This document shows positions 1 to 64,000 of a stretch of DNA of 64,000 bases, in pieces. Within the stretch, counting starts at the first letter, position 1, and each line of letters opens with the position of its first letter. Under the pieces are notes generated by a model. The model was not told the DNA's origin, made no database searches, and saw nothing but the letters and a program-made list of their open reading frames with translations. Source of the DNA: Thomasclavelia ramosa DSM 1402 (GTDB taxonomy: Bacteria > Bacillota_I > Bacilli_A > Erysipelotrichales > Coprobacillaceae); contig NZ_CP036346.1 in the NCBI RefSeq assembly GCF_014131695.1, forward strand, positions 1,426,001 through 1,490,000, in the 5' to 3' direction. Position numbers and translations under genes: made by a program.

Positions 1-581
1 TTCGTCGAATCGCTAGAGAATTGAACTTACCAGTAGCAGATAAAAAAGACAGTACCGGAATTTGTTTTATCGGAGAACGTGATTTTAAAGAGTTTTTACA
101 AAATTATATTCCAGCTCAAGCTGGAAAAATGGTTGATATAGAAACTGGGAACGTGATTGGTGATCATTCAGGAATCATGTACTATACTATTGGTCAGCGT
201 AAAGGATTAGGGATTGGTGGTCCAGGTGATGCATGGTTTGTCGTTGGGAAAGACTATGATAAAAATGTGTTATATATTTGTCAAGGAGATCAAAAAGATT
301 GGTTATATTCAACCGGGGCTCTGATTACTGATGTGAACTGGATTGCTTCAACTAAACCAATAGATAAAATTGCATGTAACGCTAAGTTTAGATATCGTCA
401 GCCAGATAATCCAATTCAACTTGAATTTATTGATGAAGATACTGTTTACTTAACTTTTGATAAACCAATAAAAGCGGTGACTCCAGGCCAAGCTGCAGTC
501 TTTTACGATGGTGATATTTGTCTTGGTGGTGGAACGATTGAAACTGTCTATAAAGATGGGCAGCCAATCAAGTATTTATAA
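1..581 (+). CDS. mnmA: tRNA-specific 2-thiouridylase MnmA, C-terminal part (cut by window edge)
   Basis: The reading frame is open to the left edge (from base 3), so the N-terminal ATP-pyrophosphatase half lies outside the window; the TTG at 21 is internal. The visible part starts just before the family motif DSTGICFIGERDF, whose Cys is the second catalytic cysteine that carries the persulfide during thiolation of wobble uridine in tRNA Lys/Glu/Gln. The rest matches the central and beta-barrel domains (YTIGQRKGLGIGG, then a TPGQAAVFYDGD motif near the end), which bind tRNA. The stop overlaps the recD2 start by one base (TAATG), so the two are probably translationally coupled. Identity is very secure from these motifs. 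Confidence 0.95.
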   Translation, partial: RRIARELNLPVADKKDSTGICFIGERDFKEFLQNYIPAQAGKMVDIETGNVIGDHSGIMYYTIGQRKGLGIGGPGDAWFVVGKDYDKNVLYICQGDQKDWLYSTGALITDVNWIASTKPIDKIACNAKFRYRQPDNPIQLEFIDEDTVYLTFDKPIKAVTPGQAAVFYDGDICLGGGTIETVYKDGQPIKYL

Positions 582-2776
582 TGATTGAATATACAGGTTA
601 TATTAAGAAGATTCGTTTTTATAGCGAATCTTCTAATTATATCGTTGCTTTAATTGAAGTTGAGCAGGAAGATAAGTTGATCACAATGAATGGTTATATG
701 AATAATTTTAATGATTATGAAAAATATGCTTTTATTGGTGATTACGAAATTCATCCTAAATATGGTAAACAGTTTAAATTATCAGAATATCGTATCATTT
801 ATGCAAAAGAAAGTGAAGAAATTATTAAATATTTATCTAGTCCGCTATTTAAGGGGATTGGTAAAGCTTTGGCAACACAAATAGTAAATACACTTGGTGA
901 AGAGTGTCTTGAAAAGATTAAAGAAGATAAACATAATTTAGATTTGGTTAGAGGAATGACTGAAAAACGGCGGGAAATAATTTATGAAGCATTGACTAAT
1001 GGTGATTATGATCAAGAAGTAATGCAGTTTTTTATGGGACATGGTATCAGTCTGAAAAACTTGGGCTTGATTCAAGCATATTATCAAGAAAAAACATTAG
1101 AAATACTTCAAAACAATCCGTACCAACTAGTAGAGGATATTGATGGGATTGGATTTAAAACAGCTGATGAGTTAGCTTTAAAAACAGGTGGGACACTTGA
1201 TAATCCTAATCGAATTAAAGCTGGGATTATTTACAGTATTAAGCAATATGGGTTTAATACTGGGAGTACATACTGTTACCTTGATGAAATCAAAATAATG
1301 TTTTCTAAAATAATATATAATATTGAAGAAGTATCGTTTAATGAATATCTTGATGAATTGATTGATGAAGGATTGATTATTCAACGTGGTGATAAGTATT
1401 ATTATTTTGAAATGGATGAGGCTGAAAAAAATATAGCTGAATATTTAAAAATACGGATAAATAAACCCGATGAACTTTTTGATGAAAAAGAAGTAGAACG
1501 ATTGTTGACAAATTATGAAAAGACTCAAGGTATATGTTATGCTGCCAAGCAGAAAGAAGCCCTAAATTATTTTTTAAAGTCTTCTTGCATGATTTTGACA
1601 GGCGGACCTGGAACTGGGAAAACGACAATTGTTCAAGCACTTTTAAAAGTGTATTCGGCATTATACCCAGATGATCGAATTGGTTTAGTTGCGCCAACTG
1701 GTCGGGCTGCAAAACGATTGACAGAATTAACTGGAATTTATGCTTGTACAATTCATCGCCTATTAAAATGGGATCTTCATAGTAACACATTTGCTATGAA
1801 TAAAAGCAATCCATTAGATTTAGATGTTTTGATCATTGATGAGTTTTCAATGGTCGATTGTTTATTGTTGAGTAAACTTTTTGAGGCGGGTCGAGGAATC
1901 AATAAAGTATTATTTATCGGTGATTACCATCAATTGCCTTCGGTTGCACCTGGAAATATATTACAGGATTTGATGGAAGCTGGAGTGAAAACGATTGAGC
2001 TAGATGAAATCTTCAGACAAGCTAAGGATTCAGGAATTATTCAATTGGCTCATCATATTATTCATAATGAAATTGAAAATATGGATCTTTTTGAGCAATA
2101 TCGGGATATAAACTTTTTTCCTTGCATAAACTATGATGTCGTAAAAAATGTTAAGATAATAGTAAAAAAAGCAATTGACGAAGGTTATGACACAAATGAT
2201 ATTCAAGTACTAGTACCAATGTATCAGGGAGTGGCTGGAATCGATGCTTTGAATGATGCTTTACAAGATGTTTTTAATCCGATTGATGAATTTAATGATT
2301 CATATCAAATTGGCCGCAAGGAATATCGTGTAGGTGACAAAATTTTGCAGTTAAAAAATCGACCTGATGATGATGTTTTTAATGGTGATATTGGAACGCT
2401 TGTTGAAATATGTCGAAAAGATAATTTTGAATATTTGCAAGATACACTGATTGTTGATTTTGATGGTAATTTTGTTGAATATACAAGTAATACTTTTAAC
2501 ACAATTACTCATGCTTATTGTATGTCGATTCATAAATCGCAGGGAAATGAATTTAAAATCGTTATTATGGCGGTCTTGTCTGATTATTATATTATGCTAC
2601 GGCGTAATCTATTATATACAGCGATTACAAGAGCAAAGCAGTCTCTCTTTATTTTAGGAAACTCTAAAGCTTTTATGCATGGTTTAGCAAATTATCAAGA
2701 CAGTCGTCGAAAAACAAGCTTAAAAAGTCGTTTTAAAACAATTGAAACCTTAAATGTGTATGATTTTCTTGAATAA
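581..2776 (+). CDS. recD2: ATP-dependent DNA helicase RecD2 (SF1B)
   Basis: 731 residues, in the usual range of stand-alone RecD2 helicases of bacteria lacking RecBC partners. An N-terminal OB-like region and helix-hairpin-helix stretch (around 80-220) precede the helicase core. Walker A GGPGTGKTT is at about residues 341-349, Walker B LIIDEFSMVD near 417-426, and the C-terminal UvrD-like motif HAYCMSIHKSQGNEF and TAITRAKQSL are present. It is a 5'-3' helicase acting in DNA repair and replication-fork maintenance in the cytoplasm. It overlaps mnmA by one base; mnmA-recD2-alaS adjacency resembles the Bacillus yrrC-alaS region. No truncation is visible. Confidence 0.95.
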   Translation: MIEYTGYIKKIRFYSESSNYIVALIEVEQEDKLITMNGYMNNFNDYEKYAFIGDYEIHPKYGKQFKLSEYRIIYAKESEEIIKYLSSPLFKGIGKALATQIVNTLGEECLEKIKEDKHNLDLVRGMTEKRREIIYEALTNGDYDQEVMQFFMGHGISLKNLGLIQAYYQEKTLEILQNNPYQLVEDIDGIGFKTADELALKTGGTLDNPNRIKAGIIYSIKQYGFNTGSTYCYLDEIKIMFSKIIYNIEEVSFNEYLDELIDEGLIIQRGDKYYYFEMDEAEKNIAEYLKIRINKPDELFDEKEVERLLTNYEKTQGICYAAKQKEALNYFLKSSCMILTGGPGTGKTTIVQALLKVYSALYPDDRIGLVAPTGRAAKRLTELTGIYACTIHRLLKWDLHSNTFAMNKSNPLDLDVLIIDEFSMVDCLLLSKLFEAGRGINKVLFIGDYHQLPSVAPGNILQDLMEAGVKTIELDEIFRQAKDSGIIQLAHHIIHNEIENMDLFEQYRDINFFPCINYDVVKNVKIIVKKAIDEGYDTNDIQVLVPMYQGVAGIDALNDALQDVFNPIDEFNDSYQIGRKEYRVGDKILQLKNRPDDDVFNGDIGTLVEICRKDNFEYLQDTLIVDFDGNFVEYTSNTFNTITHAYCMSIHKSQGNEFKIVIMAVLSDYYIMLRRNLLYTAITRAKQSLFILGNSKAFMHGLANYQDSRRKTSLKSRFKTIETLNVYDFLE

Positions 2777-2802
2777 AGGTAAACTATACTGAGGTGAGAT
2801 AT

Positions 2803-2916
2803 ATGATGACAAGAAGCAAAATACTAATTGGATTAACAGTTGCATCACTAATGATTTTGTTGAGTGAATGTGAGTGTGTTGAAGATATGATGTATGAACT
2901 CAAAGCAAAGATGTAA
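2803..2916 (+). CDS. possible 37-residue small membrane protein
   Basis: An ATG eight bases after a good ribosome site (GAGGTGAG, 2791-2798) opens a 37-codon frame ending at 2916. The product has a short basic N-terminus (MMTRSK), a hydrophobic stretch (ILIGLTVASLMILL) and an acidic Cys-containing tail (SECECVEDMMYELKAKM). This is the shape of a single-pass small membrane or exported peptide; the LLSEC segment is only a poor lipobox. It sits 26 bases after recD2 and ends before the alaS promoter, so it would be the last gene of the mnmA-recD2 transcript. I do not recognise a family. The ribosome site and hydrophobic segment are the only support. Confidence 0.42.
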   Translation: MMTRSKILIGLTVASLMILLSECECVEDMMYELKAKM

Positions 2917-2934
2917 AGATATAAATTAATAGTC

Positions 2935-2963
2935 TTGAAAAATATAATTGGATAGTTTATAAT
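2935..2963 (+). promoter_or_regulatory. sigma-A-type promoter of alaS
   Basis: TTGAAA at 2935-2940 and TATAAT at 2958-2963 are separated by 17 bp. The predicted start, about 2970, lies just upstream of the T-box stem I, so the leader is transcribed in full. Confidence 0.75.
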
Positions 2964-2984
2964 TTGGTAAATCGTTGAAAAAGA

Positions 2985-3178
2985 AAAGTACTATAAAATA
3001 GATCTTTCAGAGAAAGTATGGCTGGTGAAAATACTTATCATTTTATAGGAAAGCTACTTTGGAGAGTAATTAAAGATTACCGTGTAGGCTACGTTACCAG
3101 TCAAGTAAGGGCATGAGTTTTCATGAACTAGGATGGTACCGCGATTAAAGTCGTTCCTAGCAATAGGGCGACTTTTTA
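2985..3178 (+). promoter_or_regulatory. T-box leader of alaS (alanine-responsive)
   Basis: Stem I closes by AAAGT/ACTTT (2985 and 3056-3060) and a second helix TATAAAAT/ATTTTATA (2992-2999 with 3040-3047). An AGAGA motif and a distal hairpin with a GGCTGGTGAAA loop follow. A GCT triplet at 3053-3055, just before the closing helix, fits an alanine specifier. The T-box sequence AGGATGGTACCGCGA is at 3130-3144; its TGGT pairs with an ACCA tRNA end, as expected for tRNA-Ala. The terminator stem AAAGTCG/CGACTTT (3147-3153 with 3169-3175) ends in a T-run. Uncharged tRNA-Ala would stabilise the antiterminator and allow alaS transcription. Confidence 0.95.
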
Positions 3179-3197
3179 TATTGTAAAGGAGAACAAG

Positions 3198-5807
3198 ATG
3201 AAACAATTAACAGGAAATCAAGTTAGAAAAATGTTTTTGGATTTTTTTGAAAGCAAAGGTCATAAAGTTGAACCTAGCCACTCATTAATTCCTAATGACG
3301 ATCCAACTTTATTATGGATCAATGCTGGAGTAGCAGCAATTAAAAAATATTTTGATGGAACAATAACTCCAGATAATCCACGAATTACAAATGCTCAAAA
3401 GTCAATTCGTACTAATGATATTGAAAACGTTGGAAAAACAGCTCGTCATCATACATTTTTTGAAATGTTAGGGAACTTCTCAATTGGTGATTATTTTAAA
3501 AAAGATGCAATTGATTTTGCGTGGGAATTATTAACTGATGAAAAATGGTTTGCTTTTGAAAAAGATAAATTATATATTACAGTTCATGATCATGATGAGG
3601 AAGCTTATGACTATTGGGTTAATGTCAAAGGTGTTGCTGTTGATCATATGTTAAAAACACCAGGTAACTTTTGGGAAATTGGCGAGGGACCATGTGGACC
3701 CGATTCAGAGATTTTTTATGATCGTGGGGAAAAATATGATCCTGATGGTTTAGGAACAAAGTTGTTTTATGAAGAATTAGAAAATGATCGATATATTGAA
3801 ATTTGGAATTTAGTATTTTCACAATATAACTCACAAGAAGGAGTAGCTCGTGAAGATTATAAAGAGTTGCCACAAAAAAATATCGATACTGGGATGGGAT
3901 TAGAAAGAATTACTAGTATTATTCAAGGTGGAGAAACAAATTTTGATACTGATTTTTTCTTACCAATTATCCATGAAGTAGAAAAATTAGCCAATGTTTC
4001 ATATCAAGAAAATAAGATGGCTTATCGAGTTATTGCTGATCATATCCGGACTGTAACATTTGCACTTGCTGATGGAGCATTATTTGATAATGCAGGTCGT
4101 GGATATGTTTTGAGGAGAATTTTAAGAAGAGCTGTTCGTTATGGTAAGCAAATTGGAATCGAAAAAGCGTTTATGTATGATTTAGTTGATGTTGTAAGCG
4201 AAATTATGAAAGAATTCTATGATTATCTACCAGAAAAAGTAAGTTATATTAGTGACTTAGTAAAAAAAGAGGAAGAAGCTTTTCATAAGACGTTAACAAA
4301 TGGTGAAAAATTATTAAGTAGTATTATCGCAAAAAATACTGATGGTGTGATTAGTGGAAAGGATGCCTTTAAATTATACGATACTTATGGTTTTCCTTTT
4401 GAATTGACTTTGGAAATTGCTGAAGAATCAGATTTAAAAGTTGATGAAGAGGCTTTTAGAGCAGAGCTTAAAGTACAACAAGAAAGATCGCGTGGAGCAC
4501 GTACTGATAGTGAAAGTATGGCAAGTCAGAAACCTGATTTAATGGCCTTTGATTTACCATCGAATTTTGAATATGATCCAACAAATATCAATAGTGTAGT
4601 TATTGGATTATTTAAAGATGGTGTTAAAACAGATCGAATTGATGATTATGGAGAAGTCATTTTTGATACAACAACTTTTTATGCTGAGATGGGTGGTCAA
4701 TGTGCAGATACTGGGTATGTTTATAATGAAAATTGTCAGGGTGAAGTAATTAATGTGCTAAAAGCACCAAATCAACAGCATTTACATTTCGTTAAATTGA
4801 AGACAGGAACGATTCGAGTTGGTGATATTTTAACTTTAGATGTTGATAAAGCTAAGCGAAATAAGATTATTGCTAACCATAGTGCTACTCATATTCTTCA
4901 AGCAGCTTTAAAAGAAATTATTGGAAAACATATTAATCAAGCTGGTTCTTATGTTGATGATCATCGTTTAAGATTTGATTTTACTCATTTTGAAAAAATA
5001 ACAAATGAACAACTTAAATTAATTGAGAATCAGGTTAATAATGTCATTTTTGATGGAGTTGCTGTGGATATTGCACACATGACTAAAGATGAAGCCATTA
5101 ATAGTGGTGCTATGGCGTTGTTTGATGAGAAGTATGGCGATAAGGTTCGGGTTGTTTCAATCGGTGATTATTCAATGGAATTATGTGGTGGATGTCATGT
5201 TTCAAACAGTGCAAATATTGGATTATTTAAAATTGAGGCTGAAGAGAGTGTTGGTAGTGGAGTGCGTCGAATTGAGGCGGTTACTGGAAAGACTGCTTAT
5301 CAAGCGTTAGTTCAAGAAAAAGAAACGGTTGATATTATTAGTAATATTTTAAAACTTAAAAATCGTAAAGAAGTAGTTGCAAAAGTTACTGCATTAACTG
5401 AAGAACTTTCCAACACTAAAAAAGAGATTGAAATATTAAGCGGACAATTAAATGCGCTAAATGCAGCAAGTAAAGCCAATGATATTCAAGAAATCAATGG
5501 AGTTAAAGTGTTGTTTGTAGAAGAAATGATTGATGCTGCTAAAGCGAAACAACTTGCCTTTGATTTTAGAGATAAAATTGAAGAAGGAATTGTAATTTTA
5601 GTAACACAATTTGAGGACAAATGTTCATACTTTGTCGGGGTGACTAAAAATTATGTTGCAACTGGATATAAAGCTGGTGATATTATTAAAAAAATCAATG
5701 CAGTTGTTGATGGTCGCGGTGGTGGAAAGCCGGATTTTGCTCAAGGTGGCTGCCCAATTAATGATAAGATTTCCAACATCAAGGGAGAACTTAAAAATTT
5801 CTTTTAA
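3198..5807 (+). CDS. alaS: alanyl-tRNA synthetase
   Basis: 869 residues, normal for bacterial AlaRS. The class II core begins with the family start (RKMFLDFFESKGH) and includes the conserved NAQKSIRTNDIENVGKT and FEMLGNFSIGDYF segments. The editing domain carries the zinc ligands HSATH (H561, H565) and ELCGGCH (C663, H667). The C-terminal DHHA1 domain ends in a Gly-rich GRGGGKPDFAQGG motif. It charges tRNA-Ala and clears Ser/Gly mischarging. Ribosome site AAAGGAG lies eight bases before the ATG. It is controlled by the T-box leader directly upstream. Confidence 0.98.
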   Translation: MKQLTGNQVRKMFLDFFESKGHKVEPSHSLIPNDDPTLLWINAGVAAIKKYFDGTITPDNPRITNAQKSIRTNDIENVGKTARHHTFFEMLGNFSIGDYFKKDAIDFAWELLTDEKWFAFEKDKLYITVHDHDEEAYDYWVNVKGVAVDHMLKTPGNFWEIGEGPCGPDSEIFYDRGEKYDPDGLGTKLFYEELENDRYIEIWNLVFSQYNSQEGVAREDYKELPQKNIDTGMGLERITSIIQGGETNFDTDFFLPIIHEVEKLANVSYQENKMAYRVIADHIRTVTFALADGALFDNAGRGYVLRRILRRAVRYGKQIGIEKAFMYDLVDVVSEIMKEFYDYLPEKVSYISDLVKKEEEAFHKTLTNGEKLLSSIIAKNTDGVISGKDAFKLYDTYGFPFELTLEIAEESDLKVDEEAFRAELKVQQERSRGARTDSESMASQKPDLMAFDLPSNFEYDPTNINSVVIGLFKDGVKTDRIDDYGEVIFDTTTFYAEMGGQCADTGYVYNENCQGEVINVLKAPNQQHLHFVKLKTGTIRVGDILTLDVDKAKRNKIIANHSATHILQAALKEIIGKHINQAGSYVDDHRLRFDFTHFEKITNEQLKLIENQVNNVIFDGVAVDIAHMTKDEAINSGAMALFDEKYGDKVRVVSIGDYSMELCGGCHVSNSANIGLFKIEAEESVGSGVRRIEAVTGKTAYQALVQEKETVDIISNILKLKNRKEVVAKVTALTEELSNTKKEIEILSGQLNALNAASKANDIQEINGVKVLFVEEMIDAAKAKQLAFDFRDKIEEGIVILVTQFEDKCSYFVGVTKNYVATGYKAGDIIKKINAVVDGRGGGKPDFAQGGCPINDKISNIKGELKNFF

Positions 5808-5867
5808 TTTCTAAGTAATTGGTGTAAAATAATTCTATAGGCAAAGCCTTAAAGGAGGTCGAATAAT

Positions 5868-6119
5868 ATGCAAGACTTAACAAAGACAAAAGTATTCAGT
5901 TCTGAAGATATGCGTCGTGAGATGATTCGTCAAAATCTTAAAACAGTAATTGATGCATTAAATGAAAGAGGCTATAATGCAGTACATCAAATTGCAGGTT
6001 ATTTAATCTCTAATGATCCTGCTTATATTTCAAGTCATAAAAATGCTCGAAATATAATCCAGCAAATTGAACGTGATGAAATTATTGAAGAATTAGTCAA
6101 ATCATATTTGGAGAAGTAG
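5868..6119 (+). CDS. ireB: IreB family regulatory phosphoprotein (UPF0297)
   Basis: 83 residues, the full family length, preceded by AAAGGAGGT. The conserved core includes GYNAVHQIAGYLISNDPAYI and a C-terminal RDEIIEELVKSYL helix. In Enterococcus, IreB is a substrate of the PASTA kinase IreK on N-terminal threonines and dampens cephalosporin tolerance; T5 and T7 here (DLTKTKVF) are the equivalent candidates. One base separates it from ruvX, the conserved arrangement in Firmicutes (yrzL-yrrK-yrzB). Confidence 0.93.
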   Translation: MQDLTKTKVFSSEDMRREMIRQNLKTVIDALNERGYNAVHQIAGYLISNDPAYISSHKNARNIIQQIERDEIIEELVKSYLEK

Positions 6120-6120
6120 G

Positions 6121-6540
6121 ATGGAACGGATATTAGGGTTGGACTTAGGTTCAAGAACCTGTGGTATTGCAATCAGTGATACTTTAGGCATGTTAGCTCA
6201 TGGAATTGAGACTTACCGTTTTCGAGATGATGATTATGATAGAGCCGCAAAGCACGTTGTTGCTTTAATTAATGAACATCAGATCAAAACGGTTGTACTT
6301 GGGCTACCTAAACATATGAATGGTGATTTGGGTGAGCGTGCACAAATATCAATCATGTTTAAAGAAATGTTAGAAAAAGAAGTACCGGGTCTCAATGTTG
6401 TTTTAATTGATGAGCGACTTACAACTAAAGTAGCTCAAGATCAACTTATCTTTGCTGATGTTTCTCGAAAGAAACGGAAGCAGGTAATTGACAAAATGGC
6501 TGCAGTAGCGATTTTACAAGGCTACTTAGATGCCCAATAG
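6121..6540 (+). CDS. ruvX: Holliday junction resolvase-like nuclease RuvX (YqgF)
   Basis: 139 residues with the RNase H-like fold signature LGLDLGSRTCGIAISD at the N-terminus, VLGLPKHMNGDLGERA in the middle and LIDERLTT plus a C-terminal DKMAAVAILQGYL segment. The acidic residues D7, E112-region and D133-region are the expected metal ligands. The family has been linked to resolution of recombination intermediates and to 16S rRNA 5'-end maturation. It lies between ireB and a DUF1292 gene in one operon. Confidence 0.95.
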   Translation: MERILGLDLGSRTCGIAISDTLGMLAHGIETYRFRDDDYDRAAKHVVALINEHQIKTVVLGLPKHMNGDLGERAQISIMFKEMLEKEVPGLNVVLIDERLTTKVAQDQLIFADVSRKKRKQVIDKMAAVAILQGYLDAQ

Positions 6541-6552
6541 AAAGGAATTTAA

Positions 6553-6900
6553 ATGGAAGCAAATAAAATCCAAGTGATCGATGATCAAGGTAATGAAAAA
6601 GAATTTGAAGTATTATTTACTTTTAATAATGAGGAATTAGGAAAACAATATGTGTTGTATTATGATACAACAGTTGAAGAACCTAGTGTATTTGCATCAA
6701 TCTATGATGATGCTGGACAATTATTCCCTATAGAAACACCGGAAGAATGGGAAATGGTTGAAGAAGTTTTCCAAAGTTTTATGGCTGAAAGTGAAGAAGG
6801 TCATGAATGTTGTGGAAACCATGGAAATGGATGCTGTCATGATAATGATGAAGAACATGAATGTTGCGGTAATCATGGAGACTGTAACTGCGATAACTAA
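6553..6900 (+). CDS. DUF1292 (YrzB-like) protein with Cys/His-rich tail
   Basis: 115 residues. The first ~82 residues match DUF1292: an acidic beta-rich domain opening with a DQGNEKEFEVLFTF stretch and containing KQYVLYYDT and VFASIYDD. The remaining ~33 residues are unlike standard YrzB: two copies of the unit EHECCGNHG or GHECCGNHG are separated by a CCHDNDEE linker, giving eight cysteines and five histidines. Such a tail could bind zinc, copper or another soft metal. The DUF1292 function is unknown, but it follows ruvX in the conserved trio. An intrinsic terminator ends the operon directly after the stop. Confidence 0.9.
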   Translation: MEANKIQVIDDQGNEKEFEVLFTFNNEELGKQYVLYYDTTVEEPSVFASIYDDAGQLFPIETPEEWEMVEEVFQSFMAESEEGHECCGNHGNGCCHDNDEEHECCGNHGDCNCDN

Positions 6901-6901
6901 T

Positions 6902-6926
6902 AAAAGCTAAATTATTTAGCTTTTTT
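6902..6926 (+). terminator. intrinsic terminator after the ireB-ruvX-DUF1292 operon
   Basis: AAAAGCTAAA and TTTAGCTTTT form a 10-bp stem with a three-base loop, followed by further T residues. Confidence 0.85.
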
Positions 6927-6954
6927 CTCTTAAACTAGAAAAGGTGGTATAGAA

Positions 6955-8046
6955 ATGGCTTTAATGGGATTATTTGGAAAAAAAAGAGTTACTGAATCAT
7001 TTTTTGTCAATTCATATGGAAATGATCAGACACGTGGTATTTATACATTTCAAGTAGATATTGAAAATGGAGAAATACTTTATAAAAAGCATTTTAAAAC
7101 ACCCTCAGACCCTGTCTATAGCTTTAATTATGGGCGCTTTGTGTGTGTTACATATAAAAATAGAACAGGTACAAGTGGTGATGGTGGAATTTGTTCATAT
7201 GCAGCAACTGCTGATATTTTAGCATTAGTATCGCGAATTAGTGATAAAGGTAAAACATATATGCATGCTTGTGCTAATGGTGATCATGAAACAGCAGATA
7301 AATTATATGCTGTTGATTATTATAACGGTGAGATCATGGTGGCAAAAATTGATAAGAAAAAACTAGTTGCACCTATTTTTAATTATAAATTGGAAGGACA
7401 TAGTATCGATCCAAAACGTCAAAATCAACCACACCCTCATTTTGTCGATTTTACTCCGGATGGAAAACGTTTAATTGTTGTTGACTTAGGATTAGATAAA
7501 GTACTGCTCTTTAAAATGGAAGCAAAGGAGATTATTTTGGATGAAGAACATTCATTTGATTTAGAACCAGGATCTGGACCTAAAAAGATTATGTTCAACC
7601 AGGCTGGAACAATAGCGTATGTTTTAAATGAATTATCTAATACAATTTGTGTTTACAAATATAATGATTTGAAATTTGAATTAATTCAAACCATCGATAC
7701 ATATCCAAAAGATGAATATGATGAGCCTAGCTTAGCTGGACAAATGCTTTTTAGCGAAAAAGAGGAGCGTATTTTTGTTACTAATCGTGGTCATGATAGT
7801 TTAGCATTATTTTTAGTAGATCAAGAAACAGGTTTATTGACTTATAAAGATTTTGTTGATACTTCACCAAATGCTCGTGATATTGCAATCTTTAAAGATC
7901 GTTGGATTGTTGCAGTTTGCCAAAAGGGTGGAGTAGTTGAAAGTTATGAATACCGCGATGAGAGAGGCGGAATGCTTTTTGAAACCAAATACTCATATCT
8001 AGTCAGTGAGCCGGTTTGCATTACAAAATTTGAGACTATTTATTAG
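6955..8046 (+). CDS. lactonase family seven-bladed beta-propeller protein
   Basis: 363 residues. The sequence matches the PF10282 lactonase/6-phosphogluconolactonase-like propeller: FVNSYG near the N-terminus, the signature HPHFVDFTPDGKRLIVVDLG in the middle, GSGPKKIMFNQAGTIAYVLNE, and SPNARDIAIF near the end. Members hydrolyse 6-phosphogluconolactone or other lactones, but many have no assigned substrate, and no other pentose-phosphate gene is nearby. There is no signal peptide, so it is cytoplasmic. It has its own ribosome site (AAGGTGG) and is followed at once by a terminator, so it may be a single-gene unit. Confidence 0.85.
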   Translation: MALMGLFGKKRVTESFFVNSYGNDQTRGIYTFQVDIENGEILYKKHFKTPSDPVYSFNYGRFVCVTYKNRTGTSGDGGICSYAATADILALVSRISDKGKTYMHACANGDHETADKLYAVDYYNGEIMVAKIDKKKLVAPIFNYKLEGHSIDPKRQNQPHPHFVDFTPDGKRLIVVDLGLDKVLLFKMEAKEIILDEEHSFDLEPGSGPKKIMFNQAGTIAYVLNELSNTICVYKYNDLKFELIQTIDTYPKDEYDEPSLAGQMLFSEKEERIFVTNRGHDSLALFLVDQETGLLTYKDFVDTSPNARDIAIFKDRWIVAVCQKGGVVESYEYRDERGGMLFETKYSYLVSEPVCITKFETIY

Positions 8047-8070
8047 AGATGATTATTCATCTCTTTTTTT
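8045..8070 (+). terminator. intrinsic terminator after the lactonase gene
   Basis: AGAGATGA and TCATCTCT pair around a four-base loop and are followed by T7. Confidence 0.88.
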
Positions 8071-8114
8071 GGCATAATATACTGACGAAGCATGTTTTAT
8101 TATCGGTAGATAAG

Positions 8115-8143
8115 TTGAATAAGCGCTAAAAATATCATATAAT
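8115..8143 (+). promoter_or_regulatory. promoter of the mltG-trmR-trhP1-trhP2-udk operon
   Basis: TTGAAT (8115-8120) and TATAAT (8138-8143) are 17 bp apart. The -10 box overlaps an in-frame ATG at 8142, which therefore cannot be the mltG start; the ATG at 8163 lies downstream of the expected transcription start. Confidence 0.75.
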
Positions 8144-8162
8144 GGTTAAGACGGAGGAGAAT

Positions 8163-9212
8163 ATGAAAAAAACTCAGAAAATTATTATTGGAGCAATTGC
8201 TGGAATAACGATTGTTGTACTAGCTTTAGTGTTTTTTTATTTCAATGGCCAAGGTGCTGTTTCTTCTAAAAGTGAAGAGGTAGTAGTTGAAATATCTGGA
8301 TCAACATCTTCGGTCTTAAATCAGCTTGATAAGGCAGGTCTATTAAAAAGCAAAACAGTTGCTAGTATCTATACAAAGTTTAATAGTTATAGTTTTAAAG
8401 CGAATGTTTATGTTTTAAATAAAAATATGGATTTAAAGAAGATTCTTACAATTTTGGAAGGAGATAAGGATTATATATCTGCTGCTAAAATTACGATATT
8501 AGATGGATACCGTATACCTGAATGTGCTCAACAAGTAGCAAAGGGATTAGAAATCGATAGTACCGAGGTATTAGAGAAATGGACAAATAAAGAATATTTG
8601 CAAACTTTAGTGGAAAAATACTGGTTTTTGGATGAAAGTATTTTGAGTGCTGATATTATGTTCCCGTTAGAAGGGTATTTTGGTCCAGAAACATATGTAA
8701 TTACTTCAAAGAAGACATCGATTGAAGATGTTACAAAGATGATGCTGGATCAAATGGATCGTAATTTAAGTACTTATAAAGACAAAATCAGTAATTTTAT
8801 GATTAGTGGTAATAAAGTATCGATGCATCAATTTTTATCATTAGCATCAGTTGTACAATGTGAGTCATCTGGCCAAAAAGAAGATCAGGCTAAGATAGCC
8901 GGTGTCTTTATGAATCGTTTGGAAAAACCAATGCGTCTGCAAAGTGATGTAACTGTAAATTATGCAAATCAAATTAAAACGGTAGCAGTAACGTATAATC
9001 ACTTATCAGTCGATTCTAAATATAATACATATAAGTATGAAGGGTTACCAGTCGGTCCAATCAGTACAGTTTCAACAAACATTATTGAAGCATGTCTGAA
9101 TTATCAAAAGACTGATAATTTGTTCTTCTTTGCTTTGAAAGACGGGTCAGTCATCTATTCAAAAACATATGAAGAACATCAACAAGTAGTAAAGGAAAAT
9201 AAATGGTATTAA
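8163..9212 (+). CDS. mltG: endolytic murein transglycosylase MltG
   Basis: 349 residues from the ATG at 8163, chosen because GGAGGA is four bases upstream and the earlier ATG falls in the -10 box. A basic N-terminus leads into one membrane segment (about residues 8-27), followed by an extracellular LysM-like and YceG/MltG domain. The catalytic region LASVVQCESSGQKEDQAK keeps the glutamate expected from the family pattern (VEKEx), although the first Glu is Gln here. KIAGVFMNRL, LQSDVTV and GLPVGPIS are further signatures. It cleaves nascent peptidoglycan and sets glycan strand length. It starts the conserved mltG-trmR-U32-U32-udk-greA order of Firmicutes. Confidence 0.93.
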   Translation: MKKTQKIIIGAIAGITIVVLALVFFYFNGQGAVSSKSEEVVVEISGSTSSVLNQLDKAGLLKSKTVASIYTKFNSYSFKANVYVLNKNMDLKKILTILEGDKDYISAAKITILDGYRIPECAQQVAKGLEIDSTEVLEKWTNKEYLQTLVEKYWFLDESILSADIMFPLEGYFGPETYVITSKKTSIEDVTKMMLDQMDRNLSTYKDKISNFMISGNKVSMHQFLSLASVVQCESSGQKEDQAKIAGVFMNRLEKPMRLQSDVTVNYANQIKTVAVTYNHLSVDSKYNTYKYEGLPVGPISTVSTNIIEACLNYQKTDNLFFFALKDGSVIYSKTYEEHQQVVKENKWY

Positions 9213-9213
9213 A

Positions 9214-9813
9214 ATGAGATATTATGAAAAAATAGAAGCTGATGCTTTAGCCCGAAATATACCTGTAATGCAGCGTGAAGGGCTTGAATTTATGATTGAA
9301 ATTTTTAAACATCATAATTGTCATTGTTGTTTAGAGATTGGTAGTGCGATTGGATATTCAGCAATGATGTTGGTAAGTAATATTAATAATTTTAAGGTTG
9401 AAACAATTGAATTAAATGAGGAACGATATTTAGAAGCTGTAAAAAATATTGAAGAAAATAATTTAAAAAGTCAAATCATTATTCATCATGGTGATGCTTT
9501 ATCATTTGATTTAGAGCATTTGAAAATTAAAAAATATGATTGTTTGTTTATTGATGCAGCTAAAGCACAATATCAAAAGTTTTTTGAAAAATATATGCCT
9601 TTAGTGGCAGACGAAGGTATTTGTATTGTTGATAATTTAGATTTTCATGGTATGATTTTTGATATTGATAATATAAAGAATCGAAATACAAAACAACTGG
9701 TAAAAAAAATAAAGCGTTTTAAAGATTGGATCTTTGATAACGAACTTTATGATGTTGAATATCATCATGTTGGTGATGGTATTTGTGTGATAAGAAAAAG
9801 GGTGGCACAATGA
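9214..9813 (+). CDS. trmR: tRNA 5-hydroxyuridine methyltransferase TrmR (O-methyltransferase family)
   Basis: 199 residues of a class I SAM-dependent O-methyltransferase: LEIGSAIGYSAMML is the SAM-binding motif I and CLFIDAAKAQYQKFF the metal/catalytic motif. In Bacillus subtilis the orthologue in the same gene order (YrrM/TrmR) methylates 5-hydroxyuridine at tRNA position 34 to give 5-methoxyuridine, acting after the U32-type proteins encoded next. The start is one base after the mltG stop, and its end overlaps trhP1 by ATGA, so translation is coupled. Assignment to TrmR rather than a generic O-methyltransferase rests on the context. Confidence 0.88.
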   Translation: MRYYEKIEADALARNIPVMQREGLEFMIEIFKHHNCHCCLEIGSAIGYSAMMLVSNINNFKVETIELNEERYLEAVKNIEENNLKSQIIIHHGDALSFDLEHLKIKKYDCLFIDAAKAQYQKFFEKYMPLVADEGICIVDNLDFHGMIFDIDNIKNRNTKQLVKKIKRFKDWIFDNELYDVEYHHVGDGICVIRKRVAQ

Positions 9814-10745
9814 AGTTAGTATTATCTTTAAATAGCAAAAAATTTATTTATGATTATGTGGATATTGGTGTTGAATATTTTGTCGTTGGGGCAAAGTATT
9901 TTTCATGTCGTCAAGCATTATCGCTTGAGTATGATGAAATCGCCAATTTAAAAAAGGTCCTAGGTGATAAAAAAGTATGGGTTTTAGTAAATGCACTAGT
10001 TGAAGAAAAATATATCGATTTCTTAGAAAAGCATTTAATTAGATTGAGTCAAATTGGAGTTGATGGAATTTTATTTCAAGATTTTGGTGTTTTACAGATT
10101 TGTAATGAGCATAATTTTGATTTTGAGATGATTTATCATCCAGATACATTAAATACTAATCAAGCAACTTTAAATTACTTGGGAACTCAAGGTATTAATG
10201 GTGCTTTTTTGGCACGGGAGATACCGCTTGAAGAAAAAAAAATAATTGCTAAAAATGTTAATGTTAAAACAATGATTCAAGTTCATGGTGTTGAATATAT
10301 GGCATATTCAAAAAGAAAGCTATTGACTAATTATTTTAAGGAAATCAATCAGGATATTCCAATTGGAATATCAGATGATCTGACGATTCAGGCAAATGGT
10401 GTAAATTATAGTTGTCATATTTATGAGGATCAATATGGATGTCATATTTTGAGTAAACAGCAAATGTGTGGCTTAGACATAATGAGTAGTTTTCAAGATT
10501 TTGATTACCTCTACATAGAATCTTTATACGTCGATGAATTAAAGTTAGTAGAAATCGTTAATTTATATCAAGATGCTTTAATCAGCGTTGGAAATAGAAC
10601 TTACGGAAAAGTCGCTAAGGAATTAATATCGCAACTTTATCAACTGGATCCAAATATCGAATATCATCATAGCTTTATGTTTGATGCAACTGTTTATAAG
10701 ATTGATGATGTAAGAAAGCGGGAAGAAAATGAGAAATGTAAGTAA
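9810..10745 (+). CDS. trhP1: peptidase U32 family protein, tRNA hydroxylation subunit TrhP1 (YrrN-like)
   Basis: 311 residues from the ATG at 9810, which follows an AGGGTGG ribosome site and overlaps the trmR stop (ATGA); the frame extends nine codons further upstream but without a ribosome site. It is the short U32 paralogue that lacks the four-cysteine cluster of its neighbour. In Bacillus, YrrN and YrrO together hydroxylate U34 of several tRNAs using prephenate-dependent chemistry. Its last codons overlap the start of the next gene by 17 bases. Confidence 0.86.
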   Translation: MKLVLSLNSKKFIYDYVDIGVEYFVVGAKYFSCRQALSLEYDEIANLKKVLGDKKVWVLVNALVEEKYIDFLEKHLIRLSQIGVDGILFQDFGVLQICNEHNFDFEMIYHPDTLNTNQATLNYLGTQGINGAFLAREIPLEEKKIIAKNVNVKTMIQVHGVEYMAYSKRKLLTNYFKEINQDIPIGISDDLTIQANGVNYSCHIYEDQYGCHILSKQQMCGLDIMSSFQDFDYLYIESLYVDELKLVEIVNLYQDALISVGNRTYGKVAKELISQLYQLDPNIEYHHSFMFDATVYKIDDVRKREENEKCK

Positions 10746-11973
10746 AGTAATTAACGGAAAAAGGGTAATAATAAAAAAACCTGAGTTATTGGCACCAGCT
10801 GGTAACTTAGAAAAGCTAAAGGTTGCCATTCAATATGGTGCTGATGCAGTTTTTGTGGGTGGAAAAGAATTTTCATTACGTTCTGGAGCCTCAAATTTTA
10901 CACTTGATGATATTAAAGAGGCAGTAACCTTTGCTGATCAGTATGGCGCTGCGGTTCATGTGACATGCAATATTATTCTACATCAAGATAATCTTGATGG
11001 GATTGAAGAATATCTGCGGGCTCTTGATCAAGCAGGTGTTAGAGCGATTATTGTGGCTGATCCATATATTATGTCAATTGCTAAAAAGTTGAATTTAAAA
11101 TTAGAAGTTCATGTTTCAACACAATTATCAACTTTAAATACAAAAGCAATTAAATTTTATCAAAATTTAAAAATGGATCGAGTAGTGCTTGGTCGGGAAG
11201 TTTGTTACGATGATTTGAAAACTATTTTAGATAAAACTGATGTAGATATTGAATATTTTATTCATGGTGCCATGTGTATTCATTATTCAGGTCGTTGCAT
11301 GTTGTCTAATTATTTTTCACGTCGTGATGCTAATCGGGGTGGATGTTCACAATCATGTCGCTGGTACTATGATCTATATCAAGGTAATCAAAAAATTAAT
11401 CAAGATGGTGTAATTCCTTTTAGTATGTCAAGTAAGGATATGGCATTAATTAATCATATTCCTGAATTGATTGAACTAGGAGTCGATTCTTTTAAAATTG
11501 AGGGTCGAATGAAGTCATTGCATTATATTGCAACAATTGTTTCGACCTATCGAAAATTAATTGATGATTATTGTAATGATCCTGATAATTTTGAATTGAC
11601 TGAGAAATATTATCGTGAAATACAAAAAGCGGCTAATCGTTCCTTATGCACTGGTTTCTTTGATGATCAGGCGGGTAACGATAAGCAGTTATATAATCAA
11701 CGTGATGAACATCCTACACAAGAATTTTGTGCCCGAGTAATCAGCTATGATCAAGTTAATCAAATAGCTACAATAGAACAACGTAACTATTTTAAAATTG
11801 GTGATCAAATTGAGTTTTTTAGCCCATATCACGAAAATGTTGTTGTGCCAGTAACAAAAATTATAAATGCTGATAATGAAGAAGTTGAAGTAGCTAATCA
11901 TCCAATGGAGATTCTACAAATACCGGTCAGTGTTGAATTACAAAAGGATGATATGGGAAGGAAAGTGATTTGA
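10729..11973 (+). CDS. trhP2: peptidase U32 family protein, tRNA hydroxylation subunit TrhP2 (YrrO-like)
   Basis: 414 residues. It opens with the U32 signature KPELLAPAGNLEKLK and has the family motif around HGAMCIHYSGRCMLSNY, followed by GGCSQSCRW; these cysteines are the iron-sulfur ligands of TrhP-type proteins. The conserved IEGRMKS motif follows. With TrhP1 it installs the 5-hydroxyl on wobble uridine, the substrate of TrmR upstream. True protease activity is unlikely in this context. It overlaps udk by one base (TGATG). Confidence 0.9.
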   Translation: MRNVSKVINGKRVIIKKPELLAPAGNLEKLKVAIQYGADAVFVGGKEFSLRSGASNFTLDDIKEAVTFADQYGAAVHVTCNIILHQDNLDGIEEYLRALDQAGVRAIIVADPYIMSIAKKLNLKLEVHVSTQLSTLNTKAIKFYQNLKMDRVVLGREVCYDDLKTILDKTDVDIEYFIHGAMCIHYSGRCMLSNYFSRRDANRGGCSQSCRWYYDLYQGNQKINQDGVIPFSMSSKDMALINHIPELIELGVDSFKIEGRMKSLHYIATIVSTYRKLIDDYCNDPDNFELTEKYYREIQKAANRSLCTGFFDDQAGNDKQLYNQRDEHPTQEFCARVISYDQVNQIATIEQRNYFKIGDQIEFFSPYHENVVVPVTKIINADNEEVEVANHPMEILQIPVSVELQKDDMGRKVI

Positions 11974-12593
11974 TGAAAAAGCCAGTTATTATTGGTATTG
12001 CGGGAGGTAGTGCTTCGGGAAAAACCTCTATTGCACAAGAGCTTTATGACTGTTTTAAAGGACGCCATACAATTAGAATTATTAAATTAGATGACTATTA
12101 TAAAGATCAAACACATTTATCAATGGATAAAAGAGTCTTAACTAACTATGATCACCCCTTAGCTTTTGATATGGATTTATTGATTGAACATCTTGATTTA
12201 TTAAAAGAAGGGAAAAGTATTCAAAAACCGACTTATGATTTTGAACAGCATAATCGTAGCAAAATAGTAGAAATAGTTGATTGTCGTGATGTTTTTATTC
12301 TTGAAGGGTTATTTGTGTTAAATGAAGTACGAATTAGAGAACGCTGTGATATTCTAGTATATGTTGATACAGATGCAGATATTCGCTTTATTCGTCGGTT
12401 GAGACGCGATCTTGAAGAACGAGGGCGGAGTCTAGATTCGGTATGTACACAATATTTAACAACAGTAAGACCAATGCACGAACAATTTGTTGAACCATCG
12501 AAAAAATATGCTCATATTATAATTCCCGAAGGAAGCAGCAACACTGTAGCAATTGATTTATTGTTAACAAAAATATCTTCAATAGTTGATTAG
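11973..12593 (+). CDS. udk: uridine kinase
   Basis: 206 residues from the ATG at 11973, which overlaps the upstream stop and follows GGGAAGGAAAG. P-loop GIAGGSASGKTS is at the N-terminus, KLDDYYKD and YDHPLAFD bind nucleoside, and RRLRRDLEERGR is the lid. It phosphorylates uridine and cytidine in pyrimidine salvage. It is the last gene coupled to the tRNA-modification operon; greA follows after 64 bases. Confidence 0.95.
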   Translation: MKKPVIIGIAGGSASGKTSIAQELYDCFKGRHTIRIIKLDDYYKDQTHLSMDKRVLTNYDHPLAFDMDLLIEHLDLLKEGKSIQKPTYDFEQHNRSKIVEIVDCRDVFILEGLFVLNEVRIRERCDILVYVDTDADIRFIRRLRRDLEERGRSLDSVCTQYLTTVRPMHEQFVEPSKKYAHIIIPEGSSNTVAIDLLLTKISSIVD

Positions 12594-12657
12594 TGAAGAT
12601 ATTAGGACTAGATATTTATATAGAATTATGCTATATTAGAGACTACGAGGTGATATT

Positions 12658-13143
12658 ATGGAACACGAAAAAGTATTGTTAACCCAAAGTGGGGTAGAAA
12701 AATTAGAACAAGAAAGAGATAACTTGATTAATGTCGAAAGACCTAAAGTTATTGAAGAATTACAATTAGCACGTTCTCAAGGTGACTTATCTGAAAATGC
12801 TGACTACGATGCTGCTAGAGAAAAACAAGCACATTTAGAATCAAGAATTAAAGAAATTGACTATATGCTTCAAAATGCTGAAGTTATTTCTGAAGAACAA
12901 ATGGATCTAAAAGTAGTAAAACCCGGTACTACTGTAACAATCTTAGATTTATCAGAAAAAGATGCTGAACCTGAAAGTTACCAAATCGTTGGATATACTG
13001 AAACAGACCCTTTAAATGGAAAGATTTCAAATGAATCTCCATTAGCAAAAGCTGTTTTAGGTCATGGAGTAAATGAAATTGTAACAGTTGGGGTTGCAGA
13101 TCCTTATGATGTAAAAATTGTTAACATTGAGTTTAAAAACTAG
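12658..13143 (+). CDS. greA: transcription elongation factor GreA
   Basis: 161 residues. The N-terminal coiled coil carries the acidic tip DLSENADYDAAREKQ that reaches into the RNA polymerase secondary channel and stimulates cleavage of backtracked RNA. The C-terminal FKBP-like domain includes ESPLAKAVLGHGVNEIV. Ribosome site GAGGTGA is seven bases before the ATG. It has the usual position after udk and ends in a terminator. Confidence 0.97.
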   Translation: MEHEKVLLTQSGVEKLEQERDNLINVERPKVIEELQLARSQGDLSENADYDAAREKQAHLESRIKEIDYMLQNAEVISEEQMDLKVVKPGTTVTILDLSEKDAEPESYQIVGYTETDPLNGKISNESPLAKAVLGHGVNEIVTVGVADPYDVKIVNIEFKN

Positions 13144-13155
13144 AACTTATAAAAT

Positions 13156-13197
13156 GAACCTACTATTTAGACTGCAAAATAAGTAAGGTTCTTTTTT
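13156..13197 (+). terminator. intrinsic terminator after greA
   Basis: GAACCTACT pairs with AGTAAGGTTC (one bulged A) across a loop of about 18 bases and is followed by T6. Confidence 0.7.
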
Positions 13198-13226
13198 ATA
13201 AACAATTTTAATAAGTAGAAATAGAA

Positions 13227-13275
13227 AAAGAATGATTTAATCAGTATTTTGTAAGAACTGTTTAAATCATTCTTT
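13227..13275. repeat. 14-bp perfect inverted repeat, non-coding
   Basis: AAAGAATGATTTAA (13227-13240) and its exact complement TTAAATCATTCTTT (13262-13275) are separated by 21 bases. It lies just after the greA terminator, in a 275-base gap without genes. Neither strand has a T-run after the stem, so it is not a standard terminator. The rest of this gap shows nothing I can name. Confidence 0.7.
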
Positions 13276-13418
13276 AAGGGAAATTATCTTTGGAAAGATG
13301 AAATATTCTATGGATTTGTATATAAAGTTGATTAACTAGATGATTGGTATATGAGGTAATTAAAGAGATTGCCACCTGTATAATAACATTATCATTACGG
13401 ATTGATTATGCCAAGATA

Positions 13419-13775
13419 TTAAGCGTCTAATTTTTTTGTATATAATTGTAAAATTAAGGTAGTGATAATTAAAATGATTGGTCTTGAAAGGATATTAATT
13501 AGATTAATGTCTTCAATATTTACCATTAATGCGATAATTCCAAAGATCAATCCACATAGTAAAGCGTGAATAATTGCTTTATTTTGAAATATTTTGATTA
13601 GCCAAAATGCCCATACAATCATAATGATTCCAGCAATTATATTAATAATACTATGGTAGATAAAATTTGATAAATGAATAAAACTTATAATTCCGGCCAT
13701 GATAAGACTAGTAATAGTAAAGGTGATAAGGATAAATAAAGCGAATTTTAGGTATATTTTTAAATATGATTTCAT
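13419..13775 (-). CDS. small four-helix membrane protein (TIGR04086-like)
   Basis: 118 residues, almost entirely hydrophobic, with four predicted membrane helices and a charged C-terminal end (LYTKKLDA). A ribosome site (GGAGG, on the minus strand) precedes the ATG. Size, topology and location near housekeeping genes resemble the YrzE/TIGR04086 membrane proteins of Firmicutes, but I cannot confirm a family motif by eye. It is transcribed away from the DUF421 gene next door. Function unknown. Confidence 0.75.
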   Translation of the reverse strand: MKSYLKIYLKFALFILITFTITSLIMAGIISFIHLSNFIYHSIINIIAGIIMIVWAFWLIKIFQNKAIIHALLCGLIFGIIALMVNIEDINLINILSRPIILIITTLILQLYTKKLDA

Positions 13776-13824
13776 ATTTCCTCCTTGTTATCTTACTAAT
13801 ATTATATTTAAGGATTGGTGAAAT

Positions 13825-14457
13825 ATGAATATCTTCGATGTATTTTTAATTAGTGTTTGCATTTATATTTATTTAAGTATCTTGTTAAGAATTTTTGGTA
13901 AAAAAGAATTTAGTCAATTAAATGTATTTGATTTTGTAGTATTTTTAATTATTGCCGAGATCATGACAGATACGATAGGAAACAGCGATTTTACTTTTTA
14001 TCATGGTGTGGTTGCAACTGTTACATTGATTGTTGTAGATCGACTTGTTTCAATGATAACAATGAAATCAAAAAAACTTCGCGATATTTTTGAAGGACGA
14101 CCTACATACATTATTTTTAAAGGAAAATTGGATCAAGAAATAATGAAAAAGCAACGATATACTGTTGATGATTTATCACATCATTTACGAGTTAATGATA
14201 TTGATAGTATTTCTAAAGTTGAATTTGCTTTATTAGAAACAAATGGTTCACTTTCAATTATTCCTAAAGATCAGTGTGTAGTAGAATTACCGGATGCTTT
14301 AATCTGTGATGGGATAATTGATGAAGATAATTTAAAATTGCTCAACCGGGATATAAATTGGTTAAAAAAAGAGTTGAAAAAACAAGGTGTAGATAAAATA
14401 GAAGATGTTTTTTATTGTGTGCCAGAAAAGGGCCACTTATTAGTAATAAAAAAATAG
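13825..14457 (+). CDS. DUF421 (YetF-family) membrane protein
   Basis: 210 residues. Three N-terminal membrane helices include the family motif RIFGKKEFSQLNVFDFVVFL, followed by a cytosolic beta-rich domain with GRPTYIIFKGKLD and SISKVEFALLETNGSLSIIP. The family is widespread in Firmicutes, linked to spore or envelope stress in Bacillus, without a firm biochemical role. It stands alone; the following hairpin is oriented for the opposite strand. Confidence 0.88.
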   Translation: MNIFDVFLISVCIYIYLSILLRIFGKKEFSQLNVFDFVVFLIIAEIMTDTIGNSDFTFYHGVVATVTLIVVDRLVSMITMKSKKLRDIFEGRPTYIIFKGKLDQEIMKKQRYTVDDLSHHLRVNDIDSISKVEFALLETNGSLSIIPKDQCVVELPDALICDGIIDEDNLKLLNRDINWLKKELKKQGVDKIEDVFYCVPEKGHLLVIKK

Positions 14458-14474
14458 AGCTGGAATCAGCTCTA
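14444..14474 (-). terminator. intrinsic terminator of the minus-strand ABC importer operon
   Basis: TAGAGCTG and CAGCTCTA (14455-14462 with 14467-14474) form an 8-bp stem with a GATT-type loop. On the minus strand it is followed by a run of seven U residues, which belong to the end of the DUF421 gene on the plus strand. Confidence 0.85.
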
Positions 14475-15266
14475 TCCTAATAGCATGCGATCGTTGTCAA
14501 ATTCACTACCGCTTGCTTCTTCGAATTTTTTAAGTAAATCATCAACTGTTAATTTGGCTTTTTCTTCACCGTTGACATCATAAATAATACGGCCCTTGTC
14601 CATCATAATTAAGCGATTACCGATATTAATAGCATCTTTCATATTATGTGTTACCATTAAAGCAGTTAGCTTTTGTTCAGTGACGATTTCCTCTGTTAAA
14701 TCAAGAACTTTTTTAGCGGTTCGAGGATCTAATGCTGCAGTATGCTCATCAAGTAAAAGAATTTTGGGTTTTTGAAGTGTTGCCATCAGTAATGTTAAAG
14801 CTTGACGTTGTCCTCCTGATAACAAACCAACTTTACTTGACATCCTTGTTTCTAAACCTAAGTCTAAACGTTTTAGTGCTTCATGATATTGTTTTTTTTC
14901 TTCTTTGCTGATTCCCCAGCTTAAACCACGACGTTTACCACGACGAAAAGCCATAGCCAGATTTTCTTGAATTTCCATATTAGCTGCTGTTCCCATCATA
15001 GGATCTTGGAAAACACGTCCAATAAATTTGGCACGTTTATATTCATCGGCGAGCGAGATGTCTTGATTGTCAATAGTAATATATCCACAGTCAATTGGAT
15101 AAACCCCAGCAATCATATTTAAAGTCGTACTTTTACCAGCCCCGTTTCCACCGATGATTGTAATAAAATCTCCATCATTAATAGTAAGGTTCAAATCTTG
15201 AAGAGCCTTTTTTTCATTAACAGTACCAAGGTTAAAAGTTTTACTTACATGTTCTAATTTAAGCAT
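14472..15266 (-). CDS. ABC transporter ATP-binding protein (TrpZ/LivF-like)
   Basis: 264 residues with Walker A IIGGNGAGKSTT, Q-loop GRVFQDPMMG, signature LLSGGQRQALTL and Walker B ILLLDEHTAALDP. It energises the importer encoded by the two upstream genes, with which it overlaps by eight bases. The set (lipoprotein, branched-chain-type permease, ATPase) is the TrpXYZ-type arrangement predicted to carry an amino acid, and the whole operon is under a T-box. Confidence 0.92.
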   Translation of the reverse strand: MLKLEHVSKTFNLGTVNEKKALQDLNLTINDGDFITIIGGNGAGKSTTLNMIAGVYPIDCGYITIDNQDISLADEYKRAKFIGRVFQDPMMGTAANMEIQENLAMAFRRGKRRGLSWGISKEEKKQYHEALKRLDLGLETRMSSKVGLLSGGQRQALTLLMATLQKPKILLLDEHTAALDPRTAKKVLDLTEEIVTEQKLTALMVTHNMKDAINIGNRLIMMDKGRIIYDVNGEEKAKLTVDDLLKKFEEASGSEFDNDRMLLG

Positions 15267-16179
15267 TCTCTTTCTCCTTTGTTAATTTTTTGTATGTAGC
15301 AATTTGTTTTCTTTTACTTACCATAACAGGTACAGTTAATGCTATACCTACTAATAAAGCTGTCAACAGTTTTAAATCATCAGTACTTAGACCCAATTGT
15401 AAAACAACTGCAACAATAATACGATACAAAATTGAACCAACAATAATAGCAGTTAAAGTAAACATGAAACCAGGCTTTCTTCCTAGTATTACTTCTCCAA
15501 TAACGATTGAAGCTAAACCAATAACAATTGCTCCAATTCCCATCTTAATGTCGGCATAACCTTGAGATTGGGTTACTAATGCACCAGACATTGCTATTAA
15601 ACCATTAGAAATCATTAAACCTAATAATTTAGTTGTATTTGTATTAGCACCAAGTGCTCGAACCATATGTTCATTATTTCCTGTAGCACGGATAGCACTA
15701 CCAATTTCGGTTCCAAAGAACCAGTAACATATTAAAATAACGATTATCGCACAAATTATTCCGATGATTAAAGTAATCCATGCTTGTGATAGATTGAAAG
15801 TATTTGATAAACCTTTGAAGATAGTATCACTTTGAAGTAAAGGTGTATTACTTTTTCCCATGATTCGTAAATTAATTGAATAAAGGCCGATTTGGGTCAA
15901 GATACCTGCTAAAATCGCAGGTATTTGACATTTAGTGTGTAATAGACCAGTAATAGCTCCGGCAACAAATCCAGCAATTATAGCTAATAAAACAGCAAGA
16001 ATAGGATTTATTCCATTGACAATAGCAACAGCACAAACAGCACCGCCAGTGGCAAAACTACCATCAACTGTTAAATCGGCAAAATCTAATAATCTAAAAG
16101 TGATGTAGACCCCTAAAGCCATAATTCCCCAAAGGATTCCTTGTGATGCTGCACCTTGAATAGCTAAGATAAAACTCAT
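15259..16179 (-). CDS. ABC transporter permease (TrpY-like, branched-chain type)
   Basis: 306 residues with about eight to nine membrane helices. The N-terminus has the family pattern GILWGIMALGVYITFRLLDF and TVDGSFATGGAV, and the centre the EIGSAIRATGNNEHMVRALG coupling segment that contacts the ATPase. The start codon overlaps the stop of the lipoprotein gene at 16179. Substrate is inferred to be an amino acid from the T-box control. Confidence 0.9.
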   Translation of the reverse strand: MSFILAIQGAASQGILWGIMALGVYITFRLLDFADLTVDGSFATGGAVCAVAIVNGINPILAVLLAIIAGFVAGAITGLLHTKCQIPAILAGILTQIGLYSINLRIMGKSNTPLLQSDTIFKGLSNTFNLSQAWITLIIGIICAIIVILICYWFFGTEIGSAIRATGNNEHMVRALGANTNTTKLLGLMISNGLIAMSGALVTQSQGYADIKMGIGAIVIGLASIVIGEVILGRKPGFMFTLTAIIVGSILYRIIVAVVLQLGLSTDDLKLLTALLVGIALTVPVMVSKRKQIATYKKLTKEKENA

Positions 16180-17147
16180 TACTTATTCACCATCTTTGCT
16201 TTAGATTTAAGATCATCAGGAATTGTAATGTTTAATTTTTTAGCAACTTTCTCATTTATTGTTAATTCACATTCTTCAGCAGGTAAATATTCAATTGCCA
16301 TATCAGCAGGTTTAGCTTCGCCCTTTAAAATTTTTACAGCCTGAAGACCAGCACGATATCCTAGATTATAATAATCGATACCATAAGTGGCTAATCCCCC
16401 ATTTTCAACCATCCCACTTTCACCAACAATACATGGTAAATTGTTTTCATTAGCAACTTGAGCAACGGTTGCCATACCTTCGGCTAAGAGATTGTCAGTT
16501 GGAATGTAAATAGCATCTACTTTTCCAATTAATGACTCAGTAACTTGTTGTATTTGATTAGAATCAGTAACAGATTTATCAACTACAGTTAAATTACGTT
16601 TAGCACATTCTTCTTTAGCAATGTCAGCTTGGAAAATTGAGTTATCTTCGGCATTACAATACATGATCCCGATTGTTTTGGCATCAGGAAGTAATTGTTG
16701 TAACAAATCAAATTGATCAGCAACCGGTGTTAAATCACTTGTACCAGTTACATTTCCGCCAGGTTTTTCATTGGTTTTTACTAATTTAGCACTAGCAGGA
16801 TCTGTTACAGCTGATAAAACAATTGGAATTTCTGTTGTTTTGTTTGCTGCTGCTTGAGCAGTTGGTGTAGCAATTGCGAAAATCAAGTCAACGTTATCGT
16901 TAACAAATTTATCAGCAATGGTTGTACAATTTGATCCATCACCTTGAGCATTTTGGTCATCAAATGCAACATTGTCCTCACCATAGCCATTGTCTTCTAA
17001 TGCTTTCAAAAATCCTTTTTTAGCATTATCTAATGCGGGATGTTCTGCGTATTGAACAATGCCAATATTAACATCCTTACTTCCCCCACAGGCACTTAGA
17101 GTTAGTGCCATCATTACAGTTAAAGATGCCTTTAATAATTTTTTCAT
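16179..17147 (-). CDS. ABC transporter substrate-binding lipoprotein (TrpX-like)
   Basis: 322 residues from the ATG at 17147, chosen because GGAGGGA lies eight bases upstream and a lipoprotein signal follows directly (MKKLLKASLTVMMALTLSAC, lipobox LSAC). A frame extension reaching 17222 only translates the T-box. The mature protein is of the ABC_sub_bind (PF04392) type: VNIGIVQYAEHPALDNAKKG, then IFAIATPTAQAAANKT and the hinge TYGIDYYNLGYRAGLQA. It binds the ligand outside the membrane. The T-box upstream says the ligand is an amino acid; which one is discussed among the findings. Confidence 0.93.
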   Translation of the reverse strand: MKKLLKASLTVMMALTLSACGGSKDVNIGIVQYAEHPALDNAKKGFLKALEDNGYGEDNVAFDDQNAQGDGSNCTTIADKFVNDNVDLIFAIATPTAQAAANKTTEIPIVLSAVTDPASAKLVKTNEKPGGNVTGTSDLTPVADQFDLLQQLLPDAKTIGIMYCNAEDNSIFQADIAKEECAKRNLTVVDKSVTDSNQIQQVTESLIGKVDAIYIPTDNLLAEGMATVAQVANENNLPCIVGESGMVENGGLATYGIDYYNLGYRAGLQAVKILKGEAKPADMAIEYLPAEECELTINEKVAKKLNITIPDDLKSKAKMVNK

Positions 17148-17179
17148 ATTTATTCCCTCCATATTTTCAATTATTAAAC

Positions 17180-17440
17180 AAAAAGTCGCCCTCGATAGAG
17201 GACGACAAAGTCGCGGTACCACCCCAAGTTTATTATTAACTCACATTAATAATCTTCATAAGTGTAAAACTTTACTACGATAACGGCTAGCCACCGATGA
17301 TTACCTACTTATCAGTATCCGACTCCATGATGAATTCAATATTTCTTAACGTATTGTTCGCACCAACCACAATATCTCTGATATCTAAGTCATATTTACT
17401 ACTTCACTTCACTGTCTTTGTTTAATAGATTGTTACCTAA
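17180..17440 (-). promoter_or_regulatory. T-box leader of the ABC importer operon
   Basis: Read on the minus strand: the core T-box GGGGTGGTACCGCG lies around 17212-17225, followed by a terminator GTCGTCCTC/GAGGGCGAC (17185-17206) and T5. Upstream, stem I has the AGAGA motif and a distal hairpin TATTGT/ACAATA with loop GGTTGGTGCGA, closely parallel to the alaS leader in this window. The TGGT bulge pairs with a tRNA end having A at position 73. Specifier candidates are TTC (in GAATTCA) or, less well placed, ATC or TGG; the cognate amino acid is not settled. Confidence 0.93.
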
Positions 17441-17441
17441 A

Positions 17442-17470
17442 ATAATACGTTATGAAGTTCTATTTGTCAA
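17442..17470 (-). promoter_or_regulatory. promoter of the T-box/ABC importer operon
   Basis: On the minus strand TTGACA (17470-17465) and TATTAT (17447-17442) are 17 bp apart, a near-consensus sigma-A promoter just upstream of stem I. Confidence 0.82.
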
Positions 17471-17566
17471 TATAATAAAACTTGTAAAATTAGGATAAAT
17501 AGCTTTATTTCTAAAAAAGTATTTTTTGTTTAGGATTTAAACAAATTAAATTACTTTAAATAGTAT

Positions 17567-18361
17567 TTATGATAAAAGAATGTCTAAAGACATCATAATG
17601 ACAAAACCAATCATGAAACTTATTGTTCCCAAATCAATTCCTTCAGTTGCATTAGCTTCAGGAATTAATTCTTCAATACAGACAAAAAACATGGCACCGG
17701 CTGCGAAACAAAGAGCGAATGGTAAAACTCCATTGACTAGAGTGGCAAAAATAAAGCCTAATAATGCTGCTGGGATTTCAACAATAGCAGAAAATTGTCC
17801 ATACATCATGGCAATAAAACGGCTTTTTCCGCATTGATGCATAGGTAAAGAAATAGCAGTACCTTCAGGAAAATTTTGGATACCAATTCCTAGAGCTAAG
17901 ATTAAAGCTGGTAAGTAATTTCCATCGTGACATCCTGCAAATGCCACACCAACTGCTAAACCTTCAGGAATATTGTGTAAGGTCATAGCTAACATTAATA
18001 GCTTGTTTTTTGAAAAGCGACCTGGATTGATTCCTTCTTGTTCATGTGACATCATGTGTTCATGGGGGAGCAGTTTATCAATCAACATCAATAATGCTAC
18101 ACCACAAATAAAACCAAATGGAATGATTAGTAAATCAAGTTTACCTCCAGCTTCAAGCTGGTCTTTTGCTGGAAGTAATAATGAAAAAAATGAAGCAGCA
18201 ACCATAATTCCAGCAGAACTGCCAAGAGCAATACAAATGAGTTTTTGACTGGCTTTGCGAACAAATAGAACTAACGATGCTCCAAAGAAGGTCATTAACC
18301 AGTTAAATGTTGCTACAATTAATACAATTATAAATGGATTTAACGATAATAAATATTCCAT
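17567..18361 (-). CDS. ZIP family metal transporter
   Basis: 264 residues with eight membrane helices. Helix IV has the ZIP signature LHNIPEGLAVGVAFAG and helix V NFPEGTAISLPMHQCGKS, the metal-binding His/Glu pairs of the ZIP channel. A short His-containing loop (HEHMMSHEQEG) lies before helix IV. It takes up zinc, manganese or iron. It is divergent from a DtxR/MntR-type regulator 106 bp away, which suggests metal-dependent control. Confidence 0.93.
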   Translation of the reverse strand: MEYLLSLNPFIIVLIVATFNWLMTFFGASLVLFVRKASQKLICIALGSSAGIMVAASFFSLLLPAKDQLEAGGKLDLLIIPFGFICGVALLMLIDKLLPHEHMMSHEQEGINPGRFSKNKLLMLAMTLHNIPEGLAVGVAFAGCHDGNYLPALILALGIGIQNFPEGTAISLPMHQCGKSRFIAMMYGQFSAIVEIPAALLGFIFATLVNGVLPFALCFAAGAMFFVCIEELIPEANATEGIDLGTISFMIGFVIMMSLDILLS

Positions 18362-18467
18362 TTTTTCACCTCAATTATTACTATGCATAAAAGCCTATTG
18401 CATATGGGCATATAAGTTGCTGATGAAGTAATATTATGATATGATTATTCTTAATGAGGTGGAACAA

Positions 18468-18842
18468 ATGGAAGAAATGTCAATTGCGATGCAAAACTAT
18501 TTAGAATTAATTTATGAACTTTCATTAGATGGAAAAAAAGCTAGAGTCAGTGATATCGCTAAGCATTTAGGTGTATCTAAACCAAGTGTCAATAATGCAG
18601 TTGTGGTTTTGGCTAAAGATGGCTATGTTATATATGAAAAGTATGCGGATGTAAAACTAACGCCTAAAGGGAAAGAAACGGCTGAGTTTATCTGTGGTAA
18701 ACATCAAACAATTAAACAATTATTTGTTGAAGTTTTGAACATAGACGAAGGAATTGCTGATAAAGACGCTTGTTTAATTGAACATGTGATTTCAAATGAG
18801 AGTATTAAAGCAATGCAAGAATTTTTAGATAGACAAAAATAA
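18468..18842 (+). CDS. DtxR/MntR-family metal-dependent transcriptional regulator
   Basis: 124 residues from the ATG at 18468, set by GAGGTGG at 18456-18462; an ATG nine codons earlier has no ribosome site. The winged helix (MQNYLELIYELSLDGKKARVSDIA and a recognition helix VSKPSVNNAVVVLAKDGYV) is followed by the short dimerisation/metal domain ending EHVISNESIKAMQEFL, as in MntR, without the SH3-like third domain. It likely binds Mn, Fe or Zn and represses metal uptake genes, the divergent ZIP gene being the first candidate; the feo operators at 30.5 kb are another. Confidence 0.92.
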   Translation: MEEMSIAMQNYLELIYELSLDGKKARVSDIAKHLGVSKPSVNNAVVVLAKDGYVIYEKYADVKLTPKGKETAEFICGKHQTIKQLFVEVLNIDEGIADKDACLIEHVISNESIKAMQEFLDRQK

Positions 18843-18876
18843 TGGTTATTAGGAAGTTTCCTAATAACCATTATTT
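18837..18876. terminator. bidirectional intrinsic terminator
   Basis: A 17-bp perfect stem (AAATAATGGTTATTAGG with its complement, 18837-18853 and 18860-18876) around a six-base loop separates the convergent regulator and TPR genes. A/T flanks give U-rich tails both ways. Confidence 0.88.
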
Positions 18877-20131
18877 AATATCCAAAATCCAGATATTCTT
18901 CAGTAGTAATAATTAAAATAGCTTTATTTGTAATTTCGTTTTTCTTGTTGTCAAATGTTTCAATTGGGGTATATTCAACTTTATCACGACGTTGAACATC
19001 TTCATCGTAAACATAATCGGCTTGTCTAAAGAAAATACCATCTTCATCATAACGCGAGATAGTCCCAAGACCACGCTGATTATTATAATGAACAACTGTT
19101 CCTTCAACACGTTCTACATATTTACCTAAATTATTCATTACTTTTTCATATAATTCATCATATAATTCTTCTGATGTTTGATCGTTATATTTTTCACCAT
19201 AATCAGCAACTGGAGTATATTCACGATTATTTTCAGCAGTTAATTTTGTTAAGAAAGCATCTACAATTTCAATTAACATCGGGTCTTCAGTACGTTGTGT
19301 AGCCTCCATCAAGCGTGTATAAATTCCTAAATGATTAATTGAATATCCATTTTCAAAAAATTCATATAGTAAATAAGCATTTGCTTCTTTAATGTTGCCT
19401 GTTTGAGCATTAGTTTTATAAAGAACTTCGTAGAAATTAACATTACGGATTCGGTTATGTAAAGATAAGAATACTTTTTTAGCTTCATCGTATTGTTCTA
19501 GTTCGACTAATGAACACGCTCTTTGATAATTAATCCATTGCAATGTATTAAAATGCCATTTTAAAGATAGAGATAGTGCATTGTTAGCAGTATCAACACA
19601 TTCTTTTGAACGTTTGGCCTCGTATAGAGCTTTTACTTTTAATCGATAGTAGCGTTCTTTTTTAGATTCAAATTCTTTTCCTTCATCATTAGTAAATGGT
19701 TTATCATCTAATAGATTAGGATCAAGTAAATCAAGCATTTCAACTAATTTGTTAGGATCTTCAGGTTTTTCACGTTGTAAATATTTAATAGCACGATTTA
19801 CTGAAGGTTCCATTGGAGAATAACGTTCCTGTTTGCATACAGCTAAAATATCTTTTAAGACACTAAAGAAAAGATCTTCATTATCTCTAATTTTTTCATC
19901 ATCAATATTGATGAACTTATTATAAAGTGCATACCCATATTGATTCAGATATCCGCGAAGATTTGGACATAATGACATAAATGTCTTTCCAACCTCAATT
20001 GCCTCTTCATTGTTGTCGCTTTTCTTCAATAGTTTAATGTAATCATTGGCCTGAAAATCATTGAAGGAAGTTGGGTCTTCTTTAAACTTTTCATTGTATA
20101 CTTCTAAACTTTTTAATTCATTTTCATTCAT
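18875..20131 (-). CDS. TPR-like protein with C-terminal cold-shock-like domain
   Basis: 418 residues from the ATG at 20131, chosen because GAGGTGA is seven bases upstream; the frame runs six codons further without one. Residues ~20-320 are helical pairs of TPR type (for example YRLKVKALYEAKRSKECVD and NYQRACSLVELEQYDEAKKV). From about residue 345 the sequence turns beta-rich and resembles a cold-shock/S1 OB-fold: EGTVVHYNNQRGLGTI corresponds to RNP1 and DEDGIFFRQADY to RNP2, ending DKVEYTPIETFDNKKNEITN. No transmembrane segment. I do not know a named family; RNA-linked function is inferred from the tail. Confidence 0.8.
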   Translation of the reverse strand: MNENELKSLEVYNEKFKEDPTSFNDFQANDYIKLLKKSDNNEEAIEVGKTFMSLCPNLRGYLNQYGYALYNKFINIDDEKIRDNEDLFFSVLKDILAVCKQERYSPMEPSVNRAIKYLQREKPEDPNKLVEMLDLLDPNLLDDKPFTNDEGKEFESKKERYYRLKVKALYEAKRSKECVDTANNALSLSLKWHFNTLQWINYQRACSLVELEQYDEAKKVFLSLHNRIRNVNFYEVLYKTNAQTGNIKEANAYLLYEFFENGYSINHLGIYTRLMEATQRTEDPMLIEIVDAFLTKLTAENNREYTPVADYGEKYNDQTSEELYDELYEKVMNNLGKYVERVEGTVVHYNNQRGLGTISRYDEDGIFFRQADYVYDEDVQRRDKVEYTPIETFDNKKNEITNKAILIITTEEYLDFGY

Positions 20132-20200
20132 AAAATCACCTCTAATCAATATTATAGCATCTTTTTAATCTCTTTTGCAGTAGTTAAGTAATAAATTGTT

Positions 20201-20227
20201 TTGAAATGCAAATTTATATGTTATAAT
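20201..20227 (+). promoter_or_regulatory. likely pnp promoter
   Basis: An extended -10 (TGTTATAAT, TATAAT at 20222-20227) has TTGAAA at 20201-20206, spacing 15 bp. The short spacing lowers confidence, but the extended -10 compensates. Confidence 0.55.
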
Positions 20228-20254
20228 GGCTAGGATAATAGATGAGGTGAAAGA

Positions 20255-22411
20255 ATGAATAAACAAGTGTTTAGTATGGATTTTTATGGTAAAAATCTAA
20301 GTGTGGAAGTAGGAGAATTAGCTAAGCAGGCTAATGGAGCTGTATTGGTAAGATATAATGATACAGTTATTTTATCAACTGTTGTGGCAGGGAAAGAACC
20401 AAAAAATGTTGACTTTTTTCCATTGACAGTAACTTATGAAGAAAAATTATATTCAGTTGGAAAGATTCCAGGTGGATTTTTAAAAAGAGAAGGGCGACCT
20501 AGTGAACATGGGACATTAACAGCTCGAATGATTGACCGTCCAATTAGACCATTATTTGCAGATGGGTTTAGAAATGAAGTGCAAAGTGTTAACACCGTTT
20601 TATCTGTAGATCAAGATGCAACTCCAGAAATGGCGGCTATGTTAGGTGCATCACTGGCTTTATGTGTTTCTGATATACCTTTTAATGGCCCTATTGCAGG
20701 GGTCAACGTTGGTTTGGTTGATGGTGAATTCATTGTTAACGGAACACCAGAACAGCTAGAGAATTCTTTAATAAATTTAGAGGTAGCTGGAACCAAAGAT
20801 GCTATCAATATGGTTGAAGCTGATGCTAAAGAAGTTAGTGAAGAGGTAATGTTGGAAGCATTATTGTTTGGTCATGAAAAAATCAAAGAATTAATTGCTT
20901 TCCAAGAAAAAGTAGTTGAGGCTTGTGGAAAAGAAAAAATTGAAATTCCATTATTTGAATTAAATAATGATTTAGTTGAAGAAGTTGCAGTACGTGCTAA
21001 AGCCGAAATGGCTGCAGCAGTTTCAATTCCCGGTAAATTAGAGAGATATGGAGCAATTGATGATCTAATCGCTCAAGTGACAGAGGAATATGACAATAGA
21101 GAATATGAAAATGAAGAAATAAAAGCTGATGTGATGAAACAAGTTGGAATCATTTTACATGATCTAGAAAAAGATGAAGTACGTCGATTAATTACTGAAG
21201 ATAAAATAAGACCGGATGGACGCAAAATCGATGAAATCAGGCCATTAGATTCGCAAATTGATTTGTTACCTCGAGTTCATGGGTCAGCGTTATTTACACG
21301 TGGTGAAACGCAAGTTTTATCGGTTGCAACATTAGGTGCAATTGGAGAACATCAAAAAATAGATGGATTAGGGTTAGAAGATCAAAAACGTTTTATGCAT
21401 CATTATAATTTCCCGCCATATTCAGTTGGAGAAACAGGACGAATGGGTGCTCCAGGTCGTCGTGAAATTGGGCATGGCGCTTTAGGCGAAAGAGCTTTAG
21501 CACAAGTGATTCCTAGTGAAGAAGCTTTTCCTTATACAATTAGAGTGGTTTCTGAAGTATTGGAATCTAATGGTTCCTCTTCACAGGCTTCTATCTGTGC
21601 TTCGACAATGGCCTTAATGGCAGCCGGTGTTCCAATTAAGGCACCAGTAGCTGGAGTAGCTATGGGACTAGTAAAAAAAGGGGATGCATATACTATCTTG
21701 ACAGATATCCAAGGAATGGAAGATCATTTAGGAGATATGGATTTTAAAGTTGCAGGAACTGATGCGGGTATTTGTGCATTACAAATGGATATTAAGATTG
21801 ATGGTATTACGAAAGAAATTTTACAAGAGGCTTTAGCTCAAGCTAAAGTAGCTCGTAAACAAATTATGGCAAATATGATGGATGCGATTGCAGCACCACG
21901 TGATGAATTATCACCATATGCACCAAAAGTACAAATGATGAAGATTGAACCGGATCAAATCAAAGCGGTTATTGGTCAGGGGGGTAAAACAATCAATGAA
22001 ATCATTGAACAATCTGATGGTGTTAAGATCGACATTGAACAAGATGGTACAGTTGTTATTTATCATTATGATCAAGCTGCAATCAATAAAGCAGTTGAGC
22101 TAATTGAAAAAATTGTTAAAAAAGCGCAAGTTGGCGAAGTTTATGATGGTAAAGTAGTAAGAGTAGAAGATAATTATGCTTTTATTAATTTGTTTGACGG
22201 AACAGATGGTTTTTTGCATATCTCTGATTATGCATATGAAAGAACTAAAAAAATGGGTGAAGTGATAAAATTAGGTGATATCATTAAAGTTAAAGTCACT
22301 AAAGTTGATGATAAGGGAAAAGTAAATGTTTCACGCAAGGCTTTACTTCCTAAACCAATCAAAAAAGAGGAACCTAAAGAGGAACCTAAAGAGGAACCAA
22401 AGGCAGAATAA
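20255..22411 (+). CDS. pnp: polyribonucleotide nucleotidyltransferase (PNPase)
   Basis: 718 residues: two RNase PH domains joined by a helical linker, then KH ([15 protein letters not shown]) and S1 ([20 protein letters not shown]) RNA-binding domains. The second PH domain carries the phosphate-binding and catalytic region ([41 protein letters not shown]). It degrades RNA 3' to 5' by phosphorolysis, as part of the degradosome. The end is a Lys/Glu/Pro tail with three EEPK repeats. The last base is shared with the maf start (AATGA overlap). Confidence 0.98.
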
Positions 22412-22968
22412 TGAAAAGGCTTGTTCTTGCTAGTAGTTCACCTAGAAGAAAAGAATTATTAGAATTACATAAGTTTGATTTTATAATCGACTTTCAAGAA
22501 ATTGAGGAAGTGCTAGATGAAAGTTTGGCACTTCCTTTACGTTTAGAGAAGTTAGCTTATCAAAAAGCAGCACCCATTGCTTTAAAATACCCTAGTGATA
22601 TTGTTATTGGAGCAGATACTATGGTATGTTTAGAAAATCAGATGCTGGGAAAAGCTGCTGATCGTCAGGCAGCTTATGAAATGTTAAAATTGTTATCTGA
22701 TCAGACCCAAACTGTTTACTCAGCGGTAGCAATCATTGATAATGGAAAAGTTTCTACTTACCATGATGGAACTAAAGTCACTTTTAAAAAATTATCTGAT
22801 GAAGAAATTAACGCTTATCTTGATTTAAACGAATGGCCAGGTAAAGCAGGAGCTTATGCAATTCAAGGTGAAGGTAAGGCATTAGTCGCTAAAGTAGAAG
22901 GAAACTTAGAGACTGTTATTGGAATGCCAGTTTGGATCATTGAAGAATATTTAAATAATCATAGATAA
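22411..22968 (+). CDS. maf: Maf family nucleoside triphosphate pyrophosphatase
   Basis: 185 residues with the diagnostic start LVLASSSPRRKELL, the catalytic IVIGADTMVCLE segment, and the KAGAYAIQGEG motif. It hydrolyses dTTP/UTP and modified nucleotides to monophosphates and has been tied to septum control in Bacillus. Translation is coupled to pnp by a one-base overlap. Confidence 0.95.
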   Translation: MKRLVLASSSPRRKELLELHKFDFIIDFQEIEEVLDESLALPLRLEKLAYQKAAPIALKYPSDIVIGADTMVCLENQMLGKAADRQAAYEMLKLLSDQTQTVYSAVAIIDNGKVSTYHDGTKVTFKKLSDEEINAYLDLNEWPGKAGAYAIQGEGKALVAKVEGNLETVIGMPVWIIEEYLNNHR

Positions 22969-22989
22969 AAAATATTGAGTGACTAGAAT

Positions 22990-23030
22990 AAAAAAGTATG
23001 ATTTCTATTATCTGGAAATCATACTTTTTT
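22990..23030. terminator. bidirectional terminator between maf and the MerR gene
   Basis: AAAAAAGTATGATTTC and its exact complement (22990-23005 and 23015-23030) form a 16-bp stem with a nine-base loop. The A/T ends supply a U-tail in both directions. The stem includes the last codons of the minus-strand MerR gene. Confidence 0.9.
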
Positions 23031-24054
23031 GTGATGTTATGTAATCGGTTAGATTTATTTTATTTTGGTAAGCTGTTAGGATATTGTCGGGATCTACAAT
23101 ATTGGGAATTTTCTCTGTTAAAATATGTCCAATCAGCTGACTGTCATTATTAAATGTTTCAGGTCCCAATAAAAAATAAGTTTCACCATCACTAAAATAA
23201 AGTGTGATATCTACTTCATACATATCAGTGCTTGGGCCTCCAGTACCTAAACTATAAAGAGGGATAAAACGCTGTCTAGTTTGAACGACAAGTTTTTCAA
23301 TATCTTGGTAGAAATAAAACTTTTGATATTTATAATGCTGATTAATCAAGGCAGAAAGTACATATTTAAAATGGTGAAAAGAATTTTTACGCTTGAAAAT
23401 TCTTATTCCTTCTTCTAAAAATTCAATAGATTGGTTTCTTGATTTATCGTAAAGATGCATCATAAATTGGAAGTTAGCAAAAATAAAAATTAAAATATTT
23501 ATTAAAAAGACGACTGCGACAAAATATAAATTTTCTAAATAATACCATTTTTCGCTCCAAATCCAAATATAAATACCGTAAGTAAAAATCGAAGCAATAA
23601 TTCCTGCAGAAATGACCTGTCGTATTGCCATGGCTCTAGTTAGTGGGCGATTATAAGCTATTGTTTTACTTGTTTTTCGATATCCAAGCCCTTTTTTCTC
23701 TGGAACTAATTTAATATTTTCTAATGCAGGAATTAGTGGAATATGCATATCTTTGAATGTTGATATTGTATTTTGAAGATCTTCTAATTCAGAAATTGTT
23801 TGATCAATGTTGCGCTTATGAATCTTTAAACAGTCATCTAAACTGCATTTATTATTTAAGATTGCTTTGATATCATCAATTGAAATATCTAAATTACGTA
23901 AAAATTTCACAAGTTTTAACGTTTGTAAATCGTCATGGCTGTAGTTACGGTAACCATTATTTGTTCTTTTGGGTCGGATGATTCCCACTTTTTCATAATA
24001 AAGTATGGCATGTTTAGTTAAACCTGTGATTTTTTCAACTTCATTTGTTCTCAT
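23008..24054 (-). CDS. MerR-family regulator with a membrane domain
   Basis: 348 residues. The first ~70 residues are a MerR winged helix (VEKITGLTKHAILYYEKVGI, then GYRNYSHDDLQTLKLVKFLR) and residues ~70-105 a coiled-coil dimerisation helix. Unlike soluble MerR proteins, two membrane helices follow (around 142-160 and 170-195), and then ~150 residues of soluble beta-rich domain (KFYFYQDIEKLVVQTRQR, YEVDITLYFSDGETYFLLG). A membrane-tethered one-component regulator is the simplest reading. The N-terminal HTH and C-terminal domain would lie on the same side, the cytoplasm. Ligand and target unknown; the divergent neighbour is pfkA. Confidence 0.85.
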   Translation of the reverse strand: MRTNEVEKITGLTKHAILYYEKVGIIRPKRTNNGYRNYSHDDLQTLKLVKFLRNLDISIDDIKAILNNKCSLDDCLKIHKRNIDQTISELEDLQNTISTFKDMHIPLIPALENIKLVPEKKGLGYRKTSKTIAYNRPLTRAMAIRQVISAGIIASIFTYGIYIWIWSEKWYYLENLYFVAVVFLINILIFIFANFQFMMHLYDKSRNQSIEFLEEGIRIFKRKNSFHHFKYVLSALINQHYKYQKFYFYQDIEKLVVQTRQRFIPLYSLGTGGPSTDMYEVDITLYFSDGETYFLLGPETFNNDSQLIGHILTEKIPNIVDPDNILTAYQNKINLTDYITSQKSMISR

Positions 24055-24244
24055 GGAGACCCCTCCTATAAAGATATTATAACGTAAAGTAGATATTTTT
24101 GTTTTTATAATAATAATTTAATTATTTATTGAATCTTTAAAAGTAATGTAGTCATCTTTATAATAAATAGATGTTGTTTATTTAAGGCAGAAGTTAATAT
24201 TTTTTATAATATTTTGTTGAATTTTATAAATATTGCGTATTTTA

Positions 24245-24258
24245 TGTAAACGGTAACA
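24245..24258 (+). promoter_or_regulatory. cre box upstream of pfkA
   Basis: TGTAAACGGTAACA matches every position of the CcpA consensus TGWAANCGNTNWCA. It ends six bases before the -35 box, centred about 49 bases before the predicted start of transcription, a position used for CcpA activation. Confidence 0.75.
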
Positions 24259-24264
24259 TTTTTA

Positions 24265-24293
24265 TTGAGTTTTATTATAAAAAATCATATAAT
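24265..24293 (+). promoter_or_regulatory. pfkA promoter
   Basis: TTGAGT (24265-24270) and TATAAT (24288-24293) are 17 bp apart, with transcription expected to begin near 24300, only about 15 bases before the start codon. Confidence 0.8.
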
Positions 24294-24314
24294 AAAGTTT
24301 ATGGAGGGATGTTT

Positions 24315-25430
24315 ATGGCAGACGTAAAAAGAATCGCATTATTATCTGGAGGCGGAGATTGCCCCGGGTTAAATGCTGTTATTAGAGCAGTAACCAAAGC
24401 GGCTATTAATGAATACGGGTATGAAGTTATTGGCTATGTTTATGGTTATCGTGGTCTTTATAACAATGATTACATAGAATTGACAGTTGATAAGGTAGAG
24501 AATATTTATAAAGAAGGTGGAACTATTTTATATAGTTCTAATAAAGATAACTTATTCGACTATCTTGTTGATGATGGTCATGGCGGAAAGGTAAAAAAAG
24601 ACGTTTCTGATGTTGGTGTCGAAAACTTAAAAAAAGCTGGTGTCGATGTGCTGGTTGTTTTAGGTGGTGATGGTACTTTAACAAGTGCTCGTGATTTTTC
24701 AAGAAAAGGCGTTAATGTAATTGGTATCCCTAAAACAATGGATAATGATTTGCCAGCGACTGATTTAACTTATGGATTTATCAGTGCTTCTTCAGTAGGA
24801 ACTGAATTTATTGACCGGTTAAATACAACGGCAAAATCACATCATCGAGTTATCTGTTGTGAGCTGATGGGACGAGATGCTGGATGGATTGCGTTATATT
24901 CAGGAATGGCAGGAAATGCCTCATGTATCTTAATTCCTGAGATTCCATTTACAATTGATAACATTGTTAAGCACGTTGCAAAACGCGACGCTGAAGGTTA
25001 TCCATACACTGTAATTGCAGTAGCAGAAGGTGCTAAATATGCTGATGGGACTAAGGTGATTGGAAAAATCGTTGAAGATAGTCCTGATCCAGTTCGTTAT
25101 TCAGGATTAGCTGCAAAGGTAGCTGATGATCTTGAACAGGCAATTGCTAACCATGAAGTTCGTTCAGTTAATCCAGGACATATCATCCGTGGAGGAGATA
25201 TCCAAGCATATGATCGTATTTTATCAATTCGTTTTGGTGTAAAAGCACTTGAGCTGATTAAAGAAGGTAAATTTGGTAATGTTGTTACTTTAAAAGGTGA
25301 AGAAATGTCTTATACATCTTTAGAGGAAGTAATCGGTGATGCTAAATTTGGAAAACAAAAACATGTAGATCCTAATGGTGAATTAGTAAAAGCTGCAAAA
25401 GCGATTGGAATTTGCTTTGGTGATGAATAA
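24315..25430 (+). CDS. pfkA: 6-phosphofructokinase
   Basis: 371 residues from the ATG at 24315, six bases after GGAGGG; an ATG two codons earlier touches the ribosome site. Signatures are ALLSGGGDCPGLNAVIRA, LGGDGTLTSA (residues 117-121 GGDGT), PKTMDND (139-145), and CELMGRDAGWIAL. It converts fructose 6-phosphate to the 1,6-bisphosphate, the committed glycolytic step. Gly in GGDG is typical of ATP enzymes, while Lys140 in PKT is typical of pyrophosphate-type or actinobacterial enzymes, so the phosphoryl donor is probably ATP but not certain. A perfect cre box precedes the promoter. Confidence 0.95.
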   Translation: MADVKRIALLSGGGDCPGLNAVIRAVTKAAINEYGYEVIGYVYGYRGLYNNDYIELTVDKVENIYKEGGTILYSSNKDNLFDYLVDDGHGGKVKKDVSDVGVENLKKAGVDVLVVLGGDGTLTSARDFSRKGVNVIGIPKTMDNDLPATDLTYGFISASSVGTEFIDRLNTTAKSHHRVICCELMGRDAGWIALYSGMAGNASCILIPEIPFTIDNIVKHVAKRDAEGYPYTVIAVAEGAKYADGTKVIGKIVEDSPDPVRYSGLAAKVADDLEQAIANHEVRSVNPGHIIRGGDIQAYDRILSIRFGVKALELIKEGKFGNVVTLKGEEMSYTSLEEVIGDAKFGKQKHVDPNGELVKAAKAIGICFGDE

Positions 25431-25456
25431 GACTGTAAAACAGTCTTATTTTTTAT
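25427..25456 (+). terminator. intrinsic terminator after pfkA
   Basis: AAGACTG and CAGTCTT (25429-25435 with 25441-25447) pair around a five-base loop, then A and T6. The ~200 bases that follow up to 25653 show no gene. Confidence 0.85.
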
Positions 25457-25653
25457 AAAAATGTAAATAATATTATATGAATAAAAACTATTAAGATTAT
25501 TTTATTACATAAAAAGAATCAAAGATAGTCGAAATGAATAATTATTATTGCGGTAGATATTAGTCTAGTATAAGAAGTACCATTTGATAATATTTTTTTA
25601 AAAATTTTGAATTAAATATTAAAAATAGTACATAATATTATTGAGGTGAATTT

Positions 25654-25770
25654 ATGAAAAAACCAAAACATGGGCAACAGTCAAGTAATGACAATGCTAA
25701 AGATCAATTAGGTGATGATGAAATAGTTGTATCAGGAAATCAAGAAGATTCTACAATTAAATATAGATAA
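25654..25770 (+). CDS. small hydrophilic protein, 38 residues, unknown
   Basis: An ATG seven bases after TTGAGGTGA opens 38 codons ending exactly where an intrinsic terminator begins. The product is charged and polar with no hydrophobic segment (MKKPKHGQQSSNDNAKDQLG at the start, then DDEIVVSGNQEDSTIKYR). Ribosome site, full small frame and a private terminator make a convincing one-gene unit. No family recognised; a small acid-soluble or intrinsically disordered protein is possible. Confidence 0.62.
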   Translation: MKKPKHGQQSSNDNAKDQLGDDEIVVSGNQEDSTIKYR

Positions 25771-25801
25771 GGGAAACTAACTTTAGTTTCCTATTTTTTT
25801 A
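25771..25801 (+). terminator. intrinsic terminator of the 38-codon gene
   Basis: GGAAACTA and TAGTTTCC pair around a four-base loop, followed after CTA by T7. Confidence 0.85.
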
Positions 25802-25862
25802 CATAATTGAACGATTTTATCCTTAACTATAGTTTGCTATATTTTTTTCAGGAGGTTAAGAT

Positions 25863-27302
25863 ATGTTAAAAAATGCATTTCTAAGTATTAAAAAGAATAT
25901 TGGCAAGACAGTTTTATTATTTGTAATAATGACAGTAATTGCGAACTTGATTATTGCAGGTTTGTCAATCCAGAGTGCTTCGAAAAAATCAATGGAGCAA
26001 ATTAGAACATCACTTGGCAATGATGTAACATTGACAACAAATATGCAAAATATGATGGGTCAACGTGAAAAAGGGCAAGCAGTTAGTGAAGTAGCAGCAA
26101 GTGTTACAATTGCGATGGCTGACCAGTTAAAAGATTTAAAATATGTAAAAAATTATAATTATGCTATTTCAACCACAGCAAGTAGCGATGATATTACAGC
26201 TGTTGAATTGACCACAAGTCAAGATAATCAAACAATGGAACGTCCTGATGGACAAGAAAATTTCCAATCAGCAAATCAAGGAGATTTTTCAATCAGTGCA
26301 AATACGACGATGGAATATTTAGATAGTTTCACAGAAGAAAGTAGTACTCTAAAACAGGGACGATTATTATCAAGTGATGATGCCGGAACAAATAATTGTG
26401 TCATTGAAACAAATTTAGCTACTGATAATGATTTAAATGTAGGTGATACATTTACAGTTTATACTACTATAAATGAAGAAACAGTAACACAACAATTAAC
26501 TATTGTCGGAATCTACGAGGTGACAGATGCTAAAACAATGGGTGGACCAGGGCAAAGTAATCCGTTTAATACAATTTATACAGATTTATCTATTGGTCAA
26601 ACATTATCGGGGAGTGAAACAAATATTACATCGGCAACTTATTATTTAGATGACCCTGAGAATATTGAAGCTTTTCAAACCTTAGCACAAAAAAAGAGTG
26701 ATATCGATTTTGAGACATATACGCTTGATGCAAATGATCGTTTATATCAGCAAAATGTAAGTAGTTTAGAAAATACTCAATCATTTGCAACAATGTTTTT
26801 AATCGTTGTAATTGGTGCCGGAAGTGCTATTCTATGCTTGATTTTAATTTTAACAATCAGAAGCAGATATTATGAAATTGGTGTATTTTTATCATTAGGA
26901 CAAAGTAAAGTGAAAATTATTTTACAACAATTATTTGAGATGCTTTTGATTGCGACTGTTGCCTTTGTTATTTCACTAGGTACCGGAAAGTTAGTATCAA
27001 ATGTAGTTGGAAATATGCTAGAATCTGGAACGAACAATAATCAAGTTCAAATGCAGATGCCGGAAATCAGAGATCAAAATAACGATAGCAATAACACTGA
27101 TTCGACATCCGGTAATGATAAAATGTTCGATCAAGCATTTAATGGACCGGAAAATACAGAATTAGATGTGTCTTTAACAACTACTACAGTAATGCAATTA
27201 GCGGGGATTACAATTGCAATTTGTCTTGTTTCAATCGCTATTCCATCTGCTTATGTATTACGATTATCACCACGTGAGATTCTTGTGAAGAAGGAGGGGT
27301 AG
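25863..27302 (+). CDS. FtsX-like ABC transporter permease (MacB type)
   Basis: 479 residues. One N-terminal membrane helix (about 14-35) is followed by a ~290-residue extracellular MacB periplasmic-core-like domain, then three C-terminal helices (around 315-340, 360-385, 445-470) with the family motif LILTIRSRYYEIGVFLSLGQSK. An Asn/Gln/Asp-rich insertion (NNNQVQMQMPEIRDQNNDSN and onward) lies in the last extracellular loop. It pairs with the ATPase two bases downstream. Such systems export peptides or act as mechanotransmitters; the substrate is unknown. Confidence 0.9.
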   Translation: MLKNAFLSIKKNIGKTVLLFVIMTVIANLIIAGLSIQSASKKSMEQIRTSLGNDVTLTTNMQNMMGQREKGQAVSEVAASVTIAMADQLKDLKYVKNYNYAISTTASSDDITAVELTTSQDNQTMERPDGQENFQSANQGDFSISANTTMEYLDSFTEESSTLKQGRLLSSDDAGTNNCVIETNLATDNDLNVGDTFTVYTTINEETVTQQLTIVGIYEVTDAKTMGGPGQSNPFNTIYTDLSIGQTLSGSETNITSATYYLDDPENIEAFQTLAQKKSDIDFETYTLDANDRLYQQNVSSLENTQSFATMFLIVVIGAGSAILCLILILTIRSRYYEIGVFLSLGQSKVKIILQQLFEMLLIATVAFVISLGTGKLVSNVVGNMLESGTNNNQVQMQMPEIRDQNNDSNNTDSTSGNDKMFDQAFNGPENTELDVSLTTTTVMQLAGITIAICLVSIAIPSAYVLRLSPREILVKKEG

Positions 27303-27304
27303 AG

Positions 27305-27976
27305 ATGGAAACAATTTTGAATTTTGAAGATGTTTCATACCATTATTTAGATGGTTCTAGTAATGTAAGTATTTTGAATAAAGCTAATTATAGTTTTGAA
27401 AAAGGAAAAATCTATGCAATTGTTGGCGCTAGCGGTAGCGGGAAGACAACAACTATTGTATTGGCTGGTGGTTTAGATAAGCCAAAAGGTGGAAAAGTTA
27501 TTTTTAAAGGCCAAGATACTGCAAGGATTGGATTAAATAAATATCGTCGGAATGACATTTCGATTGTGTTTCAATCATATAATTTGATTCATTATATGAA
27601 TGCTTATGAAAATGTTGCTAATGCAATTGAAATAGCTGGACGGAAGGTCCAAAATAAAAAAGAATATTGCCTGGATATTTTAAAAAAATTAGGGCTTTCA
27701 AAAGAACAAAGTTTACGAGATATTCGCAAACTTTCTGGAGGACAGCAACAAAGAATTGCTATTGCTCGTGCAATTGCCAAAGATGTTGATTTAATTTTAG
27801 CTGATGAACCTACGGGTAATCTTGATGAAAAGAATTCTAAAGAAATTTTAAAAACATTTATCGATTTAGCTCATCAAGCTAATAAATGTATTATAATTGT
27901 TACTCATTCGCCATCATTGGCTCAAAAGTGTGATGTTCAATTAAAAATAGAGGACGGACAAATTGTTGAAATTTAA
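27305..27976 (+). CDS. ABC transporter ATP-binding protein (LolD/MacB type)
   Basis: 223 residues with Walker [13 protein letters not shown]-loop [20 protein letters not shown], signature [15 protein letters not shown] and Walker [13 protein letters not shown]. It is the motor for the FtsX-like permease immediately upstream and ends in a terminator, so the pair is a two-gene operon. Confidence 0.95.
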
Positions 27977-28000
27977 AAGGCTGCTCAAACAGCCTTTTAA
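27973..28000. terminator. bidirectional terminator
   Basis: TTAAAAGGCTG and CAGCCTTTTAA form an 11-bp perfect stem around a six-base loop between the ATPase gene and the convergent RpiR gene, whose stop lies inside it. Confidence 0.85.
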
Positions 28001-28872
28001 TCATTGATGGGACTTTTATAAGGATGACGGTGATCAAATAATTTATCACGATTAATTTTTTCATTAATATAATGATCATAATTCAATCTAAAGATACATG
28101 AAAAAATCAAATCAAGCAAATAAGAAATCGATGTTTTGGATGAATAAGGAGCTATCTTAGAAAATATCTTTTCTCGTGATCCTGTATTCATAATATAAGT
28201 GCAATATTTTGATAATTGATTATCCCCGATAGAAGTAATACCCAAAAGGGGAACATGCATCTTTTTTAAAAATTTCGCAAGTTCTACCATTTCATTCGTT
28301 TCGCCGGAATATGATATAAGAATGGCTACATCATCAGGACTACAAGTATATGATAAGAAACCTTGCTCACCAGCATGAGCTCGCATTTCCACCATTTTAC
28401 CAATTCGCATCATTTTGTGTTGAAAATCAAAACCAGCTAATAAAGAATTACCATTTCCAAAAAGATAGATGCGTCTTGCTTGATCGAGTAAATTAATAAT
28501 TTTGTCAAGGTTCTTAAAATCAACTAAGTTTAAGGTGTCTTCAATAGCTTCTTGATGCAGATTGGCAATCCGATATGCAATTTGGCTATTTGAGTCGGTG
28601 TTTCCAAAAGGAAAGTTGACGTCAACACGTTTTTTGTTTTTTTTATCAAACTGTAATTCAGCTGAATATTTGATTTTAAAGTCACCATAGCCATTAAGTC
28701 CTAATTTACGGCAAAGACGAACAATTGTTGCTGGAGAAGTATAAGTTTGTTTAGCTAATTCTTTTACTGATAAATTAAGAATATCTTCACCATTATCTAA
28801 TATGTATTTCGCAATTGTTTTTTCAGAACTGGAGAAATCTAATTCAAATTCTAATTGAGTCATAATACTCAT
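27997..28872 (-). CDS. MurR/RpiR-family transcriptional regulator
   Basis: 291 residues from the ATG at 28872, set by GAGGTGA upstream; the frame runs 33 codons further without a ribosome site. The N-terminal HTH_6 domain includes SVKELAKQTYTSPATIVRLC, and the C-terminal SIS domain (residues ~120-250) has IYLFGNGNSLLAG and ILISYSGETNEMV for binding a phosphosugar. It is divergent from a GH1 phosphoglycosidase, its likely target, and a palindrome of RpiR type lies in the shared gap. Confidence 0.92.
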   Translation of the reverse strand: MSIMTQLEFELDFSSSEKTIAKYILDNGEDILNLSVKELAKQTYTSPATIVRLCRKLGLNGYGDFKIKYSAELQFDKKNKKRVDVNFPFGNTDSNSQIAYRIANLHQEAIEDTLNLVDFKNLDKIINLLDQARRIYLFGNGNSLLAGFDFQHKMMRIGKMVEMRAHAGEQGFLSYTCSPDDVAILISYSGETNEMVELAKFLKKMHVPLLGITSIGDNQLSKYCTYIMNTGSREKIFSKIAPYSSKTSISYLLDLIFSCIFRLNYDHYINEKINRDKLFDHRHPYKSPIND

Positions 28873-28896
28873 AAAATCACCTCTATTTAGTATATC

Positions 28897-28913
28897 ATGA
28901 AACATTGTTTCAT
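28897..28913. promoter_or_regulatory. candidate RpiR operator
   Basis: ATGAAAC-ATT-GTTTCAT is a perfect 7-bp palindrome with a three-base centre. A further copy of the half-site ATGAAAC is at 28939-28945. Both are in the gap between the regulator and the GH1 gene. Confidence 0.65.
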
Positions 28914-29023
28914 AAAACTGGTATTTATTAAATAAAATATGAAACTTGATTATAAGGTCAGAAAAACTCATTTACTTATCTTTACAGATTAACTAAAATG
29001 GTATGTGAAAGAGAGGTATTGTA

Positions 29024-30436
29024 ATGGAAAAGAAATTACCAGATAATTTTTATTGGGGTGGCTCAGTATCAAGTTTTCAAACTGAAGGAGCTCGTAACGA
29101 AGGTGGAAAAGGCGTTTGTATTTATGACGTTAGACCAACTGATCCAGAATTTTCTGACTGGTCAGTAGGAATTGATGAATATCATCGTTATGATGAAGAT
29201 ATTGCTTTAATGAAAGATATGGGATTCAATTTTTACCGTTTTTCAATTTGCTGGTCAAGAATTATTCCTGATGGGACTTTAGATGAACCGGTAAATGAAG
29301 AAGGAATTAAATTTTACAGTGATCTAATTGATAAATTGATTGCTGCTGGTATAGAACCTATGATAACTTTAGTGCATTTTGATATGCCTTATAAATTAGT
29401 AAAAGAACATAATGGTTTTGCATCACGCTATGTTGTTGACTGTTTTGAAAGATATGCTCGTGTATGTATCGAACGATTTGGTAATCGAGTTAAACACTGG
29501 ATGTCTTTTAATGAACAAAATTTACATGGGATGATGTTGCGTGTATCTAACGCTGAAGAAATTCCTGAAGGTGTGGACCCAGCTAAACATTTATATCAAG
29601 TCAATCACAATGTTTTTATTGCTCATTGTAAAGCTGTCAAAGCATTAAGAGAATTACAGCCAGATGCTCAATTCTGCGGTATGAATGCAGTTACTAATAT
29701 TTATCCATATTCAAATACGCCAAAGAACAATTTATTTGCATGGAAAGCTTATCAATATATGAATGGTTTCCACTGTGATGTTTTTGCTAAAGGAAAATAT
29801 CCAGATTATATGATAGCATATTTAGAAAACCGTGGATGGATGCCAACATTTGAAGAAGGCGATGATGAATTATTAAAGTATACTGTAGATTATATTGCTT
29901 TTAGTTATTATCGCTCTAATACTGTTACTGAAGGTGAATTTGATTATACAAGACCATATCATGAAGTAGTTGGAGAACATACAGTTAAAAATCCACATTG
30001 CGAAGCTAATGAATGGGGTTGGGAAATTGATCCTGTTGGTTTTAGATGGACTTTAAATGATTTAGCAACACGTTCTGATTTACCGGTTTTCGTTCTTGAA
30101 AACGGAATTGGATGGCGTGAAGATATGACGCAAGAAGAAGTTGATACAATGTTAGCAGCTAATAAAACAATCGAAGATGATTATCGTATTAATTATCATC
30201 GTGATCACATAAAAGAAATGAAAAATGCAATGTTTGAAGAAGGCGTTAAATGTCTAGGTTACATTACTTGGGGACCAATTGATATTCTAGCAAGTATGTG
30301 TAATATGGATAAACGATATGGTTTTGTTTATGTAAACCGTACTAATAAGGATATTCGTGATTTAAAACGTATTCCTAAAAAATCATATCATTGGGTTAAA
30401 AAAGCATTTGAATCAAATGGAGAAGATTTAGACTAA
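29024..30436 (+). CDS. glycoside hydrolase family 1 (6-phospho-beta-glucosidase type)
   Basis: 470 residues of the GH1 barrel. The start has LPDNFYWGGSVSSFQTEGA; the acid/base Glu is E164 in SFNEQN (most family members have NEP or NEI), and the nucleophile is E359 in VLENGIGW. RFSICWSRIIPDG and the late GFVYVNR motif also fit. It probably cleaves phosphorylated beta-glucosides in the cytoplasm, though no PTS gene is adjacent. The divergent RpiR regulator supports a phosphosugar substrate. Confidence 0.9.
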   Translation: MEKKLPDNFYWGGSVSSFQTEGARNEGGKGVCIYDVRPTDPEFSDWSVGIDEYHRYDEDIALMKDMGFNFYRFSICWSRIIPDGTLDEPVNEEGIKFYSDLIDKLIAAGIEPMITLVHFDMPYKLVKEHNGFASRYVVDCFERYARVCIERFGNRVKHWMSFNEQNLHGMMLRVSNAEEIPEGVDPAKHLYQVNHNVFIAHCKAVKALRELQPDAQFCGMNAVTNIYPYSNTPKNNLFAWKAYQYMNGFHCDVFAKGKYPDYMIAYLENRGWMPTFEEGDDELLKYTVDYIAFSYYRSNTVTEGEFDYTRPYHEVVGEHTVKNPHCEANEWGWEIDPVGFRWTLNDLATRSDLPVFVLENGIGWREDMTQEEVDTMLAANKTIEDDYRINYHRDHIKEMKNAMFEEGVKCLGYITWGPIDILASMCNMDKRYGFVYVNRTNKDIRDLKRIPKKSYHWVKKAFESNGEDLD

Positions 30437-30459
30437 GAAGGAGAAATCCTTCTTTTTTT
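30435..30459 (+). terminator. intrinsic terminator after the GH1 gene
   Basis: AAGAAGGA and TCCTTCTT pair around a GAAA loop and are followed by T5. Confidence 0.88.
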
Positions 30460-30468
30460 GCTGATAAA

Positions 30469-30553
30469 GTTAAAATATCCTAACTTTTTTCTTGGCAACT
30501 ATTGACTTTTAAGTTAGGCAGGTATAACATAACAGTAGTTAGATAGGACTAAC
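30469..30553 (+). promoter_or_regulatory. feo promoter with three GTTA-N8-TAAC operators
   Basis: Three 16-bp elements of the form GTTA-N8-TAAC occur at 30469-30484, 30513-30528 and 30538-30553; the latter two share GTTAGnnAGGnnTAAC. The promoter is TTGACT (30502-30507) with TAACAT (30525-30530), spacing 17. Element 2 covers the spacer and -10, element 3 the start of transcription, and element 1 lies upstream. The half-sites resemble those of DtxR/IdeR-type iron repressors. Confidence 0.75.
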
Positions 30554-30575
30554 AAGAAAAAGCGAGGAAGTGATG

Positions 30576-30788
30576 ATGATGCCTTTAACTATGGCGACAA
30601 TTGGTGAAGTACAGACCATAAAAAAAGTCGGAGGAAAACAAGAAGTAAAATTATTTCTTGAATCGCTAGGCTTTACAACAGGAGCGACAGTTACTATTGT
30701 AAGTAAGAACCAAGGAAATCTAATTACTAAAATTAAAGAATCAAGAGTAGCGATTAGTCAAGAGATGGCTAATAAAATTATGATTTAA
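30576..30788 (+). CDS. FeoA-domain protein (first of two)
   Basis: About 70 residues. Four consecutive start-like codons (GTG 30570, ATG 30573, 30576, 30579) follow GAGGAAG; 30576 gives the best spacing. The SH3-like FeoA fold shows in LTMATIGEVQTIKKVGG and FLESLGFTTGATVTIVS. FeoA proteins assist the FeoB ferrous iron channel at its cytoplasmic side. It is the first gene of the operon, with a second FeoA 22 bases later. Confidence 0.88.
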   Translation: MMPLTMATIGEVQTIKKVGGKQEVKLFLESLGFTTGATVTIVSKNQGNLITKIKESRVAISQEMANKIMI

Positions 30789-30810
30789 CTATTAAAAGGG
30801 GGATAATTAA

Positions 30811-31032
30811 TTGAAAACGCTAAGAGATGTAAAATGCGGAACTAGTGCGAGAGTCATGAAACTGCATGGAGATGGAGCTGTAAAAAGAAGAATCATGGAT
30901 ATGGGAATTACTAAGGGGACAGAAGTACTAGTTCGTAAAGTTGCACCATTAGGTGATCCAATTGAGGTTAAAGTACGAGGATATGAACTATCTTTGCGTA
31001 AAGCCGATGCAGCAATGATTGAAGTATTATAG
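30811..31032 (+). CDS. feoA: ferrous iron transport protein FeoA (second)
   Basis: 73 residues starting at a TTG that follows AAGGGGG at good spacing. Typical FeoA pattern: LRDVKCGTSARVMKLHG, RRIMDMGITKGTEVLV, and the closing YELSLRKADAAMIEV. It differs strongly from the FeoA just upstream, so the two are not a recent duplication; the pair may form a heteromer on FeoB. Confidence 0.92.
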   Translation: MKTLRDVKCGTSARVMKLHGDGAVKRRIMDMGITKGTEVLVRKVAPLGDPIEVKVRGYELSLRKADAAMIEVL

Positions 31033-31059
31033 TAGTAAAATATATAGGAGGGTGAAAAA

Positions 31060-33243
31060 ATGTCAATTACAATTGCATTAGCGGGGAATCCTAATAGTGG
31101 GAAAACAACGCTATTTAATGCTTTGACTGGTTCCAATCAATTTGTTGGAAACTGGCCAGGGGTAACAGTAGAGAAAAAAGAGGGTAAATTAAAAGGTCAT
31201 AAAGATGTTAAATTAATGGATCTACCTGGTATTTATTCTTTGTCGCCATATACTTTGGAAGAGGTAGTGGCACGTAACTATCTAATTCAAGAAAGACCAG
31301 ATGCAATTATCAATATTGTTGATGGAACAAACTTAGAAAGAAATCTTTATTTAACTACACAAATTATGGAGTTGGGGATTCCTGTTATTATGGCAATCAA
31401 TATGATGGATATCGTTGCTAAAAATAATGATAAGATTGATGTAAAAAAATTATCAAAAGAATTGGGGTGCCAAGTTGTTGAAATTTCTGCTCTTAAAGGA
31501 AAAGGAATAAAAGAAGCGGCTGATCGTGCTGTTACTTTAGCTAATTCTAAAAGAATAAATGCACCAATTCATAAATTTGATAGTGCTGTTGAAGAAAAAT
31601 TAGACCAGATTGAAGCAATGTTGCCAAGTGATATTGCAGTGGAACAACGACGTTTTTATGCGATTAAATTATTTGAACGTGATGATAAAATTTCAGGATT
31701 AATGAGTAGTGTACCTAATGTTGAAACAATTATTGATCAAAGTGAAAAAGAATTAGATGACGATGCAGAAAGTATTATTACTAATGAACGTTATCAATTT
31801 ATAACTTCTATTATAGATGATTGTTATAAAAAACATAGTCATGATCAATTATCAGTTTCTGATAAAATTGACCGCATTGTTACAAACCGCTGGTTAGCCT
31901 TACCAATCTTTGCAGTAGTAATGTTTGTGGTTTATTATATTTCAGTAACTACTGTTGGTACTTGGGCGACTGATTGGGCAAATGAAGGTGTGTTTGGTGA
32001 TGGATGGAGTTTATTTGGACTAGCAGTTCCATCAATTCCAAGCTTAATTGAAGGATTATTAGAATCATTAGGAACTGCGGCCTGGTTAAATGGCTTAATT
32101 TTAGATGGTATCGTAGCTGGGGTAGGTGCGGTATTAGGTTTCGTTCCACAAATGTTAGTGTTATTCTTTTTCTTAGCGGTGCTTGAATCATGTGGATACA
32201 TGGCTCGGGTTGCATTTATTATGGATAGAATTTTTAGAAAATTTGGATTATCAGGTAAATCATTCATTCCAATGTTGATTGGAACTGGATGTGGGGTACC
32301 AGGAATTATGGCATCACGTACTATTGAAAATGATCGTGATCGAAAAATGACGATTATTACAACTACGTTTATTCCTTGTGGTGCTAAGTTACCAATTATT
32401 GCGTTAATTGCAGGTGCATTATTTGGTGGTGCATCTTGGGTAGCACCGAGTGCATATTTTATTGGAATAGCTGCAATTATTACTTCTGGAATTATTTTAA
32501 AGAAAACAAGACGTTTTGCTGGTGAACCAGCACCATTCGTAATGGAGTTACCAGCGTATCATATGCCGACGATTACTAACGTTTTAAGAAGTATGTGGGA
32601 AAGAGGATGGTCTTTCATTAAAAAAGCTGGAACGATTATCTTATTATCAAGTATTTTAGTTTGGTTTACTTCATACTTTGGATTTGTCGATGGACAATTT
32701 ACAATGTTAGAAGATACTCAGTTAGATCATAGTATTTTAGCATCAATTGGTAATGCAATTGCATGGATATTTACACCACTTGGTTGGGGTGATTGGAAAG
32801 CTGCAGTAGCTGCGATTACAGGTTTAGTTGCTAAAGAAAACGTTGTTGGTACATTCGGTATTTTATATGGATTTGCAGAGGTTGCTGACGATGGAGCAGA
32901 AATCTGGGGAACCTTAGCAGCAAGCTATACACAAATTGCAGCATTTTCATTCTTAATCTTTAACTTATTATGTGCACCATGTTTTGCTGCTATGGGAGCA
33001 ATTAAAAGAGAAATGAATAATGGCCGCTGGACAGCGTTTGCAATTGTGTATCAAACTGTATTTGCTTATTTAGTAGCATTTAGTGTTTACCAAATTGGAA
33101 ATTTAGTTATTACTGGAACATTTACATTTGCTACAGTAATTGCTATATTAGTAGTGATTGGTTTTGTTTATCTATTAGTTCGACCATATAAAGAAGACAA
33201 TCGTTTAAATATCGATTTAAATAAAACTGTAACTGAAAAATAG
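31060..33243 (+). CDS. feoB: ferrous iron transport protein B
   Basis: 727 residues. The N-terminal G domain has G1 LAGNPNSGKTTLFNAL, G3 LMDLPGIYSLSPYT and G4 NMMD, followed by a helical GDI domain (to ~265) and two Gate/Nucleoside-recognition membrane halves with CGYMARVAFIMDRI and IPMLIGTGCGVPGIMA. It moves Fe(II) inward with GTP-linked gating. Ribosome site AGGAGGGTG is at the expected distance. Upstream operators predict iron repression. Confidence 0.97.
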   Translation: MSITIALAGNPNSGKTTLFNALTGSNQFVGNWPGVTVEKKEGKLKGHKDVKLMDLPGIYSLSPYTLEEVVARNYLIQERPDAIINIVDGTNLERNLYLTTQIMELGIPVIMAINMMDIVAKNNDKIDVKKLSKELGCQVVEISALKGKGIKEAADRAVTLANSKRINAPIHKFDSAVEEKLDQIEAMLPSDIAVEQRRFYAIKLFERDDKISGLMSSVPNVETIIDQSEKELDDDAESIITNERYQFITSIIDDCYKKHSHDQLSVSDKIDRIVTNRWLALPIFAVVMFVVYYISVTTVGTWATDWANEGVFGDGWSLFGLAVPSIPSLIEGLLESLGTAAWLNGLILDGIVAGVGAVLGFVPQMLVLFFFLAVLESCGYMARVAFIMDRIFRKFGLSGKSFIPMLIGTGCGVPGIMASRTIENDRDRKMTIITTTFIPCGAKLPIIALIAGALFGGASWVAPSAYFIGIAAIITSGIILKKTRRFAGEPAPFVMELPAYHMPTITNVLRSMWERGWSFIKKAGTIILLSSILVWFTSYFGFVDGQFTMLEDTQLDHSILASIGNAIAWIFTPLGWGDWKAAVAAITGLVAKENVVGTFGILYGFAEVADDGAEIWGTLAASYTQIAAFSFLIFNLLCAPCFAAMGAIKREMNNGRWTAFAIVYQTVFAYLVAFSVYQIGNLVITGTFTFATVIAILVVIGFVYLLVRPYKEDNRLNIDLNKTVTEK

Positions 33244-33257
33244 AAAGGGTGATAACA

Positions 33258-33464
33258 GTGAACTGGCTAATTGAAAATTTATCGACTATCATCGTTAGTG
33301 TCATTTTATTATTTGCAGTCCTATTAGCAATCAATTCAATCAGAAAAGATAAAGCTAATGGTAAATCTAGTTGTGGCGGAAATTGTGGTAGTTGTGGTAC
33401 TAGTTGTCATAGCCGCACTAATAGTTTAGTAGATAGTTATCATCATGATCACGGGAAGTGTTAG
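33258..33464 (+). CDS. FeoB-associated Cys-rich membrane protein
   Basis: 68 residues from a GTG at 33258, eight bases after AAAGGGTG; an earlier GTG at 33249 overlaps that site. One membrane helix (LSTIIVSVILLFAVLLAI) is followed by the Cys-rich segment CGGNCGSCGTSC and a His-rich end (HDHGKC). The PF12669 family is regularly found next to feoB and is thought to play a FeoC-like role, perhaps binding iron or an iron-sulfur cluster. Last gene of the operon. Confidence 0.9.
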   Translation: MNWLIENLSTIIVSVILLFAVLLAINSIRKDKANGKSSCGGNCGSCGTSCHSRTNSLVDSYHHDHGKC

Positions 33465-33482
33465 TACTTCCCTTTTTCTTTT
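33453..33482 (+). terminator. intrinsic terminator of the feo operon
   Basis: GGGAAGT (33453-33459) and ACTTCCC (33466-33472) pair, followed by T5CT5. The stem begins in the last codons of the gene. Confidence 0.85.
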
Positions 33483-33554
33483 TTTGTAAAAAGAATACAA
33501 ATATTCTTTAAAATAGGTATACTTATATAATAAATAATCTTAAGGAGGAATGTT

Positions 33555-34388
33555 ATGGAGAAAAAAGCAATTTTTTTAGATGTTGATGGAACATTGGTTG
33601 CTAATCATGGCAAAATGACTGAGCAGGTAAAAAAAGCAATCACTCTAGCCCGTAATCAGGGACATAAAGTATTTATTTGTACAGGAAGAAATAAGATAGG
33701 AATTAGAAATGAGTTAGAGGAAGTAAATTTTGATGGTTTTATTGCTAGTGCTGGAAGCTATATCGAAGTTGCTGATGAAGTAGTCCATAGCCGTTATTAT
33801 GATCGTAAATTAATTGAAAAAGCTTGCGATGTATTTAATCGTAATAATATCGTATATAATTATGAGTGTACCGATATTACATATATGTCACCCAAAATGA
33901 TGGAATTTTTTGTAGGTGGAAATAATGAGGAAGCGACTAATTCGGAGATGGAACGCTTAAAAGCTGAACAAAGTGATAAATTTAATGTAAGAGATATGAA
34001 TGAATACGATGGTCGTGGAATTCATAAAATATCCTTTATTGCAATGAAGCAGGAAGATTTCGATCATGCTTTTAAAGAATTGAAAGAGAACTTTAACTTT
34101 GTAGTACATGATATGTTTGGCAGTAAAAATATTAATGGTGAAATAATGTCAAAACTTGATAATAAAGGAACAGGAATCAAACGAATTGTTGATTATCTAA
34201 ATATAGATATGGAAGACACAATTGGATTTGGTGATAGTATGAATGATTATGAAATGATCGATGCAGTCAAATGTGGAGTGGTCATGGACAATGGCAGTGC
34301 TCGGCTTAAGGAAATAGCTGATCGAATTTGTAAAAGTGTTGATGAAGACGGAGTCTATTATGAATTTATTGATTTAGGAATAATTTAA
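33555..34388 (+). CDS. HAD superfamily phosphatase, Cof type
   Basis: 277 residues with motif I IFLDVDGTLVANHG (the nucleophile Asp in DVDGT), motif II FICTGRNK, and motif IV IGFGDSMNDYEMIDAV. The C2 cap of Cof/YbiV type lies between. These enzymes dephosphorylate sugar phosphates or FMN-like compounds; no neighbour points to a substrate. It has its own AAGGAGG ribosome site after the feo terminator. Confidence 0.92.
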   Translation: MEKKAIFLDVDGTLVANHGKMTEQVKKAITLARNQGHKVFICTGRNKIGIRNELEEVNFDGFIASAGSYIEVADEVVHSRYYDRKLIEKACDVFNRNNIVYNYECTDITYMSPKMMEFFVGGNNEEATNSEMERLKAEQSDKFNVRDMNEYDGRGIHKISFIAMKQEDFDHAFKELKENFNFVVHDMFGSKNINGEIMSKLDNKGTGIKRIVDYLNIDMEDTIGFGDSMNDYEMIDAVKCGVVMDNGSARLKEIADRICKSVDEDGVYYEFIDLGII

Positions 34389-34435
34389 GTTAAAAAGATT
34401 ATAAAATATAAATTGAAATATTATTCTGATATTGG

Positions 34436-34464
34436 TTGACTTCTTATTGTTGCTGTGATATTAT
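34436..34464 (+). promoter_or_regulatory. promoter of the cold-shock gene
   Basis: TTGACT (34436-34441) and TATTAT (34459-34464) with a 17-bp spacer. Transcription would start near 34471, leaving a ~113-nt leader. Confidence 0.82.
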
Positions 34465-34496
34465 ATATGAGTAACGAGCAATGAATATTTAACTTA

Positions 34497-34543
34497 CAGA
34501 TGTGAAAGTTGTATTTATAAGCAACTTAGCATCTGCTTTTTTT
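34497..34543 (+). promoter_or_regulatory. terminator-like hairpin in the csp leader (attenuator or sRNA end)
   Basis: CAGATG/CATCTG (34497-34502 with 34530-34535) and inner AAGTTG/CAACTT form a two-part stem, followed by C and T7. It lies between the promoter and the cold-shock start codon, so most transcripts could end here as a ~75-nt RNA unless the hairpin is bypassed. Confidence 0.72.
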
Positions 34544-34583
34544 ATAGTAATGCTTTTTATAATAAAAATAGGAGGTACGTCTG

Positions 34584-34784
34584 ATGAATACAGGTACAGT
34601 AAAATGGTTTAATAGTGAAAAAGGTTTTGGATTTATTACAAAAGATACAGGTGGAGATTTATTTGTTCACTTTTCTGCAATCCAAGGTAGTGGATTCAAA
34701 TCTTTAGAAGAGGGTGCTAAAGTAAGCTTCGATATCGTTGAATCTGATCGTGGTGAACAAGCAGCAAACGTTGCAGCTTTATAA
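34584..34784 (+). CDS. cold shock protein (Csp)
   Basis: 66 residues, the full single-domain Csp. RNP1 is KGFGFI in [17 protein letters not shown] and RNP2 is DLFVHFSAI. It binds single-stranded RNA and DNA as a chaperone. AGGAGG precedes the ATG. A structured leader with a terminator-like hairpin lies upstream and a terminator downstream, so it is a single-gene unit. Confidence 0.97.
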
Positions 34785-34790
34785 TTAACC

Positions 34791-34818
34791 AAAAGTCTCA
34801 ATAGAGACTTTTTATTTT
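34791..34818 (+). terminator. intrinsic terminator after csp
   Basis: AAAAGTCTC and GAGACTTTT form a 9-bp stem around AATA, with further T residues. Confidence 0.9.
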
Positions 34819-34826
34819 TGACTAAT

Positions 34827-34900
34827 TTAGCACTTTCCTATTGACACTGCTAAATAGTTGTATTAGAATATCTTTAGCACAAATGAATGAGGAGTGCTAA
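34827..34900 (+). promoter_or_regulatory. htpG promoter with two CIRCE elements
   Basis: Promoter TTGACA (34841-34846), 17 bp, TAGAAT (34864-34869). CIRCE 2 at 34874-34900 is TTAGCACAA-N9-GAGTGCTAA, with a perfect right arm and 7 of 9 matches on the left. CIRCE 1 at 34827-34853 is TTAGCACTT-N9-CACTGCTAA and covers the -35 box. HrcA is the expected repressor. Confidence 0.9.
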
Positions 34901-34922
34901 TATTTAGAATGGAGATGTGAGT

Positions 34923-36812
34923 ATGGCTGAGAAAAAACAATTTAAAGCAGAATCAAAAAGATTATTAGATTTAATGATTAATTCTATTTATACACATAAA
35001 GAAATTTTCTTACGTGAATTGATTTCTAATGCAAGTGATGCAAGTGATAAATTATATTATAAAGCACTTACAGAAAATATTTCTTCAATTAATCGCAATG
35101 ATTTAAAAATTATGATTGAAATCGATAAAGAAAATCGTGTTTTAACTATTAAAGATAATGGAATTGGGATGGATAAAGATGAATTAGAAACACATCTTGG
35201 AACTATTGCTAATAGTGGTTCATTTGAGTTTAAAAATGAAAATGAACATGATGATATTGATATTATCGGACAATTTGGTGTTGGTTTCTATGCAGCTTTC
35301 ATGGTGGCAAAAAAAGTAGAAGTGATTTCTAAAAAATATGGAACTGAGCAAGGATATACTTGGGTATCTGAAGTTAGTGATGGCTATGAGATTTTTGAAA
35401 CTAATGTTGCTGATCATGGAACTACAATTAAATTATACTTAAAAGATAATACGGATGATGATAACTATGATGAATATTTAAATCAATATCATATTCGTGA
35501 TTTAGTTAAAAAATATTCTGATTACGTGCATTATCCAATTAATATGGATATGACAGTTTCAAAGAAAAAAGATGATAGTGATGAATACGAAGATGTTATT
35601 GAAAATCAAACATTAAATTCAATGGTACCATTATGGAAACGTAATAAAAAAGATATTACTGATGAAGAATATAATGATTTCTACAAAGATAAATTTAATG
35701 ATTTTAATGATCCGTTGAAAGTGATTCATAGCCGAGTAGAAGGTAACGTTTCATATGATTCATTATTATTTATTCCTTCAAAACCACCAATGAATTATTA
35801 TTCAAATGAATATGAAAAAGGGTTACAATTATATTCACGTGGTGTCTTCATCATGGATAAAGCTAGTGAATTAGTTCCTGAACATTTCCGCTTTGTTAAA
35901 GGATTGGTTGATTCAGAAGACTTATCATTAAATATTTCAAGAGAAATGTTACAACACGACCGTCAATTAAAAGTAATTGCTGATAAAATTGAAAAGAAAA
36001 TTCAATCAGAATTAGAAACAATGTTGAAAAAAGATCGTGTAAAATATGAAGAATTCTTTAATAGTTTTGGTTTACAATTAAAGTTTGGTATTTATAATAG
36101 CTATGGAATGTTAAAAGAAAAATTACAAGATCTGCTATTATATTATTCTAGTAAAGAAGAAAAACTTATTACCTTAGCGGAATATATTGAACATATGCCT
36201 GAAGGTCAAAAGGAGATTTATTTTGCAAGTGGTGAAACTCGTGAAAAGATTGCCACTTTACCACAAGTAGAAGTAGTCAAAGACAAAGGATATGATGTTC
36301 TATATTTAACAGATAATGTAGATGAATTCTGTTTCCAAATGATGCGTGATTATAAGGAAAAACCATTTAAGAGTGTAGCTCAAGGTGATTTAGATATCGA
36401 TAGTGAAGAGGAAAAGAAAGAATTAGAAAAAACTAATGAAGAGAATAAAGACTTATTGACAGCAATCAAAGATTCTCTTGGTGATAAAGTCGTTGACGTA
36501 AAAGTATCTTCACGATTAAAATCACATCCTGTTTGTCTAGTTTCTAGTGATGGAGTATCATTTGAAATGGAAAAAGTCTTAAATCAGATGCCTGAAGGTC
36601 AAGAAGTAAAAGCAGGTAGAATTTTAGAAATTAATCCTAATCATGATATTTTCAATGCTATGAAAAAGGTTTATGAAAATAATCCTGATAAAGTAAATGA
36701 TTATGCAAGTATCTTATATGATCAAGCTTTATTGATTGAAGGATTCTCAATCGACAATCCAGTTGATTTTTCAAATAAAATTTGTGATTTGATGATTGAA
36801 TTGAATAAATAA
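34923..36812 (+). CDS. htpG: molecular chaperone HtpG (Hsp90)
   Basis: 629 residues from the ATG at 34923 (GGAGATG upstream; a GTG two codons earlier overlaps it). The GHKL ATPase domain has FLRELISNASDASDKL (Glu for hydrolysis), DNGIGM and GQFGVGFYAAFMV. The middle domain arginine segment FVKGLVDSEDLSLNISREM and a C-terminal dimerisation domain follow. It refolds proteins under stress. Two CIRCE sites put it under HrcA, unlike Bacillus subtilis htpG. Confidence 0.97.
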   Translation: MAEKKQFKAESKRLLDLMINSIYTHKEIFLRELISNASDASDKLYYKALTENISSINRNDLKIMIEIDKENRVLTIKDNGIGMDKDELETHLGTIANSGSFEFKNENEHDDIDIIGQFGVGFYAAFMVAKKVEVISKKYGTEQGYTWVSEVSDGYEIFETNVADHGTTIKLYLKDNTDDDNYDEYLNQYHIRDLVKKYSDYVHYPINMDMTVSKKKDDSDEYEDVIENQTLNSMVPLWKRNKKDITDEEYNDFYKDKFNDFNDPLKVIHSRVEGNVSYDSLLFIPSKPPMNYYSNEYEKGLQLYSRGVFIMDKASELVPEHFRFVKGLVDSEDLSLNISREMLQHDRQLKVIADKIEKKIQSELETMLKKDRVKYEEFFNSFGLQLKFGIYNSYGMLKEKLQDLLLYYSSKEEKLITLAEYIEHMPEGQKEIYFASGETREKIATLPQVEVVKDKGYDVLYLTDNVDEFCFQMMRDYKEKPFKSVAQGDLDIDSEEEKKELEKTNEENKDLLTAIKDSLGDKVVDVKVSSRLKSHPVCLVSSDGVSFEMEKVLNQMPEGQEVKAGRILEINPNHDIFNAMKKVYENNPDKVNDYASILYDQALLIEGFSIDNPVDFSNKICDLMIELNK

Positions 36813-36824
36813 TTGAAGAATTTT

Positions 36825-36854
36825 AAAGGGTAGATGTTAAGTCTACCTTTTTTT
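36825..36854 (+). terminator. intrinsic terminator after htpG
   Basis: AAAGGGTAGA and TCTACCTTT pair across a short loop (one bulged G), followed by T5. Confidence 0.85.
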
Positions 36855-36858
36855 GTAC

Positions 36859-36883
36859 TATTTAGTAAAAAAATTACTAAATA
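36859..36883. promoter_or_regulatory. 10-bp palindrome upstream of the methyltransferase-GH3 operon
   Basis: TATTTAGTAA and its exact complement TTACTAAATA are separated by AAAAA. It lies about 25 bases before a TATAAT (36909-36914), where a -35 box is poor, which fits an operator for an unknown regulator. Confidence 0.6.
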
Positions 36884-36947
36884 CATTAAAAAATTGAGCG
36901 ATTATGTGTATAATAGACATATATGAAAATAGAGTGAGAGGGTATAT

Positions 36948-37514
36948 ATGTTAAATATTTGTGGGATTATTGCTTTTTTTATGATGTACATTTATGATTT
37001 GAATTTAATTTATTTAGGTAATAAAATTTTTAAAAAGTTTTTTGCGATTGGGTCAATAATATTAGTATTTGCTACTTTAGCGAATATTATTATTTATTTT
37101 CCTAAAAAAATAGATGCACACTTTATTATCTTTTTGGGACTTGCATTACTGGCAGCGATAGGGTTAATCTATACGTTATTTTTTGCGTTAAAATTTGATG
37201 ATGCATATAAAAATACTGAGAATAAACAGCCGTGTGTAAAAACCGGTGTCTATGCCTTATGTCGTCATCCGGGGGTGCACATGATGATTTTAATGTATTT
37301 ATGTTTATATCTAGCTTTTCAAAATGAAACTATGTTATTTATGTTGATTGGATTTAATCTATTAAATATTGGGTATGTGATTTTACAAGACATAATTATT
37401 TTCCCCAAGCAATTTGTTGATTACGATGAATATAAAAAAATAGTACCATTTCTTGTTCCAACAATTAAAAGTATTAGAAGCTGTATTAGAACATTTGGGG
37501 AGGTGTCAAAATGA
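36948..37514 (+). CDS. ICMT/PEMT-like integral membrane methyltransferase
   Basis: 188 residues with five hydrophobic helices. The segment TGVYALCRHPGVHMMILMY and the closing DYDEYKKIVPFLVPTIKSI fit the C-terminal signature of isoprenylcysteine carboxyl methyltransferase and phospholipid methyltransferase proteins (RHP motif, then Y-x-x-Y-x-x-x-V-P). The usual Glu before the last helix is not obvious, so activity is unproven. Its stop overlaps the GH3 gene by ATGA, suggesting a joint function, perhaps methylation of an acyl or lipid product. Confidence 0.72.
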   Translation: MLNICGIIAFFMMYIYDLNLIYLGNKIFKKFFAIGSIILVFATLANIIIYFPKKIDAHFIIFLGLALLAAIGLIYTLFFALKFDDAYKNTENKQPCVKTGVYALCRHPGVHMMILMYLCLYLAFQNETMLFMLIGFNLLNIGYVILQDIIIFPKQFVDYDEYKKIVPFLVPTIKSIRSCIRTFGEVSK

Positions 37515-39145
37515 AATTTGAGGATAAATTAAAAGCACGGAGTCGAGAAGATGTTTGGAATGAATACTGTGGCTTTTTAGATTTATCGATGGATGAATTT
37601 GTTCAGATTCAAAATCGTCTGATGGAAGAACAAATTGCCTTATGGTCACGAAGCCCATTAGGGAAAAAAATATTAAAAGGAAGTACACCAAAAAATATTA
37701 AGGAGTTTCGTGGACTAGTTCCATTAACTTCTTATGATGATTATGCTAGCGACTTATTACAAAAGAAAAGCGAACTTTTACCAGATGAACCGGTTTTATG
37801 GATCCAGACAACTTGGGAGGGTGGTAAACATCCCATCAAGGTGGCTCCTTATACTGAAAGTATGCTGGATACATTTAAACGAAATGTCTGTGCCTGTTTG
37901 TTATTGGGAACTTCAACAAAGCGAGGGGATTTTAAAGCCCGTTCGACAGATACGATTTTATATGGTCTAGCACCATTACCTTATGCAACAGGCTTGTTAC
38001 CATTAGCATTTGAAGAGGAAATCGGTATTGAATTTTTACCGCCTGTTAAGGATGCTGTGAAAATGAGTTTTTCAACTCGAAATAAAGTAGGATTTAAATT
38101 AGGATTGTCAAAGGGAATTGACTATTTTTTTGGTTTAGGAAGTGTAACTTATTATGTTAGTTTAAGTTTAGGAAAAATGAGTTCTGGTGGTGGCGGTGCT
38201 ATTTCTTTATTAAAAAAATCTCCATTACGTTTTGCTAAGATTGTATTAGCAAAATGCAAATGCATAAAAGAAGGACGTGAGTTAAAACCTAAAGATATTT
38301 TTAAATTAAAGGGATTTATGGTAGCAGGAACAGATAATGCTTGTTATAAGGATGATTTAGAAGAATTGTGGGGTATTCGTCCAATGGAAATATTTGCTGG
38401 AACGGAACCAACTTGTATAGGCACTGAGACGTGGAGCCGAAATGGATTATACTTTTTCCCTGATGCTTGTTTTTATGAGTTTATCCCAAGTGACGAAATG
38501 GAGAAAAATTTAGCTGATTCTAGTTATCAGCCTCGAACAGTATTGATAAATGAGGTTGAAGAAGGAATGAGTTATGAATTAGTAATATCTGTTTTAAAAG
38601 GCGGAGCCTTTATGCGTTATCGAGTAGGTGATATGTATCAGTGTATTGATCTTAAAAATAAAGATGAGAATATTAAATTACCGCGATTTAAATATCTCGA
38701 TCGGGTTCCAAATGTCATTGATATTGGCGGGTTTACAAGGATTACTGAAAATTCGATTGATCAAGTTGTCAAATTATCGGGACTTAAAATCACTAATTAT
38801 ATTGCTAAAAAAGAATTTAATCATAATAATCGTCCATATCTGCATCTATATGTTGAAATGGATCCACATGCTCAAATCACCCAAGCTATTTCAATTGAAA
38901 TACTAAGGGAACAATTAAGCATTTATTTTAAATATGTAGATCAAGATTATCAGGATTTAAAGAAAATTCTAGGTATCGATCCGTTAAAAATAACAATTAT
39001 AAAAGCTGGAACATTTGCCTATTATGAAAAAAATCATTCTCATAAAATTAAAAAAATTAATCCTCCAACTTTAGAAATTAATGAACTGTTAACGATTCAA
39101 GATCAGGATTATCGGGTTGAAATGGGAGGACGACTATATGAATAA
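37511..39145 (+). CDS. GH3-family (auxin-responsive type) acyl-adenylate amidosynthetase-like protein
   Basis: 544 residues with the GH3 family plan: an N-terminal helical region, FAGTEPTCIGTETW (the Y/F-x-x-SE-type nucleotide motif), LYFFPDACFYEFIPSDE, INEVEEGMSYELVISVLKGG and FMRYRVGDMYQCID, then RVPNVIDIGGFTRITENSID before the C-terminal lid. Plant GH3 enzymes adenylate a carboxylic acid and join it to an amino acid. Motif I, SGTTGGK in plants, reads TTWEGGKHPIKV here. Bacterial members have no well-known role. Overlapping ends tie it to the membrane methyltransferase upstream and the HD-GYP sensor downstream. Confidence 0.88.
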   Translation: MKFEDKLKARSREDVWNEYCGFLDLSMDEFVQIQNRLMEEQIALWSRSPLGKKILKGSTPKNIKEFRGLVPLTSYDDYASDLLQKKSELLPDEPVLWIQTTWEGGKHPIKVAPYTESMLDTFKRNVCACLLLGTSTKRGDFKARSTDTILYGLAPLPYATGLLPLAFEEEIGIEFLPPVKDAVKMSFSTRNKVGFKLGLSKGIDYFFGLGSVTYYVSLSLGKMSSGGGGAISLLKKSPLRFAKIVLAKCKCIKEGRELKPKDIFKLKGFMVAGTDNACYKDDLEELWGIRPMEIFAGTEPTCIGTETWSRNGLYFFPDACFYEFIPSDEMEKNLADSSYQPRTVLINEVEEGMSYELVISVLKGGAFMRYRVGDMYQCIDLKNKDENIKLPRFKYLDRVPNVIDIGGFTRITENSIDQVVKLSGLKITNYIAKKEFNHNNRPYLHLYVEMDPHAQITQAISIEILREQLSIYFKYVDQDYQDLKKILGIDPLKITIIKAGTFAYYEKNHSHKIKKINPPTLEINELLTIQDQDYRVEMGGRLYE

Positions 39146-41672
39146 TTATACATATGTCTCGATTATTGCGCTGTACTGTTATATATTTTTATTTATTTCA
39201 TTATCGGCTTCAAAGAAAACTAAGTTGATTAAAGCTTTTATGACATTGTTAATGGCGATGATGTTTTGGACTGGTGGTTCTTTCTTTATGCGTTCAATGT
39301 TTGGACCATCAGTCAAATTTTGGTATGATATTTCTTTATTGGGTTTATGTCTAGTACCATATGCGTTTATTAGTTTTGTCCATGAATTTTTATTTAATTC
39401 ACCTCATAAAAAAGATACTATTTGGTTCTTTCTTTTTGTCGGACTTTTCATTATTAATGCTACAACAGAACTCTTGCTGCCAGCACCTGAATATACAATA
39501 AGGGCTAGCGGGATTCCAGCATTTTATTATACTTCTAATGTTTATACGTATATTTTTTATTGTTTCTTTCTAGCAAGTATTATTTATTGTGTTTCGTTGA
39601 TCATAAAAGGCTTTAAAGAAAATCGTAATCAGGTGATCCGGCTAATGCCAATGTTTGCTGGGATTGCATGTTTAATATTTGGAAATACTTGTGTTATGTT
39701 GGGGTGGTTTGCTGGTTTTCCAATTGATATTGTTGCTGGGGTTATTAATGCAATATGTATGTTCTATACTTTGTATAAACGACGTTTATTTAGGCTTAAT
39801 CTTTTAGTTTCACGACGTAGCAGTTATGTAATAGCTGGAATGTTGTCAATTATTTTATTTGCTAATTTAGTTGGTACATTTCAAAATATTTTATTTGAAC
39901 ATTTTGGTTTGATTACTAAAAATTATTATGTATTAGTAATTGCAGTAGCTTTTACGATTGTAACTGCGATAATTTATACAATGTTAAAAAAATTTATTGA
40001 TGCAATTTTTATAAAAGAAGAAATTCAGCAATCAGATAGTTTAAAAGAGTTTTCTAACTATGTTTCAAAAACTTTGCAAGTAAATGAAATTGTCGGGGCA
40101 ATGGGTGAAATAATTTTGAAATGTGTCGAAACCAAACAAGTGTATATTTGTCTTTTAGATGACAATGGTGATTATTCAATTGAGTACAGCAGTTCACCGT
40201 TAAGAAAAAATAACTATATTATTAATCATGAAAATCCTGTGGTGATTAAATTAATGAATAACGATGATATGATATTTTATAGTGAATTTAGACATTCAAT
40301 AAATTATCGTTCAATGTGGGACAGTGAGAAACAATTATTTGAAAATCTAAATATTGAAGGAATTATCCCAGTTAAACAAGAGCAATTAATTGGGATGATC
40401 CTGCTGGCTCCCAAACCACGGCGCTCGGGGTATAGTTATGGAGAAATTAGTTTCTTGTCTTCAGTTGCTTCAATTAGTGCCATTGCTTTAATTAATTCAA
40501 AAATGTATGAGACAGTTTATAATGAAGCACGTAGTGATGAATTAACTGGACTGTTGAATCGTAAATATTTTTATGAGGCTTTGAATAATGAATATGAAAA
40601 ATTGGGAGAACGCCAATTATCATTGATTTTAGTAAGTGTAGATGATGTTCGGCTTTATAATCAATTGTATGGTAATAAAGAAGGAGATATTGTCTTAATT
40701 AATGTAGCACGAATTATGGATGATTATGTAAATACACAAGGTTATACAGCACGTTTAGGGGGAAAGGAATTTGGGATTATTTTACCAAATTATGGACCTT
40801 TAGAAGCAAAAGATCTGGCCGAAAACATTCGCGAGCAAATAATGAATATGAATAAACGAGATAGTGACTATACTTTAAAAGTAGTTACTGCAAGCTTTGG
40901 TATTAGTTCTATTCCGGTATCTGCCAATACAATTAAACAATTATTAGATTATGCAGATCAAGCGCTATATCAGTCAAAGCGACATGGTAAAAATCGTGTA
41001 TCAGTTTATAATGCAGGAGTGGTTGAAAGTACAAGTGGTGTGACGATTGTTGATGCACATCGAGAAAAACAGAATATTTACTTAGAGTATGCGCCGACAA
41101 TTTATGCATTGACAGCTGCAATTGATGCAAAAGACCATTATACTTTTACCCATTCTGAAAATGTTGCTTATTATGCTACAAAATTAGCAATCGGATGTGG
41201 ATATGATAGTGAATTAGTCGAGATTATTAATGAAGCTGCACTTCTTCATGATATTGGTAAAATTGGGATTTCAGAAAATATTTTAAAGAAAACTTCTAAA
41301 TTAAGTGATGAAGAATACCAAATTATGCAATCGCATGTGGAAGCTTCAGTTAATATTATTCGACATTTACCTTCATTGGACTACGTTATTCCAATTGTCT
41401 TAACACATCACGAACGTTATGATGGGCGTGGATATCCAAGAAGAATTTCTGGTGAAGATATCCCGGCCGGAGGAAGAATTATGGCAATAGCGGATTCTTT
41501 TGATGCAATGACTTCAAGAAGGAGTTATAAAGAACCATATTCATTAGAGTATGCTCTTAATGAATTAAAGCGTAATCGGGGATTGCAATTTGATCCCGAT
41601 TTAGTTGATAAGTTTATTGAACTGATAAATTCTGGTATAATTGAAGTAAGAGGTAATCAAAATAATGAGTAA
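39138..41672 (+). CDS. 7TM-GAF-GGDEF(degenerate)-HD-GYP sensor, likely c-di-GMP phosphodiesterase
   Basis: 844 residues from the ATG at 39138, seven bases after GGGAGGA, overlapping the GH3 gene by eight bases. Seven to eight membrane helices (residues ~1-215, histidine kinase 7TM type) and one more helix near 230 and 265 precede a GAF domain (~310-450) and a GGDEF domain (~465-625). The GGDEF signature is GGKEF (541-545), so cyclase activity is probably lost. The HD-GYP domain has HDIGKIG (H704, D705) and HHERYDGRGYP (757-767), all conserved, which predicts c-di-GMP hydrolysis. It probably senses a ligand linked to the upstream enzymes. Confidence 0.93.
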   Translation: MNNYTYVSIIALYCYIFLFISLSASKKTKLIKAFMTLLMAMMFWTGGSFFMRSMFGPSVKFWYDISLLGLCLVPYAFISFVHEFLFNSPHKKDTIWFFLFVGLFIINATTELLLPAPEYTIRASGIPAFYYTSNVYTYIFYCFFLASIIYCVSLIIKGFKENRNQVIRLMPMFAGIACLIFGNTCVMLGWFAGFPIDIVAGVINAICMFYTLYKRRLFRLNLLVSRRSSYVIAGMLSIILFANLVGTFQNILFEHFGLITKNYYVLVIAVAFTIVTAIIYTMLKKFIDAIFIKEEIQQSDSLKEFSNYVSKTLQVNEIVGAMGEIILKCVETKQVYICLLDDNGDYSIEYSSSPLRKNNYIINHENPVVIKLMNNDDMIFYSEFRHSINYRSMWDSEKQLFENLNIEGIIPVKQEQLIGMILLAPKPRRSGYSYGEISFLSSVASISAIALINSKMYETVYNEARSDELTGLLNRKYFYEALNNEYEKLGERQLSLILVSVDDVRLYNQLYGNKEGDIVLINVARIMDDYVNTQGYTARLGGKEFGIILPNYGPLEAKDLAENIREQIMNMNKRDSDYTLKVVTASFGISSIPVSANTIKQLLDYADQALYQSKRHGKNRVSVYNAGVVESTSGVTIVDAHREKQNIYLEYAPTIYALTAAIDAKDHYTFTHSENVAYYATKLAIGCGYDSELVEIINEAALLHDIGKIGISENILKKTSKLSDEEYQIMQSHVEASVNIIRHLPSLDYVIPIVLTHHERYDGRGYPRRISGEDIPAGGRIMAIADSFDAMTSRRSYKEPYSLEYALNELKRNRGLQFDPDLVDKFIELINSGIIEVRGNQNNE

Positions 41673-41684
41673 GGAGGAAAAATA

Positions 41685-42221
41685 ATGTCATTAGACCAAA
41701 TTATTAAGCAGCGCCGAAGTATTAGAAAATATAAAAAGAAGCCTGTTTCTAACGAGCAGATACAATTGCTTATTCAAGCAGCAGTCGAAGCACCATCTTG
41801 GAAAAATAGTCAAACAGCTCGATATCATGTTATTACATCACAACCTTTATTGAATGAGTTTAAAGAGAGATGTTTACCGGAGTTTAATCAAGAAAATTGT
41901 AAAGATGCACCGGTTTTAATAGTAACATCTTTCATTCCAAATCGCTCAGGATTTGAACGTGATGGAACGCCTAGTAACGAACTGGCAAATGGCTGGGGCT
42001 GTTATGATCTTGGACTTCACAATCAAAATATTCTTTTAAAAGCGACAGAATTAGGATTAGGATCATTGGTCATGGGGATTCGCGATATTGATAAAATCAA
42101 GGGATTGTTAGATATTTCTAAAGAAGAAATAATTGTTTCAGTTATTGCTATAGGTATTAGTGATATTGAGCCAGAACGGCCTAAACGTAAAACGGTTGAG
42201 GATATTACAAGATTTTATTAA
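41685..42221 (+). CDS. nitroreductase family protein
   Basis: 178 residues of the FMN-dependent NADH oxidase/nitroreductase fold: IIKQRRSIRKYKKKPVSNEQ and AAVEAPSWKNSQTARYHVI bind FMN, and LKATELGLGSLVMGIRD follows in the middle. Members reduce nitro groups, quinones or flavin, and the physiological substrate is usually unknown. AAGGAGG precedes the ATG 12 bases after the HD-GYP gene, so it may be the last gene of that operon. A terminator follows. Confidence 0.92.
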   Translation: MSLDQIIKQRRSIRKYKKKPVSNEQIQLLIQAAVEAPSWKNSQTARYHVITSQPLLNEFKERCLPEFNQENCKDAPVLIVTSFIPNRSGFERDGTPSNELANGWGCYDLGLHNQNILLKATELGLGSLVMGIRDIDKIKGLLDISKEEIIVSVIAIGISDIEPERPKRKTVEDITRFY

Positions 42222-42246
42222 CTATTACTTTTGTAATAGTTTTTTT
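42220..42246 (+). terminator. intrinsic terminator after the nitroreductase gene
   Basis: AACTATTAC and GTAATAGTT form a 9-bp stem around TTTT and end in T6. Confidence 0.9.
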
Positions 42247-42257
42247 GTGCATTTCTT

Positions 42258-42310
42258 TTGCATAAAATTTTATTTTGGGCTATACTATATCCGTACCCCC
42301 TAGGAGGGGG
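42258..42310 (+). promoter_or_regulatory. copper operon promoter and CsoR operator
   Basis: TTGCAT (42258-42263), 17 bp, TATACT (42281-42286). The G/C-rich palindrome TACCCCCTAGGAGGGGG (42294-42310; CCCCCT-AGG-AGGGGG) covers the expected start of transcription and matches the TACCCC...GGGG pattern of CsoR operators. csoR is the last gene of this operon. Confidence 0.82.
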
Positions 42311-42321
42311 GAGGAGGTCTT

Positions 42322-44760
42322 ATGAAACGTAAATATAGTGTAAAAGGGATGACTTGTTCAGCTTGTGAAAATCATGTTCATAATAGTGTTTGTAAATTAC
42401 CGGGAGTTGAACATGTTGAGGTGAATTTATTAACAAATTCAATGAATGTTGAATTTGATGAAACAAAAGTTGATGATAGCATGATTATTAAAGCCGTAAA
42501 AGATGGTGGATATCAGGCGAGTAGTTATGATGATGCATTAGTTGATAATGACGACTTAAGTAATTTGAAAAGGAAATTAATTTATTGTTTCATCGCACTT
42601 GGATTACTGATGTATGTATCAATGTCATCAATGCTCAGTTATCCAATCCCTAATATTATTAGGGATAATGTTTATTTTAATATCATATTACAAATAATCT
42701 TTTTGATTCCAATTTTGATTTTGAAAAAAGATTACTTTGTTAATGGTTTTAAGAATTTGATCCATTTTGATCCAACTATGGATTCGTTGATTGCACTTGG
42801 TGCGGGAGCTGCTATTGTCTATAGTATTTATTCAGTTGTTTTAGCTTTAAGCGGATCTTTAATGGAGATGCATTTAGTCCATAATGTTTATTTTGAATCT
42901 GCTGGTATGATTGTTACATTGATTAGTTTTGGGAAATATCTTGAGGCTAAATCAAAGAAGAAAACAACTGATGCGATTGGGAAGTTATTAGAATTGGCTC
43001 CTGATGTCGCTTGTCGTTTTAATGATGGCAAAGAAGAAATTGTTAAAATTTCCGAATTAAAAATTGATGACCTGGTTCTAGTAAGGGCAAATGAAACAGT
43101 GCCAGTCGATGGTAAGATAGTACAAGGATTTAGTTCTATTGATGAATCAATGATTACTGGTGAAAGTCTTCCGATTGAAAAAGAAGTAAGTAGTTTAGTG
43201 ATTGGGGGAACAAATAATCTCCAAGGTACTTTTATATATACTGTAACAAGAACGGTTGAGGATAGTACATTAGCCAAAATTATTGAATTGGTTGAAGAAG
43301 CATCTAGTTCCAAAGCACCAATGACTAGAACTATTGATAAGGTTGTTAAATATTTTGTTCCTACAGTAATCGTAATAGCCCTAATCACTTTTGTAGGATG
43401 GTTGATAATGGGAGAAGATTTGAATTTTGCTATTACTAGCGCAATTGCGGTATTAGTTATTTCTTGTCCATGTGCTCTTGGTTTGGCAACTCCAGTAGCA
43501 ATCATGGTGTCAACAGGAGTTGGAGCAACTAATGGGATCCTAATCAAAAGTGCAGAAGTATTAGAAAATGAAAATAATATTGACGTAGTTGTTTTTGATA
43601 AAACAGGGACTCTAACTAAAGGAATGGCTCAAGTTAGTGATATTTATAGTCACAAATTAGAATTAGCACAAGTAATTGCGATCATTGCATCGCTAGAAAA
43701 GGGTTCTAGTCATGTTTTAGCGAATGCTTTTATTCAAAAAGCTGCTGAGATGAATTTAGAATTAAAAGAGATTACTGATTTTGAATCATTAAGTGGTTTG
43801 GGAATTAGAGGAACAATTGATAATGTTGAATATGCAGTTGGTAATTTAAGGATGATGAAAGAGAGTGGAATTGATTTAAGTCGATATCAAGAAAAAATTG
43901 ATTTATATTTAATTCAAGGTAAAACATTAGTATTTTTAGCTCATGATCAAGAGCTGATAGGGTTGGTGAGTATTTTTGATGATATCAAAGATACAAGTCG
44001 TCAAGCAATTCAGCGTTTAAAAGAAATGAAAATTAAAACAGTTATGCTAACTGGTGATCTAAAAGGTACTGCAAATGCTATTAATAAACAATTAGGTTTA
44101 GATGAGGTAATTGCTGAAGTCTTGCCACAAGATAAAGAAAATGTAATCCAACAATTGCAAGCACAGGGCAATAGTGTTTTAATGGTCGGTGATGGAATCA
44201 ATGATGCTCCTGCGCTAGTTCGTAGTGATGTGGGTGTTGCTATCGGTAAAGGAAATGATATTGCGATAGATGCAGCCGATGTTATCTTGATGAAAGATGA
44301 TATTCGTGATATAGTGGCATCGATTGAATTATCAAAAAGAACAATTATTAATATTAAAGAAAATTTATTTTGGGCATTTATTTATAATGTGATAGGGATT
44401 CCAATTGCAGCCGGTATTTTCTATTATAGTTTTGGATTAAGATTAGATGCCATGGTTGGTTCTTTATGCATGTCATTATCATCAGTTTGTGTTGTTACTA
44501 ATGCGTTACGATTAAAACGCTTTAAACCATACTATCAAAAGGAGAATAAGAAGATGAAAAAGGAAATTGTAATTGAAGGAATGATGTGTCAACATTGTAA
44601 AAAACATGTTGAAGAAGCTTTAAATGGCTTAGCAGACACAACTGCTGCAGTTGATTTAGAAAATAATCTTGCTCGTGTTGAAACAGTTCAAGATGATAGT
44701 ATTTTGAAAAATGCTATTGAAAAAGCTGGTTATAAAGCGGTAGGAATTAAAAATGTCTAA
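42322..44760 (+). CDS. copA: copper-exporting P-type ATPase CopA with fused C-terminal CopZ-like domain
   Basis: 812 residues. An N-terminal HMA domain has GMTCSAC (C12, C15). The P1B core carries the TGES actuator motif, CPC at 382-384 in membrane helix 6, DKTGTLTKG (D426), an HVLANAF-type nucleotide-domain segment and GDGINDAPALV. It exports Cu(I). The core ends near residue 735, and residues 745-812 form a complete second HMA domain (GMMCQHC, C756 and C759) that is usually a separate CopZ chaperone. An AAAGGAG site and ATG (44554) remain at the junction. It overlaps csoR by eight bases. Confidence 0.96.
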   Translation: MKRKYSVKGMTCSACENHVHNSVCKLPGVEHVEVNLLTNSMNVEFDETKVDDSMIIKAVKDGGYQASSYDDALVDNDDLSNLKRKLIYCFIALGLLMYVSMSSMLSYPIPNIIRDNVYFNIILQIIFLIPILILKKDYFVNGFKNLIHFDPTMDSLIALGAGAAIVYSIYSVVLALSGSLMEMHLVHNVYFESAGMIVTLISFGKYLEAKSKKKTTDAIGKLLELAPDVACRFNDGKEEIVKISELKIDDLVLVRANETVPVDGKIVQGFSSIDESMITGESLPIEKEVSSLVIGGTNNLQGTFIYTVTRTVEDSTLAKIIELVEEASSSKAPMTRTIDKVVKYFVPTVIVIALITFVGWLIMGEDLNFAITSAIAVLVISCPCALGLATPVAIMVSTGVGATNGILIKSAEVLENENNIDVVVFDKTGTLTKGMAQVSDIYSHKLELAQVIAIIASLEKGSSHVLANAFIQKAAEMNLELKEITDFESLSGLGIRGTIDNVEYAVGNLRMMKESGIDLSRYQEKIDLYLIQGKTLVFLAHDQELIGLVSIFDDIKDTSRQAIQRLKEMKIKTVMLTGDLKGTANAINKQLGLDEVIAEVLPQDKENVIQQLQAQGNSVLMVGDGINDAPALVRSDVGVAIGKGNDIAIDAADVILMKDDIRDIVASIELSKRTIINIKENLFWAFIYNVIGIPIAAGIFYYSFGLRLDAMVGSLCMSLSSVCVVTNALRLKRFKPYYQKENKKMKKEIVIEGMMCQHCKKHVEEALNGLADTTAAVDLENNLARVETVQDDSILKNAIEKAGYKAVGIKNV
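44538..44556 (+). promoter_or_regulatory. internal ribosome site and start for a stand-alone CopZ
   Basis: AAAGGAG (44538-44544) is nine bases before an in-frame ATG at 44554, within copA. Initiation here would give a 68-residue HMA protein (MKKEIVIEGMMCQHC and onward to 44760), the normal size of CopZ. Confidence 0.6.
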
Positions 44761-45004
44761 TGAAAAAGTCTTATTACGTTTAAAGACAGCGCGAGGACAA
44801 ATTGATGCAGTTATTAAGATGATTGAAGATGAGCGTTACTGTATTGATATTTCGAATCAGTTATTAGCTATTCAATCACTAATTAAAAATGCTAATAATG
44901 AGGTATTATCTAATCATCTCAACCATTGTGTTAAAAATGCGATTAATGAGCATGATGCAGATCAGAAAATAGACGAAGTAATCAAATTATTAACTAAATT
45001 ATAA
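44753..45004 (+). CDS. csoR: copper-sensing repressor CsoR
   Basis: 83 residues of the DUF156 four-helix family. The Cu(I) ligands C30, H55 and C59 have exactly the Cys-x24-His-x3-Cys spacing of CsoR. LKTARGQIDAVIKMIEDERYC is the conserved N-terminal helix region. Apo-CsoR binds the palindrome upstream of copA and copper releases it. The start overlaps the copA end, so translation is coupled and the operon is self-regulated. Confidence 0.94.
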   Translation: MSNEKVLLRLKTARGQIDAVIKMIEDERYCIDISNQLLAIQSLIKNANNEVLSNHLNHCVKNAINEHDADQKIDEVIKLLTKL

Positions 45005-45027
45005 AAAATCAGTTATTGAACTGATTT
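45003..45027 (-). terminator. terminator between csoR and the DUF2812 gene
   Basis: AAATCAGTT and AACTGATTT form a 9-bp stem around ATTG. The minus strand gets the U-run, so it serves the DUF2812 gene best; read from csoR the tail is weak. Confidence 0.75.
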
Positions 45028-46078
45028 AGTAGTTAAATGATGTAATTTTTTGATAAGTATTGTTTTCAAGAAGATCTACTGTTGTTTGAACGATGATTAA
45101 TCGCTTATTCTTAACAAAAGCAATGCAATTATAAATTGAATCATTTGAAAGCAGATAACCATTGGTTATTTGCTTTTTATTTTTAAAGTTAACACTGTTT
45201 AAATAATCGTTCAAAGCATTTTTAGCTTTTTTTTCTGAATTATAGTAATAATAATTAACAATCAAAGCATCATTATCATTTTCTTCATTATAACTTATTG
45301 CCTCTTTGATCATTAAACTGCTGCTTTTATTAAAAGTATTATATTCATCATTGTTACTAGATAGACCAAGTGCTGATAATGTAATGATCCTATCATTAAG
45401 CGGGAGTGTCTCACGCCCGATAAAATCGATTGAAAATCCAGCAATAATTAAAACAATTGAAACAATTAATAACCAATTTGATATAATAAATGGATATTTG
45501 CTAATTTTATTATTTGCTTTTTTATTACTTAAAGTTAGTTTGATCTTTTCAGTAGTGAGATGATGATTGAAGAAACGGATTAGTAATGCTGGGCAAAATA
45601 ATAAGGGAATATAATGTAAAATTATTGACCCGTTCGTGATAAATTCCATTGGGTTTTGATTAGCAAAAACACCTGGAATCAGTAAAAAAGAAAGCAGCAT
45701 AGCGACAAAAATAAAAATAATATTGGAGATGGTCTTATTGCGTTTAAAATAAGTTAGCAGCAGCGCTTGATCTGTACCCTTAATATTGGCTGCTTGAGCG
45801 GCTTTAAAAACATATATCTTTCGTGATTTACCAATAAATTCATAACCGTGGTTTACATAATTTAATAACCACTGATCACGCTGTTCACGATTGTTTTTAG
45901 AAGATTTTTTTTGAGGTACAAAAATATCTGCTCTATAATAGAGACGTTGCTCATCTTTTTTAAAAACTGTAAACATATCAACGCTTTTGCAATTATAGCC
46001 TGACTTTGATAAATTATTTAGCATATCTTCAAATTGTTTATACTCACTAGTATCATAATTAGTTAATCTTAATTTCAT
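45026..46078 (-). CDS. DUF2812 membrane protein
   Basis: 350 residues. The N-terminal ~95 residues (YKQFEDMLNNLSKSGYNCKS, then RADIFVP and WLLNYVNHGYEFIGKSRKIY) match DUF2812. Three or four membrane helices follow (around 115-135, 145-165, 200-225), then an extracytoplasmic ~120-residue C-terminal domain. DUF2812 genes often sit beside PadR-type regulators in Firmicutes, but none is here. Function unknown. Confidence 0.8.
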   Translation of the reverse strand: MKLRLTNYDTSEYKQFEDMLNNLSKSGYNCKSVDMFTVFKKDEQRLYYRADIFVPQKKSSKNNREQRDQWLLNYVNHGYEFIGKSRKIYVFKAAQAANIKGTDQALLLTYFKRNKTISNIIFIFVAMLLSFLLIPGVFANQNPMEFITNGSIILHYIPLLFCPALLIRFFNHHLTTEKIKLTLSNKKANNKISKYPFIISNWLLIVSIVLIIAGFSIDFIGRETLPLNDRIITLSALGLSSNNDEYNTFNKSSSLMIKEAISYNEENDNDALIVNYYYYNSEKKAKNALNDYLNSVNFKNKKQITNGYLLSNDSIYNCIAFVKNKRLIIVQTTVDLLENNTYQKITSFNY

Positions 46079-46130
46079 AATCGACTCCTTATAAATATAT
46101 TATTAGATTATCATTTTTTATCCAAACAAT

Positions 46131-46157
46131 AAAGAAAAACCGTGTAAAACACGGTTT
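46131..46157 (-). terminator. intrinsic terminator of the Na/Pi cotransporter gene
   Basis: AAACCGTGT and ACACGGTTT pair around AAA; on the minus strand a T5CT3 tail follows. Confidence 0.85.
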
Positions 46158-47826
46158 ACTTTGAAAATGCTGATTCTGGTTCTTCGTTAAGATAGGCTGA
46201 TTCATCTAATAAATACGATTCAGAAATATTTTGACAATGATCGCCCATTCGTTCGAGATTAGCAAGAATATCGACGTAAGTTGAATTAACTAGTGCTGAA
46301 TTTTCAATTTTACGACCAACTCGTTTGATATGACGCTGTTTAGCTTTTTTGTTGAAGTAATCTAAATCTGCTTCTTTGTCGTCAACATAAACAATATCAT
46401 CCAAATCATGAGTATCAAAGGCTTTAACTGCGTGATTTAACATATCAATGACCATATCCATCATCGCTTCTAGATCTTCACGAGCTTCTGGTGAAAAATC
46501 TTCTTTTTCATCATAGATTGCTTCATAATATTTAACAATGTTAATACATAAATCACCAATTCTTTCAAAATCTTTAATAGTTTTCATATTTGCTAAATAG
46601 TCATTAGAATCATGGTCATTTAGAGTTTCATGCGAAATCAAAACTAAGTACTCAGTAATTTTACTGTCTAGTGTATTAATAGCATTTTCCATTTCATAAA
46701 CACCATCTTTAGCTAATGGGTTTTTAGTTTCAAAATAAGCTCTAATTCCTTCAACTGCTTCAATTGTAATATGACCCATCTCGATTATCTTGTTTTTAGC
46801 AATAGCTAAAGCATGACTCGGGAATAACTGAACAACATTTTGATCTAATTCGCTTAAATCCATATTTATTTCTTTTTTACTGCTCGGTAAGATTTTTTTG
46901 ATAAGTTTTACGATTGCTGGTATTAAAGGAAAAAAGAATGCCGTAGTTACAACGTTAAAGATTCCATGAGCTACTGATAATTGTAGCTCAGGTAAAATAT
47001 TTAATGCTCCAGCAAGCCATTCTATCAAGAGCGTGAATGGCGATAAGACGATCATAAATAATAGTGATCCAACCACATTGAATAATACATGGAAGAAAGC
47101 AGCACGTTTAGCTGGTACTGTTCCACCAAATGAAGCTAATACGGCAGTAATCGTTGTACCGATGTTACTTCCAAAAAGGAATGGTAAAGCGATAGATAAA
47201 CCGATTGCTCCAGCACCGTACATCTGTTGAGCAATTGCAATTACCGCTGCTGAAGATTGAACTGCTGTTGTTAATAATGTTCCACCCAATAATCCTAACC
47301 ATGGATTTTGTGATAGATAATTCGCTACTTGTGTAAATTCTGGGACTTTTGAAATATTTGCTAAATTATCTCCCATTAACTCTAAACCATAGAATAAACA
47401 TCCAAATCCAAAGATGATTTGTCCCATATATTTTGTTTTTTTGTTTTTTGAAAACATTAAAAAAGCTGCCCCAAGGATAATAAAGTATACTGCATATTGA
47501 GATACTTTTAACCCTACAAATACGGACGTAATAACTGTTCCGATGTTGGCACCCATAATTATTCCAATTGATTGTTCGAGGGTCATCAAACCAGAACGAA
47601 TTAAACCAATTGCTAATGCTGTTGTTCCTGAACTTGACTGAATCAAACAAGTTACAAATGCACCTATTACTATACCTTTGAATGGACTAGAAGTATACTT
47701 ATCGATGATATCTTTCATTTTATCACCTGAGTATCCTTTTAAACCATCGCCCATGTACTCAATTCCAAATAAAAACAATCCTAAACCTGCAAGTATCATC
47801 GGCCAATCAATGTCCGCTAACGTCAT
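46156..47826 (-). CDS. Na/Pi cotransporter family protein with PhoU-like C-terminus
   Basis: 556 residues. Two repeated membrane halves carry the NptA signatures GAFVTCLIQSSSGTTALAIGLIRSGL and TLLTTAVQSSAAVIAIA (the QSS motif in each half binds sodium and phosphate), with IGIIMGANIGTVITS and FGSNIGTTITA between. Residues ~340-556 are PhoU-like helices (AIAKNKIIEMGHITIEAVEG, ERIGDLCINIVKYYEAI). It takes up phosphate with sodium. The promoter has PhoP-like repeats. Confidence 0.93.
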   Translation of the reverse strand: MTLADIDWPMILAGLGLFLFGIEYMGDGLKGYSGDKMKDIIDKYTSSPFKGIVIGAFVTCLIQSSSGTTALAIGLIRSGLMTLEQSIGIIMGANIGTVITSVFVGLKVSQYAVYFIILGAAFLMFSKNKKTKYMGQIIFGFGCLFYGLELMGDNLANISKVPEFTQVANYLSQNPWLGLLGGTLLTTAVQSSAAVIAIAQQMYGAGAIGLSIALPFLFGSNIGTTITAVLASFGGTVPAKRAAFFHVLFNVVGSLLFMIVLSPFTLLIEWLAGALNILPELQLSVAHGIFNVVTTAFFFPLIPAIVKLIKKILPSSKKEINMDLSELDQNVVQLFPSHALAIAKNKIIEMGHITIEAVEGIRAYFETKNPLAKDGVYEMENAINTLDSKITEYLVLISHETLNDHDSNDYLANMKTIKDFERIGDLCINIVKYYEAIYDEKEDFSPEAREDLEAMMDMVIDMLNHAVKAFDTHDLDDIVYVDDKEADLDYFNKKAKQRHIKRVGRKIENSALVNSTYVDILANLERMGDHCQNISESYLLDESAYLNEEPESAFSK

Positions 47827-47862
47827 AAAATCACACTCCTATACACAAACATAATATAGAAA

Positions 47863-47912
47863 TGTTAAGTAATTGTAAATTATTTGTAAAATAAATTAAC
47901 ACAATCTTAACA
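47863..47912. promoter_or_regulatory. PhoP-like box: TTNACA repeats at 11-bp spacing
   Basis: On the minus strand TTTACA (47890-47885), TTTACA (47879-47874) and TTAACA (47868-47863) follow at exact 11-bp steps toward the cotransporter gene. On the plus strand TTAACA at 47896-47901 and 47907-47912 are also 11 bp apart, pointing to the ABC exporter. The PhoP consensus in Bacillus is TT(A/C/T)ACA with five-base gaps. Confidence 0.72.
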
Positions 47913-47990
47913 TTTGGATAAAATACTTAAAATTATTGGATAAATATGTTATTATATGGTGAAATAAAGAGTACAGAAGGAGGTTGAATA

Positions 47991-49724
47991 ATGAGTGAGA
48001 GATCTAAAAAATTTTTATCGTATTACCGTCCATATTTAAAATTATTTTTAGCAGATATGTTTTGTGCAATGATTGCTGCAGGAATTACATTGGTTTTTCC
48101 AATGATTATTCGCTACATTACAGGAACAGTTTTAATAGCTGATAATTTTGAAATGGGCATCATATATAAATTAGGGATTTTTATGGTAGTTTTAGTTATT
48201 GTTGAGTATTTATGTAACTATTTTGTGGCATATCAAGGTCATGTGATGGGGGTTTATATGGAGCGTGATCTGCGTAATGAATTATTTCAACATTATCAAA
48301 AATTATCATTTAGTTTTTATGATGAACAAAAAACGGGGCAATTAATGTCACGTTTAACAAACGATTTGTTTTCATTAACTGAACTTTATCATCATGGTCC
48401 TGAAGACATTGTTATTTCATTTATTAAATTTTTTGGTGCATTTATTATTTTAGCAACAATTAATCTTAAATTAACATTAATTGTTTTTGCTTTTATTCCA
48501 GTGATGGGTGCATTTATTTATTATTACAATCGTAAAATGAAAAGAGCATTTAAGCGAAATAAACAAAGAGTAGGGGATATTAATGCACGAATTGAAGATA
48601 ATTTATCGGGAATTCGTGTGGTAAAAAGTTTTGGGAATGAAAGTCATGAAATTATTAAGTTTCATGATGAAAATAGTCGTTATGTAAGCAGTAAGAAAAA
48701 TAGTTATTTTTATATGGGAAAATTTCATTCAGGATTAGGTGCTTTTACTAGTATGGTGACTGTAGCAGCGGTTTTCTTTGGGGCTATTTTTATTTCTAAT
48801 GATGGATTAAATACAGCTGATTTAATTGCATTCTTGCTTTATATTAATAATCTTATTGATCCAGTTAAAAAGTTTATTAATTTTACTGAGCAATTTCAAG
48901 ATGGGATTACTGGGTTTGAAAGATTCATGGAAATATTGGAAATTGAACCTGATATTAAGGATAAAAAAGATGCTCATAATTTATTAGATGTTAAAGGAGC
49001 CATTGAGTATCGGCATGTCGGGTTTAGATACAATCAAAAAAGTGATTATGTGTTAAAAGACATTGATTTAAAAGTTGCTCCTGGTGAGTATATTGCTTTA
49101 GTTGGTTCTTCAGGGGCAGGAAAAACAACCATTTGCTCATTACTGCCACGTTTTTATGAAGTTAGTGAGGGTGATATTTTTATTGACGGACAAAATATTA
49201 AAGATATTAAATTAAATTCATTACGTCAAAATATCGGGATTGTCCAACAGGATGTTTATTTATTCGCTGGAACAATTTTAGATAATATTCGTTATGGTCG
49301 CTTTGACGCAACAGATGAAGAAGTCATTGAGGCTGCTAAAAAAGCAAATGCTCATGATTTTATAATGGAATTACCAGATGGCTATGATACTGATTGTGGT
49401 CAGCGTGGAGTGAAACTATCTGGTGGGCAAAAACAGCGATTAAGTATAGCTCGGGTTTTTTTAAAGAATCCTCCAATTTTAATTTTTGATGAGGCGACAA
49501 GTGCATTGGATAATGAAAGTGAACATATTGTTCAGCAATCATTAGAATCACTGGCCAAAAATCGAACAACGTTAGTTATTGCCCATCGTTTATCAACGAT
49601 AAAAAATGCTAAACGCATTTGTGTATTATCTACAAAAGGAATTGAAGAAGAAGGAACACATGATGAATTATTGGCAAAAAATGGCCAATATGCAACCTTT
49701 TATAAAATGCAGTTTAATAAATAG
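47991..49724 (+). CDS. ABC exporter, fused membrane and ATPase domains
   Basis: 577 residues. Six membrane helices (~1-300) with the intracellular loop pattern FYDEQKTGQLMSRLTNDL and EDNLSGIRVVKSFGNE are followed by the ATPase: Walker A LVGSSGAGKTT, Q-loop IVQQDVYLFAGTI, signature KLSGGQKQRLSIARV, Walker B ILIFDEATSALD. It is a homodimeric MsbA/BmrA-type exporter of lipid, drug or peptide; the substrate cannot be read. GGAGG is eight bases from the ATG. PhoP-like repeats point toward it from upstream. Confidence 0.93.
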   Translation: MSERSKKFLSYYRPYLKLFLADMFCAMIAAGITLVFPMIIRYITGTVLIADNFEMGIIYKLGIFMVVLVIVEYLCNYFVAYQGHVMGVYMERDLRNELFQHYQKLSFSFYDEQKTGQLMSRLTNDLFSLTELYHHGPEDIVISFIKFFGAFIILATINLKLTLIVFAFIPVMGAFIYYYNRKMKRAFKRNKQRVGDINARIEDNLSGIRVVKSFGNESHEIIKFHDENSRYVSSKKNSYFYMGKFHSGLGAFTSMVTVAAVFFGAIFISNDGLNTADLIAFLLYINNLIDPVKKFINFTEQFQDGITGFERFMEILEIEPDIKDKKDAHNLLDVKGAIEYRHVGFRYNQKSDYVLKDIDLKVAPGEYIALVGSSGAGKTTICSLLPRFYEVSEGDIFIDGQNIKDIKLNSLRQNIGIVQQDVYLFAGTILDNIRYGRFDATDEEVIEAAKKANAHDFIMELPDGYDTDCGQRGVKLSGGQKQRLSIARVFLKNPPILIFDEATSALDNESEHIVQQSLESLAKNRTTLVIAHRLSTIKNAKRICVLSTKGIEEEGTHDELLAKNGQYATFYKMQFNK

Positions 49725-49803
49725 AAGTAGAAGAACTGAAATGAACTCAGTTATTTGGGTCTCCAAATGAAGAATGGTTTATTTCAGAACTTCTATTTTT
49801 TTA
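49722..49803 (+). terminator. long structured terminator after the ABC exporter
   Basis: ATAGAAGT/ACTTCTAT and CTGAAAT/ATTTCAG pair across a loop that holds an inner hairpin ATTTGG-GTCT-CCAAAT, and T7 follows. Confidence 0.7.
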
Positions 49804-49927
49804 TAACAATTTAAAGAACAGTATAAATAGTTAAAACAAGATTGTGATAATCTTTTTTATATCATTATTGTTGTGTTAAAAAGCTGAGAAGAGTAAACTG
49901 TATCTATACGATTAAAGGAGAAATAGG

Positions 49928-50319
49928 ATGGAATTATATAAAATAATTGCCCTTAATAATTGGAAAAGATCAATGTATTGTCAGTTTTTTTTGAGATAGT
50001 AGTGAACAATGTTTTTGTCTGAACTTAGAAGTAGATACTGCGAATTTAAAAAAGAATTTGAGAGCAAAATTATTCATTCACAATGGTTTTGACCTATGCA
50101 GTAAGTAAATATGCAAGTGAGATAGAGGCATGCAGGTACTGATTTTTTGACGGTCAAATCGTTCTATATGATCAAATCGACACAGCCCTTACATATTTAG
50201 AGCTAGAGATGGGATTATTTGAAGTAGTCATAGTTGCAATACAGCCAAAGATAGAAGACTATATCCAGTTGGCTACAAAAATGGCAAAAGAACAAACTGA
50301 ATATTTACTGATTCACTAG
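49928..50319 (+). pseudogene. decayed gene of unknown function
   Basis: A good start (AAAGGAG, then ATG at 49928) is followed by only 23 codons (start MELYKIIALNNWKRSMY) before a stop. Protein-like sequence goes on in other frames: MFLSELRSRYCEFKKEF, then from about 50078 MVLTYAVSKYASEIEACRY, a TGA, and FFDGQIVLYDQIDTALTYL continuing to EQTEYLLIH and a stop at 50317. Amphipathic helices and consistent codon use through the broken parts suggest one former ~125-residue protein. I do not recognise the family. The gap from 50320 to 50577 shows nothing else. Confidence 0.6.
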
Positions 50320-50577
50320 GAAATAATGTATTTTAATTTTCATTACAGTCTAGGATACCATATTAACATATATTACACACTAACTTTGGTAAGAAGGATA
50401 ATGAGACTCTCTTATTCGACTAGAGAAAATATTTCTAATATGATGGTGAAATACTTTTACCATTTTTAATTCAAACACACCATCTACTTGTTGATGATCT
50501 ACATATGGGTAAATGATAAAATATAGTTATCACTTTTTTTAAACTAAATTAAGATGGGAAAATATGAGAGGAATAGT

Positions 50578-51378
50578 ATGATACAGATATTAAAAGATAA
50601 ACAGTCGATGTATACAATTAATACATCGTTGCATGAGCTGCCTGTAGTAATCAGCTTACCGCATAGTGGAACATATATAACTTCTGAAATGGCTGAAAAT
50701 TTAATGGACGATGTTATTTTTCCTAATACTGATTGGTATTTACCAAAACTGTATGGCTTTTTAAAAGAATTAGGGTTCACAATTATTATTAATAATATGA
50801 ACCGGCATTTGATTGATGTGAATCGTGATATTAACGATAAAAAAGGTAGTTCTTATAAGACAAATCTAATTTATACAAAAACCACTCAAGGAGCTTTAAT
50901 GTATAATCACGAATTATCAGTACAAGAAATTGAAAGACGGATTGCTGATTATTATTTACCTTATCATGAGGCGATTAGACAAGCATTGCTAGAGAAGCAA
51001 AAATATTTTAAAAAAGTTTATTTAATTGATTTGCATAGCTTTGGATTGAATTATGGCGCGGATATTATTCTTGGTAATGATAATGGTCGTGCTTGTACTT
51101 CTAAAACTACAAATTTCTTTAAAAAAATGATGAAGAAGCAAAATTTTAAAGTGACTGAAAATAATCCTTTTGCAGGAGGCTATATTACTAAATATTATGG
51201 AGCCAGTGTTGAAAATTGTGAGGCAATTCAAATTGAATTGTGGTATCAAACATATATAGATAAACGTTCTTTTGGCAATGAGGAGCTGCCGGTAATCAAT
51301 AACGAGTTATTTGGTGAGACAAGCCGGAGGATGGAAAACGTGTTTATTGAATTAAAAAAATGGCTAAAGGATGAATAA
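50578..51378 (+). CDS. N-formylglutamate amidohydrolase family protein
   Basis: 266 residues from the ATG at 50578 (GAGAGGA five bases upstream; an ATG eight codons earlier lacks a ribosome site). Family marks are VVISLPHSGTYI at the start, the metal/substrate segment NNMNRHLIDVNRDIND, and LIDLHSFGLNYGADIILG. Members deformylate N-formylglutamate in histidine breakdown, but no hut genes are near, so this may be a relative acting on another N-acyl amino acid. Five bases separate it from the next gene. Confidence 0.85.
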   Translation: MIQILKDKQSMYTINTSLHELPVVISLPHSGTYITSEMAENLMDDVIFPNTDWYLPKLYGFLKELGFTIIINNMNRHLIDVNRDINDKKGSSYKTNLIYTKTTQGALMYNHELSVQEIERRIADYYLPYHEAIRQALLEKQKYFKKVYLIDLHSFGLNYGADIILGNDNGRACTSKTTNFFKKMMKKQNFKVTENNPFAGGYITKYYGASVENCEAIQIELWYQTYIDKRSFGNEELPVINNELFGETSRRMENVFIELKKWLKDE

Positions 51379-51383
51379 TTTTA

Positions 51384-52262
51384 ATGAAAGAACAAGCTAT
51401 AGATAGTGCATTGATTTTAAGAAAAAGCTTTGAGCATGGTGAAGCTTTTTCTGAAATAGAAATATCTGAATTATTAAAAGAATCTAAATTAGTTGAAAAA
51501 TTGACAAGAGATTATGAAGACAGTTCCTTCTTTAATATTTTTAGACTTATTTGTTTATCAGAAATACCATTTATTGAACAATTGCCATATACTCAAAAAA
51601 TCATTGATTTTATATCTAATAATTTAGCTGCTGATGAAGGTTTTTCATATAATGGACAAGGTGATTGCATTGTTCCTTGTTACAATGCAATGCTTTTAGA
51701 AGCATATACTCGATTGCAAATGGCAAAGAGTAATGAAGCACAGAATGCTCTAGATTGGATAAAAAGATATCAAGTATTTGAGAGAAATCAAAGAACATCT
51801 TGGCGATATGGAGAAATTTGCAAACATGGCGGATGTATGAAAGCTACACCATGTTATATTGGGATTGGTAAAACTGTACGAGCATTGATTACTTATGCTA
51901 AATATATTAAAAATGCTGATTCTCATGTCGAACAACTGATTGAACAGGGAATTGTATATATGTTAAAGCACAATATGTATCAGCGCTTATCAAATCAGCA
52001 ATGCATTAGTAAATATATTGATAAAATCATGTTTCCTCAAGCATATATGTTATCATTGACAGATTTAGTATATATTGTAAATGAACGAAATTTATGGTGG
52101 GATCAACGTACGATTCCGTTGAAGAACCTCCTTGAAGAGAAGCAAGTAGGTTCAGGCCAATGGAAAATAGAATATATTTATAGTCATAAGGGATACAAAG
52201 CTTTTGAAACTAAAAGAAATTCCTCGAAATGGATAAATTATTTATATAACTTAAATAAGTAG
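51384..52262 (+). CDS. uncharacterised helical protein, prenyltransferase/squalene-cyclase-like toroid
   Basis: 292 residues, no membrane helix. Helical pairs alternate with Gly/Cys-containing turns (FSYNGQGDCIVPCYNAMLLEAY, SWRYGEICKHGGCMKATPCY, IGIGKTVRALITYAKYI) in the manner of alpha/alpha-toroid proteins. Several cysteines cluster (GDC, PC, IC, GGC, PC), possibly metal ligands. The start follows the amidohydrolase by five bases, so they are likely co-translated. I do not know a named family; function not assigned. Confidence 0.75.
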   Translation: MKEQAIDSALILRKSFEHGEAFSEIEISELLKESKLVEKLTRDYEDSSFFNIFRLICLSEIPFIEQLPYTQKIIDFISNNLAADEGFSYNGQGDCIVPCYNAMLLEAYTRLQMAKSNEAQNALDWIKRYQVFERNQRTSWRYGEICKHGGCMKATPCYIGIGKTVRALITYAKYIKNADSHVEQLIEQGIVYMLKHNMYQRLSNQQCISKYIDKIMFPQAYMLSLTDLVYIVNERNLWWDQRTIPLKNLLEEKQVGSGQWKIEYIYSHKGYKAFETKRNSSKWINYLYNLNK

Positions 52263-52270
52263 GAAGAAAA

Positions 52271-52706
52271 ATGTGTCAAGAATGTTATGTGGATGAAAGA
52301 CGCTGTACGTCATTATTAAATTCGCTAGTTTGTTTAGAAAAACATACTCAGTATATTTGTGGAACGTGTGGAAGAAATATCTGTATAGAATGTGATTTAA
52401 ACGAGGGTTATAAAGGTGGACTTTTCCATTTAAAAGCCTTGAAATTGCTAAGATGTATTTATGTACAGCTGATTATAGTTAAAAAAACATGTGTGATATA
52501 TCGAATTGAAAATAATAATGGAGAACTTCTTATAAGATTTTTAGTAGTACTGGTTATTTGAAAGAGTATCTAAAGAAAAATAGTGATAAAGTATGAAAGA
52601 AATGGCACTAATATTTAAAATGGATAAATATATTAAGTATTCGGGAACTGAAGTGCGTAAATTAACTTTTGCGGAAATAGAAAAATATCTTGATGAAAGG
52701 CAATAG
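52271..52706 (+). pseudogene. frameshifted Cys-rich zinc-ribbon protein
   Basis: The start MCQECYVDERRC and a treble-clef-like YICGTCGRNICIEC are intact, but the open frame leaves the family pattern near 52420. The lost parts can be read in other frames: PFKSLEIAKMYLCTADY, then KKTCVIYRIENNNGE, then YKIFSSTGYLKEYLKKNSDK, and finally EMALIFKMDKYIKYSGTEVR to KYLDERQ with a stop at 52706. Four single-base shifts over about 270 bases explain this. The intact relative would be a ~145-residue cytoplasmic protein with two CxxC pairs. A 96-codon open frame (to 52561) remains but is not the original product. Confidence 0.75.
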
Positions 52707-52769
52707 AATGTTTTGAAAGTGTAAATTACAAACAGTTTATGTGAAGAGCATGCTTAAATGGAGAAATTA

Positions 52770-53305
52770 GTGAGAAAAATAATTTTATATGTTGCAATAC
52801 GCCTTGATGGTTATATTGTTCGTGGAGATGTGGCGTTACATGGGCAAGGTGTTAATTCAGATAATCAAAATAGCAATCAAGAATTTTTAAAGATATAGAT
52901 ACAGTAATTATGGGATGGAATACTTATCATCAAATTGTAACAGAATTGTCACCTAAGATGTGGGTCTATGACAATTTGATTACTCATGTTTTTACACACA
53001 AATATTATGAAAATGGAGCTAAAATTAAATTTACTAATGATGATGCTTACGATTTTTTAAATCTTTTAAAATCATAAGTAGGAAAAAATATCTGGATTTA
53101 TGGAGGCACAAATCTGATTTCACAATTAATTGAAAAAGATTTTATAGATCGTTATCATATGACGATTATTCCTACAATTTTAAGAAAGGAAATTCGTCTT
53201 TTTGAAACTACTCATGATTATGAAATAAAACTAAAGTTGATTAAATCACTAAGTTATAATAGAATAAGTGATTGTTTTATGAACGAAGATAACATTTTAT
53301 TATAA
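52770..53305 (+). pseudogene. decayed DHFR-family (RibD C-terminal-like) reductase
   Basis: A GTG start after GGAGAAATTA opens RKIILYVAIRLDGYI, the family N-terminus. A shift near 52890 breaks the frame; sequence resumes as DIDTVIMGWNTYHQIV, then a TAA in place of the Gln expected after LNLLKS, and goes on VGKNIWIYGGTNLISQLIEK to DRYHMTIIPTILRKEIRLFE and the end at 53305. The pattern is that of YyaP/YwjB-type dihydrofolate reductase homologues of ~175 residues. The enzyme cannot be made whole. Confidence 0.82.
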
Positions 53306-53324
53306 AAGAATTTATATTTTTGTT

Positions 53325-53366
53325 AAAAATGGTAGTGATGTTATTGATAATATCGCTACCATTTTT
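53325..53366. terminator. bidirectional terminator downstream of eno
   Basis: AAAAATGGTAGTGAT pairs with ATCGCTACCATTTTT (15 bp, one G-T) around a 12-base loop. It serves the minus-strand enolase gene and the decayed reductase. Confidence 0.85.
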
Positions 53367-53413
53367 AAATTAAAACTAATTAAGTTATTTAATTGAATTA
53401 TTTAAGAGATAAA

Positions 53414-54682
53414 TTATTTATTATTGATCTTTCCTTGATAACATGAATTACCGACAAGATCATCTTCAATTTTTAATAGACGATTATATTTACAAATACG
53501 TTCACTACGAGACATCGAACCAGTCTTGATTTGTCCAATATTTAAACCGACTGCCAAATCACTAATAAAAGTGTCTTCACTTTCACCAGAACGGTGTGAA
53601 ATAATTGGAGCAATCTGGTTTTTTACAGCCATTTCAATACAATCAATAGTCTCACTTAAAGTACCGATTTGATTTAATTTAATTAAGATACTATTGCTAT
53701 AGTTTCCTGCGATTCCGGCTTTTAACCGATTGGTATTAGTAACAAATAAATCATCACCAACTAATTGAATTTTAGCTCCTAGTCTACTAGTAAGTTTTTT
53801 CCAACCAGTATAATCTTCTTGATCTAAACCGTCTTCAATAGAGATAATAGGGTATTTGCTTACAAGTTGTTCGTAATATTTAATTAATTCATCACTTGTA
53901 TATTGTTTACCATTAATTGTGTAAATACCATTCTGGTATAGTTCACTGGCAGCTACATCGAGGGCAATTGAAATATCTTTGCCAGGTTCATAATTACATT
54001 CTTTAATAGCTTTAATGATTAATTCTAGGGCATCATCATTGGATTCGAGATTAGGCGCAAATCCACCTTCATCACCCACAGAAGTTGCTAGATTACTTCT
54101 TTTCAAAATATCTTTTAAAGTATGGAAAACATTTGTTGCCATTTCCATTGCTTGATAGAAAGAATTGGCACTGATTGGCATAATCATGAATTCTTGAAAA
54201 TCTAGTGAGTTAGTAGCATGGCTTCCGCCATTTACAATATTGATCATCGGGGTTGGTAAGACATGAGCATTGCAACCGCCTAAATAACGGTATAATGGAA
54301 TTTCAAGATAGTTTGCAGCGCAATTTGCAACCGCCAAAGATACTGCCAGCATGGCATTAGCACCTAATTTTTCTTTATTTTCTGTATTGTCAAAGCGAAT
54401 CATTGCTAAATCAATTTCTCGTTGTTCTAATACACTTTTTTCTTTAATTAGTTTGGCAATAGTCTCATTCACATTGTTTATTGCTTTAAATACACTTTTT
54501 CCACGATACCGTGCATCATCGTTATCGCGTAATTCTAAGGCTTCATATTTTCCTGTTGAGGCACCACTTGGAACAATCGCACTTCCAGAAAATCCACTTT
54601 CCGTAGTTACTTCAACTTGAATTGTTGGAAAACCTCTTGAATCTAATACTTGTCTTGCATATACATTTGAAATATATGGCAT
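53414..54682 (-). CDS. eno: enolase
   Basis: 422 residues, normal length. The N-terminus includes ARQVLDSRGFPTIQVEVTT and SGASTGKYEALELRD; the barrel has the catalytic SVGDEGGFAPNL, the magnesium ligands in IALDVAASE, IISIEDGLDQ and QLVGDDLFVTN, and the signature ISHRSGESEDTFISDLAVG. It converts 2-phosphoglycerate to phosphoenolpyruvate. It stands alone, away from other glycolytic genes. Confidence 0.97.
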   Translation of the reverse strand: MPYISNVYARQVLDSRGFPTIQVEVTTESGFSGSAIVPSGASTGKYEALELRDNDDARYRGKSVFKAINNVNETIAKLIKEKSVLEQREIDLAMIRFDNTENKEKLGANAMLAVSLAVANCAANYLEIPLYRYLGGCNAHVLPTPMINIVNGGSHATNSLDFQEFMIMPISANSFYQAMEMATNVFHTLKDILKRSNLATSVGDEGGFAPNLESNDDALELIIKAIKECNYEPGKDISIALDVAASELYQNGIYTINGKQYTSDELIKYYEQLVSKYPIISIEDGLDQEDYTGWKKLTSRLGAKIQLVGDDLFVTNTNRLKAGIAGNYSNSILIKLNQIGTLSETIDCIEMAVKNQIAPIISHRSGESEDTFISDLAVGLNIGQIKTGSMSRSERICKYNRLLKIEDDLVGNSCYQGKINNK

Positions 54683-54904
54683 AATTTTATCACTCCTTCA
54701 TTTTTTATTATGAACGGCTTTAATTTGCTTTAATCAAATATATTATCTTGTTTTTAATAATTATTATACGGTAATAAAGGAGTTTTTTATTAATGATTCA
54801 TGTAATTGTTAATTCAAAGGTACTTTACAAGATTGGATACAAGTGCTAATATGCAATTAATTTTAGAGATGTTAATCAAGTGCTAGATAAAGGGGAGAAC
54901 ACGA

Positions 54905-55699
54905 ATGAAAATAAATGAAGAAAGAAATTTACCAATTGGATTCATTGATTCTGGTTTAGGGGGATTAAGTGTTTTAAAAGAGGCGATAAAGATAATGCCT
55001 CATGAAGATTTTATATACTATGGTGATTCTTTAAATGCTCCTTATGGAACCAAATCAGTAGATGAGATTAGAGATTTAACCTTTGCTATCGTTGATAAAT
55101 TATTAAAATTAGGGATCAAAGGATTAGCAGTAGCGTGTAATACTGCAACAAGTGCAGCTGTTCGACAGCTTAGAATAATGTATCCTGATTTAACAATAGT
55201 TGGAATTGAACCAGCAATTAAACCAGCAGTTGAATCAAACCATGGTGGTGAAATCTTAGTAATGGCAACACCTATGACAATAAAACAAGAAAAGTTTAAC
55301 CGGCTGCTAGATATCTATAAAGACCGTGCCAAAATAATACCAGTATCATGTAAGGGGTTAATGGAATTTGTAGAACATGGAAATTTGAATGGGAGCTTTT
55401 TAGAAGCATATTTTAATGAAACACTTGTCCCTTATTTAAATGATACTACTGAAACAATTGTTTTAGGATGTACGCATTACCCCTTTTTAAGACCGTATTT
55501 AAAAGAATTTTTAGGAGAGCGAAGAATACAGATTATTGATGGCAGTCATGGAACTTCATGTGAATTAAAGCGGCAGTTAGCAGGAAAAAAATTATTGCAG
55601 AAAGAAAATCATGAAGGGAAAGTAGTAATAAAAAATTCGATGGATGAACCAGAGATGATTGATTTGAGCTGGAAATTATTGAATTTGCCAATCGATTAA
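54905..55699 (+). CDS. murI: glutamate racemase
   Basis: 264 residues with the two catalytic cysteines in VACNTATSAA and LGCTHYPFL, and the N-terminal IGFIDSGLGGLSVLKEA motif. It makes D-glutamate for peptidoglycan. GGGGAG precedes the start. The upstream 220 bases hold no other gene. Confidence 0.96.
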   Translation: MKINEERNLPIGFIDSGLGGLSVLKEAIKIMPHEDFIYYGDSLNAPYGTKSVDEIRDLTFAIVDKLLKLGIKGLAVACNTATSAAVRQLRIMYPDLTIVGIEPAIKPAVESNHGGEILVMATPMTIKQEKFNRLLDIYKDRAKIIPVSCKGLMEFVEHGNLNGSFLEAYFNETLVPYLNDTTETIVLGCTHYPFLRPYLKEFLGERRIQIIDGSHGTSCELKRQLAGKKLLQKENHEGKVVIKNSMDEPEMIDLSWKLLNLPID

Positions 55700-55715
55700 G
55701 TTACATACAAATTTT

Positions 55716-55741
55716 AAAAATGGCCGAATTGGCCTTTTTTA
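55716..55741 (+). terminator. probable terminator after murI
   Basis: A short GGCC/GGCC stem with a five-base loop flanked by A and T runs, ending in T6. Weak stem, strong tail. Confidence 0.55.
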
Positions 55742-55840
55742 GTGTGATACAAAAAATGTTAAATTATGGTTAAATTTTCGTATAAGAGTGCAATAGAGTA
55801 TACTTATAAATAAAGGTTAGTTTTAAAATATTTAGCGAGT

Positions 55841-55874
55841 AAAAGAACATGATTAAATTTTGAATGTTCTTTTT
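55841..55874 (+). other. hairpin in the leader of the decayed GGDEF-EAL gene
   Basis: AAAAGAACAT and ATGTTCTTTT form a 10-bp stem with a 13-base loop about 70 bases before the start codon. It could be a terminator of a short upstream RNA. Confidence 0.5.
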
Positions 55875-55943
55875 ATACTGTTGGAAAATATAATATAACT
55901 GCTTATAAAGTGTAAAAAGATAATTCTTTGGGAGGATTCCTTT

Positions 55944-58518
55944 ATGCGTAGAAAATTATTTTTAATTGTTCTAACTACGTCACTATTGTTATCTAGTATT
56001 ATTTCGATTTATGTAATTCATAATCTTCAAGGAAATGCCAGAGTTATCAATTATACTGGTGTTGTTCGTGGTGCAACGCAACGATTGATCAAACAAGAAT
56101 TAAGTAATAAGCCAAATGACAAATTAGTGAAAAAAAATAGATGATATTATTGATGAACTACAAACTGGACATGGTGAACTTGGTTTGATTCGTTTAGCTT
56201 CTGATGATTTCCAAGAAAATATGACTCAAATGAAATTTGATTGGGAGGGGTTAAAAAAAGAAATTTATTTGGTTCGAGAAGGCAGAGATAATGGGAATTT
56301 ATATTTTTATAGTGAAGCCTTTTTTGAGTTGGCAGATAATACGGTACATTCTACGGAATTGTATTCTGAAAAGAGCGTGTATTCAGCAGAAGGAACATTA
56401 ATAATTTTGAATCTAGCGTTAGCAATACTAGTGTTTTTTATTTATAAGTATAATACTAAACAAGAAAAAATACGAAAAAAATTAGAGAAAGAGGAAGAAA
56501 ATAATAAACAACGTAAAGTATAACTTGCAAGACTGGCTGAAAACATGCGCGCTCCCTTAAATGATATTTCTGAACTTTTATATATTGTTGACTTAGAAAC
56601 TTATGATTTATTATTTATTAATGAAACCGGAATGAAAATATTTGAGGTTGATTCAATCTATGGAAAAAATGTTATAAAGTCTTACAAGGAAGAGATGCGC
56701 CTTGTAATTTTGTACTAACTGCTATTTGAAAGAAGAGGAAAATTATACTTGAGAATTTACTAATCCGCTAACTAAACGGCATTACCTGTTAAAAGATCGT
56801 TTAATTGAGTGGGATGGTAAGGTTGCAAGAATGGAAATTGCTTTTGATACTACAGAATCTGAGATAGAAAAACAGCAGTTAAAATTTACACTTGAGGCTG
56901 AAAAAACGATTACAGAATGTATTGGTATATTATATCGTGAAAATGGCGTTAGTACTGCAATTATTGAAGTGTTGAGAAAGCTTGGGAATTTTTTATCAGC
57001 AGAAAGAACATACATAATCTATATTAAAGATGAACTAATGTATAATGACTATGAATGGTGTGCGGAAAATATTATATCACAAAAAAACACCCTACAAGGA
57101 ATTCCTCTTGCAATGATTGATCGGTGGATTCCTTATTTTAAAAATGATAAATGTGTAATCATTGAAAATTTAGAAGAAATAAAAGAAATTTCATTGGAAG
57201 AATATGAAATACTAGACAGTCAGTCAATAACTAGCTTAGTGTAGCTCCGTTGGAACAAAATGGCGAACTGGCAGGTTATTTAGGAGTTGATAATCCACCT
57301 CCAGATAAAATTATTAATATTGCTTCATTGCTTCAAACATTATGTTATTTCGTTTCATTAGCATTACAACATGCAGAGAGTCAAAAAAAATTATCATATT
57401 TGAGTTATCATGATAATTCAACGACCTTTTATAATCGTAATCGTTATATTAAAGATACTCAAAAACTTTTTAATATGGATACTTCATTGGGAATTATTTA
57501 TTTAGATGTAAATGGTTTAAAAGATGTAAATGATCAATTTGGACACGAAGTTGGTGACGCATTATTGGTTGAATGTGCTAGACGTATGAAAATGGTATTT
57601 AAAAAAGCTGATTTTTATCGTATTGGTGGGGATGAATTTATTATTATTTGTCAAAGCATAAAAAAAGAGTCATTTGAAAAACGAGTTAAAGAATTAAGTG
57701 AAAGTTTTTCTAAAAAACCAGTTTGTCAAGTAGCGATAGGAACACAATGGACTAATGCAGTAGGTAATATTAATGAGATGATTGCTGAGGCAGATGCAAG
57801 GATGTATGAAAATAAAAAAGAATTTTATCATAAGCATATGATTTCCAGACGGTATCGTCACCATAGCGATGAGATGCTGCATCTCACTAATATTGATTAT
57901 CTAGAATCTGAGATTGAAAACGGTCATTTTGTTGTCTATCTACAACCTAAAATTTTATGTGAAGATCGCTCATGTGTTGGGGCAGAAGCATTGATACGTT
58001 ACTGTGATAATGCTGGGACATTAATTCCGCTTTCAATAAATTTTTCTATAGAATCACTTCGTGGTAAATCTTTTGTTGAACGTATTTTAGAAACTTGTAA
58101 AAAATATCAAATACCTACTAAATATATAGAAATAGAAATAACAGAACGAGTACATGACGAAAAGAATTTTGAAATTAAAACGGTAATATCAAAACTTCGT
58201 AGTGCTGGATTTATTGTAGCTATTGATGATTTTGGAACGGAGTATGCCAATTTAGCATTATTATCGGATGCTGAGTTTGATATTCTAAAATTGGATAAGA
58301 GCTTAATTAGTAATGTTGCATTAAATCCAAGAACTAAGATAATCATGGAATATATTTCAAAAATTTGTCATCGATTAGGGCTGGATATGATAGCGGAAGG
58401 AATTGAATCTGAAGAGCAGTTTTTTACGCTGTGTTCATATGGGGTTGAAACAGTTCAAGGTTATTTATTCAGCAAGCCGTTGGCAATAAATGTTTTTGAA
58501 GAAAAGTATCTAAGTTAA
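55944..58518 (+). pseudogene. decayed membrane sensor with PAS, GAF, GGDEF and EAL domains
   Basis: The start (GGGAGGA, ATG 55944) gives an N-terminal membrane helix and a PilJ-like sensor part. Breaks follow: an extra A in an A-run near 56132; TAA at 56521 (Gln expected); shifts near 56670 and 56715; TGA at 56750 (Trp expected, NYT-stop-EFTNPL); and a shift near 57241. Between them PAS (IVDLETYDLLFINETG), Cys-rich RDAPCNFCTNC, GAF, an intact GGDEF (YRIGGDEFIII) and EAL (GAEALIRYCD) domains can be read. The EAL part also lacks about 45 residues after GTLIP. The parts from 57250 to 58518 remain open but lack a start. Confidence 0.85.
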
Positions 58519-58607
58519 TTTTAAGAAGCTAATTAAAGTTTATTTAAGGTGTTGTATGTGAAGTGTATAAATAATAACATTTATTTGACTTTATTTTTTA
58601 GTTGTCA

Positions 58608-58636
58608 TTGACATTGTCTATATAATTATCTAGAAT
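58608..58636 (+). promoter_or_regulatory. promoter of the GH3 hexosaminidase leader
   Basis: TTGACA (58608-58613) and TAGAAT (58631-58636) with a 17-bp spacer. Transcription would start near 58643, 276 bases before the start codon. Confidence 0.8.
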
Positions 58637-58677
58637 ATAAGTATATAGACGTGGTATTACCTTTAAATCAATTATAG

Positions 58678-58734
58678 CCTAAGTATTAGTATGAGCAATT
58701 TTTTTGCTTGCTTTACTTAGGTTTTATTCTTTTA
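58678..58734 (+). promoter_or_regulatory. terminator-like hairpin in the hexosaminidase leader
   Basis: CCTAAGTA and TACTTAGG (58678-58685 with 58714-58721) enclose an inner AGCAA/TTGCT stem, followed by GTTTTATTCTTTT. It sits between promoter and gene, so it could end a ~90-nt RNA or act as an attenuator. The next 180 bases to the gene show nothing else clear. Confidence 0.6.
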
Positions 58735-58918
58735 AAAGTAATGAATGTTTACTGATTCAATCAAGTATGACAAAATAGATGGACAAGGAGTGTGAAAAAT
58801 TAAGGGAAAACAAATATTGTTAGTACTTGGTAATAATCCGCAAGTATCAAATACTTGTTGCAATTTATTTAGGCCTTTGATTTATTTTAGACTAGAGAAG
58901 GGTAAAGGAGCAAAAAAA

Positions 58919-61900
58919 ATGAAAAGGTTAGGGAAAAGGAGAATCATTTCGCTAATTATGGCTTTATCAATGGCTGTTACAACTGTATTTAGTGCAAACA
59001 TTTCTAATGTTAGAGCGCTAACCAATGCAGAAAAAGCAAGGGAACTTGTCAGTAAAATGACATTAGAAGAGAAAATCGGGCAAAAGTTAATGTTATCTTT
59101 CCGTAGTGGATGGACAATGAGAGATGGAACTAAAATTTCATCGGTTCAAACTATTAACGATGAAATTCATGAGATTATTGGTGAATATGATATAGGGAGT
59201 GTTATCTTATTTGCTGCTAACTTTAATTCCGATGCAAAAGTAAATGTAGAATTGACAGATGGTTTACAAAAAGCAGCAATGGACAAAGATTTAGGTAAAA
59301 ACAGTATTCCTCTATTAATTGCTACTGATCAAGAGGGAGGAATCGTATATCGTTTAACTGGTGGGACGGCCTTACCAGGAAATATGGCTTTAGGTGCTAG
59401 CGGTAATACTGAAAATGCTGTTAAAGCAGGTAATATTATTGGTAGTGAATTAAATGCGGTTGGTGTAAATGTTAATTTTGCGCCAGATGCTGACGTAAAT
59501 AATAACCCTAATAACCCCGTTATTGGATTACGTTCATTCAGTAGTAATCCGCAATTAGCAGCTAAATTTGTTTCTGCTTATATTGAAGGAGTTCAAAGCA
59601 ATAATGTGGCAACTGCCGCTAAACATTTTCCAGGGCATGGAAATGTAGCTACAGATTCGCATACAGGTTTACCTTCGGTTCCTGCGACTAAAGAAGAATT
59701 ATATAAAACAGAGTTAGTACCTTTTCAGGCGGCAATTGATGCTGGAACAGATATGGTTATGACTGCTCATATCCAATTTCCGAATATTGTAACAGAAGAA
59801 ATTTACTCAGATAAAAAAGATGAGCTGATGAGTCCGCCAGCTACATTATCTAGGGAAATTTTAACTGATTTATTAAGAGATGAAATGAAGTTTGACGGTG
59901 TCATTGTAACTGATTCTATGACAATGCAAGGTGTGGCTAATTACTTTGATACAAACGAAAGAAACTTATTAGCTGTTAAAGCTGGAGTTGATATTCTAGA
60001 TATTCCATTTACGGATATTTCTTCTATGAAAGATATGGAATCTAAATTAATTCCACTGATTAATGCATTTGTCGATGCTTATACTAAAGAAGATGGTTAT
60101 AATGGAATTAAATTATCATTAGAAGAATTGGATAAATCTGTGGAAAGAATTTTAGTTTGTAAATACAACAGAGATGTCATGGATTTAGCAAATGATACAA
60201 CTACATTAGATGATAAAAAAGCAATCGCTTCGAAAGTGGTTGGTTCTGTTGAAAATCGTGAAACAGAGAGATTAATTTCTGCAAATGCAGTTACTGTTGT
60301 TAAAAATGAAAATAATGTATTACCACTTAAATTGACTAAAGATTCAAAAGTAGTATTTGCATCAACTTATTCAAGGAATAATAATCGTTTTATTTTGGCT
60401 TGGCAAAGAGCTAAACAGGCGGGAATTATTCCAGAGGGGGCAGATTATAAGATTTTGCAGCACTATAATTGGACAGGATTAAACGATAAGGTAAACAGTG
60501 CTATAAATTCTGACGGAACTAATTTTGTTGGGACAAATAAAGATGTGCTAGATTGGGGTACTGTTCTTGTCCATGCCTCAGAAATCAGTAGTGCTAGTGG
60601 AATAGATGGATATTTGGTAGCTTGCCCACAATTATTTACTAAGTATTGTAAAGAAAATGGAAAGCAGACGGTTGTTATTTCATTAAATCATCCTTATGAT
60701 GTTCAAGCCTTCCCAGATGCTGATGGTATTTTAGCAGTGTATGGAACTACTAGTCTTGGGCTGGATATTACGGAATCATTCGGTGGTGGTACAGTTGGAG
60801 CAACAGCAGCATTTAGTCCTAACTTGACAGCAGGTACTGAAGTAGCTTTAGGTACATTTGGAGCTTCTGGGAAACTACCGGTAGATATCCCAAAATATGT
60901 TCCAAAATCTGGAGTATATTCAACTGACGAAAATGTCTATGAATTAGGATATGGTATAGAATATGATGCAATTGCTAAAGATCCAGATAAAAAAGGACTA
61001 GCAGATGCGATTGCACAAGCTAAAGCTATAGATAAAAGTGTATATACTACTGAGTCTTGGGAGGCAGCTGCAGAAGCTTTAAATACTTTAAAAGTCGTAT
61101 TGCAAACGGCTGAAAATGTTAATTTGACTCATAAATTGGCACAGTCTGTTGTTGATGAAAATGAAACAGATTTACGTGATAAATATAATACGGTTTTATC
61201 ATTATTAGTATATAAATCTGACAAAAAAGCTTTATCAGATTTGATTGCCGAAGCGAAGAAATTAGATAAAGATCATTATACTATTGAAACTTGGCAAAAT
61301 TTTGAAAAAGCATTAGAAAATGCTGAATCTATATATGATGGAAATGTACCACAAGATGAAGTTGATTTAGCTAAAGAAGCATTAGAAAAAGCAAAAAATG
61401 AGTTACTTGAGAAAAATAAAAAAGAATTATCAGTTGCTCTTGAAATGGCTAAACAAGTAACACCAGAACAGTTAGATAAGGTTGTACCAGCTGTGGTGAC
61501 TGAATTTAAGGCTGCATTGGAAAATGCTCAAATAATTTTTGATAAAAAGGATGCAAATGAACTTGAAATAAATAAAGCTTTTGAACGCTTATCTAATGTA
61601 ATGCAAATGTTGGAATTCTATAAGGGCGATAAAACACAATTAAGTGCATTAGTAGAAAAAATTGAAAAATTAAACAAAAATGATTATTTAAGCGCAACAT
61701 GGAAAAATTTAGAATCCGTCTTAACAACGGCAAAAGATGTTTTGAACAATCCTGATGCTTTAGAAATAGAAGTAAGTGAAACGCATGATCAATTAGTAAG
61801 AACCTTTTTACAATTAAGATTAAAGCCAAATAAAGATTTGTTAAGTGAGTTGATCAATAAAGCTGAAAATACAGATCAAACAAAATATACAGCAGTATCA

Positions 61901-62197
61901 TTATTATCGCTTAAGAGCGCATTAGTAGAAGCAAAAGCAGTTCTTGATAATAACGAAGCAACCCAAGATGAAGTAACTGCTGTAGAAATATTATTGAAAA
62001 CAGCATTAGACAATTTGGTAGTGAAAGAAATTACTCTAGATGATCCAAATGCTCAAACACCACCAGATGCTAAACCAGGTAATGGTGCTATAACTGCGAC
62101 AAAAACAGGTGATGATTCTATGATGTTAACATTTGCCTTAGCGGGATTATTGGCTTTAGCTGGCAGTGTGATTGTATTGAAGAAAAAAGAAGAATAA
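58919..62197 (+). CDS. secreted glycoside hydrolase family 3 (beta-N-acetylhexosaminidase type) with helical repeats and C-terminal anchor
   Basis: 1092 residues from the ATG at 58919, eight bases after AAAGGAG; the frame runs 34 codons upstream without a ribosome site. A signal peptide (RRIISLIMALSMAVTTVFSA) is followed by the GH3 catalytic domain with KHFPGHG (235-241) and IVTDSMTMQGVANYF, and a GH3 C-terminal domain. From about residue 688 to 1045 there are five helical repeats of FIVAR type (for example LIAEAKKLDKDHYTIETWQN). The end has TATKTGDDS, a hydrophobic helix and KKKEE, a degenerate sortase signal. It probably trims peptidoglycan or host glycans at the cell surface. Confidence 0.92.
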   Translation: MKRLGKRRIISLIMALSMAVTTVFSANISNVRALTNAEKARELVSKMTLEEKIGQKLMLSFRSGWTMRDGTKISSVQTINDEIHEIIGEYDIGSVILFAANFNSDAKVNVELTDGLQKAAMDKDLGKNSIPLLIATDQEGGIVYRLTGGTALPGNMALGASGNTENAVKAGNIIGSELNAVGVNVNFAPDADVNNNPNNPVIGLRSFSSNPQLAAKFVSAYIEGVQSNNVATAAKHFPGHGNVATDSHTGLPSVPATKEELYKTELVPFQAAIDAGTDMVMTAHIQFPNIVTEEIYSDKKDELMSPPATLSREILTDLLRDEMKFDGVIVTDSMTMQGVANYFDTNERNLLAVKAGVDILDIPFTDISSMKDMESKLIPLINAFVDAYTKEDGYNGIKLSLEELDKSVERILVCKYNRDVMDLANDTTTLDDKKAIASKVVGSVENRETERLISANAVTVVKNENNVLPLKLTKDSKVVFASTYSRNNNRFILAWQRAKQAGIIPEGADYKILQHYNWTGLNDKVNSAINSDGTNFVGTNKDVLDWGTVLVHASEISSASGIDGYLVACPQLFTKYCKENGKQTVVISLNHPYDVQAFPDADGILAVYGTTSLGLDITESFGGGTVGATAAFSPNLTAGTEVALGTFGASGKLPVDIPKYVPKSGVYSTDENVYELGYGIEYDAIAKDPDKKGLADAIAQAKAIDKSVYTTESWEAAAEALNTLKVVLQTAENVNLTHKLAQSVVDENETDLRDKYNTVLSLLVYKSDKKALSDLIAEAKKLDKDHYTIETWQNFEKALENAESIYDGNVPQDEVDLAKEALEKAKNELLEKNKKELSVALEMAKQVTPEQLDKVVPAVVTEFKAALENAQIIFDKKDANELEINKAFERLSNVMQMLEFYKGDKTQLSALVEKIEKLNKNDYLSATWKNLESVLTTAKDVLNNPDALEIEVSETHDQLVRTFLQLRLKPNKDLLSELINKAENTDQTKYTAVSLLSLKSALVEAKAVLDNNEATQDEVTAVEILLKTALDNLVVKEITLDDPNAQTPPDAKPGNGAITATKTGDDSMMLTFALAGLLALAGSVIVLKKKEE

Positions 62198-62211
62198 TTT
62201 ATACTTAAGCT

Positions 62212-62241
62212 AAAAAGTCACTGTATATAGTGGCTTTTTTG
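62212..62241 (+). terminator. intrinsic terminator after the GH3 hexosaminidase gene
   Basis: AAAAAGTCACT and AGTGGCTTTTT pair (one G-T) around a six-base loop with a T-rich tail. Confidence 0.88.
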
Positions 62242-62392
62242 TTTTGGTTTGTTTTGAGAAACAGGATGATTTATTTAATAAGAAATATGTTATAATATTC
62301 CTAATATTATTTTATAGTACATTGGTTTAAACAATATTTATTTAAAATACTAAATAAACTTCACATTTATTAGTTAGAAAGGGGAATTTTTA

Positions 62393-63184
62393 ATGAAGCA
62401 GCAAAAATGGAATATTCATACGCATACAACAAGATGTGGGCATGCAACTGGACTAGATATTCAATACATTCAAAGTGCAATTGAGGCTGGATTTACAATG
62501 TTAGGATTTAGCGAACATCTGCCTTATCCTGAAATACGGATTTCTGGGGCACGAATGTTTTATGAGCAAAAAGATGAATATATTGCAACGATAAGAAAAT
62601 TAAAACAAGATTATCAAGATAAGATTGATATTAAAGTTGGCTATGAGGTTGAGTATTTAAAAGATCATTTTAATGATTTGATGAATTTGAAAAAAGAATG
62701 TGATTATATGATTTTGGGACAACATTTTAAATATTTAATTTATGACTATGACAGTTATTGTTCTGATGAGGATGTATATGTTTATGCACAGTAAATAGAG
62801 GAGGCATTATCTAAAAATTTTATTACATATGTAGCTCATCCTGACTATTTTATGATGGGGAGAAGGAGTTTTTCAAATGCTTGTGTTGATGCGGCGCATC
62901 GAATAGCAAAAGCTAGCATCCGTTATGATACACCGTTAGAAATTAATCTAAATGGTTTTGGATATGGAAAAAAACAATATTATATAAACAATGAATTAAA
63001 GGCATGTTATCCATATCCGTTTCGTGAATTTTGGGAGATAATTGCTATGTATGGTTGTAAAGTAACTTTTGGATATGATGCTCATTCACCACTTACGTTA
63101 TTAGAGCGTGAGCGGGAATGTTGGGCTCTAGATATTTTAAGTGATCTACCACTTAATTTTATTGACCATATCGAATTAAAATGA
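62393..63184 (+). pseudogene. PHP-family histidinol-phosphatase-like gene with one nonsense codon
   Basis: Both halves are in the same frame and only a TAA at 62792-62794 (after VYVYAQ) interrupts ~263 codons; Gln (CAA) is the likely original. The N-terminus has the metal motif NIHTHTTRCGHATG and GFSEHLP; the centre IKVGYEVEYL and LGQHF; beyond the stop, YVAHPDYFMMG and TFGYDAHSP are the other PHP metal motifs. This is the HisJ/HisK type, which dephosphorylates histidinol phosphate or other small phosphates. GGGGAA precedes the ATG. No his genes are near. Confidence 0.85.
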
Positions 63185-63277
63185 GCTTTATAGATAAAAT
63201 ATTATGCTTAAAAATTATTATTAACTATATTTTTTGATTCAAATAAGATTAGTAATTTAAGAAAAAGGAGATTAGAA

Positions 63278-63761
63278 ATGTTGTACTCAAAGAAGATAAA
63301 TATGGCAGATATTAGAGCAAGAATATGAGTATGTTTCTAATGTTCTAGAAGACAAAAATGATTTTGAAAATAAAATTTTGCCAGGTTATATTAATTCTTC
63401 CAACGGGATTGGACTTCTTGAGGGATGGGTTCCGGAAACAGAAGTGTTTTTATGGAAGATGATCAAATTATTGACTGATTTAGGATTGGACATTACTTGA
63501 CTGAAAAGTTGGCTCATGGTACCGGACATATCGGATATGTAATAAAAAAGAATATAGAGGAAACGGGCATACTGTGAAGGATTAAAGGTAACTCTTCAAA
63601 TAGCTAAAAATATTATTAAAGAGGATAAAATATATCTGTCAGTCCATAAAAATAATCTAGCTTCATTAAAAATCCAATAAAAAAATGGTGCATATATTCA
63701 TCATGAAGACGATAAGAAATTTTATACACGAATAAAAAATCAGTTTAAAGCTACTCTATAA
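63278..63761 (+). pseudogene. decayed GNAT family N-acetyltransferase
   Basis: After AAAGGAG and ATG (63278) the frame stops within 17 codons. GNAT-like sequence can be read in shifted frames: LEQEYEYVSNVLEDKNDFEN, GWVPETEVFLW, RHYLTEKLAHGTGHIGYVI, KKEYRGNGHT (the acetyl-CoA loop), LQIAKNIIKEDKIYLSVHKN and NNLASLKIQKNGAYIHHED, ending at 63761. At least four shifts or stops separate these. The intact relative would be ~165 residues. Confidence 0.8.
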
Positions 63762-63962
63762 TTAATTAAATACTAGTAAAGCCGGCTAAAAACAATGTAC
63801 AATAAATAATGGGTTATTTTTAAATACTAATAAATAACTTGAATTAAAAAAATAACTATATTTTAATTTGGAAAGGAAGGTATGCATGCCTGTTAATTGC
63901 TAGTTTAGCAAAGCTAGGCAATTGAGATTATTAGTTGCGTACTAAAGGGAGTGGAATTATAT

Positions 63963-64000
63963 ATGAGAAAATATTTCTTTTTTGACATTGACGGAACATT
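63963..64000 (+). CDS. HAD superfamily hydrolase, N-terminal start only (cut by window edge)
   Basis: AAGGGAGTGG precedes an ATG at 63963; the twelve visible codons read MRKYFFFDIDGT, whose DIDGT is HAD motif I with the nucleophile Asp. The gene continues beyond the window. The ~200 bases upstream contain only an imperfect inverted repeat (AATTGCTAG/CTAGGCAATT near 63900-63930). Confidence 0.8.
   Translation, partial: MRKYFFFDIDGT

Follow-up and report, generated by a model that had tools for sequence, protein, structure and literature searches.

In RpfF/RpfC/RpfG (DSF) signaling, a fatty-acid signal is linked to an HD-GYP c-di-GMP phosphodiesterase, as is proposed here for three adjacent genes of Thomasclavelia ramosa DSM 1402; the Rpf synthase is a different one, however, and sensing and HD-GYP output are located on separate Rpf proteins. 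In the PhcBSR quorum-sensing operon of Ralstonia, a methyltransferase for a fatty-acid methyl ester is encoded beside its sensor (PMC8578825), but the operon lacks a GH3-like protein, a histidine kinase takes the place of the HD-GYP protein as sensor, and the likeness to PhcB is one of role. The OlsH/OlsG/OlsI ornithine-lipid operon of Singulisphaera acidiphila combines a bacterial GH3-like protein with a methyltransferase and fatty-acid chemistry, but without a receptor (PMC12493201). The original prediction regarded GH3 enzymes as known mainly from plants; this statement is out of date, as bacterial GH3 proteins are widespread and OlsH makes N-acyl-ornithine (PMC12493201). Plant GH3 acyl acid amido synthetases (e.g. 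4epl, 5kod, and 9fwd) resemble the protein studied here in fold (Z ~28 over 475–493 residues) and in motifs II and III, while the identity is 15–16% and the P-loop and C-terminal lysine differ. No description of the three-gene set was found in the searched library, which lacks many subscription papers, and the GH3-ICMT-HD-GYP trio is an undescribed unit.

Organization and conservation of the trio

The window analyzed is a stretch of 64,000 nt of the T. ramosa DSM 1402 contig NZ_CP036346.1 (positions 1,426,001–1,490,000, forward strand); coordinates below are window positions on the + strand, except for an inverted repeat without assigned strand. As originally predicted, the three open reading frames overlap by 4 and then 8 bases behind a 10-bp palindrome. 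They encode an ICMT/PEMT-like integral membrane protein (188 aa, 36948..37514), a GH3-like ANL-fold protein designated here as the “TTW” subfamily (544 aa, 37511..39145), both assigned from the reading frame, Pfam, alignment, and fold, and a predicted 7TM-(GAF-like)-GGDEF-HD-GYP receptor/phosphodiesterase (844 aa, 39138..41672) with an ATG start codon at 39138. The upstream boundary of the unit is a terminator-like hairpin (36825..36851) at the end of the htpG transcript. The perfect inverted repeat (36859..36883; TATTTAGTAA-N5-TTACTAAATA, with a 5-bp spacer) lies directly 5′ of a −35-like box and is a candidate operator. It is the sole such site within the window (0.04 expected with ≤3 mismatches). 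An ancient operator was rejected, because the palindrome was looked for upstream of the trio in relatives and was not found there. The promoter-like element TTAAAA-17-TATAAT (36886..36914) matches 10 of 12 consensus positions, a class of match that is no more frequent than in shuffled sequences. Control by a known RNA family was rejected, as the scan of the window detected no such family near the operon. Among six relatives scanned, c-di-GMP-I riboswitches were observed in the flank of one (L012), away from the trio itself. The nitroreductase gene at 41685 was rejected as a fourth member: it keeps its chromosomal place in congeners with a decayed trio, does not adjoin the trio elsewhere among the loci examined, and is thus a local neighbor.

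The original prediction was open to refutation if the genes were not neighbors in relatives; it clearly withstood this check. Of 106 loci drawn from Erysipelotrichales, other Bacillota, and Clostridia, 105 share the order ICMT-like, GH3-like, 7TM-HD-GYP on a common strand, and the one remaining trio is interrupted by a contig end. The genes often overlap in relatives as well, and the flanking genes otherwise vary. Of 392 Bacillota genomes, 12 contain the GH3-like subfamily and the same 12 contain the ICMT-like one, the two being always adjacent; the receptor is present in these 12 and two further genomes. Fourteen other GH3 genes from Clostridia, taken as controls, have neither an ICMT-like nor a receptor partner. 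The trio is therefore a conserved operon-like unit, far beyond chance and not a local arrangement.

A wider gene cluster was rejected, as the only fourth gene to recur beside the trio is DegV, and this in a minority of loci; ABC-type ATPases recur nearby at scattered positions only. The FakB proteins, which bind fatty acids, belong to the DegV family (PMC12288450, PMC9136124). In 9 loci, a DegV gene from one of three subfamilies immediately precedes the trio in the same orientation; genes of two subfamilies are mostly 1–3 bases from the trio or overlap it, and those of the third are 147–211 bases away. Elsewhere in the trio flanks, DegV accounts for only 2 of ~900 genes. That DegV/FakB-like genes immediately precede the trio in two or three unrelated groups hints at a fatty-acid substrate.

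Sequence and fold of the three proteins

In the GH3-like protein, Pfam detected GH3_M (7e-14) and GH3_C above the cut-off, and the GH3 N-terminal domain scored 21.6 against a cut-off of 23.6 bits. In the AlphaFold model (pLDDT 87), the GH3/ANL fold spans the full length, with VIA-align Z values of 27–29 against plant GH3s and similar scores for PaaK-type enzymes. Motif II (xxTE; GTE, residues 297–299, 38399..38407) and motif III (RYRxGD; GGAFMRYRVGD, residues 364–374, 38600..38632) of GH3 enzymes are both present. Motif I of the [ST]SG[ST]-x-G-K type is absent; the clade of the window protein has TTW[EKR]GG....K, and here TTWEGGKHPIK (residues 100–110, 37808..37840) replaces TSGT.G..K. The corresponding OlsH loop is TSGTT, and its motif I serine, at whose place the protein here has Thr, is essential (PMC12493201). 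The most distant trio members retain a TSG[KR]xG-type P-loop. The C-terminal lysine of NQxKxPR is lost, with the segment replaced around (I/M)NP, near which basic residues are variable. The rewritten active site is itself conserved: the alignment contains 104 invariant columns, including the motif II Glu, the motif III Arg and Asp, and A8-like residues. An OlsH identity was rejected by the score for the lyso-ornithine lipid synthetase family NF052613 (14.1 bits for the window protein and 14 to 27 overall, against a curated cut-off of 620), and no OlsI partner is present here. Judged by sequence and model, the protein is a separate subfamily with the GH3/ANL fold. A catalytically dead GH3 protein was not accepted, given the high conservation and the TSG-type loops of the distant members. 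The predicted acyl-adenylating enzyme is borne out in fold and in several conserved positions; adenylation itself is only plausible, because the P-loop is rewritten and the C-terminal lysine lost, though motifs II and III and the A8-like positions remain.

For the membrane protein, the Pfam PEMT and ICMT models both scored below the cut-off (PEMT, 22.3 against 25 bits). The GxYxxxRHP motif is present (RHPG, residues 106–109, 37263..37274), with R and H invariant and P and G nearly so in the alignment. At the acidic pair EE (or ED) preceding the C-terminal YxxY, the protein has Q followed by D/E, so that the second acid is retained. Fold comparison gave scores of 9.7 and 9.0 for ICMT, 9.0 for steroid 5-alpha-reductase, and 8.6 for sterol reductase. 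The proposed ICMT-like methyltransferase is thus supported by its motifs (RHP, though with QD in place of EE) as a putative ICMT/PEMT member, while its fold ties ICMT with the steroid and sterol reductases.

The receptor showed clear Pfam matches to HisKA_7TM, the sensor region (residues 9–220, 39162..39797), GGDEF, and HD_5. The HD and HHExxDGxGYP residues of the HD-GYP domain (41118..41603) are intact and invariant in the alignment, and receptor-only genomes retain them as well. The GGDEF domain is degenerate: it lacks the diguanylate cyclase active site and reads GGKEF in the window, with the K nearly invariant in the family. In agreement with the original assignment as a 7TM HD-GYP sensor, the protein is predicted from its residues to be a c-di-GMP phosphodiesterase. 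The host has 39 GGDEF matches, i.e. a large c-di-GMP network. Such networks are large in many bacteria, and to our knowledge the ligands of most membrane sensors in them are unknown.

Possible roles of the unit

The reading we tentatively prefer, with slightly less than even confidence, is that the trio is a self-contained signaling unit, a signal maker with its own receiver. The GH3-like protein would activate a carboxylic (probably fatty) acid and join it to an amine or another acceptor, and a further modification of the product, probably methylation, would be the task of the ICMT/PEMT-like membrane protein. This lipophilic product, from the same cell or from neighbors, would be detected by the 7TM receptor, and detection would set the c-di-GMP phosphodiesterase activity of the HD-GYP domain, in a direction that we likewise infer. 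The enzyme genes were never found without the receptor, and the receptor was found without them in four genomes (G028, G034, G257, and G039). In G039, the ICMT gene is riddled with stop codons and the GH3 gene is largely deleted, with an intact 849-aa receptor; relative to the window copy, the receptor has a dN/dS of ~0.1, a value that partly reflects the time before enzyme loss. This one-way dependence favors a maker with a receiver, and a receptor without the enzymes could have a job of its own. The constant order and strand of the trio, the identical genome set of the two enzyme subfamilies, the DegV genes, and the large c-di-GMP network of the host also speak for this reading. Co-variation of the receptor 7TM region with GH3 (partial r 0.37) and ICMT (partial r 0.24), the GAF-like and GGDEF parts not tracking ICMT, lends weak support; it is not specific to the sensor, because the HD-GYP domain co-varies with ICMT distance as well (partial r 0.22). 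Several other observations count against the maker-receiver model: the unit contains no conserved dedicated exporter, the P-loop and C-terminal lysine depart from those of active GH3 enzymes, and DegV genes accompany a minority of the trios, with one of the three DegV groups at the larger distance given above. The original proposal of a made or modified acyl compound linked to c-di-GMP is now better supported than before, owing to the receptor-only genomes, the joint loss of the two enzymes, and the DegV/FakB-like neighbors.

An unlikely, though still considerable, alternative is a membrane-lipid pathway with no diffusible signal, in which the joint product of the two enzymes is a methylated amino lipid, and the 7TM HD-GYP protein monitors the membrane state or times lipid synthesis. 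The ornithine-lipid operon offers a precedent, as the GH3-like OlsH uses a free fatty acid and shares its operon with the N-methyltransferase OlsG (PMC12493201), and FakB-like neighbors also fit. However, the unit has no conserved third enzyme, be it an OlsI-like acyltransferase or another, the OlsH family scores are far too low, and a plain lipid pathway needs no fixed receptor partner.

The rewritten P-loop, the lost lysine, and the fixed trio of overlapping genes would also suit non-catalytic sensing or tuning parts of an HD-GYP receptor complex. We consider this rather improbable given the invariant GH3 columns, the TSG[KR]-type loops of distant members of the same trio, the conserved RHP and QD/QE residues of ICMT, and the receptors that persist without the two proteins. 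It is doubtful that the enzymes conjugate and inactivate an outside acid (aromatic, auxin-like, or a host fatty acid) whose free form the receptor senses. Hormone conjugation by plant GH3 enzymes and the fold matches to PaaK-type and plant GH3 enzymes agree with this, but catabolic or transport genes do not recur beside the trio, and enzymes of this kind should also be found in genomes lacking a fixed receptor partner, which was never the case here. Chance proximity or local synteny through simple descent, which shared ancestry of close relatives alone would favor, was rejected as virtually negligible, since the order is held across classes while flanks change and control GH3 genes have no partners.

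With its altered P-loop, the GH3-like subfamily would extend the known ANL chemistry. More broadly, the maker-receiver reading may represent an undescribed form of chemical communication among anaerobic Firmicutes, those of the gut included, a possibility that we hold with less confidence than the self-contained unit itself. The fatty-acid-derived signal would be made by a membrane methyltransferase together with a GH3-derived enzyme whose nucleotide loop is rewritten, and read by a dedicated 7TM receptor coupled directly to c-di-GMP breakdown; some species would listen only. The trio is present in cultured gut species, e.g. Hungatella and Coprococcus comes. As such species carry a sensor side by side with two potential producers of its ligand, a comparison of metabolites in the presence and absence of the two enzyme genes should allow the ligand to be found.

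Arrangement and distribution of the trio

The three-gene unit is real and widespread. In the window, an ICMT-like ORF (36948-37514), a GH3-like ORF (37511-39145) and a 7TM-HD-GYP receptor ORF (39138-41672), all on the + strand, overlap by 4 and 8 bases, respectively. The preceding gene, htpG, closes with a terminator-like hairpin, and a perfect 10-bp inverted repeat (36859-36883) lies between this hairpin and a promoter-like site (36886-36914); this is the overlapping arrangement behind a palindrome described in the original prediction. In Pfam, the PEMT/ICMT match is weak, two GH3 domains (the middle and the C-terminal one) exceed the cut-off, and the receptor matches HisKA_7TM, GGDEF and HD. 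The host genome is a single contig of 3.25 Mb. The window also holds a small nitroreductase-family gene (41685-42221), 12 bases 3' of the receptor and at the same place in trio-less congeners, and two T-box leaders that exceed the Rfam gathering score (2966-3161, +; 17195-17421, -).

Scanning the GH3-like protein against genome contigs gave 80 loci, mostly from Clostridia and some from Erysipelotrichia; adding the window and three genomes of the family brought this first set to 84. An HD-GYP gene lies directly downstream of the GH3-like gene in 84/84 loci and an ICMT-like gene directly upstream in 83/84; in the sole exception, the GH3 start is 96 bases from the contig end. Distant members (nine from Bacillota, six from Clostridia and seven, at scores as low as a few hundred bits, from the phylum of a MAG titled 'Fusobacteria', L067) show the identical order in 22/22. 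Overlapping junctions are common, and the flanking genes differ between loci. The genes thus stay neighbours in relatives, as predicted, and the literature searched gave no description of the trio, in agreement with the earlier statement that no such system was known. In a few Oscillospiraceae-type loci, the ICMT-like gene is preceded, at a distance of 11-26 bases, by the gene for a protein of 1060-1111 aa (L032:6135-9383, L040:6220-9402, L084:6065-9400), with a receptor/GGDEF-like match in L032 and L040. The upstream flank of the trio in locus L012 carries three c-di-GMP-I riboswitch aptamers (677-770, 3324-3413, 3558-3651), two of them near each other, with a 1642-aa protein gene in the neighbourhood.

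Among 392 Bacillota genomes, the GH3-like subfamily is present in 12, plus one weak, unlike match. The ICMT-like subfamily (>100 bits) occurs in exactly the same 12, adjacent every time, and the receptor N-terminal part in these 12 plus two genomes lacking the enzymes (G028 and G257). In 391 Clostridia-class genomes, the GH3-like subfamily exceeds 600 bits in seven, including index genome G418 that holds L012, and the trio is found in 7/7. ICMT-like or HD-GYP neighbours were absent beside 14 other GH3 genes (12 regions) of these genomes; control region L155 has one weak receptor-model match some 6 kb from GH3. GH3 genes of the ordinary type, with a TSG loop and unrelated to the trio, stand in tandem pairs in Clostridia and Acetobacterium (L155:7048-8742 and 8746-10476; L156:6254-7984 and 8016-9803; G420:C20:263801-265662).

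The predicted enzymes and a candidate substrate

The model of the GH3-like protein has a GH3/ANL fold (Z 28), and 104 columns are invariant among 52 sequences. Compared with ordinary bacterial GH3 genes from Clostridia, motif I reads TTW[EKR]GG....K versus TSG[TS]xG..K, the motif III context GGAFxRYRxGD versus SG[FL]YRYRxGD, and the A8-like stretch GFTRIT versus EKT[ST]E; the C-terminal lysine of the ordinary proteins is missing. The most distant members have intermediate-looking TSG[KR]-type loops. Threonine replaces the motif I serine that is essential in OlsH, the GH3-like enzyme of an ornithine-lipid operon (PMC12493201). Taken together, these features show an active site that is altered and strongly constrained, not simply decayed. 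Of the label "GH3 acyl-adenylating enzyme", the fold stands, while motif I is rewritten and the lysine gone; the protein may adenylate an acid.

The ICMT-like protein has several membrane helices in its 188 aa, and its model is confident (pLDDT 95). GxYxxxRHP and the C-terminal YxxY align with generic ICMT/PEMT-type proteins of related genomes, whose acidic EE/ED pair is QD/QE here. Fold comparison gave a tie of ICMT, steroid 5-alpha-reductase and sterol reductase. A putative methyltransferase is favoured, with a reductase as the alternative.

A DegV-family gene immediately precedes the trio, in the same orientation, in nine loci. Five of these belong to a single GH3 clade, with gaps of 1 to 81 bases; in two Hungatella loci an unlike DegV gene runs 4 bases into the start of the ICMT gene; and in the other two a third type lies 147-211 bases away. 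Only two DegV genes occur among about 900 other flanking genes. The family includes the FakB proteins, which are fatty-acid binders (PMC12288450, PMC9136124). Matches to NCBIfam FakB1 fall well short of the equivalog cut-off, so "FakB-like" here denotes family resemblance. These neighbours, and the precedent of OlsH, a GH3-like enzyme that uses free fatty acids (PMC12493201), make a fatty acid the leading guess for the substrate.

The receptor, gene loss and the reading of the trio

The receptor comprises HisKA_7TM, GAF-like, GGDEF and HD-GYP parts. Since the HD-GYP residues are invariant and the GGDEF site is GGKEF, with a nearly invariant lysine, it should break down c-di-GMP without making any, in line with its designation as a phosphodiesterase. 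The host genome has 39 GGDEF matches; a further GGDEF protein of 422 aa is encoded in the window (57250-58518; match at G000:C1:1483406-1483822).

In congener G039, the receptor is full-length, the ICMT gene has many stops and GH3 is mostly deleted; dN/dS between this receptor and the window copy is ~0.1, over a time part of which predates enzyme loss. Congener G041 has gene remnants at this position, flanked by htpG and the nitroreductase gene. Two congener loci show this decay (L162:2407-5811 and L161:5300-6400): the receptor alone is left in one, remnants alone in the other. A receptor on its own, with HD-GYP residues kept, is also carried by two genomes of the same family, G034 and G028, and by one of the same class, G257. 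Receptor "solos" occur in other signalling systems.

Enzymes without the receptor were found in none of the genomes examined. Because receptors do occur without enzymes, the dependence is one-way, the pattern expected when two proteins make a signal and a third receives it, as with such solos. The main rival, a pathway for membrane lipids that carries its own regulator, seems unlikely. The best reading, tentative and a little short of an even chance, is that the trio may be a synthase-tailoring-receptor unit that would feed c-di-GMP breakdown.
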